From: Opitutia bacterium
GTDB lineage: Bacteria; Verrucomicrobiota; Verrucomicrobiia; Opitutales; Opitutaceae
Reading direction: 5' to 3'
Length of the DNA stretch: 34,754 nt
Assembly (NCBI GenBank): GCA_947467625.1
Contig: CANIJN010000026.1
Span: 1 to 34,754 of the forward strand
Below are positions 1 to 34,754 of the stretch, piece after piece (within the stretch, counting starts at the first letter, position 1; each line of letters begins with the position of its first letter). The notes under the pieces were generated by a model, which was given only the letters and a program-made list of their open reading frames with translations, ran no database searches and was not told the DNA's origin. A program made the position numbers and the translations under genes.

Positions 1-254
1 CGTCTCCGAAATCCCCCCGGAGTGATTCCTGACTAAGTTTCCCCTGGCTCGCGGTCGCCTTCCCCGCGTCGCCCCGGTTGTCTCAATCATGCCAGCCTGC
101 TGGCCACCCCGTTTCCCCGGACAGCCAACCCCACTACCCGTGGTGGTGAGCACTGACCAGGCGTTCGCGACAAGATCAGCCGATAGTAACGCGCTGGATA
201 TCCCTCCTCAGGAGACGGCGCTGGTCGTCAGCGGGGCCGGAAAGCCCGTGCCCC

Positions 255-1265
255 TTAGCGTAGTTCCGCCGCCATCGCCTTTGCGAAATACGTCAGAATC
301 ATGTCCGCTCCCGCCCGCTTGATTGCCACTAAAGACTCGTGGCGCGTGCGCGGCAGATCCAACCACCCCATTTTTGCCGCCGCGTGCAGCTGCGCGTATT
401 CTCCGGAAACCTGATACGCCGCGATCGGCTTATGGGTCGCGTTACGCACGTCGCGGATGATGTCCAGATAGGGTCCCGCCGGTTTCACCATAATGATGTC
501 TGCACCTTCGGCCACATCGAGCGCGGCCTCGTCCAGCGCCTCACGGCGATTGGCCGGATTCATCTGATAGGTCGTCTTGCTCAGTAAATTTGTACCCGCC
601 GCCTTCGCGCTGCCGACCGCATCGCGAAACGGCCCGTAATACGCCGAGGCAAATTTCACCGAATACGCCATAATGCCCACGCCCGTGAAGTCCGCCGCAT
701 CGAGCGCCCGGCGAATCGCCCCGACCCGACCGTCCATCATGTCGCTCGGCGCCACCACATCCACGCCCGCCTGCGCTTGCAGCACCGCCATTTTCGCCAA
801 AATGCCGACGGTCCGATCGTTCGCGACGTCATCACGCGCCGCCGTGAGCACGCCGTCATGCCCGTGGCCCGTGTAGGGATCGAGGGCAACATCGGTGATC
901 ACCGTCATCTGCGGCAACGCCTTCTTGACCGCCCGGACCGCTCGCAGCACGAGCGTTTCCTCATTGAGCGCCTGCGTGCCCTCATCGTCCTTCAAACTCG
1001 TGTCGAGTTTCGGAAACAATGCCACGGCCGGCACCCCGAGCTTCGCGAGTGCGCGGCACTCTTTGACGAGGTCTTGGATATTCAGCCGAGAGACACCCGG
1101 CATCGACGCGATCGCCTCGGGCGGGCCTTTGCCGTCCACCACGAACAGCGGCGCGATAAAATCCGCCGGGCGCAGCACGGTCTCCTCGACCATCGCGCGC
1201 AAACTGGCCGTGCGACGCAGTCGGCGTGGACGATGAAGTAAATCGAGCTTGATGGGATCAGGCAT
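255..1265 (-). CDS. hemB: Porphobilinogen synthase (delta-aminolevulinic acid dehydratase)
   Basis: HemB condenses two 5-aminolevulinate molecules to porphobilinogen, an early cytosolic step of haem and other tetrapyrrole synthesis. The 336-residue product has the usual family length. The two Schiff-base lysines are visible: Lys204 in YSVKFASAYYGPFR and Lys261 in IIMVKPAGP. The metal loop reads DVALDPYTGHGHDG (residues 125-138), so the cysteines of zinc-type enzymes are replaced by Asp/Ala. This matches the Asp-rich, magnesium-responsive subgroup known from pseudomonads. The ATG at 1265 gives MPDPIKLDLLHRPRRLR, a normal N-terminus. The gene diverges from cysS across a 129-bp spacer. No convincing T-tracked terminator follows the stop; a GGGGC/GCCCC hairpin near 219-243 lacks a T run. 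Identification is secure. Confidence 0.96.
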   Translation of the reverse strand: MPDPIKLDLLHRPRRLRRTASLRAMVEETVLRPADFIAPLFVVDGKGPPEAIASMPGVSRLNIQDLVKECRALAKLGVPAVALFPKLDTSLKDDEGTQALNEETLVLRAVRAVKKALPQMTVITDVALDPYTGHGHDGVLTAARDDVANDRTVGILAKMAVLQAQAGVDVVAPSDMMDGRVGAIRRALDAADFTGVGIMAYSVKFASAYYGPFRDAVGSAKAAGTNLLSKTTYQMNPANRREALDEAALDVAEGADIIMVKPAGPYLDIIRDVRNATHKPIAAYQVSGEYAQLHAAAKMGWLDLPRTRHESLVAIKRAGADMILTYFAKAMAAELR

Positions 1266-1290
1266 GGTGCGTGGAAGGAAGGCACCGAGG

Positions 1291-1381
1291 TAACCGCTAA
1301 TCCCCGCTAATTCACGCTAATCTTCAAAAAAATGTAGCCAGCCCTTTCTTTATTGGTGCCAATCAGCGACGTTTAGCGGTT
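1291..1381. repeat. Intergenic CGCTAAT short repeats between hemB and cysS
   Basis: Three copies of CGCTAAT lie at 1295-1301, 1305-1311 and 1315-1321, an exact 10-bp period (one helical turn). A related inverted TTAGCGGTT lies at 1373-1381, just before the cysS start. The 10-mer at 1291-1300, read on the minus strand (TTAGCGGTTA), recurs exactly at 8833-8842 in another gap. The repeats sit where divergent hemB and cysS promoters must lie, so they could be operator half-sites or simply a dispersed intergenic repeat. The function is unknown. Confidence 0.5.
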
Positions 1382-1394
1382 TCAAATCCGGTTC

Positions 1395-2765
<1,371 letters not shown>

Positions 2766-2825
2766 TCAGCCTTTCGCTTTTGGACCGTCTGCTCTCTACT
2801 CTCAATTTTTCCGCCCCTTCCCGCT

Positions 2826-4745
2826 ATGTCCCACGTCATGTCTCCTCTCGAAGAACTCCGCCACTCGGCCTCGCACATCCTCGCGACCGCCATTCTCCGC
2901 ATCTTCCCTGATGCCAAGCTCGACATCGGTCCGCCCACGGACACCGGGTTCTACTATGACATCGATCTCGATCACAAACTCACCGCCGATGACCTCGTAA
3001 AGCTCGAGGCCGAGATGAAGAAGGTCGCCGACGAAAACCAGCGCTTCGACCGTAAGGAAGTCTCCCGCGAGGAGGCCGTCGAGATCATCAAGTCCCGCGG
3101 CCAGGAGCGCTACAAACTCGGCCGTCTCGCCGACATCCCCGAGGGCGAAAAAATTTCGTTCTACCAAAATGGCGAGTTCATGGATCTTTGCGCCGGCACG
3201 CACGTGCGCTATTCCTCCAAGCTAAAAGCCTTTAAACTCCTCTCCATCGCCGGCGCCTATCACCGTGGCGATGAGAAGAACAAGCAGCTCCAACGCATCT
3301 ACGGCACGGCGTTTCCAACCAAGGAAGAGCTCGCCCAACACCTCGAGCGCACCGAGCAGGCCAAGGCCCGCGACCACCGCAAACTCGGCAAGGAACTAAA
3401 ACTTTTCCATATCGACGAAGACGTCGGCCAGGGCCTCATCCTCTGGACGCCCAATGGCTCCATCATCCGCCAAGAGTTGCAGGATTTCATCGGTGGCGAG
3501 CTCCGCAAGCAGGGCTACTCGCAGGTCTTCACGCCGCACATCGGCAAGCTCGAACTCTACAAAACTTCCGGCCACTTCCCTTATTACAAGGAGTCGCAGT
3601 TCTCGCCCGTCTTCGAAAACGAGTCGCTCGCAAAAGCCCTCAGCGAAGGCTGCTCGTGCGCCGAAGCCTACGCCCGCCTTGATGGCGTGTCCGCCCAACT
3701 TGCCGCGCAGATCAATGCTCGGACCGGCAAGGAAACCATCACGCCCGACCGCGTGATGCCCGAAGATAAGCTCCTCAACGGTTTCATGCTGAAACCGATG
3801 AATTGCCCGCATCACATCAAGATTTTCGCGTCCCAGCCGCACAGTTACCGAGACCTCCCCGTGCGCCTCGCCGAGTTCGGCACCGTTTACCGCTGGGAAC
3901 AATCCGGCGAGCTCAACGGCATGACGCGCGTCCGCGGCTTCACCCAGGACGACGCCCATCTGTTCTGCACCGAGGAACAGGTCGCCGCCGAAGTCCTCGG
4001 CTGTCTCGCCCTTGTCAAAGTCGTTCTCACCACCCTCGGCATGACCGATTACCGTGTGCGCGTCGGCCTCCGCGATCCCGACGGCAAGAAATTCGCCGGC
4101 AATCCCGAACAATGGGACAAAGCCGAGGCCGCCTGCCGTGAAGCCGCAAAATCCCTCGGCGTGCCCTTCACCGAGGAGCCCGGCGAGGCCGCCTTCTACG
4201 GCCCGAAGATCGACTTCGTCATCAAAGACGTGATCGGCCGCGAGTGGCAGCTCGGCACCGTGCAGGTGGACTATGTGCTCCCGGTGCGCTTCGACCTCGC
4301 CTACATCGGAGCGGACAACGCCAAGCACCGCCCGGTCATGATCCATCGCGCGCCCTTCGGCTCGATGGAGCGTTTCTGCGGCGTCCTGATCGAGCACTTC
4401 GGTGGCGACTTCCCCGCCTGGCTCGCGCCCGAACAGGTGCGCCTCGTACCCATCAGCGACAATCTCAACGATTACGCGCGCGCGTTTCTCACTCGCCTCA
4501 AGGCCGAGGGTTTCCGCGCCACCATCGACGAGCACTCCGACAAACTCGGCGGCAAGATCCGCCGCGCCGAACTCGACAAGGTCCCCTACACACTCGTCAT
4601 GGGCTATAAGGAGGCTGAGACGCACAGCGTGTCCGTCCGCAGTCGCGCCCGGGGCGACGAGGGCGTGATCTCGCTCGACGCGTTCGTCGCGAAACTCAAA
4701 GCCGAAGTTTCAACCCGCGCGCTGCCGGACAAAAAAAAGGCCTAA
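2826..4745 (+). CDS. thrS: Threonyl-tRNA synthetase, TGS-less, with active-site-proximal insertion
   Basis: This class II synthetase charges tRNA-Thr and hydrolyses mischarged Ser-tRNA-Thr. The editing domain is visible: HSASH (13-17) and CAGTH (122-126) supply the HxxxH and Cys/His residues. The catalytic core shows MNCPHH (325-330, Cys is a zinc ligand), motif 2 RVRGFTQDDAH (368-378) and motif 3 near APFGSMERFCG. The anticodon-binding domain follows. Two oddities stand out. The protein begins directly at the editing domain, so the N-terminal TGS domain of typical bacterial ThrS is absent, and the 60-bp gap to cysS leaves no room for it. About 55 extra residues (roughly 262-320) sit between HFPYYKESQFSPVF and LKPMNCPHH, where most ThrS have a short link. 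The start at ATG 2826 is chosen; Met5 (2838) is an alternative. A terminator follows at 4759. Confidence 0.96.
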   Translation: MSHVMSPLEELRHSASHILATAILRIFPDAKLDIGPPTDTGFYYDIDLDHKLTADDLVKLEAEMKKVADENQRFDRKEVSREEAVEIIKSRGQERYKLGRLADIPEGEKISFYQNGEFMDLCAGTHVRYSSKLKAFKLLSIAGAYHRGDEKNKQLQRIYGTAFPTKEELAQHLERTEQAKARDHRKLGKELKLFHIDEDVGQGLILWTPNGSIIRQELQDFIGGELRKQGYSQVFTPHIGKLELYKTSGHFPYYKESQFSPVFENESLAKALSEGCSCAEAYARLDGVSAQLAAQINARTGKETITPDRVMPEDKLLNGFMLKPMNCPHHIKIFASQPHSYRDLPVRLAEFGTVYRWEQSGELNGMTRVRGFTQDDAHLFCTEEQVAAEVLGCLALVKVVLTTLGMTDYRVRVGLRDPDGKKFAGNPEQWDKAEAACREAAKSLGVPFTEEPGEAAFYGPKIDFVIKDVIGREWQLGTVQVDYVLPVRFDLAYIGADNAKHRPVMIHRAPFGSMERFCGVLIEHFGGDFPAWLAPEQVRLVPISDNLNDYARAFLTRLKAEGFRATIDEHSDKLGGKIRRAELDKVPYTLVMGYKEAETHSVSVRSRARGDEGVISLDAFVAKLKAEVSTRALPDKKKA

Positions 4746-4758
4746 GACCGGGACGGTG

Positions 4759-4789
4759 CGCCTCGCTTCCCGCGGGAGGTGATTTTTTT
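4759..4789 (+). terminator. Rho-independent terminator after thrS
   Basis: CGCCTC (4759-4764) pairs with GAGGTG (4776-4781), six base pairs with one G-U, around an 11-base loop. The run ATTTTTTT follows at 4782-4789. The hairpin lies 14 bases after the thrS stop, consistent with ending a cysS-thrS transcript. Confidence 0.6.
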
Positions 4790-5166
4790 GGGTAGGGCTG
4801 CCGCTCGTCGGCGTGCCGTTCCTGATCTCCCACGTCCGTCATCCGTTGCGCGCGGGCGTGCCGCTCCGTATCGCTCTCCCCGTCTTCTGTTTCCCGTCGC
4901 CTGGCGGCGCACTTTCGGTGCATCCCGCCCGACGACATCCGTGCGAATTCCCCCAGCACGGAGCGACCGGTCCACGTGAGACCGTCTCCACTTCGGCCAA
5001 AAGATGACCGTCCGAAAAAATACCGGTCGCCACTTGCATTGGCCACTCTTCACTCGGAAAGATCGTCCCTGTACCTCACCCTTCCCGCCGCGCCCCCAGC
5101 CTCACCCACCTCAATCAGCCGGAACGTTCGACCGACGTTCCTTTGCTGGTTCCGCCTGTTTCTCAA
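4790..5166. other. Gene-free spacer upstream of TonB-dependent receptor
   Basis: This stretch of about 377 bp between the thrS terminator and the receptor has several overlapping short open frames on both strands. None has a recognisable product, a start signal or consistent codon use. I see no tRNA, riboswitch or convincing promoter motif. It presumably holds the receptor's promoter and a long 5' leader. Confidence 0.5.
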
Positions 5167-8100
5167 ATGACCACTGCCATGAAAAACCTTGAAACGCTCC
5201 CCACCACCCCGCACCGCGCCCGACGCGCGGTTGCCTTCCAGTCCGCCCTGCTGCTCGTCCTCGCCTCCTCCCCGTTCGCGCAGGTTGCCCCCGCTCCCGG
5301 GCTGAGCGCCGCAGCCCTTGCGAAGTACGACACAAATAAAAACGGCCGGCTCGACCCAGTCGAGCAGGCCTCGCTCGACGCCGACCTAAAAAAATCCGCC
5401 ACCGCCGCGTCCGCGCCGACTGCCGCCGAGCCGCGGCCCGGCGAAGAAGTCGTCGCGCTCTCACCATTCGAAGTCGTTTCAGACACCAAGGGCTACTATG
5501 GCGCCAACACGATGTCCGGGACGAGGTTCAACTCGAAGCTCGAAGACCTCGCCTCCTCCATCACCGTGATGACGAAGGAACAGATGTCCGACTTTGCGAT
5601 GCTCGATATCAACGATGTATTCCTCTACACCGCCAGCGCCGAGGGCACGGGCAATTTCACCGATTTCGAGGTGAACCGAAATGGCGACGTGCAAGAAAAC
5701 GTCAGCCTCAATCCCACCCAAGCCAATCGCGTCCGCGGCATCGCCTCGGCCAACGTCTCCCTCGGCAACTTCGAGACCATGGCCCGCGTGCCCGTCGATC
5801 CGCTCGGCGTCGAGGCCGTCGAAATCAGCCGCGGTCCCAATGCCACCATCTCCGGCCTCGGCAATCCTTCCGGCACCGTCAACATGGTGCCGTCTTCCGC
5901 CAACGTCACCCGCGACCGCTCCCAGTTCTCGGCGCGCACCGACAGCTATGGCGGCTACCGCACCAGCCTCGACGTCAACCGCGTGCTCCTGCGCGGCATC
6001 CTCGCCGTCCGCGCCTCAGGTAGTTTCCAGCACGACGGATTTATCCGCGAACCGTCCGGCGTGAACACCGTCCGCTATAATGGTATGGTCCGTTATCAAC
6101 CCTTCAAGAAGACCAGCGTCACTGCGAGCTACTCGGTTTATCGGATGAACGGGAATCGCCCCAACGCGAGCCCACCCCGGGACAATATTTCCTACTGGAT
6201 CGCCAACGGTCGCCCTACTTGGGATCCCGTCGGTCAGGTCATCCACGTCAACGGCCAGACCATCGGCAACGGCGGCTTGGGCACCACCACCCCGATCACC
6301 GCCGACGCCGGCGTGCCCGACTACTTCAATCGTTCCTTCACCGGCAGCGGCCGTTTTTACGCCTACATGGGCCAGGGTGGCCTCGAGTTGCTCGGCACGA
6401 GCGGCTCGACGCTGAACACCAATCCCGGCTCCGGCTCCGGCACGCTGCGCTACATGTCCGTCAGCGCCGGCTCCGGCATCGCCGCCGGCCGCTTCACCGG
6501 CCAGCCCCTCTTCACCACGACCCCGACCGTGACCGACCGGGCGCTCTACGACTGGTCGTCCACCAACCTCGCGGCCATGAATCGCGTGATGGACCGGACC
6601 CTCACCAGCTCCGTGCAGATCGACCAAAACATCATCGATACTCAGATGCACCGCCTCGACGCCCAGGCTGGTTTCCTGCGCGAAGATTCTCAGCGCTACG
6701 CCCGCAACATCATGGGCGAGCTCAACGCAAACGGCCAGTCCGGCCAGCTCCTCATCGATCCCAACGAGCGGCTCATCGACGGTTCGCCGAATCCGTTTTT
6801 CCTCCGCCCCTACATGGGCGTCGATCAACCTTTCACGACGTGGTCTCCGCAAAAATGGGACGCCTATCGCGCCCAGCTCAGCTACCGGCTCGACTTCACC
6901 CAGCAGAAAAATGTCCTGCGCTGGCTCGGCACGCATCAACTCTCCGGCTACGACGAATACAAATACCGCATCTCGCGCCGCTACGCCTACAAGGACGGCA
7001 TCGCCGACCCGCACGCTTGGATTCCCGCCGGCATCTCGCGCGTCAATCAGGGCGCCATCGTCGGCGGACCCGCCGCCGCCGGCAACGTCACGCGCGGTTA
7101 CTTCCGCTATTACCTTGGCGACGCCACCGGCAACAATATCGACTACGCCCCCACCGAGCTCAAATACGGCACCTATAACCTTTTTTACGGCAATCCCACG
7201 ACCGGCTTTGTCCGCGAGCCCACCCTCATCAGCCAGATCGCGACCACCGATCGCACCGGAGGCGGCAACAATTCGAAAACCATCCTGAAAACCCTCGGCG
7301 GCGTCGTGCAAAGCAACTTCCTCGACAACCGCATCGTCACGACCTTTGGCAAGCGCGAGGACCAGCAATTCGTCAAAAACGGGGCTACCCCGCAGCGCCT
7401 CACCGCCGACGGACTCAGCTTTGATTACGAATCCCTCAATCACTGGTCGTCGGGGGACTACCGGGTGAACAGCGGCGACACCACGCAGCAGGGCGCCGTC
7501 GTGCGGCCATTCCGCGGTTGGCGGGCCATCAACGAAATGGCCAGCAGCCCGGGACTGACGGGATTCGTCGGCCAGGCGCTCACCGGCCTCTCGCTCACCT
7601 ATAACCAGTCCGACTCCTTCCGGCCTCAAGATCCGCGCGTAGACCTCTATCTCAATCCGCTGCCCAATCCCTCAGGTGCCGGCAAGGACTGGGGATTCGC
7701 GCTCAACATGTTCGACAACACGTTCGTTCTCCGCGTCAACAAATACGAGACCTCACAGCTCAAGACCCGCGGGGGCGACGCCGGCACGATCGCCCAGCGC
7801 GTCACGCGCACCGACGTTGCTTCGACCGCCGCCTTCCTACTGCAAACGCAGGCGCTCCTCTGGGTAGCGGCAGCCAACCCCACGTTCACCCAGACGCAGA
7901 TCGAAACCGAGGTCGGCCGCCAGATGGGCATTCCGTGGGAGCGCCAGGTCGCGATCGAAAACGCATTCGATGCCGGCCTGATTTCCTCCACCAACGACAT
8001 CGTCGCCACCGGTACCGAGATCGAGCTCAATTATAACCCCACCAACTATTGGACCGTCGCCGCCTCCTTCACCGAAAACGAGGCCACCAATGCCAACGTA

Positions 8101-8718
8101 TCGAAGGACATCGCCCAATGGATTAGCGAGCGGATGCCGTTCTGGACCACGATTCGCGACCAGCGGGACAACGCCCTGTGGTGGACGAAGAACTACGGCG
8201 GCTCACAAACGGCGGCCCAAAACTACGCGGTATTCGTCGGCGCGCCTTATGCCGTCGTCCAGCAGTCCGAGGGGGCGCCCAATCCTCAAATCCGAAAATA
8301 CTCCGCTCGGTTCAGCACGAACGTCAAACTCAGCGGCATCACCCAGCACAAGCTGCTTCGGCAGTTCGAGGTCGGCGGCGCACTCCGCTATCAGGACAAG
8401 GGCTTCCTCGGTTACTACGGCAAGCAGCAGCTCCCCGCGACCATCACCGAGCTCGATCGCAACCGGCCCATCTACGACCAAGGAAGTTTCTTCGGAAAAA
8501 CCACCACGAGCGGCCACTACTTCCTCGATGCGAACGTCCGCTATCGCACGCGGTTGTGGTCCAATAAGGTCTCCTCAACTTTCCAGCTCAACATCCGCAA
8601 CCTCCAAGAACCAGGCAACCGCCTGCAAACGATCGGAGCTTTCCCGGATGGCACTCCACACACCTACCGCATCGTCGATCCGCGACAGTTTATTCTGACC
8701 GCGACGTTCGACTTGTAG
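5167..8718 (+). CDS. TonB-dependent outer-membrane receptor with N-terminal EF-hand-like loop
   Basis: The gene encodes a large energised outer-membrane importer of about 1183 residues; the substrate is not evident. After a basic RARR stretch comes a hydrophobic signal segment (about 21-38). A canonical 12-residue EF-hand loop follows, DTNKNGRLDPVE (55-66), with Asp1, Asn3, Asn5, Gly6 and Glu12 in place. Next is the TonB-box-like EEVVALSPFEVVS (93-105). The plug domain contains MSGTRFNSKLEDLASSITVMT, RVRG and VEISRGPNATISGLGNPSG, followed by a long beta-barrel ending in FILTATFDL. This N-terminal arrangement resembles receptor families common in Opitutaceae, often linked to glycan uptake, though that role is only inferred. 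ATG 5167 is chosen; 5179 (MKNLETLP) is equally plausible, and neither has a clear ribosome binding site. No SusD partner or sugar-degrading genes lie nearby. Confidence 0.9.
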   Translation: MTTAMKNLETLPTTPHRARRAVAFQSALLLVLASSPFAQVAPAPGLSAAALAKYDTNKNGRLDPVEQASLDADLKKSATAASAPTAAEPRPGEEVVALSPFEVVSDTKGYYGANTMSGTRFNSKLEDLASSITVMTKEQMSDFAMLDINDVFLYTASAEGTGNFTDFEVNRNGDVQENVSLNPTQANRVRGIASANVSLGNFETMARVPVDPLGVEAVEISRGPNATISGLGNPSGTVNMVPSSANVTRDRSQFSARTDSYGGYRTSLDVNRVLLRGILAVRASGSFQHDGFIREPSGVNTVRYNGMVRYQPFKKTSVTASYSVYRMNGNRPNASPPRDNISYWIANGRPTWDPVGQVIHVNGQTIGNGGLGTTTPITADAGVPDYFNRSFTGSGRFYAYMGQGGLELLGTSGSTLNTNPGSGSGTLRYMSVSAGSGIAAGRFTGQPLFTTTPTVTDRALYDWSSTNLAAMNRVMDRTLTSSVQIDQNIIDTQMHRLDAQAGFLREDSQRYARNIMGELNANGQSGQLLIDPNERLIDGSPNPFFLRPYMGVDQPFTTWSPQKWDAYRAQLSYRLDFTQQKNVLRWLGTHQLSGYDEYKYRISRRYAYKDGIADPHAWIPAGISRVNQGAIVGGPAAAGNVTRGYFRYYLGDATGNNIDYAPTELKYGTYNLFYGNPTTGFVREPTLISQIATTDRTGGGNNSKTILKTLGGVVQSNFLDNRIVTTFGKREDQQFVKNGATPQRLTADGLSFDYESLNHWSSGDYRVNSGDTTQQGAVVRPFRGWRAINEMASSPGLTGFVGQALTGLSLTYNQSDSFRPQDPRVDLYLNPLPNPSGAGKDWGFALNMFDNTFVLRVNKYETSQLKTRGGDAGTIAQRVTRTDVASTAAFLLQTQALLWVAAANPTFTQTQIETEVGRQMGIPWERQVAIENAFDAGLISSTNDIVATGTEIELNYNPTNYWTVAASFTENEATNANVSKDIAQWISERMPFWTTIRDQRDNALWWTKNYGGSQTAAQNYAVFVGAPYAVVQQSEGAPNPQIRKYSARFSTNVKLSGITQHKLLRQFEVGGALRYQDKGFLGYYGKQQLPATITELDRNRPIYDQGSFFGKTTTSGHYFLDANVRYRTRLWSNKVSSTFQLNIRNLQEPGNRLQTIGAFPDGTPHTYRIVDPRQFILTATFDL

Positions 8719-8917
8719 CCGCAATCGCCAGCGAGTGGTGATCCGTCTTTTTGCTGAACCTGCCGGATACTACCGGCCGCAGGAAAGTTACCCGACCACG
8801 GCTCACCTTCCTTGCGAATGAGGAGTGGGACTTTAGCGGTTAATCCCGCGCCGATTACTCCCGTGCAATCACTCGCCTTCTCGCGCCAAAAAACCCTCGA
8901 TAAATATGCTCGCGGGC

Positions 8918-8956
8918 AAAAAATGAGTTGAGGCCAATCTCCAGGCGGCGCTGGAG
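8918..8956 (-). terminator. Possible terminator of the giant minus-strand gene
   Basis: A perfect 6-bp stem CTCCAG/CTGGAG (8939-8944 and 8951-8956) with a 6-base loop lies 16 bases after the giant gene's stop. On the minus strand a run of six T (8918-8923) follows, but about 15 bases after the stem, which is further than in canonical terminators. The exact 10-mer TTAGCGGTTA also occurs in this convergent gap, at 8833-8842. Confidence 0.35.
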
Positions 8957-8971
8957 CGCACCGAACGAGTC

Positions 8972-11900
8972 TCACGGCCCCGGAGCAAACCCGTCTTCGG
9001 TGTCCGCCTGAAGGTGATACGCGCCCGTGCGGGCTGTGCCGGCGCGGACGTTGTAGAGTTCGATCACGCGGGTGAGCTCGAGGAGTCCGATCAGGGCATC
9101 ACGATTCGTATCGGCCGAATGATAGGGAGTAAACGTGGCGGTGCCGGACCGCGCAGGATCGGAATCGAAACCGTCCTCCGTTGCGGCATTGAGCTTATAC
9201 GCACCGGTGCGCACGGTGCCATTACGCACGTTGTAAAGTTCGATCACGCGCGTGAGCTCGACGAGACCGATCCGGCCGCTGGCATCCGTGTCGGCGCCGT
9301 GGCGCGCCGCGCCCACCACAATCACGAGGGGGTCCGCTTGCGCGAGCAATCGCAACGCGGGACCACCGAGGAGCAGATTGACCAGTGACACGACCTGCTG
9401 GCTGCCGCTTTGCCCCGCCGGCACACTGACCACGACTCGAAAGGTCAGCGGATTCGCCGGAATCGTCGTCCAAGACCACGTGAGCAGATTCTGTGTCCTC
9501 ACGGCCGGTTTCACCTGCGCCCCGCTGCCCGTCTCGGAAACGAAACTCCATCCCTCCGGCAGCACCATCTGCCAATCGAGCGCCGTGGCCGCACCAGCAT
9601 AGGTGAGCGTGTGCTCGAGGGTGAGCTGCGTGCTCCCCACGTAACCGACCGCGACCACCTGGTGCGCCGCTCCCGTGCCCGCCGGTACGACGCCGACGAC
9701 CGCCGCCGACGACGTGGCGCTGCCGCCGGAGTTTCTCACCACGACGGTGTAGCTGCCGGCCTGACTCACCTGCACCGCAGTGAGGGCGTAGCTGGCGGCG
9801 GTCGCACCGGCGACATCCACGCCGTCTTTCTGCCATTGATACGTGAAGGGCCCCACGCCTCCGGCCACGACCGACAACGTAACAGTCCCGCCGGCGCCGA
9901 TTTGTTGTGAGGTCGGTGCTGTCGCGATCGTGGGCGGTGTGCCGGCGGAAATCACATAAGTGCTGTCGGCAAACACACTCACCTGCCCATCGTCGGCGGT
10001 GAGGCGGAGAACGTAGGTACCCAGTCCTGAAAAAAGTGCCGTCGTCTCCAACGAGGAGGCGTTGCCAAACGTCACGGTGCCGGGGCCGCTGACGCTCGAC
10101 CAGAGAGTGGTGACGGCTCCGGGCGGCGTGGGCTGGCTGTCGTCGGACACGGTGCCGGCGACGGCAATGGCGTCGGTGGGGTAGGTCCCCCCGGCACCGG
10201 ACGAGACGACGGGGGCGACGTTGCCGGGGATGACACTGAGGTTATCGAGCACGACGGTGTTGAGCGCGGTGGCGGCGCTGTCGACCGCGAGGCCGACGTG
10301 GATCGGCGCGCCGGCGTTGAAGACCTGGGTGGATCCTTGCTGGACCCACGCGGAGGGCGTGTTGCTTGCGGAGTTGAGCGAGCGGAATGCGGTGAGCGTG
10401 TCCCCCTCGCGCACGAGGCGGATCCACTGCGGGTTAGCCTTGGAGCTTCCGTAGCTGGTCGCGGAGGAGCCACCGATGACATTGCGCCAGGTGAAGTAGC
10501 CGCCCCAGGAGTGCGCGATGCCCATCATCCCGTGCGGCGCGGAGTCGGCGCTCGCGTCGCGGATCATCACGCCGCCCTTGGCGGAGAGGGAGCTGCCGGT
10601 GTGGCTCACGAGCCGAGCGGTGACGGTGACATCGCCGACGAATTGTTGGAAACGGAAGCGTCCGGAGTCGCCGAGTGTGCCGCTCGCGGCGATCGTGTAA
10701 CTGGAGCCGTTGACCACGGTGCTACCAGCTGTGCCGGGGGTGCCCAGGTCCTCGTCCACGAGCGCGACACCGGCGGGGCTGAGGGCGACATTATCGAACG
10801 TCGCGGAGGCCGTGGTGTTGAGCGTGGCGTTGGTGGCGGCGACTCCCAGATTCACATTCGGCGCGAGCGCGGTCAGCGTGAGCGCGGTGCCGACCTGCGT
10901 CCACGCGCCGGCCGCGCCCGCAGCATCGGCGGCGCGGTACGCAGTGAGGATGTCGCCGTTGCGCTCGATTTTGATCCAGACAGGAAACGTGACGGTGCCG
11001 CCGGACGTGAGCGTGTTGCTGCCGCCAATCGTCGTCCGTGTGTGCCATTCGAGGGCACCGCCGGGTTTGACTGCAAGCAGGGCGCGGCGCGCGCCGCGGT
11101 AATTGGTTTCGCGCACCATCACGCCGGCGAGGGCGTTGGTCGCCGCGCCTGAGGCTAAACCGGTTAAGCGCGCGACGACCGACGAGGTCGCGGCCTCCAC
11201 TTGCCGCGCGACGAAGTGGCCGCTGTCTGTCGTGGCGTTGAAGCCGCTGCCGGAGCCGACGACGGTGAGGACGCCGCCGATCTCGCCCGAGCCGCCGCGC
11301 GTGGTCGGCGCGCCGAGGCTCACGTCGATCCAGTTCGCAGCCGCGAAGCCGCCCACCTGCACGGTGACCTCGTCGAAAACAGTGAACTGTCCGTCAGTGA
11401 CGCTGATACGGAGGATGTAGAGGCCGTTGGCGGAGAAGGTAGCGGCCGTCGCAGCCGCGGCAGGCGCCCCGAAGGTGACTGTGCCGGGACCGGAAAACTT
11501 CGACCACGTGTAAATGAGCGGGCTCGGCGCACCGTCGTCGGTGGCGGTAGCGACGAGGTGCAGACCGAGACCCGCGGCGAGTTGCACGGCTTTGGCGGCG
11601 GGTTGGACGACCACGATGGTGGGTGGGGTGTCGTTGTCCGCGATGGTCAGGCCCGCGAAGCTCGCGGTGCCGAGCGCATAGTTCGCACTCGTCGAGAGGG
11701 AGACGACGACGTACTCGGGACCTTCGGTGATCGCGTCGTTGACGGGCGTAACGACGAGCGTGGAGCTGGCGGCTCCCGCAGGAATCGTGAGGCTCGTGCC
11801 GAGGGCGGTGTAATCGGTGGCGCTCGTGGCGGTGCCCGTGACGGTGAACGTCACGGTGAGTGCAGCCGTGGTGGCGCCCGTGCGCGTGACGGTGAAGGTG

Positions 11901-14900
11901 CCGGTATCGGGCCCCGTTTCCGAGGCCGTGGCGTCGGTCGCGGCGATGGAGACGACGGGCGTGTTGGTGTCCGCGATCGTGACGGTAACGGCGGTGGCGG
12001 TGCCGACAGTGTAGGCGGCGTTGGCGGCGAGCGTGAGGCTAACGGTCTCGGCCGTTTCGTTGACCGCATCGGCGAGCGGCTTGAGGGCGAGGGGGGCTGA
12101 GCTCGCACCGGCGGGGATCGTGAGGGTGGTACCGAGGGCGGTGTAGTCGGTGCCACTCGTGGCGGTGCCGGAGACGGTAAACGTCACGGTGAGCGCTACC
12201 GTGGTGGCGCCAGTGCGCGTGAACGTCCACTGACCAGCGTCGCCGTTTTCCGAGGCGTCGGCATCGGTGGCGGCGAGCGTGACGACGGGGGTATCATCGT
12301 CGGTGATCGTGACGGTGTGCACGGCGGAGGTGGTGAGCGTCGCGCCGGTGGCGACGGAGAGAGTCAGCACCACGGTCTCGGCGGCTTCGACGACGGTGTC
12401 GCCGATAAGCGCGAGCGGGACGAGTTTCGTGGTTTCGCCCGGTGCGAAGCTGAGCGTGCCGGCGGGGAGCGTGAAATCGGTACCGGCTGCGGCGGTGCCG
12501 CCGGTGACGGCATAGTTTACCGTGACGGTGGTAGCCGCGGGTTGGCTGAGTGCAACAAGCACAGCCGGCGCGGCGCCCTCGGCGACGGTGCTGGTGGCGG
12601 CGGCGAAACCTACCGAGGGCTGGAGCGGCGCGACGTCGTTGTCGCGGACAACGAGGATGTGTTGGTTGAGCGTGGTCGAGAGCGCGGCACCGTTGGCATT
12701 GCGCAGCGTGAGCACGATGTGCTCGTTGGGCTCGGGCAGAAGATCGTCGACGAGGGTGAGCGGGATCGACGCCGTGGTGACGCCGGGAGCGAAGGTGAGC
12801 ACGCCGGGCACAAAAGTGTAGTCGACCCCGAGAGCACCCGCGGTGTTAGCGGTGGCAGTGCGGGTGTAGAGCTGCGTGAGGGTGGCCCCGCGCTGGGCGA
12901 CGAGCACGTAGCGGGAATTGCGGCGAAGGTCCTCGCGCACCATCACGCCGGCGAAGCGGGTGGTCGAAGTGCCGGCGCTGGTGACGACGCGCGCCACAAA
13001 CGTGAAGTCACCGCTCGCCGGGAAATTCACAAACTGGAACGAGTCCGCAGACGACGCGGCGATCGTCGAACCCGCGCCGGTGAGCGTGTAGGTGCCGGCG
13101 GCGACGCTAAACGAGCCGGTGGTAGCGACCGAGCCGACGTCGCGACCGGTGACGGCACCAAGGGCCGCGCCGTTGAGCGTGACGTTGTCAAACGTGGCGG
13201 TGGCGAGGGTGCCGTCAGTCGTGGCGCTGCAGACGACGAGACCGACAAGGACGGGATCAGCCAGAACCATCGCGGGCGGCGCGGTGAAGGTGGTCCACGT
13301 GGTGCCATTGGCGGACTGGGAGCCGACGAAGGAAGTGCCGGTGCGGACGATGCGGACCCAGCGCGGCAACGTGGTTGTAAATTGGATACCGCTGTTGCCG
13401 GTCGTGCCCGGCGAGGTGACGACGTATTCGACAGTGACGGGGCTCGCTGCGGCGGCGGAGAGCGCGACGGGCACGGTGATCGCTCCGGCGGACTCGGCGA
13501 CGACGCTGCCGACGGTGGCGAAGCCGACGGTGGCGGCGGGCACCTCGTCGTCGGTGAGGTAGAGCGTGGCGGGCGCACCGCGCGAATAGCCGCCGGCGGC
13601 GAGCGTGAGCACGACGGTCTCGATGCCCTCGGCCAGCGTATCCTGCGTGGGCGTCACGGGCAGATCCACACCGGGCGCGCCGGCGGGAATCGTGACGGCG
13701 CCGGAAAGCGTCTGGTAATCGACGCCGTTGGTCGCGGTGCCGCTCACCGTGTAGTTGACGATGAGCGCGGCGGTGGTGCTGCCGGTGCGGGAGAGGTAAA
13801 ATTTACCGGCGGTCGTCGCGCTCTCGGCGAGCGTGGTGACGCCGTTGTTCGCCGTGCCGTGGGCATCGACGAAGACGGTGGGCTGCTCATCGTCGTACAG
13901 CCAGAGCGTCGCGGAGCGAGTGGCATCCCAAAGCTGATACGCGGCGCTGGGCGTGAGTGTGACGACGATGGTCTCGAGGTCTTCGGCGAGCGTGTCGTTG
14001 ATCGGGGTGACGGCGACGTCGACGATATTATTGCCGCCGCCTCCCGTGAAAGTAACGGTGCCGGAAAGCGCGGTATAGTCGGTGCCGGCAGTGGCGGTGC
14101 CGCCGACGGTATAGTTGACGGTGACAGCGGCGGCGGAACTGCCTCGCAGGGTGAAGCGGAATTTACCGGCGGTGGACGGCTCGCGCACGCTCGTGAGCGG
14201 GATGACCTCGACGTAGGGCAGGTCGCCGGCGTCGACGATGGTGATGAGGCCTGAGCTCACGAGACCGAGCCGGTAGCCGGCACCGCCGGCGGCGAGTTGC
14301 ACGAGCACGTTTTCAGCAGGCTCGCCGAGAGAATCGAAGCGCGGCGTGATGACGATACTGGCGCGGGCTTCGCTGGCGGGCAGCGTGACGGAACCCGGGA
14401 GCGCCTCGTAATCGACGCCATGGAGGGCGGTGCCGGCGAGCGCGTAGTAAACGGTGAGCGGCGCGGAGAGGTCGCCACTGCGCGTGACGACGAAGACGGC
14501 GGGATCGGGCACGGCGCCGGGCAAGGCTAAGTTGATCTCGGTAGCGACGTCGTCGGCGACCTCGAGGGAGACGACCTGTTGATCGTCGTCGATAATGGTG
14601 AGCGTGGCGATGCTGGCGGCGGGATCGACGATGTAGGCGGCGTTAGTCGCGAGCGTGACGATGACGGTTTCAAACTCTTCGGCGACGGTGTCGTTGATCG
14701 GCGTGAGTGCGACGGTGGCGGTGGTGGCACCGGCGGAAATGGTCACGGTGGCGGGGAGCGCAGCGTAGTCGGTGCCGCTCGTGGCGGTGCCGGCGTAGTT
14801 CAGTGAGACCGTGAGGGCGGCGGTCACGAGGCCCGTACGCGCGATTGTGAAATTGGCGGCGCGTACGGGATTTTCGGCGGCGGCAATGGTGTCGGCGGTG

Positions 14901-17749
14901 AGCGAGACTTTGGGAAGCGCGGTGTCGTCGTCGTCGATGGTGACGGTGGCAGTCGGCGAGCCGGCGATAGCATAGCCGGAGTCGAGACCGAGCTGGAGCG
15001 TGACCGTCTCCGGGCCCTCACTCACGGTGTCGTTCACCGGGGTGACGAGGAGTTCGAGCGAGGCGGCGCCGGCGGGAATGGTGACGGTGTTGTAGGGCGA
15101 GCCGGTGGTGAGCGCGGGCGTGAACGTGTAGTCGGTCGTGAGCGCGGCGGTGCCGGTAGGAGGCACGAGGGCGACGATGAGCGCCTCCACATCGGAGCCG
15201 GTGCGCGTAAGCGTGAATTTACCGGCGACGGTGCCGGCCTCGGCGGCGCGCGGCGTGGTGGCGACGAGTGATACGGTGGGGACCAGATCGGCCGCGAAGT
15301 TGGCACCGGAAAAATTCGGGCCGACAAGGACACTATTATTAAAGAGATCGTTGAACGTGTAGCCAAAGAGGAGCGGCGAGACGGTATAGGTGCCGGCGGA
15401 AAGATTCGGGATGGTGTAGTAACCGTCGCTATCGGTGACGACGCCGTTGCCCGTGCCGGTGGAGAGGCCGACGCCGGCGAGGCCCTGGCCGGCGAGGGTG
15501 ATGCGACCGGAGATCGCGTAGCGGGAGTTACCGTTGCCGACGGTGACGAGGAGCAAACGCGTAGCGACGGCGCCCTTCATATCGGAGACGGTGCAGGTGA
15601 CGACATACTGGCCGGCAGTAGCGAAGCTGCGGGTGAAAGCGGGGGCGTTGGGGCCGACGACGGCGGTGGCAGCGGCGGTGCTGTCGGACGAGCGCCAATG
15701 GAAGGCGAGCGCATCCGCGTCGGGATCGGTGGCGGTGGCAGTGAAGGTGACTTGCGCGCCGGCGGGGACGTTGAGCGCGCTCGCGGCGAGCGCGAGAGTG
15801 GGCGCACGATTGCCGGGGAACGGGCCGAAGTTCACCCGGACATCGGCGCTGCGTTCGCCGGAGGCGTCGGTGGCGACGGCGAGCGTGGTGAGGTAAATCT
15901 CGGACTCGGAATCGACGAACGTCTGGCCGACGACGAGCGGCGCATCAGAGCGGCCGGCGGCAGAGGATGGCGTCGTGTCGATGAGGTGGAGGTTATCGCC
16001 GCTGTTTTGCGGCCACCTCCAGCCGAGGAGGACGCCGTTGGCGGCCCACTTATTTTCCACGTCGATCAACGCGCGGAGTTCAGCCCAGTAGGTGCGCTGG
16101 GCGTCTTTCGTGAGTTTCAGCGCGTAGCGTTTGGTGGGGTCGAGTTGTGGTTGGTCGAAGGCGTGGAGGCGGTAGGTGCCGCTGGCAGTGATCGTTTGCA
16201 CAAAATCGTTCGGGAGCCAACGCACCTGGTTTTTCGCCTGCACGTTGAGGTGGTTGCGGGGGAAGTTCGAGCCGGAGGAGCCCATGATGTCGAAGATGTC
16301 GCCGTATTCGAGATTCGAACCGGGGCCGATGGCGCTGGCGCCGCTGGTGTCCCAGAAATTGGCGTGCGCGAGACCGAAGCAGTGGCCGAGCTCGTGCGCG
16401 ACCGTTCCGGGTGAATCGTTATACATCCAGACGGAGGTGCCACCGCCCCAACCGCCGACACCGGCGCTGCGCGGCCCGCCGGTGAGACGGACGACGACGG
16501 CATCGTAATCGCCACTGTCGTACCCGAGCTTGCGGGCCTCCTCGCGCGCGTGGGCGTGCTCGAGGCCGAGGGCGTCGAACTCCTTACTGAAGCCCTCGGT
16601 GGAATCCTTCTGCACATACCACGCTTCGTTGTGCGGGAGCTTGATCGGCGGCGTGACCGTAGCGTGTGCAGTGAGACGCCCGTAGGAGGCCTTATAAAAG
16701 AATTCGGAGACGTCGCGCATGACCTCGTAACACTTGGCCTCGGAGACGGGGATCGTATTTTGGTCGGCAAACGTGAGCGGGATGTAGAGCACGCGCAGCT
16801 CGCCAAGCGACGTGGAGGGCGATGCGGGGAGCGCGCCGATGAAGCGTTGCGTGCCGCCGGTGATGCCCTCGCCCTGCACTTCGAGGCGAGCGACCTGTTC
16901 TTCAAACAACGAGACGTGACTCCCATCGCAGAGGTAAATGATCTCGCCGTGCGCCTCGACGGCGACGACCTCTTCCGCGATCGCCTCGGTGGGCGGGGTG
17001 GCGAGCGTGGTCTTGCCTGAAACAGGACAAATCTCGACGGCGGGTTTACCGGACAAAGGAATCTCGCCGACCTCGAGCCGACGCAGCGGACTCTCGTGGA
17101 CGGCGAGCACGCGATCGAGCGCGACACCGTTGAGCGAAGCGTTAGGCAGCCAGCGCATGGACTCGGTACGGCGGCCGTAAACGTGGGCTTCGTAGGTGGT
17201 GCCGTCCTGAAACTCCGCATACCGCATCACCGGAGGCTGCACCGGAGCCGCCGGATCGAGCGGGGCAGACTGGTAGATGCGCAATTGGGCGCGGCCTTCA
17301 ACACGCTCTTCGAGTTGCGCAACGACCTCGGCGGGCAATTGCTGGCGCACCACCATCGGCACGGCTTGGCGCAAGGCTTCACGCGGATGGGTAATGATGA
17401 GGTCCTTAAACTCGGCCCGGCGAGCCGCCGCGAGTTGGACGCCCTCGGCCACGAGCGCGGCGCGCGCCGCCGGAGTCGCCGCGAGGTAACGCTGAGCCCA
17501 CGACTGAAATTGACCGAGCGACGAGCCGAGTGACGCGAGCACGGGCGAAAGCGCTGCGGGGCTGGTTTCTCGCACTGCCGTCGCCACGAGTGGGGTGGTG
17601 CGCGCGGCCTTCGCCGCCGACCCGGCGCGGGCGGCCGCCCCCGCCGTCCAGGTAGCATCGGTCGGTGATTCCGAGCGCCACCAGAAAATCAGCGCGCCCA
17701 GAGCGCAGAGCATGAAAACGGCGCGCACGAAGATTCGGCGAAACGTCAT
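8972..17749 (-). CDS. Giant M6-like metalloprotease with Calx-beta array, LamG-like modules and C-terminal EF-hand repeats
   Basis: A 2925-residue extracytoplasmic protein. Residues about 3-24 form a basic-hydrophobic signal or anchor. A protease domain carries the zinc motif HELGHCFGLAH (452-462) and a downstream DIMG Met-turn (Met489); the preceding VLYIPLTFADQ and SEFFYKASYGRL segments resemble peptidase M6/gametolysin-type enzymes. Then come a PKD-like domain (647-740), a carboxypeptidase-regulatory-like beta domain (743-821), nine Calx-beta-like domains (823-2038), a PKD-like domain (2043-2133), two LamG-like sandwiches (2136-2509), another PKD-like domain, an Ig-like domain (2605-2688), an unassigned beta domain (2693-2811) and two EF-hand loops with TEDGF tails. 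The ATG at 17749 is preferred because MTFRRIFVRAVFMLC starts a signal segment there. An upstream in-frame ATG at 17920 would add 57 residues with a second hydrophobic stretch. The probable role is surface or secreted proteolysis and adhesion; substrate unknown. Confidence 0.85.
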   Translation of the reverse strand: MTFRRIFVRAVFMLCALGALIFWWRSESPTDATWTAGAAARAGSAAKAARTTPLVATAVRETSPAALSPVLASLGSSLGQFQSWAQRYLAATPAARAALVAEGVQLAAARRAEFKDLIITHPREALRQAVPMVVRQQLPAEVVAQLEERVEGRAQLRIYQSAPLDPAAPVQPPVMRYAEFQDGTTYEAHVYGRRTESMRWLPNASLNGVALDRVLAVHESPLRRLEVGEIPLSGKPAVEICPVSGKTTLATPPTEAIAEEVVAVEAHGEIIYLCDGSHVSLFEEQVARLEVQGEGITGGTQRFIGALPASPSTSLGELRVLYIPLTFADQNTIPVSEAKCYEVMRDVSEFFYKASYGRLTAHATVTPPIKLPHNEAWYVQKDSTEGFSKEFDALGLEHAHAREEARKLGYDSGDYDAVVVRLTGGPRSAGVGGWGGGTSVWMYNDSPGTVAHELGHCFGLAHANFWDTSGASAIGPGSNLEYGDIFDIMGSSGSNFPRNHLNVQAKNQVRWLPNDFVQTITASGTYRLHAFDQPQLDPTKRYALKLTKDAQRTYWAELRALIDVENKWAANGVLLGWRWPQNSGDNLHLIDTTPSSAAGRSDAPLVVGQTFVDSESEIYLTTLAVATDASGERSADVRVNFGPFPGNRAPTLALAASALNVPAGAQVTFTATATDPDADALAFHWRSSDSTAAATAVVGPNAPAFTRSFATAGQYVVTCTVSDMKGAVATRLLLVTVGNGNSRYAISGRITLAGQGLAGVGLSTGTGNGVVTDSDGYYTIPNLSAGTYTVSPLLFGYTFNDLFNNSVLVGPNFSGANFAADLVPTVSLVATTPRAAEAGTVAGKFTLTRTGSDVEALIVALVPPTGTAALTTDYTFTPALTTGSPYNTVTIPAGAASLELLVTPVNDTVSEGPETVTLQLGLDSGYAIAGSPTATVTIDDDDTALPKVSLTADTIAAAENPVRAANFTIARTGLVTAALTVSLNYAGTATSGTDYAALPATVTISAGATTATVALTPINDTVAEEFETVIVTLATNAAYIVDPAASIATLTIIDDDQQVVSLEVADDVATEINLALPGAVPDPAVFVVTRSGDLSAPLTVYYALAGTALHGVDYEALPGSVTLPASEARASIVITPRFDSLGEPAENVLVQLAAGGAGYRLGLVSSGLITIVDAGDLPYVEVIPLTSVREPSTAGKFRFTLRGSSAAAVTVNYTVGGTATAGTDYTALSGTVTFTGGGGNNIVDVAVTPINDTLAEDLETIVVTLTPSAAYQLWDATRSATLWLYDDEQPTVFVDAHGTANNGVTTLAESATTAGKFYLSRTGSTTAALIVNYTVSGTATNGVDYQTLSGAVTIPAGAPGVDLPVTPTQDTLAEGIETVVLTLAAGGYSRGAPATLYLTDDEVPAATVGFATVGSVVAESAGAITVPVALSAAAASPVTVEYVVTSPGTTGNSGIQFTTTLPRWVRIVRTGTSFVGSQSANGTTWTTFTAPPAMVLADPVLVGLVVCSATTDGTLATATFDNVTLNGAALGAVTGRDVGSVATTGSFSVAAGTYTLTGAGSTIAASSADSFQFVNFPASGDFTFVARVVTSAGTSTTRFAGVMVREDLRRNSRYVLVAQRGATLTQLYTRTATANTAGALGVDYTFVPGVLTFAPGVTTASIPLTLVDDLLPEPNEHIVLTLRNANGAALSTTLNQHILVVRDNDVAPLQPSVGFAAATSTVAEGAAPAVLVALSQPAATTVTVNYAVTGGTAAAGTDFTLPAGTLSFAPGETTKLVPLALIGDTVVEAAETVVLTLSVATGATLTTSAVHTVTITDDDTPVVTLAATDADASENGDAGQWTFTRTGATTVALTVTFTVSGTATSGTDYTALGTTLTIPAGASSAPLALKPLADAVNETAETVSLTLAANAAYTVGTATAVTVTIADTNTPVVSIAATDATASETGPDTGTFTVTRTGATTAALTVTFTVTGTATSATDYTALGTSLTIPAGAASSTLVVTPVNDAITEGPEYVVVSLSTSANYALGTASFAGLTIADNDTPPTIVVVQPAAKAVQLAAGLGLHLVATATDDGAPSPLIYTWSKFSGPGTVTFGAPAAAATAATFSANGLYILRISVTDGQFTVFDEVTVQVGGFAAANWIDVSLGAPTTRGGSGEIGGVLTVVGSGSGFNATTDSGHFVARQVEAATSSVVARLTGLASGAATNALAGVMVRETNYRGARRALLAVKPGGALEWHTRTTIGGSNTLTSGGTVTFPVWIKIERNGDILTAYRAADAAGAAGAWTQVGTALTLTALAPNVNLGVAATNATLNTTASATFDNVALSPAGVALVDEDLGTPGTAGSTVVNGSSYTIAASGTLGDSGRFRFQQFVGDVTVTARLVSHTGSSLSAKGGVMIRDASADSAPHGMMGIAHSWGGYFTWRNVIGGSSATSYGSSKANPQWIRLVREGDTLTAFRSLNSASNTPSAWVQQGSTQVFNAGAPIHVGLAVDSAATALNTVVLDNLSVIPGNVAPVVSSGAGGTYPTDAIAVAGTVSDDSQPTPPGAVTTLWSSVSGPGTVTFGNASSLETTALFSGLGTYVLRLTADDGQVSVFADSTYVISAGTPPTIATAPTSQQIGAGGTVTLSVVAGGVGPFTYQWQKDGVDVAGATAASYALTAVQVSQAGSYTVVVRNSGGSATSSAAVVGVVPAGTGAAHQVVAVGYVGSTQLTLEHTLTYAGAATALDWQMVLPEGWSFVSETGSGAQVKPAVRTQNLLTWSWTTIPANPLTFRVVVSVPAGQSGSQQVVSLVNLLLGGPALRLLAQADPLVIVVGAARHGADTDASGRIGLVELTRVIELYNVRNGTVRTGAYKLNAATEDGFDSDPARSGTATFTPYHSADTNRDALIGLLELTRVIELYNVRAGTARTGAYHLQADTEDGFAPGP
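9077..9292 (-). repeat. C-terminal EF-hand/'TEDGF' repeat pair in the giant protein
   Basis: Two copies lie 180 bp apart. Each has a 12-residue calcium-type loop, DTDASGRIGLVE (codons at 9257-9292) or DTNRDALIGLLE (9077-9112, with Gly6 replaced by Ala). Each continues as LTRVIELYNVR.GT.RTGAY, then TEDGF. At DNA level 9051-9094 and 9231-9274 are nearly identical. The spacing and the Asp/Asn ladder resemble dockerin-type calcium loops, but the conserved tail is different. Confidence 0.85.
10226..11344 (-). repeat. Two tandem LamG-like (concanavalin-fold) modules in the giant protein
   Basis: Two consecutive modules of about 180-190 residues share the order: a GHFVARQ or RFRFQQF strand, a VMVRE or VMIRD motif, an RALLAVK or HGMMGIAH strand, WIKIERNGD or WIRLVREGD, and an end at FDNVALSP or LDNLSVIPG. 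The pattern fits carbohydrate-binding-like or LamG beta-sandwich modules found in large secreted proteins. A third, rearranged copy is embedded in the Calx-beta array at about 12848-13402. Confidence 0.65.
11636..15283 (-). repeat. Array of nine Calx-beta-like domains
   Basis: About 3.6 kb of coding sequence consists of units of about 105-120 codons. Each has the order: ESG..GKFTLTRTG-like strand, V.Y.V.GTAT.GTDY, TIPAG, a P.NDT..E..ETV.LTL acidic loop, and an end in TI.DDD. The acid-rich ends are typical Calx-beta calcium ligands. Units 8 and 9 (about 12286-11960 and 11959-11636) are the most alike, for example LTVTFTVSGTATSGTDY against LTVTFTVTGTATSATDY, which suggests recent duplication. 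Unit 6 is interrupted by foreign module sequence. Confidence 0.85.
12836..13402 (-). other. Circularly permuted module inserted inside Calx-beta unit 6
   Basis: Calx-beta unit 6 (13534-12641) breaks after VTVEYVVTSPGT and resumes at ALGVDYTFVPGVLTF. Between them are about 185-190 residues that begin with the second half of a LamG-like module (LPRWVRIVRTG to TATFDNVTLNG) and end with its first half (DSFQFVNF, AGVMVREDLRRNSRYVLVA). The order is therefore permuted relative to the intact modules at 10226-11344. The two junctions carry a similar sequence: accgctgttgccggt at 13388-13402 and acccgcggtgttagcggt at 12836-12853. Confidence 0.6.
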
Positions 17750-17954
17750 AAAGATCGGGTCTGGTTCGAGCCGCGTAGAATCATAGCGGGGCGCAGAAAA
17801 ATGGCTCAAGAATGCTAGCGCCACAAAAAAACAAAGCGTCGTCACCCGCACACCACTCTCCACCGCGCAGCCGTCTTCGCTGCCCGCGCGCACGACTACG
17901 CGAGGGTGCGCATGCAACACCTTTCAAATCCTTTCCGCCACCCGCCCCCAGAGT

Positions 17955-19901
17955 TTGCTTCACCCAGCGCATGTCGGTCATTACACGGTTTACGTGCTGC
18001 TCGTGCTCCTCAAATTTCTCGGCTGGCTCCTCGCCCACACTCCGGAACCTCTCTTGCGCGTGCTTTCCGCCACGCTCGGTGATGTCGTCTTTTTCGGGCT
18101 CCCGCGCCGCCGTCGCCTCGTCCTCTCTAACCTCCACCACGCGTTCCCGGAAAAACCCGCCGCGTGGCATCGTACCATCGGACGGGAGAGCTGCCGCCGC
18201 ATGATTGAGACCGGATTCCTCTCGCTCGCCACCCCTTACCTCAGCGCCGCCCGCCTCCGCCAGATCGTCTCCGCCTCACCCGAATTGCTCGCAGCCTACG
18301 CACTCCACCGCACCGCTCCCGCCGCCACGCTCATCTGCTCGCCGCACCTCGCCTACTGGGAGGCTCAAACCTCGCAACCGCTCGTCGTCCCCGGCCCCTT
18401 CCCCGAGTTCGGCATCATTTTCCGCCCGCTCGATAATCCCGCCGCCAACGCCTTCGTCACAGCCTCCCGCGAGCGCTTCGGTATGAAGCTTCTTTCGCGC
18501 AAGGAAGGTTTCGCCGATGCCCTGAAAATCCTCCGCCGCCAGGGCTTCGTCGGCGTCCTCTTCGACCAAAACGCCGGCCTCCAAGGCGCGCTCACCACGC
18601 TCTTTGGCCGCGTCTGCTCCACCACCGAACTCCCCGGACTCATGGCCGAAAAATTCGGGGCACGTGTTTATGGGATTTTCCCACGCCGCCGCGCGTTTTG
18701 GCGCGTCGAGGTCAGCGTGGATCTCATCGCCACCGGCGGCGAATCCACCGCCGTCACCCTCGGCCTCAACCGCTGGCTAGAACAGCTCCTCCGGGCCGAC
18801 GACAACCTCTGCTCCTCGTGGCTTTGGGCCCACGACCGCTGGCGCAATCAGGACATGCCCACCAAACGTTTCCGCCTCGAAGCGAAACGCGACCTCCTCG
18901 CCGCCGACCTCCTCGCCCGCGGCCTCACCACTTTCCCCCGCCGCACGCGCGTCTACATCCGCCTCCCCAACTGGCTCGGCGACGTCGTCATGGTGCTCCC
19001 CCTGCTCCGCGCCCTCCGCGCTGCGCGCCCCGACGCCGACATCACCCTTGTCGCAAAAAAAACATTTCTCCCGCTCCTCGAAGGCTGGGCCATCGCCGAC
19101 CGCACCTTGGCGCTCCCGTCACCAGGCCTCGGCTACTATTTCTTTTTCCGCCGCCTCCGCCGCGAGCATCTCGACGTGTGGCTGCTCTTCACCAATTCCT
19201 TCCGCGGCGACCTCGAGGCATGGCTCAGCGGCTGCCGTCAACGCTTCGGCCTCGTCCGCCCTGGCAAACCGCGCCCGCTTCTGTCCCACGCCTACCACGT
19301 CCCGGCCGATTTCGACGAACGCACGCACCACCAGCTCGAGCTCTGGGAAACTTTTCTCCGCCACTTCGGCCTGCTCACTGCGCTCGACCGCAGCCCTCTG
19401 CCCGTTGCCGTTTCCGACTCTCCGCGCTCAGCTCCTTCCGCACCCATCGGCCTCATCCCGGGCTCTGAAAACACACCCGCCAAACGCTGGCCAGTCGCCC
19501 ACTGGCGCGCCCTCATCGAAGCGTTTCCATCCGCACACTTCGTCCTCTTCGGCACCGCCAACGACGCTCCGCTCACCAGCGCCATCGCCGCCGGTTTTGC
19601 CGCCACCCGCGTCGAAAACCTCGCGGGCCGCACCACCCTCCCCGACTACGCCGCGCGCCTCCGCTCCTGCCGCCTCCTCGTCACCAACGACACCGGCGGC
19701 ATGCACCTCGCCAACGCCCTCGGCGTGCCCCTCCTCGCCCTCTTCGGTCCGACCAACCCCGTGCGCACGGGCCCAGTCTTCGCGTCGCCCACCCGCCTCC
19801 TCCAACCGCCCGCCTGCCCACCCACCGGCGGCGGTAACCTCGCCGACCTCACGCCCGAAACCGTCGCCGCAGCCGTCTCCGAAATTCTGGCACACAAATA
19901 G
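17955..19901 (+). CDS. Fused LpxL-type lipid A acyltransferase / GT9 heptosyltransferase-like protein
   Basis: A 648-residue two-domain protein. Residues about 1-310 resemble the LpxL/HtrB lysophospholipid acyltransferases that add secondary acyl chains to lipid A. There is an N-terminal hydrophobic helix (VYVLLVLLKFLGWLLA), the catalytic HX4E motif in SPHLAYWE (His131, Glu136), and GFVGVLFDQNAG. Residues about 330-648 resemble ADP-heptose:LPS heptosyltransferases (GT9): RLPNWLGDVVMVLPLLRAL (336-354), PGSENTPAKRWP (502-513), and VTNDTGGMHLANALG (576-590) leading to ALFGPTNP. Both halves act at the cytoplasmic face of the inner membrane in lipid A-core assembly, so the fusion is chemically sensible. 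The start is TTG at 17955, the first usable start after the upstream stop; GTG at 17994 is an alternative. The gene diverges from the giant protease gene. The acceptor and donor are not provable here. Confidence 0.88.
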   Translation: MLHPAHVGHYTVYVLLVLLKFLGWLLAHTPEPLLRVLSATLGDVVFFGLPRRRRLVLSNLHHAFPEKPAAWHRTIGRESCRRMIETGFLSLATPYLSAARLRQIVSASPELLAAYALHRTAPAATLICSPHLAYWEAQTSQPLVVPGPFPEFGIIFRPLDNPAANAFVTASRERFGMKLLSRKEGFADALKILRRQGFVGVLFDQNAGLQGALTTLFGRVCSTTELPGLMAEKFGARVYGIFPRRRAFWRVEVSVDLIATGGESTAVTLGLNRWLEQLLRADDNLCSSWLWAHDRWRNQDMPTKRFRLEAKRDLLAADLLARGLTTFPRRTRVYIRLPNWLGDVVMVLPLLRALRAARPDADITLVAKKTFLPLLEGWAIADRTLALPSPGLGYYFFFRRLRREHLDVWLLFTNSFRGDLEAWLSGCRQRFGLVRPGKPRPLLSHAYHVPADFDERTHHQLELWETFLRHFGLLTALDRSPLPVAVSDSPRSAPSAPIGLIPGSENTPAKRWPVAHWRALIEAFPSAHFVLFGTANDAPLTSAIAAGFAATRVENLAGRTTLPDYAARLRSCRLLVTNDTGGMHLANALGVPLLALFGPTNPVRTGPVFASPTRLLQPPACPPTGGGNLADLTPETVAAAVSEILAHK

Positions 19902-20050
19902 CGTTGGCTCGCCTTCATCACCCGCCCACTCCTTCCTCCGCAATAACTGTCTCTTCGTGTTCATGAGTGGTTCCTTTCTTCCAACTCTCCACCGCCCCTC
20001 ATTAGGCATGAGACCTTAGGCATTGGTCATTCCCTCCCTCCCTCCTCCCC

Positions 20051-21028
20051 GTGCCCCTCCTCTCCGTCACCGACCTTCGTACCTATTTTCACACCCGCAG
20101 CGGGGTCTATCGCGCCGTCGACGGCGTGAGCTTCTCCCTCGAACGCGGCGAGACCCTCGGGATCGTCGGCGAATCCGGCTCCGGCAAATCGGTCACGTGC
20201 TACTCGATCATGGGCCTCATCCCGACGCCCCCTGGCCGCATCGAGAGCGGCACCGCCGTTTTCGACGGCGTCGATCTGCTCCACTGCACCCCCACCCAAT
20301 CCCGTGCCATCCGCGGCAAGCGCGTCGCGATGATTTTCCAAGACCCCATGACGTCCCTGAATCCCTACATGCGGATCAGCGACCAACTCATGGAGCCGCT
20401 GCTCATCCACGAAAACCTCTCCAAACCCGCAGCCCGCCAACGCGCCCTCGCCGCCCTCGAATCCGTCGGCATCAACGACCCAGACAAACGCATCAACCTC
20501 TACCCGCACGAGTTTTCCGGAGGTATGCGTCAACGCGTCATGATCGCAATGGCCCTCATCACCAAGCCCGAGCTCCTCATCGCCGACGAACCCACGACCG
20601 CACTCGACGTCACCGTGCAGGCGCAAATTCTCGAGTTGATCAAAAAGATGCAGCGGGAGCTCGGCATGGCCGTAATTTTCATTACGCACGACCTCGGCGT
20701 CGTCTCCGGGCTCTGTGACCGCGTCCAAGTCATGTACGCCGGCCGCATCGTCGAATCCACCGACACCCGCACGCTTTTCCATTCGCCCCGCCATCCCTAC
20801 ACGCGCGCCCTCCAACGCTCGATCCCGGCGCTTCAGCCCAAAGGCACCGAACTCTACACGATCTCCGGCATGCCCCCCGACCTCTCGAAACCACTCCCTG
20901 GCTGCGGATTCTCCGCCCGCTGCGAGCACGCCACCGACCTGTGCCGCGCCACGACGCCCGCCCTAGCCGCCATCTCGCCCAACCACACCCAATCGTGCCT
21001 CCGCGTCCAAGCCGGTGATATCCTCTGA
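20051..21028 (+). CDS. Oligopeptide/dipeptide ABC transporter ATP-binding protein, OppD/DppD type
   Basis: A 325-residue cytosolic ATPase of the peptide-uptake ABC family. It shows Walker A GESGSGKS, the Q-loop in IFQDPMTSLNPYM, signature FSGGMRQRV, Walker B ELLIADEPTTALD and the H-loop FITHDLGVVSGL. The C-terminal oligo_HPY segment carries the family's cysteine cluster (PLPGCGFSARCEHATDLC, then SCLR near the end), which can bind an iron-sulfur cluster in relatives. Translation starts at GTG 20051 (MPLLSVTDLRTYF). No good Shine-Dalgarno is visible, only a CCTCC-rich leader. Its partner ATPase lies 234 bp downstream. The usual two permeases and substrate-binding protein are not in the window, so substrate specificity cannot be assigned. 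Confidence 0.93.
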   Translation: MPLLSVTDLRTYFHTRSGVYRAVDGVSFSLERGETLGIVGESGSGKSVTCYSIMGLIPTPPGRIESGTAVFDGVDLLHCTPTQSRAIRGKRVAMIFQDPMTSLNPYMRISDQLMEPLLIHENLSKPAARQRALAALESVGINDPDKRINLYPHEFSGGMRQRVMIAMALITKPELLIADEPTTALDVTVQAQILELIKKMQRELGMAVIFITHDLGVVSGLCDRVQVMYAGRIVESTDTRTLFHSPRHPYTRALQRSIPALQPKGTELYTISGMPPDLSKPLPGCGFSARCEHATDLCRATTPALAAISPNHTQSCLRVQAGDIL

Positions 21029-21262
21029 GAACTTAAACTGCTCATATCTACTGATGCGCGCTAATCACGTTCCCCATTCCGCGCCCCGCTCCGATCTTAG
21101 TAAACATTAGCGCCGAGTACCGATTGGAAAAACGTCGTCCATCGCTCCGCCTTTCCGTCTTTTCGCTACCCTCCTCCTTCCGTGTCGTCCGCGTCGTCCG
21201 CAGGCCCCTTTCCGAATCCTCCGAAACTTCCGTGTCCATCCGTGGTTAAAATCTCCCCGTCC
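21029..21262. repeat. Spacer between the two ATPase genes with dispersed-repeat-like sequence
   Basis: CGCTAAT at 21059-21065 and its complement ATTAGCG at 21106-21112 form an inverted pair. TTCCGTGTCCATCCGTGGTT (21228-21246 region), just before the second ATPase gene, resembles TTCGTGTTCATGAGTGGTT at 19954-19972 in the gap before the first. Similar phrases seem to be scattered in intergenic DNA of related genomes, from memory only. No open reading frame of substance was seen. Confidence 0.4.
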
Positions 21263-22279
21263 ATGCCCTCGCCCGCTCTCGCTCCCACGCCCACACCCAT
21301 CCTCGAACTTCGCGACGTCCGCACGCACTTCCCGATCTCGTCGGGCTTCCTCTTCAAACGCCATGTCGGCACCGTCAAAGCCGTCGACGGCGTCACTCTC
21401 AGCGTCGCCCGTGGCGAGGTCCTCGGCCTCGTCGGCGAATCCGGCTGCGGTAAATCCACCCTCGCCCGCACCATTCTCCAACTCGTCCCCACCACCGGCG
21501 GCACGGTTGTCCTCTCCGGCCAAAATCTCACCACGAGTAACACCGCCGAGATCCTCACCGCGCGTCGCGATCTGCAAATGGTCTTCCAAGACCCCTACGC
21601 TTCGCTGAACCCGCGTATGACCGTTTTCGATACCCTCGCCGAACCGCTCCTCGTCCACGGCGTCAGTAGCCCCGCCGACATCAACGTCCGCGTCGCCACC
21701 CTCATGCGCACGGTCGGCCTCGCCCCGCGCTTCATGCAAAAATATCCGCATGAATTCTCCGGCGGCCAACGCCAACGCATCGCCATCGCCCGCGCGCTCG
21801 CCCTCGAGCCGAAGGTCATCATCGCCGACGAACCCGTCTCCGCTCTCGACGTGTCCATCCAGGCGCAAATCCTCAACCTCCTCGCGCAGCTCGTGCGCAA
21901 GATGAACCTCAGCCTCGTGTTCATCGCCCACGACCTCTCGGTCGTAAAACACATTTCCGACCGCATCGCCGTCATGTATCTCGGAAAAATCGTCGAACTC
22001 GGCCGTGCCGTCGACGTCATCGAACGCCCACACCACCCCTACACCCGCGCCCTCGTGAGTGCGATCCCGACGCCCGACCCCGACATCGAGCGTACCCGCC
22101 AACGCATCGTCCTCCCCGGCGACCCGCCTTCGCCCATCAATCCACCCTCTGGTTGCAGCTTCCACCCGCGTTGTCCCTACGCCCGCGACATCTGCAAAGC
22201 CACGGTCCCACCCCTCGCGCCCTTCGCAACCGACCGCGACGTCGCCTGCCTGCGCGCCGCAGAAATTTCCGATTTGTAG
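21263..22279 (+). CDS. Oligopeptide/dipeptide ABC transporter ATP-binding protein, OppF/DppF type
   Basis: A 338-residue ATPase, second of the Opp/Dpp pair. After an [15 protein letters not shown] segment typical of OppF come Walker [10 protein letters not shown]-loop [13 protein letters not shown], signature [11 protein letters not shown], Walker [13 protein letters not shown] and H-loop [12 protein letters not shown]. The C-terminal oligo_HPY region again has clustered cysteines ([16 protein letters not shown], then ACLR). ATG 21263 ([18 protein letters not shown]) is preferred. A GTG at 21182 would add a low-complexity Pro/Ser-rich stretch that looks like translated spacer. It likely forms the heterodimeric ATPase of a peptide importer with the upstream gene; its permeases must be encoded elsewhere. 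Confidence 0.92.
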
Positions 22280-22299
22280 TCGTCGATCTCGCGTCTCTC

Positions 22300-22499
22300 A
22301 TGCCGCGAAAAATCCGCCAGCTACTCAAGGCCGTGAAATCCGCCGGTTCGCGCCCGCAGCCGGCGGCATGGGCTCGCATCGCAAATTCCGTAACCCCCGC
22401 TTTGCTGGTTCGGTAATGTTGAGTGGCGAGGTCAACGACCCACGGCACCCAGCATGGGCCTCGAAATCGCCACCGAGCACTTGCAGCAAACCACCGTAA
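22300..22499 (+). pseudogene. hicA: Frameshifted hicA (HicA-family mRNA interferase toxin) remnant
   Basis: ATG 22300 opens MPRKIRQLLKAVKSAG, the usual HicA N-terminus. At about 22347-22348 the family match moves to the next frame: FAPAAGGMGSHRKF, then NPRFAGSVMLSGEVND. It retains the catalytic-type His of the GSHRKF motif and the small double-stranded RNA-binding-like fold pattern. Restoring one T (GGT-TTC-GCG) rejoins both parts into about 66 codons ending at 22499. The expected tail (DDA..YQ...) is not recognisable, so a second lesion around 22440-22456 is possible. No hicB antitoxin is found on either side; oppF lies upstream and the cupin gene converges downstream. It is probably a dead toxin-antitoxin relic, though a sequencing error could mimic the first frameshift. 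Confidence 0.7.
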
Positions 22500-22626
22500 T
22501 TACCAAAATCGACTGGGCGACCAAGATTACCCCGTGCGGATGCAAGTAGCGCGCCTGAAGAATTCCCTCGACGCTCCGGACGGACGCTTCACCAAGCGCC
22601 CATTCCTCTTTCGGCCGTCACCCCGG

Positions 22627-23079
22627 TCACACCGGAGCTTTCGTGCACTGCGGTTGCGCGCCCTCGGGCAGCGGGGGAATCGACCCCTCGCCCGCCTTCG
22701 GCAGCGAGCCGGTGAGCTCCTGCCGCCAATGCGCAACGTCTCCGCCCGGGCAGTACACATAAATCATGTGCATCGGCTCATCGCCCGTGTTGGTGAGCTG
22801 ATGAAACAGCGTCGGCGGCATGAACACCGCCTGGCCCGCCTTGATCGGACTGCGCTCCGTACCCACACAAATTTCGCCTTCACCCTGCACGATGAAATAA
22901 ACTTCCTCCTGCTCCTGGTTGTGCCACGGAACCTGGCCGCCCTTGGGCTCCAGAATCGAGTAGCCCATCGAGAACCCCTTAGCCGCAATCGGCTGGCCGA
23001 GTTGGCCAACGAGGCCACGGCCCCAACGACGCGCGGGAAAGGTACCACCGGGAAGTTTGGCGAGATCGGCAATAATCAT
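22627..23079 (-). CDS. Small single-domain cupin protein
   Basis: A 150-residue cupin. Motif 1 is VPWHNQEQEEVYFIVQGEGE, where the usual HxH is H-N-Q followed by Glu residues. Motif 2 is GQAVFMPPTLFHQLTNTG with its His and Asn. Together these suggest a metal-binding beta-barrel of unknown reaction; such small cupins include sugar-binding, isomerase and dioxygenase types. ATG 23079 (MIIADLAKLPGG) is chosen because the longer reading to 23223 is Arg-rich and overlaps the peptidase gene. The start lies 52 bases after the peptidase stop on the same strand, so it is probably the last gene of the receptor-peptidase-cupin unit. The C-terminus (LPEGAQPQCTKAPV) is Pro-rich and probably disordered. Confidence 0.8.
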   Translation of the reverse strand: MIIADLAKLPGGTFPARRWGRGLVGQLGQPIAAKGFSMGYSILEPKGGQVPWHNQEQEEVYFIVQGEGEICVGTERSPIKAGQAVFMPPTLFHQLTNTGDEPMHMIYVYCPGGDVAHWRQELTGSLPKAGEGSIPPLPEGAQPQCTKAPV

Positions 23080-23131
23080 GGTGAGCGATGTGTTGCGCGA
23101 GCGTGAGACGCGGCGCGAACCTTTTTTGGAA

Positions 23132-25183
23132 TTACGCCGCGAGACCGCACCGTACCAACAGCGCCTGAAGGTCCGGATCACGTCCCATGAACCGGCGAAA
23201 TAACTCCGCTGGATCGGTCGCATTACCCTGACTCAAAATCGTCGCGATAAATTCCGCACCGACTGCCGCGTTGAAAATCCCTTCGCGCTTGAACCGCGTA
23301 AACGCGTCCGCATCGAGCACCTCGGCCCACTTGTAGGAATAATAACCGGCCGCATACCCCACCGGATCGGAGAAGATGTGCGTAAACTTTTTCACTACCG
23401 TCGGTGCCGGCGGCTCCGTCGGCACGAGACAGTTCGCCACCGCCGCGCGCGCCTTCGCCTCGACGTCGGCCTCACCAGCAAAATCCGCCGTCCGCATGTG
23501 CATCAAGAGGTCCATCTTCGCCAACGCCACTTGTCGCATCGTCACACACGCCGAACGAAAATTCTTCGCGGCTGTAAGCTTGTTGAAAATCTCCTCCGGG
23601 ATCGCCGCACCCGTCTCGTGATGCCGAGCGAAGAGGTCGAGGCTCTCGCGCTCCCACGTCCAGTTTTCCATGATCTGCGAGGGGAGTTCGACGAAGTCCC
23701 AAGCGACATTTACGCCATTGAGCGACTTGATTTCCACTTCGCCAAGGAGGTGATGGAGCAGGTGCCCAAACTCGTGAAAGATCGTCTCCACCTCGCGATG
23801 CGTGAGCAGCGCCGGCTGGCCCTCGCTCGGCGGTGTCATGTTGCCGCACATCAATCCGAGATGCGGCGCCCGCGAACCATCTGCGCGCGGTCCGCCCGTA
23901 ATGAGATAGTTCATCCACGCCCCTCCGCGCTTCGACTCTCGCGGATACCAATCGGCATAAAACGAACCCACGTGCCGGCCGCGCGCATCCCGCACGTCGT
24001 AGAACTTCACTTCGGCGTGCCAAGTCTCCACGTCGTCAGCGCTTCGCTCGATCAGCCGCAAGCCAAACACCCGGCCCGCGAGTTCGAACATGCCCGCGAT
24101 CACCCGATCCATCGGGAAATATGGCCGCAAGATTTCCTCGTCAAAACTGTAGCGCGACTGCCGGAGTTTTTCCGACCAGAGGAGGATTTCCCACGGAGCC
24201 AGCCGTGCCACCGCTCCGCCGGTCTGTTGCGCTTTGAACTCCTCCAATTCCCGACACTCACCCACGAACGCTCCCTTCGCTCGCGCCTCCATGTCTTCCA
24301 TAAACCCGAGTGCGCCTGCGCCCGTTTTCGCCATACGCCGCTCCAGCACAAGGTCCGCGAAATGCGCCTTGCTCAGCAAGGCCGCCTTCTCCGCCCGCAG
24401 CGTGAGAATGCGTCCGATGAGCGGCGCATTATCCTGCGGGGCGATGGCGCCGACCGCGGCCGACGCCGTCCACAGCTCCCGCCGCAGGGCTTCATCGGCG
24501 AGGTAAGTCATGAAGGGCTCGAGCGACGGCATGTGCAGCGTGAACCGCCAACCGGCGAGGCCCTTCGCTTCCGCCCCGCGTCGCGCCGCCGCTTTCGCGT
24601 GCGCAGGCAGCCCCGCGAGCCGCGCCGCATCCGTCACCACGAGCTGCCACGCGTTGGTGGCATCGAGGACATTTTCGGAATACTTCTGGGTGATTTGCGC
24701 GAGTTCCGTTTGGATCGCCTCCAGTCGGGCCCTCGCCTCAGCAGGTAAATCCGCTCCCGCCTGCTTAAAATCGATCACGGTCTCCTCGAGGAAACGCCGG
24801 TGAATTCCCGTCAACGCGCCCGCTTCGGCCGTCGCCGCGACCGCCTTCAAACGTATCCACAATCCCGCATTCAGCGGAATACTCGCATAAAACGCCGATA
24901 CACTCGGCAACATCGCATTGTGCGCATCGCGCAGTGCCGGCGAATCCACCACCGATTGCAGATGCGTGACTTTGGCCCACGCCAGATTCAACGCTTCCGT
25001 CGAATTTTCCAACGCGAGAAACGTGTTCGCGTAGGTCAACGATCCGAGGTCGCGCCCGGCAATCTCTTCGACGGCGGCTTTCGCCTGAGCCAACGCCGCC
25101 TCGATCGCGGAAGCCACGTGCTCGGGCGCAAGCGTGGACCAACGGATGTGAAAGGCGGGGTCGAGAAATGGATTGGCGGACAT
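23132..25183 (-). CDS. M3 family oligopeptidase (oligopeptidase A/PrlC-like)
   Basis: A 683-residue zinc metallopeptidase of family M3 (thimet oligopeptidase, Dcp, PrlC). The catalytic motif HEFGH (residues 470-474, in TIFHEFGHLLHHLL) is followed by WDFVELPSQIMENW, which supplies the third ligand Glu. The C-terminal GYAAGYYSYKWAEVLDADAF is the family's substrate-binding segment. Such enzymes cut short peptides in the cytosol, including signal-peptide fragments; no signal peptide is seen here. ATG 25183 (MSANPFLDPAFHIRW) is preferred; 25225 would add 14 atypical residues. The start lies 46 bases after the receptor stop on the same strand, suggesting co-transcription. Peptides entering through the receptor could be its substrates, but this is inference. 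Confidence 0.94.
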   Translation of the reverse strand: MSANPFLDPAFHIRWSTLAPEHVASAIEAALAQAKAAVEEIAGRDLGSLTYANTFLALENSTEALNLAWAKVTHLQSVVDSPALRDAHNAMLPSVSAFYASIPLNAGLWIRLKAVAATAEAGALTGIHRRFLEETVIDFKQAGADLPAEARARLEAIQTELAQITQKYSENVLDATNAWQLVVTDAARLAGLPAHAKAAARRGAEAKGLAGWRFTLHMPSLEPFMTYLADEALRRELWTASAAVGAIAPQDNAPLIGRILTLRAEKAALLSKAHFADLVLERRMAKTGAGALGFMEDMEARAKGAFVGECRELEEFKAQQTGGAVARLAPWEILLWSEKLRQSRYSFDEEILRPYFPMDRVIAGMFELAGRVFGLRLIERSADDVETWHAEVKFYDVRDARGRHVGSFYADWYPRESKRGGAWMNYLITGGPRADGSRAPHLGLMCGNMTPPSEGQPALLTHREVETIFHEFGHLLHHLLGEVEIKSLNGVNVAWDFVELPSQIMENWTWERESLDLFARHHETGAAIPEEIFNKLTAAKNFRSACVTMRQVALAKMDLLMHMRTADFAGEADVEAKARAAVANCLVPTEPPAPTVVKKFTHIFSDPVGYAAGYYSYKWAEVLDADAFTRFKREGIFNAAVGAEFIATILSQGNATDPAELFRRFMGRDPDLQALLVRCGLAA

Positions 25184-25229
25184 GCCGCGAAAGACCAGCC
25201 GCACACCCGCCCTGTCAAACCGCAAAACC

Positions 25230-27062
25230 TCACCACGCGTAGCTCGCGCCGATTGAAATCTGCCGACGCGCCGCCGGCACGGCCGGGACCTCTTGGAAAC
25301 GACTATCCCACACGTTATCCGCCATCGCAGAAAATTCGACGCCCTGCCATCTGCGCGGACGATACCCGAGCCCCAGCGAACTGGTCACCGCCGAGTCGCC
25401 CCCGATCACCCGCAGCACATTGTCGGCTTGGATCCGGGCGACATTATCCATCCGCACCTCAAAGCCACCCCCGAGCCGCGCGGTAATCGCCGCGGTCAGC
25501 CGGTGCCGAGCGTAGTTGAGCGCGTAGAAACTGGCATCGACGAGCGCCCCGCGATAACCGGCATTTTTCGTCAAACCCGTGTAGCCGACGACGAGATCCA
25601 CGGCTCTCCACGCCCGCCGGGCGAGGAGTTCCACGCCCGGCGTGTCGATGTCGACGGCATTGGCCGCGCGCGCCGTCACTCCACGCCGAAACGTCCAGTC
25701 CACCAACGCGTCATCGCGCCGATAGAAAACCGCCGCCTGACCCGACCAACCCGCCCAGGCGAACCGCGCACCGAGCTCGAGGTTGCGACTGGTTTCACGG
25801 CCCAGATTCGCATTCCCGCGAAACAGCCCTGACACGGCACTCGAATTCAGCGCGGTGTAAGTCGGCACCTGCGTTGTTTGCGCGTAACTGAAATAGATCC
25901 GCTGCAGAGCCGCCGCTGGCTCTTCCCGGGCAAGCTCCAGGATCGGGGAGCCTTTTCCGCCACTGCGATTGCCGTCGTCGTAACCCACTCCGGCCCTCAG
26001 AACCACGCGCTCCCCAGCGCCCGGCGTCCACGTTTTCTCGGGCACCAACGCGAATTTAGTCAAGGTGCGCGCATGGAAATTTCCCGCCGTCAGCGAGGTC
26101 GACTTGAGCTCGTCAGCGAGCACTTCGCCGCGAAAATTAATTGCCAACTCCCCCGCTGTTTTCCGGCCGCCAACGGCCGCGCCCTGCGCCCACGTCGTGT
26201 GTTGAAACGGATGCACCGGACCCACCGCCGCGAAGCGGTTGTACGCATAGTCGTCCTTGTTGCGCCGATACCATGCGCCCGCCTCGACGAAGTCGCCGCG
26301 GCCGAAGTCGGTGCGATGATTCACCGCGACCAGCAGCGTCTGGAGATTTTCGGATTCGTTAGAATTGAACGGCGTATAAAGATTCGGCCAACCAAAGAAC
26401 TTCGCTTGGTAGCCGGCAACGAGGTCGGTTTGGGAGGTCGCCCCAGCCAACTGCACGCGCGCATTGAAACGATCGAAATTGTGTTCGCCAAAGGGCACCG
26501 CACCTTCTGCCTCCGAACGTGCCCACGCGACGTCCGCCGCCAACCGCTGCCCGCCGACGCGCAGGTCACTCAACCAGCCCTGATAGAGCTCTTGGCGATT
26601 CAAACTATACTGCCCCGCCGCAAGCGCAAGTGAGCCGCCGGTACGAATCGGCCGCCAGCCGTAGGCCACCGCGCCCACCGTCGAATTCGCGGCGCTGAGG
26701 GCATGCTCGGCTCCGGTGAGGATTTCCGGCGCGCCCAGCATCGCCGGCGTCACCGGTATCTCCGCCGAATAGTGCCCGGTCTGGGGATCAAAAACTGAGA
26801 CCGCTCCGATCCTCACACCCGTGTTTTCGAAAATCCCCCCGCGAATGGTCACATCGGCCTGCGCCTCGGCGAAATTGCGTCCCGCGATGTCGAGACGCGG
26901 CTCGAAGCGCAACGCCGAGACCGGCATCGCAAACGTTCCCACCGGCGACTGATTCGCCACCCGCGTCGAATGGACGGCCACTTCAGGGAGATTCACGGCG
27001 CTGTTTTGAGCACAGACCGACAGCGTAACCCCGGCGCAGAGCAACGTAAAAACAGGTTTCAT
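25230..27062 (-). CDS. TonB-dependent outer-membrane receptor (BtuB/CirA-like size)
   Basis: A 610-residue receptor. ATG 27062 begins MKPVFTLLCAGVTLSVCAQ, a clean signal peptide cleaved near AQ-NS. A TonB-box-like LPEVAVHSTRV follows. The plug domain has ADVTIRGGIFENTGVRIG and EILTGAEHALSAANSTVGAV, where other receptors show VEVxxGP. The beta-barrel contains YFSYAQTTQVPTY, NLGRETSRNLELGARF and TPGVELLARRAW and ends in ISIGASYAW, with the usual terminal aromatic. It is much smaller than the receptor at 5167 and lacks an EF-hand loop. No cobalamin riboswitch or Fur-like box was recognised in the 140-bp leader, so the ligand is unknown. It is first in the probable operon with the M3 peptidase and cupin. 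Confidence 0.9.
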   Translation of the reverse strand: MKPVFTLLCAGVTLSVCAQNSAVNLPEVAVHSTRVANQSPVGTFAMPVSALRFEPRLDIAGRNFAEAQADVTIRGGIFENTGVRIGAVSVFDPQTGHYSAEIPVTPAMLGAPEILTGAEHALSAANSTVGAVAYGWRPIRTGGSLALAAGQYSLNRQELYQGWLSDLRVGGQRLAADVAWARSEAEGAVPFGEHNFDRFNARVQLAGATSQTDLVAGYQAKFFGWPNLYTPFNSNESENLQTLLVAVNHRTDFGRGDFVEAGAWYRRNKDDYAYNRFAAVGPVHPFQHTTWAQGAAVGGRKTAGELAINFRGEVLADELKSTSLTAGNFHARTLTKFALVPEKTWTPGAGERVVLRAGVGYDDGNRSGGKGSPILELAREEPAAALQRIYFSYAQTTQVPTYTALNSSAVSGLFRGNANLGRETSRNLELGARFAWAGWSGQAAVFYRRDDALVDWTFRRGVTARAANAVDIDTPGVELLARRAWRAVDLVVGYTGLTKNAGYRGALVDASFYALNYARHRLTAAITARLGGGFEVRMDNVARIQADNVLRVIGGDSAVTSSLGLGYRPRRWQGVEFSAMADNVWDSRFQEVPAVPAARRQISIGASYAW

Positions 27063-27147
27063 CGCTGACTCGTTAGCAGCCTCGCGAACGAAAACAAGCC
27101 CCTGTTTCAAAGTTCTCAATCGTTCATTAACAAGTCGGCGGCCCGCC

Positions 27148-27179
27148 AAAAAAAGAACCCCAGAATAAATCCGGGGTTC
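27148..27179 (-). terminator. Rho-independent terminator of the ferredoxin gene
   Basis: GAACCCC (27155-27161) and GGGGTTC (27173-27179) form a perfect 7-bp stem with an 11-base loop. Read on the minus strand the hairpin is followed by seven T (27154-27148). It lies about 25 bases after the ferredoxin stop and separates that gene from the downstream receptor operon. Confidence 0.9.
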
Positions 27180-27203
27180 ACACACCTGATAAAAAACGAG
27201 GAC

Positions 27204-27440
27204 TTATTCTTCGCCGTCGTTGCCAATCGCTTCAACCGGGCAGCCTTCGAGCGCCTCCATGCACAGCGCCACGTCTTCTTCGGTGGTCGGCTGTTTATGA
27301 ACAAAAGAGTACCCACCGTCGTCATGGCGCGTGAAGAATGCCGGAGCGGTTTCGCGGCATAGGTCGCAATCGATGCACTGTTGATCGACGAAGAACTTTC
27401 CGGCTGCGTTGGGAGCCCACTTGTCAGCTTTATTTGCCAT
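27204..27440 (-). CDS. Small single-cluster ferredoxin
   Basis: A 78-residue acidic electron carrier. The cluster ligands are in CIDCDLC (Cys22, Cys25, Cys28), with Pro33 in ETAPAFF, and in EGCPVEAI (Cys67). Cys60 (ALCMEAL) is an extra cysteine. This is the monocluster [4Fe-4S]/[3Fe-4S] ferredoxin pattern, with one CxxCxxC group and one distal CP. ATG 27440 (MANKADKWAPNAAGKFF) is chosen; upstream in-frame sequence to 27590 is not protein-like. No Shine-Dalgarno precedes the start. A consensus -35 TTGACA lies on the minus strand at 27479-27474, only about 34 bases upstream, implying a very short leader. A strong terminator follows, so it is probably monocistronic. The redox partner is unknown. 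Confidence 0.9.
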   Translation of the reverse strand: MANKADKWAPNAAGKFFVDQQCIDCDLCRETAPAFFTRHDDGGYSFVHKQPTTEEDVALCMEALEGCPVEAIGNDGEE

Positions 27441-27473
27441 ATATATTCGAACAAAGGAAATTTTCTGGAGGCC

Positions 27474-27497
27474 TGTCAAGCGGGCACGGGTGCCCGC
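27474..27497 (-). promoter_or_regulatory. TTGACA -35 element abutting an 18-bp perfect palindrome
   Basis: On the minus strand TTGACA (27479-27474) is a consensus -35. Immediately upstream, GCGGGCAC (27480-27487) and GTGCCCGC (27490-27497) form a perfect 8-bp dyad around GG. The 2-base centre suits a dimeric DNA-binding protein rather than an RNA hairpin. The -10 is not obvious at 17 bp spacing; an AT-rich segment lies at 27441-27450. It probably serves the ferredoxin gene. Confidence 0.4.
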
Positions 27498-27709
27498 GCG
27501 CGCGCTCACCCTCACGTTCGGGCACGTCACGTAGACCAGCTGACCCCGCGTCGGCCAGACGCCCGCCTGCGCCATCCCGTTTGCAAGCACGGGCCTGCCC
27601 CGCCCGCGCGCCTTCGCTCGCGTCGGAAACGCTATCTCCGCGAAGAGCGGAAGGCGAACAGCCGGGAGCCGGCTTGTCTTTGCCGTGCTCCATCCTAACG
27701 TTCGCGGCG

Positions 27710-28603
27710 ATGTTTTCCGACCATCCCTCTCTGCGCGGCGACTACCAGACCGAGCGGACCTCCTTCCTGCTCTGGCTCCTGTCCGCCGTCATCGCGGGTT
27801 TTGTGGTCCAAAATGTCTTCGGCCTCTGGTTCAAGAGCGACGCGTTTGAGCAACTGTGCGCCCTCTCCACTTCGAGCCCAGGGAAGGGCGCACTCTGGAC
27901 CCTCGTCAGTTATCCACTCGTGCACCGCAATGTCCTGCACCTCTTTCTCGTCATGTTCGGTGTATTTTTCCTCGGCCGGGAGCTACTGCCGATTATCGGT
28001 GAGCGCCGACTCGCGGGGCTCACCGCAACCGCGGTCGTTGGCGCCGCGCTGCTCTGGTTCGCGGTCAACGCCGGTCACGATGGCAACGTCATGGGGGCGA
28101 GCCCGATTCTCTGCTGCTATCTCATCCTCTTCGCCTGTTTTCATCCGAACCGCGAAATTTCGTTTCTCTTCTTTTTTCTCTTCCCCGTCACCACGCGTCC
28201 CAAGTATCTCGCATGCCTGGCGGTCGGGATCGATGTCGTGGGATTCCTGCTGAGCGAAACTCCCGCCGGCACCTTTAACACCGGCATTCCTCATTCCGCC
28301 CACTTGGGTGCCATGGCCGCTGGGTGGCTCTACTTCCGCTATGTGCACGAGTCCGACCGCAAGGGATTCAATCGACGCGTGGCAGTGGGGTTGCCGCCAT
28401 GGCTGAAGCGCTCGTCGATGCCCCCAATCACGCTACCTCCAGCCCCCGCCCCAGCGGCACGCCTTGCGCCGAATGGTCGCGCCGGTGTCCGGGCCGAGGT
28501 GGATCGTATCCTCGACAAAATCAACAGCCACGGTCTGGGCGCCCTCACCGTTGCCGAGAAACGCGTCCTCGACGAAGCGAAGGACTTTTTGAGCCGTCCC
28601 TAA
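27710..28603 (+). CDS. Rhomboid-family membrane protein
   Basis: A 297-residue polytopic inner-membrane protein with the rhomboid fold: several hydrophobic helices between about residues 17 and 210. HRNVLHLFLVMFGVFFLGREL (72-92) corresponds to the family's HxxxHLxxN region but lacks the usual Asn. The catalytic Ser appears in GASP (129-132, Ser131) and the His in SAHLGAMAAGWLY (His198). The typical GxSG motif is therefore GASP, so activity is possible but unproven. After a Pro-rich linker (about 236-255), the C-terminus has the soluble segment VDRILDKINSHGLGALTVAEKRVLDEA, common in bacterial rhomboid-like proteins. ATG 27710 is chosen; an open frame to 27338 has no membrane character and overlaps the ferredoxin. 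It lies upstream of the Prc protease on the same strand. Confidence 0.85.
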   Translation: MFSDHPSLRGDYQTERTSFLLWLLSAVIAGFVVQNVFGLWFKSDAFEQLCALSTSSPGKGALWTLVSYPLVHRNVLHLFLVMFGVFFLGRELLPIIGERRLAGLTATAVVGAALLWFAVNAGHDGNVMGASPILCCYLILFACFHPNREISFLFFFLFPVTTRPKYLACLAVGIDVVGFLLSETPAGTFNTGIPHSAHLGAMAAGWLYFRYVHESDRKGFNRRVAVGLPPWLKRSSMPPITLPPAPAPAARLAPNGRAGVRAEVDRILDKINSHGLGALTVAEKRVLDEAKDFLSRP

Positions 28604-28773
28604 AATCTTTTTCCGCCCGTCGCCGCGCTTCGACGCGCTCCCCGCTGAGTAGACTCGTCGTAATTTGGCGCGAACCCGCACCTTGTCGGTTAACCCGGAA
28701 TGAAATGTCCTCACGCCTTGAATCTCTTCCAATTGCGTGAAACATTCCGCAGCACTTCCACTCTTATCACCCC

Positions 28774-31002
28774 ATGATTCGCGTCTCTACCGTCCGTCGC
28801 CTTGTAGCCGCCCTAGTCTGTGTCTGCGCCTTTGCGGCAGCCTCCGCAGCCCCAGATCGGAAATTCTCCACGTCCGACACGCTCAAGACCGAGGCCACGA
28901 CGCTGGTGAAGCTCCTTGAGCAAGCTCACTACGCGCGCGACTCCGTCCGCAGCGCCGATTACGCGCAAGTCATACCCGACTACATGGCCGAGCTAGACGG
29001 CCAACACTTGTTCTTCCTCGGGAGCGATCGAGCCGCGTTCACCGAAAAATACGGCAAGAGCGTCTACTACAACACCGCGATGCTGGGCAACATCGAGGCC
29101 GCCTACGAAATCTTTAATGTCTATCAGAGTCGGGTCGACGACCGCGTGAGCTGGATCTTTGAGGAACTTAAAAAGGAAATCGATCTGACCGTGCCCGAAA
29201 CTTACCGCGCCGACCGGACCAAAGCGGAATGGCCTGCCACCGCCACCGATTCGAATGAACTTTGGCGCAAACGTTTGAAATTTGAAATCGTCGGAGAAAT
29301 TCTGAACAAGAAAACGTCCGACGAGGCCAAGGTAACAATCAAGAAGCGTTACGAACGCATGCTCAAAAACGTCGCGGAAATCGACGGCGGCAATCTAGCC
29401 GAGCTCTATCTCAGCACCGTCGCTCATCTCTACGACCCTCACTCCACCTATTTTTCCGCCGAAACCTTCGAGGATTTCGCCATCCAGATGAAACTCAAAC
29501 TCTGCGGCATTGGGGCCGTACTTGGGCTCGAAGAGGACACCTGTGTCGTCAAAGAGATCGTGGCCGGCGGCCCCGCCGATTTGGGTCGGATTCTTAAGCC
29601 CAACGACAAGATTATCTCCGTCGCTCAGACAGGCAAAGAGCCCGTCGAAATCATCGGCATGAAGCTCCGTAAAATTGTTGATATGATCCGCGGCGAAAAA
29701 GATACCGTGGTACATCTGTCCGTGCTGCCCGCCGACGCCACGGATCCGTCAGTGCGCAAAGAGATCGTGATCACGAGGGACTTCGTAAAGCTCAACGCGG
29801 CTCGCGCCCGCGCCGCCATCTTTCAAGTTCCGGGCGCGGAGGGCACAGAACGGTCTTTGGGCGTCATCACCCTGCCCGCCTTCTACGCGGATGATGATGG
29901 CGATACCGATAAAGAAAAAAGCACCGCGTCAAAAGACGTCGCCCGACTGATTGAGCAGCTTAAACAACAGGGTATTCAAGGTCTCGTGCTCGATCTTCGC
30001 CGCAATGGTGGCGGCTACCTCTCAGAAGCCATCGAATTAGCCGGACTCTTCATCAAGAAAGGCCCTGTCGTCCAAGTTAAGAATTTCGCGGGCGAGATTC
30101 AGGTGGACACCGACGACAATGAGAAAATCGCCTACGCCGGTCCGCTGGCCGTCCTCGTGGATCGCTTCAGTGCTTCAGCTTCCGAGATTGTCGCTGGCGC
30201 TCTGCAAAACTACGGCCGCGCCGTCGTCATCGGAGATAGTTCCACCCACGGCAAAGGCTCCGTGCAATCCGTCGTCGAGATGAAACAGGTCGACCGTACG
30301 CTCGGCTATGCGAGGAACAAGGATGGTTCTCCCGCCAAAACCGGTGCCGCGAAGTTCACTATTCAGAAATATTACCTACCCAGTGGCGATTCCACCCAGC
30401 TCAAAGGCGTGGTGCCTGACATCGTGCTGCCTTCCGTGACCAATCTGATCTCCGGAATTGGCGAGGCTGACCTCCTCCACGCTCTCGCGTGGGAGCAGAT
30501 CCCCACCAGCGTATTCGATGGTTCCCCACTCGATGCCAAGGTCCTCACCCCACTCCGCCAATCCAGTCTCGAGCGTCAGGCGAAACTCGAAGAATTCGCC
30601 TACCTACGAAAGAATATCGAGTGGTTCAAAACCCGACAGGAACAGAAACTGATTTCGGTGAACCTCGACGAACGAAAACAGCAGAAAGTAACCGACGACG
30701 CCTTCCGCAAAGGCATGAATGCTGAGAAAAAAATTTTGGCCAAGAACGACTACGCGTTCAAAGAATTTCGCCTCGGTCCACCCGCCCTACCCCGCATCAA
30801 AGCGGCCAAGAAAGACGCGGACAAAGATGTCGACGCCGACGATGACGATGATGCCGCCGAAGAGGAAAACGACACCTACATCAAGAACGATGTGCATCTC
30901 CGGGAGACCCTGCGCGTCGTCAGCGATGCCGTGAGCCTCGGCGCCAACAAGGCCGACTGGGCCAGCAATCGCCCACCGCTCACCGCCCGCAGTGGCGGCT
31001 GA
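28774..31002 (+). CDS. prc: Carboxy-terminal (tail-specific) processing protease, Prc/Tsp type
   Basis: A 742-residue periplasmic serine protease of family S41A. The N-terminus is a signal peptide (VAALVCVCAFAAASAA). A helical N-terminal domain contains the LYLSTVAHLYDPHSTYFS segment typical of Prc. A PDZ domain (about 235-325) follows, then the S41 core with LRRNGGGYLSEAIELAGLFI (408-427), the nucleophile in DRFSASASEI (Ser468 by analogy with E. coli Ser430) and the general base in HGKGSVQ (Lys494). The C-terminal DUF3340-like helical region is interrupted near 678-700 by a very acidic low-complexity linker (DADKDVDADDDDDAAEEEND). Prc trims lipoproteins and peptidoglycan hydrolases in other Gram-negatives. 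The stop is 9 bp from the convergent prmC stop, with no obvious shared terminator. Confidence 0.95.
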   Translation: MIRVSTVRRLVAALVCVCAFAAASAAPDRKFSTSDTLKTEATTLVKLLEQAHYARDSVRSADYAQVIPDYMAELDGQHLFFLGSDRAAFTEKYGKSVYYNTAMLGNIEAAYEIFNVYQSRVDDRVSWIFEELKKEIDLTVPETYRADRTKAEWPATATDSNELWRKRLKFEIVGEILNKKTSDEAKVTIKKRYERMLKNVAEIDGGNLAELYLSTVAHLYDPHSTYFSAETFEDFAIQMKLKLCGIGAVLGLEEDTCVVKEIVAGGPADLGRILKPNDKIISVAQTGKEPVEIIGMKLRKIVDMIRGEKDTVVHLSVLPADATDPSVRKEIVITRDFVKLNAARARAAIFQVPGAEGTERSLGVITLPAFYADDDGDTDKEKSTASKDVARLIEQLKQQGIQGLVLDLRRNGGGYLSEAIELAGLFIKKGPVVQVKNFAGEIQVDTDDNEKIAYAGPLAVLVDRFSASASEIVAGALQNYGRAVVIGDSSTHGKGSVQSVVEMKQVDRTLGYARNKDGSPAKTGAAKFTIQKYYLPSGDSTQLKGVVPDIVLPSVTNLISGIGEADLLHALAWEQIPTSVFDGSPLDAKVLTPLRQSSLERQAKLEEFAYLRKNIEWFKTRQEQKLISVNLDERKQQKVTDDAFRKGMNAEKKILAKNDYAFKEFRLGPPALPRIKAAKKDADKDVDADDDDDAAEEENDTYIKNDVHLRETLRVVSDAVSLGANKADWASNRPPLTARSGG

Positions 31003-31011
31003 CCGCGCCCG

Positions 31012-31866
31012 TTAGCGCCACGCCAACACGTAGCGATCGCGCCCAGTCAAATCCTGCCGCGATTCCATTCGGGTAAACCCAGCGTTCGTGGCGAGCCGTA
31101 GGACCTCCGGATGGTGGGTAATACCCGTCTCCAGAGCCAACATGCCGCCCGCATTCAAATACACCGGAGCCTGCGCGACGATCTCGCGTAGATCAGCCAA
31201 TCCCCCGTCCGCCGCCGTCAACGCCTTGGCCGGTTCATGTGCGCGCACTTCAGGCGCTGTCTCTGCGGTCTCCTCGGCGCTGAGATACGGCGGGTTAGCC
31301 ACCATCACGTCAAACCGCGCCGCCGCAGCGAGGCCCGCAAACCAATGTGAGCGCGTAAACACCACGCGGTCCTGAAGGCCCGTCGCGATCGCATTCTCCC
31401 GCGCGAGCGCGAGTGCGTCTTCACTGAGATCGACGGCCGTGACGCTCGCCGACAGCATCCCTGCCGCCATCGCCAACGCGATCGCCCCGCTGCCGGTGCC
31501 CAAGTCCAAGACATTCGTCGCGACATTCGCCCGCTCCGAACAGGTCGCCAGCACACGTTCGACCAGCAATTCCGTCTCGGGCCGCGGAATCAGCGCGCGA
31601 CGGTCGACTTTTAGTTTCAGTCCGTGAAATTCAGTTTCGCCCAAGATATATTGCAAGGGCTCGCGCTGACTGCGGCGGCGCACCAACGGCCGGATTTTCT
31701 CCAGCTCGGGCTCGCTAAGCACCCGTTCAAACTGCAGGTAGAGCGCCATCCGCTTCAGTGCCAAAGCGTGACCGATCAGCAATTCGGCGTTGAGGCGCGC
31801 CGACTCGACCCCCCTCCCCGCGAGGAAATCAGTCGATTTCTTGATGATATCTAGGATCGTCAGCAT
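31012..31866 (-). CDS. prmC: Peptide chain release factor N5-glutamine methyltransferase
   Basis: This SAM-dependent enzyme methylates the Gln of the GGQ loop in release factors, raising termination efficiency. The 284-residue product has an N-terminal helical domain (MLTILDIIKKSTDFL), the SAM-binding loop DLGTGSGAIALAMA (121-134) and the catalytic NPPY (191-194, in ANPPYLSAEET). ATG 31866 lies one base after the prfA stop. The prfA end reads GACGAGGACTAA, whose GAGGA can act as the Shine-Dalgarno for prmC, indicating translational coupling. prfA-prmC is a widely conserved pair, which supports both calls. Confidence 0.96.
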   Translation of the reverse strand: MLTILDIIKKSTDFLAGRGVESARLNAELLIGHALALKRMALYLQFERVLSEPELEKIRPLVRRRSQREPLQYILGETEFHGLKLKVDRRALIPRPETELLVERVLATCSERANVATNVLDLGTGSGAIALAMAAGMLSASVTAVDLSEDALALARENAIATGLQDRVVFTRSHWFAGLAAAARFDVMVANPPYLSAEETAETAPEVRAHEPAKALTAADGGLADLREIVAQAPVYLNAGGMLALETGITHHPEVLRLATNAGFTRMESRQDLTGRDRYVLAWR

Positions 31867-31867
31867 T

Positions 31868-32989
31868 TTAGTCCTCGTCGTTGGCAGAGCCTCGGGCAGG
31901 CAGGTAAACGTGTCCGGTCAGGGCCGCGAGTTTTTCTTCGTGGTCGGCCTTCTGCAGCGCGGCGATGATCGGATCGAAGTGACCTTCCATCACCTGGGGC
32001 AACGTGTAAAGCGTGAGCCCGATGCGATGGTCAGTCACCCGGTTTTGCAGGAAATGATAAGTCCGGATACGCTCGCTGCGATCCCCTGAACCGATCTGAC
32101 TGCGCCGCGCCGCCGCGTATTTGGATCGCTCCTCATCCTCCCGGCGCTTCAGCAAGCGCGAACGCAGTACCGTCATCGCCTTGGCTTTATTTTTCAACTG
32201 TGACCGCTCGTCCGCACACGTGACAATCAGCCCGGTCGGCTTGTGCAAAATCTGCACCGCAGAATCCGTGGTGTTGACCCCTTGCCCACCCGGCCCGCTC
32301 GCCCGCGCCACCGTGATTTCCAGCTCCTGCGGATCGATCAGCACGTCGACTTCCTCCGCTTCCGGCAAGACCGCGACCGTCACTGTCGAGGTGTGGATAC
32401 GGCCGCTCGCCTCCGTGACCGGCACCCGTTTCACCCTCTGTACGCCGCTCTCAAACTTGAGCTGCTTGTAAACCTCGCTACCAGTGATCAGGAAAATCAC
32501 CTCCTTAAATCCTCCGCGCTCAGAGTAACTGCTGCTCATCGGTTGAATTTTCCAGCCCCGGGCATCCGCGTATTTCGCGTAAGCGCGGTAGAGTTCCGCC
32601 GCGAACAGCGTCGCCTCATCCCCCCCCGTGCCCGCGCGAATTTCCATGACCGTGTTGCGGGAATCTGTGGGCTCGGGCGGAATCATCGCCAGGAGCACCG
32701 CCTGCCGCAGGGCATCCCGGCGACGCTGCAGATCGGGGAGTTCCGCGAGGGCCAGCTCACGCAGGTCCGGCTCGGTCGCCGCATCCTTACCAAACGCCAC
32801 GGCCTCCTCGATCTCCCGCTCAACGCGCGCATGCAACTCATGATCGCCAATTAACTCGGTAAGTTTTTGATGCTCACGGGTCACCTCGGCAGCACGCCGT
32901 GGATTCCCATAAAAAGCCGCCGCTGCCATGTGCGCAGCGAGTTCGTCGGCGCGGCGTTGAAACGGTGCGATGGCAGGAAGTTCGTCCAT
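31868..32989 (-). CDS. prfA: Peptide chain release factor 1
   Basis: RF1 recognises UAA and UAG in the ribosomal A site and triggers peptide release. The 373-residue product shows the tripeptide anticodon as Pro-Val-Thr (190-192, in KRVPVTEASGRIHTST), which distinguishes RF1 (PxT) from RF2 (SPF). The GGQ catalytic loop is in SGPGGQGVNTTDSAV (GGQ 234-236). ATG 32989 (MDELPAIAPFQRRADELA) is preferred over 33052, which would add 21 residues of spacer-like sequence. It is the first gene of the prfA-prmC unit and diverges from the HAD phosphatase gene. No unusual residues were seen. Confidence 0.96.
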   Translation of the reverse strand: MDELPAIAPFQRRADELAAHMAAAAFYGNPRRAAEVTREHQKLTELIGDHELHARVEREIEEAVAFGKDAATEPDLRELALAELPDLQRRRDALRQAVLLAMIPPEPTDSRNTVMEIRAGTGGDEATLFAAELYRAYAKYADARGWKIQPMSSSYSERGGFKEVIFLITGSEVYKQLKFESGVQRVKRVPVTEASGRIHTSTVTVAVLPEAEEVDVLIDPQELEITVARASGPGGQGVNTTDSAVQILHKPTGLIVTCADERSQLKNKAKAMTVLRSRLLKRREDEERSKYAAARRSQIGSGDRSERIRTYHFLQNRVTDHRIGLTLYTLPQVMEGHFDPIIAALQKADHEEKLAALTGHVYLPARGSANDED

Positions 32990-33102
32990 GAATACAGAGA
33001 GCAGGAAGGGCGGGCATTTGCGAATTGCGCGGGCCGACCGTTGCGGCTCCAATCAATACCTTCTTCCCGCCGGGCAATGTTGCCTAGCGGTGCGGATCAG
33101 CC

Positions 33103-34128
33103 ATGGCCACGACACTTTTCACACAGAACACCATCGCCTGCATCTGGGATTTCGACAAGACCTTAATCCCGGAATACATGCAGTCGCCGCTCTTCCGCCG
33201 CTACGGCATCGATGAAGCCAACTTCTGGGCAGAGACCAACGGCCTCATAGAGCAGTACCGCAGCCGGGGCTATCACCTCGCCGGCGAACTCGGCTACCTC
33301 AATCATCTCCTCACGTACACCCTCGCCGGTCCGCTCGCCGGCTTGAACAACAAGATCCTTTTTGATTGCGGGGCCGACATTAAGTTTTACCCCGGCCTAC
33401 CCGAGTTTTTTAACCGCGCCAAAGCGTTCGTCCAAGAAAAGCCCGAGTACCAAAAACACGAAATCTCGCTCGAGCATTACGTCGTCAGCACCGGCATTGC
33501 CCAGATGGTGCGCGGCAGTGCCATCGCCAAACACATCGACGGTGTCTGGGCCTGCGAGTTCATCGAGAACCCACTGCAACCGGGCTTCCTCAAGCAGAAT
33601 GAAATGGCACTAGAGGCCGCGTCCGAGATCTCGCAGATCGGGATGGTCATCGACAATACCGGCAAGACCCGCGCGATTTTCGAGATCAACAAGGGCACCA
33701 ACAAAAACCCCGCAATCGACGTCAATTCCAAGATGCAATCCGAGGACCGGAGAATCCCGCTGCAAAATATGATCTACATCGCCGACGGTCCGAGCGACGT
33801 GCCGAGTTTTGCTGTCGTCAAAGGCGGCGGCGGTCGCGCCTACGCGGTCTACAATCCGGAAAAGCCGGAAGAATTCGCCCAGAACGATCGCTTGCTACAG
33901 TCTGGCCGCATCCACGGCTACGGCCCAGCCGACTACCGTGAAACGAGCAGCACCACGCAATGGCTGCGGATGCATCTCCATCAAATTTGCGATCGCATTG
34001 TTACCGACCGGGAAGCTGCCGTCGCACTGAAGGCGACCCGTCCACCCCGCCATCTCACTGCCACACCGGAGGAGCAAGCCGCCAAACGCGCCTCCAAAAG
34101 TCCCCGGCAGGCGTCGTTCTTAGAGTAG
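33103..34128 (+). CDS. HAD-superfamily phosphatase (phosphoserine phosphatase-like)
   Basis: A 341-residue cytosolic hydrolase. Motif I is DFDKTL (nucleophile Asp16, acid/base Asp18), motif II is the Thr/Ser in HYVVSTGIAQM, and motif IV is IADGPSDVPSFAVVKGGGG, so the aspartyl-phosphate machinery is complete. The region between motifs I and II (about 25-110) forms a helical cap, as in C1-type HADs. The C-terminal tail (TATPEEQAAKRASKSPRQASFLE) is basic and probably disordered. ATG 33103 is preceded by GCGGATCAGCC with no good Shine-Dalgarno. The gene diverges from prfA. The substrate cannot be told from sequence; phosphoserine phosphatase itself is usually shorter, so a different phosphomonoester is possible. 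Confidence 0.85.
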   Translation: MATTLFTQNTIACIWDFDKTLIPEYMQSPLFRRYGIDEANFWAETNGLIEQYRSRGYHLAGELGYLNHLLTYTLAGPLAGLNNKILFDCGADIKFYPGLPEFFNRAKAFVQEKPEYQKHEISLEHYVVSTGIAQMVRGSAIAKHIDGVWACEFIENPLQPGFLKQNEMALEAASEISQIGMVIDNTGKTRAIFEINKGTNKNPAIDVNSKMQSEDRRIPLQNMIYIADGPSDVPSFAVVKGGGGRAYAVYNPEKPEEFAQNDRLLQSGRIHGYGPADYRETSSTTQWLRMHLHQICDRIVTDREAAVALKATRPPRHLTATPEEQAAKRASKSPRQASFLE

Positions 34129-34280
34129 CGATTCGCCCCATTGCCCCGAAGCTTGCTCAGGTTTGATTTAGGGTGTGGAGAGAATTACGGGAGCGTGCTT
34201 GCTCGCGGCGGGCGTGCGTTTCGCCGGTCCTTCTCCGCGCCCCTCAAATCTCCCCGTGTTATATGCCCGTCTCCATCCAC

Positions 34281-34320
34281 AAAAAAGCCCCAGCTTTGCA
34301 TAGGCTTTGCAGCCGGGGCT
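34281..34320 (-). terminator. Rho-independent terminator on the minus strand
   Basis: AGCCCC (34286-34291) pairs with GGGGCT (34315-34320). The stem extends through GCT/AGC after one A-C mismatch. On the minus strand the hairpin is followed by six T (34286-34281). It faces transcription coming from the right, where only the decayed IS66 fragment lies, so it may be a relic of a lost gene or block read-through into the HAD gene's 3' end. Confidence 0.8.
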
Positions 34321-34399
34321 CGTAAAACAACGAGTCTAGTTATTGGCCCGACCGGCTAATATTGCTGCTCGGATCAATTGGCGTCACTGGCGTGCCAGG

Positions 34400-34640
34400 C
34401 GGTGGGGTGACTCCCGCTGGAGGGGGGCAACCGGCGCAACGGCAACGGTTGGGGGTCGACGAACCGGCCTGCGCACACTTCCAGCCCTACGATCAGCGCC
34501 CACAGTTGCACCGCGGTCAGCGGATCGACCGTACCGCTCGCCGGCCACGTCAGCGTGCCGGCGTCGAGCCGCTTGCTGCACGGCCACCAGCCCGCGCCGT
34601 CGTGCGTTAACAATTTTATATCGCCACCAATTTCCTTGGA
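34400..34640 (-). pseudogene. Decayed IS66-family tnpB (orf2) fragment
   Basis: The minus-strand frame open from 34718 to 34374 contains DIKLLTHDGAGWW, then KRLDAGTLTWP and LTAVQLWALIVGLEV. This matches the core of IS66 TnpB proteins (R-I-K-L-L..D..G.W...KRL..G...WP..., then a L.LL.GL helix). The N-terminal third of TnpB (the MRKGFDGL-type region) is missing, and the C-terminus runs into unrelated Pro/Arg-rich sequence. No tnpC transposase or terminal inverted repeat is recognisable in the window, so this is a remnant rather than an active element. TnpB is an accessory protein of IS66 transposition; its presence marks a past insertion here. Confidence 0.55.
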
Positions 34641-34670
34641 CACGGGACAGTAAACCCGAAAGCCAAGGAA
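34632..34670 (+). promoter_or_regulatory. Hairpin enclosing the ribosome binding site of the next gene
   Basis: TTCCTTGG (34632-34639) is perfectly complementary to CCAAGGAA (34663-34670). A nested CGGG/CCCG pair (34643-34646 and 34655-34658) closes an 8-base loop. The AAGGA Shine-Dalgarno (34665-34669) sits in the 3' arm, six bases before ATG 34675, so folding would hide it. An AT-rich stretch (34607-34622, GTTAACAATTTTATAT) just upstream could hold the promoter -10. Confidence 0.5.
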
Positions 34671-34674
34671 TCCG

Positions 34675-34754
34675 ATGACTGATCCTGATGAATCGAAACG
34701 CGCAACCCAACTCGCCAAGCCGGAGCCCCCGGCGGAGCCGCCGGGGGCTCCGGC
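34675..34754 (+). CDS. N-terminus of an unidentified protein (partial, runs off the window)
   Basis: ATG 34675 has one of the clearest Shine-Dalgarno sequences in the window (AAGGA, 34665-34669). It reads MTDPDESKRATQLAKPEP, then PAEPPGAP, to the window edge. The visible part is short, charged and Pro-rich, and no family can be named. It lies opposite the IS66 tnpB fragment, so the frame could be fortuitous, but the ribosome binding site and the preceding hairpin favour a real gene. The sequence beyond 34754 is needed to judge it. Confidence 0.45.
   Translation, partial: MTDPDESKRATQLAKPEPPAEPPGAP

Follow-up and report, generated by a model that had tools for sequence, protein, structure and literature searches.

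How does a beta-sandwich module come to lie inside another beta-sandwich domain with its two halves in reversed order, and what could such an arrangement do? The question is raised by a giant modular protein encoded on a contig of an Opitutia bacterium (CANIJN010000026.1, positions 1 to 34,754; this whole stretch of 34,754 nucleotides is hereafter called the window). The ORF (8972..17920, minus strand, stop included) specifies 2,982 residues, and all features described below lie on the same strand. The protein is probably secreted and its true start is probably located downstream of the GTG, which is doubtful because residues 1-45 or 1-15 (the 17750-17920 region) are absent from the ORFs of congeners and because a membrane-type stretch begins with MTFRRIF at residue 58. 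The N-terminal part contains HELGHCFGLAH (residues 509-519; 16364..16396), which we take to be a zinc-metallopeptidase motif of the metzincin-like type; the Pfam matches to M66, reprolysin and Metallopep at this motif are weak, every one of them below its cut-off. A Pfam scan of the protein reported nine Calx-beta stretches, PKD-type and Ig-like domains, and DUF1349. By Pfam PF03160 and a Calx profile of our own, Calx-beta units 1-5 occupy residues 882-1458 (13547..15277) and units 7-9 residues 1768-2096 (11633..12619). Beyond them lie a PKD-type stretch (residues 2122-2189) and, shortly after it, two intact LamG-like modules in normal order, delimited with our own profiles: module A (residues 2195-2384; 10769..11338) and module B (residues 2385-2564; 10229..10768).

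The C-terminal 110 residues or so (2870-2982; 8975-9313) contain two dockerin-like D-x-(D/N) repeats and have counterparts of roughly 50-65% identity in many further congener ORFs (in all six genomes searched); they are possibly a shared sorting or anchoring domain. TonB-dependent receptor-type genes are situated near the giant gene (5143-8718 and 25230-27185; Plug domain at 1.4e-5, beta-barrel at 1.1e-11), and genes for M3 and S41 peptidases are found farther along.

It is the sixth Calx-beta unit that is interrupted. Its N-terminal part (residues 1460-1506; 13403..13543), assigned from the sequence and a structure model, went unreported by our own Calx profile in the window and was reported in the congener G007, while its C-terminal part (residues 1696-1764; 12629..12835) was recognized by Pfam (profile 43-114 of 119), by our own profile and by the model. 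The residues VTVEYVVTSPGT end at 13403 and ALGVDYTFVPG starts at 12835. Between these junctions lie 189 residues, in which the second half of a DUF1349/LamG-like module, H2 (residues 1507-1590; 13151..13402; Pfam, profiles and structure model), precedes the first half, H1 (residues 1591-1695; 12836..13150; profiles and structure model). The original prediction, made from the letters of the window, had placed the split at 13402/13403 and 12835/12836, which is exact, and had described a segment about one module long with its second half in front. Profile matches and alignment agree with that description, and the insert, when rearranged as H1 + H2, aligns along the full length of both intact modules.

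A profile of 36 intact modules, none of them permuted, was grown from A and B over loci of related genomes; searched against the gene, it matched the insert at hmm 64-172 and then at 2-101, module A at 3-172 and module B at 1-172. With a second profile of 30 modules of other genomes, from which the modules of the window gene and of two congeners had been removed, the insert alone matched at hmm 106-172 with 58.6 bits and then at 2-100 with 83.1 bits, the best match among 200 shuffles of the insert being 5.6 bits. With its halves restored to normal order it scored 148.7 bits, compared to 106.8 for module A and 115.6 for module B. The insert matches the 30-module profile as a whole module, with H2 ahead of H1 in place of the normal strand order, and is a circular permutant of the DUF1349/LamG-like (ConA-like) family, not an ordinary member of it. 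Pfam DUF1349 (PF07081) sees H2 only (residues 1496-1583, profile 91-177 of 179), at 35.5 bits in the scan of the whole protein against a curated cut-off of 32.4, and finds the intact modules weakly, at 24 bits, below that cut-off.

We also considered simpler explanations for the reversed order. A wrongly assumed module phase is ruled out, since many single intact modules in other ORFs run from profile position 1-2 to 169-172, and also because module A begins soon after the PKD-type stretch at 2122-2189. An assembly artefact of a single genome is ruled out by the identical arrangement in other MAGs. The module profile also extends into the N-terminal part of Calx unit 6, with matches starting at hmm 42-110 in 13 Calx rows; homology as an explanation for this overrun was dropped, since in the window it raises the score of the insert by just 2 bits or so. 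Similar short sequences had furthermore been proposed to mark both junctions. Such sequences exist, but their likeness is no better than chance, the local alignment score of the pair being 16 versus a mean of 21.5 for random in-frame pairs of the gene, 91% of which score at least 16; the junction repeats are therefore not supported as traces of recombination. Another kind of interruption was observed at locus L035, in a minus-strand ORF of 1181 residues, where a LamG-like module (residues 940-1179) carries about 50 extra residues mid-module and matches the profile at hmm 1-61 and then at 59-172.

An AlphaFold2 model of residues 1459-1764, built from 22 aligned rows, has a mean pLDDT of 81 and a pTM of 0.64. 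Foldseek alone returned two matches to this model at E <= 0.001, both of them NCX1, and the permuted glucanase 1ajo at 0.045; the high Z-scores come from a second structural alignment of the Foldseek matches. In this alignment CALX-CBD1 (3ead_B) was superimposed with a Z of 15.6 (111 of 114 residues aligned, rmsd 1.6), and since it aligns from model residue 4 to 306, the Calx fold is predicted to close across the insert as a complete domain; a tree of Calx units, described below, clusters this unit with the sixth unit of relatives. For the insert itself (model residues 47..232), the top match is 1ajo_B (Z 12.3, 163 aligned, rmsd 3.4, chain 1..214), an engineered, circularly permuted glucanase, and the next matches are ConA-type lectins at Z 9.4 and below. 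A search of solved structures up to E = 1 returned no sequence relative of the intact modules. Compared with the solved structures, the insert has a predicted ConA-like fold that is complete once and cyclically shifted, and its two halves are predicted to pair into a normal sandwich with the new termini adjacent. The closure of unit 6 around a complete permuted sandwich, suggested as a check on the original prediction, is thus seen in the model of residues 1459-1764, and the two outcomes that had been offered as alternatives, a domain within a domain or a permuted but foldable sandwich, both hold by prediction. We consider the architecture, a permuted module nested in Calx-beta unit 6, to be very likely from the profile matches and the model.

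If the module was inserted, relatives with an uninterrupted unit 6 might be expected. A search with residues 1470-1770 in 141 genomes, including the genome of the window, gave matches in 16 genomes at a threshold of 1e-8. Two congeners (contigs CAMCHO010000055.1 from Opitutus sp. GAS368 and CANHJG010000010.1 from an Opitutae bacterium) keep the whole arrangement with the insert in the same position, at 91% and 78% identity. In another congener, G008, the N-terminal part is present and the contig ends inside Calx unit 5, before the insert site. Relatives that lack exactly this segment were also identified, as the original prediction had anticipated: G012, from another genus of the same family, is collinear with window residues 113-1501 at 46% identity, and G202, from another family of the same class, with residues 55-1514 at 40% identity. 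Unit 6 is uninterrupted in both, reading DYLLGGGTALGQIDYLF and EYGVQSGTALGHGVDFWL, respectively, as against EYVVTSPGT / ALGVDYTF in the window, and GT directly precedes ALG in each of them. In a tree of 76 Calx units, unit 6 of G202 joins the window-type unit 6 (92/90) and that of G012 falls within a clade of units 6 and 7; the latter is called unit 6, not 7, on the grounds of collinearity, since the clade mixes the two. The C-terminal part of the G012 protein ends after six Calx units and has no LamG-like modules, and that of G202 has one.

The dN/dS ratios for the window versus each of the two congeners, computed by NG86 with no test applied, were 0.20 and 0.24 for H1 and 0.55 and 0.22 for H2, all below 1. 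In the closest pair, H2 (0.55) and Calx6-N (0.57) had the highest values among 13 regions. This high H2 value, along with the swapped order of the halves, is what might be expected if the insert consisted of non-working half-modules left by deletions and tolerated in the loop. We find this highly improbable, however, as the module is complete, scores above the intact modules when reclosed, has dN/dS values below 1 and a closed fold by prediction, and is present across families.

The complete, permuted sandwich in unit 6 occurs in two forms. In a scan with the module and Calx profiles, the one-unit form, Calx6N-[H2-H1]-Calx6C, was detected in four distinct genomes, namely the window, the two congeners and L114 (Opitutus sp. 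GAS368 isolate TrH-25oct19-122), and a two-unit form, Calx6N-[H2-(H1H2)-H1]-Calx6C, in 17 further loci. The two-unit loci were counted from two collections, in which the same species may occur twice; they include 10 named records, eight of which are Verrucomicrobiaceae or Prosthecobacter, and seven genomes from families f53, f65 and f84. A model of the two-unit region at locus L123 (residues 1458-1957; 10 rows) has a mean pLDDT of 70 and a pTM of 0.51, with ends under pLDDT 50. It includes an outer second half, H2a (45-122), and an outer first half, H1c (331-430), with the intact inner module between them. Its best match is 1ajo_A (Z 11.7, 165 aligned, rmsd 3.3), with residues 49 and 426 as the first and last aligned, and as one compact target is reached from both ends, the outer halves appear to pair in this model. 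The Calx part is poor, with a best Calx match at Z 8.0 only. The two-unit form appears, from the model, to be a three-level nest: an intact sandwich within a permuted sandwich of the same family within a Calx-beta domain.

These forms bear on how the permutation arose. Permutation by duplication is a standard route to circular permutants, and it is quite conceivable, if short of what we would predict with confidence, that it took place here within the loop. Two or three intact H1H2 modules would then have entered the Calx loop and later lost the outermost H1 and H2, leaving H2-H1 or H2-(H1H2)-H1, and no phase-shifted piece would ever have been excised and moved. The two-unit form of the 17 loci corresponds to three modules minus the end halves. 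However, in all 21 Calx-nested loci the edges of the nest are free of intact modules, and in the two hosts for which insert-free relatives are available, little host sequence is missing or extra at these edges.

The second of these hosts is DUF1800, a stretch of which was found in 12 of the 41 genomes of family f11 at 1e-8. Five of these (G293, G601, G593, G597 and G550) have H2-H1 inside the DUF1800 domain and seven are without it. Four of the insert-free proteins (G626, G638, G428 and G620) are close relatives whose alignment with the insert-bearing ones continues on either side of the gap, at identities of about 46-74% in front of it and 55-77% behind it. The remaining three (G629, G305 and G656) are distant and can be aligned on a single side only. 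Pfam DUF1800 was scanned for in two of the proteins and covers profile positions 1-362 and 1-361 of 419 before the insert. A third host contains the two-unit form in two genomes from different classes, G329 and G755. Its flanks are homologous on both sides of the insert (43% and 50% identity) and we infer the nesting from these flanks alone; no insert-free homologues were found among 240 genomes, the query genome being the sole match.

The position of the cut is similar in all three hosts. In every one of the 18 rows compared, the end of H1 falls at hmm 89-106, and H2 starts at hmm 96-112 in the five rows outside Calx and at 106 for the window insert alone. By sequence and prediction, the permuted unit is reused in Calx-beta, in DUF1800 and in the third host, each time opened at the same hairpin. 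On a uniform model, two further hosts would share the cut within 8 positions with a probability of about 0.01, but folding permits only some loops, which makes this a weak test.

The phylogenies provide information on the source of the nested module. In a tree of 70 modules, each taken as H1+H2 on the assumption that outer halves belong to one another, a single clade (99/96) unites the window group's nested modules with the outer modules from 10 of the 17 two-unit loci. Modules A and B each cluster with their own orthologues (100/98). Because it groups with other Calx-nested modules, and A and B with their own orthologues, the nested module is, according to this tree, old and not a recent copy of the neighbouring modules. 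The local array at 10226-11344 is thus rejected as a recent donor of the insert. The original prediction, that a phase-shifted unit cut from a tandem array was inserted into a loop, can be pictured as a transfer of one array period into the Calx loop in a single step, after excision as a circle or through template switching at the same hairpin. In its favour are the whole numbers of units (one or two), in shifted phase and with a similar cut in three hosts, and the many tandem arrays of the module met in the scanned ORFs. Against it, folding constraints alone would likewise leave whole units, the likeness of the junction sequences does not exceed chance and the local array is not a recent donor; we regard this route as somewhat doubtful.

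Another scenario is that a single ancestral module was permuted once and then moved between hosts as a ready-made insertion domain. One clade of all permuted units (18 rows, with three of the five DUF1800 inserts used) was rejected, though only at a p-AU of 0.0425, and the H1 tree places the DUF1800 insert with two intact modules (92/84), all of which makes this scenario unlikely in our judgment, even if the cut is similar in the three hosts, the H2 of DUF1800 and of window-type Calx inserts are adjacent in the H2 tree (95/74), and the union of the window group and DUF1800 in one clade is not rejected (p-AU 0.106). In the trees of the separate halves, H1 of the window group joins ten H1c (90/79), and its H2 belongs to a set of 20 rows (96/94) with all ten H2b and two of the ten H2a, being nearest to those two H2a and the DUF1800 rows. 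The one-unit form may have lost either H2a-H1b or the inner module. A single origin of the permuted unit is, from these trees, weakly rejected, and there may have been one to three permutation events. Since the rejection is only weak, the shared cut site may reflect inheritance and not repeated choice.

The nested, hairpin-permuted module may also be considered from a functional viewpoint. In the model, the insert enters Calx-beta unit 6 in frame through the loop that joins its third and fourth main strands, and appears to sit before the conserved G-x-D-Y/F of this unit; unit 7 aligns to GTANAGSDY of NCX1, and the G-x-D-Y of the insert loop was equated through unit 7. The acidic positions AES, GVDY, VDDLLPEPNE and RDND are present in unit 6, and calcium binding here is putative, the role of these positions and of G-x-D-Y being presumably the one they have in NCX1. 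The Calx-beta repeats could form a calcium-stiffened stalk behind a presumably secreted metallopeptidase-like domain. Unit 6 would be the split domain on which the lectin-like module is mounted so as to point sideways from the stalk, with a tether at one end of the module and a putative ligand-binding face free at the other. Permutation at the hairpin would give the sandwich two neighbouring ends, by which it may be mounted in a loop from that side, and since both module ends are brought into one hairpin, the permutation would suit insertion into a loop. A binding function by side display is suggested by analogy and we put it forward tentatively. Taken as a whole, the reading of one complete ConA-like (DUF1349/LamG-like) sandwich, permuted at a hairpin, housed in unit 6 and with a side-display role, seems probable to us.

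The analogy is with the RTX adhesins AhLap and FrhA, in which split domains project ligand-binding domains and one split-domain example is a nest within a nest (PMC12077191, PMC10865825). As in those adhesins, a scaffold domain is interrupted by a candidate binding domain with adjacent termini in a long, extender-type chain, and by prediction the insert buds from the split scaffold in the manner by which PMC12077191 defines a split domain. The hosts described there are Ig-like, RTX beta-roll or vWFA domains, whereas here the host is Calx-beta and the domain it carries is a permuted version of modules that the protein also holds intact; neither Calx nor permut has a match in the main texts of PMC12077191 and PMC10865825. 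The 19 Pfam families listed for the giant protein include no RTX family, and the nested module is likened to the split domains by its presumed mode of working, not by membership.

Permuted inserted domains are already known. Examples are the HABAS and BEAN insertional domains of RNA polymerase, the HABAS topologies being related by circular permutation and recursively inserted (PMC11515920), and a survey of domain insertions states that inserted domains may be permuted (PMC13114784). Like the module studied here, these are small domains inserted into several unrelated hosts (PMC11515920, PMC13114784). As described there, however, they represent early insertions into core machinery and have another fold, whereas here a lectin-like module is found in large modular proteins with its intact form in the same chain. 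Given the permuted HABAS insertions in RNA polymerase, the nested permuted module belongs to a kind of arrangement that is already known, in a different form. Circularly permuted ConA-like jelly rolls are represented by concanavalin A and by the engineered glucanase CPA16M-127 (1ajo). Concanavalin A is permuted post-translationally and 1ajo was engineered, whereas the permutation is encoded here and the domain is nested. The module shares H2 with DUF1349 (PF07081) above the curated cut-off and differs from it in being permuted and nested, and unit 6 aligns in the model over its whole length with the Calx-beta domains of NCX1 and CALX, from which it differs by 189 loop residues. In the literature searched, we found no joint treatment of Calx-beta with circular permutation or domain insertion, of a nested domain with circular permutation and a beta-sandwich, or of a split domain with a ligand-binding domain and circular permutation; DUF1349 occurred together with the term circular only in work on mitochondrial outer-membrane proteins, as far as the retrieved records extend.

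To our knowledge, natural circular permutation combined with domain insertion has seldom been met with its different states available for comparison. In the present case the module occurs both intact and permuted within one protein, the corresponding loop in relatives is empty or contains one unit or two, and DUF1800 likewise occurs in empty and filled states, so that the order of events and the choice of the cut site become testable. A lectin-like module with reversed halves inside a split domain also offers a sequence criterion for display modules in the giant modular proteins of the Verrucomicrobiota; in the protein of the window, Pfam reported this module as a half match only. One hypothesis, which we offer with some reserve, is that a ConA-like module, permuted beforehand, serves the Verrucomicrobiota as a standard plug-in: one- or two-unit cassettes, always opened at the same hairpin, would be placed in the loops of unrelated hosts (Calx-beta, DUF1800 and the third one), with the ends serving as one tether, a chosen face turned outward and the two-unit cassette forming a three-level nest.

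Unit 6 is not the only Calx-beta unit with an interruption. Unit 4 is also split in eight of the 21 loci with a nested module (L114, L115-L119, L121 and L192). In L114 (ORF residues about 1164-1599) it is split by an RCC1 propeller (PF25390, 2.1e-68), and in L116, L118 and L192 by repeats of the AVGDxGxIL type that have no Pfam name. Several Calx loops seem to serve this protein family as mounting points.
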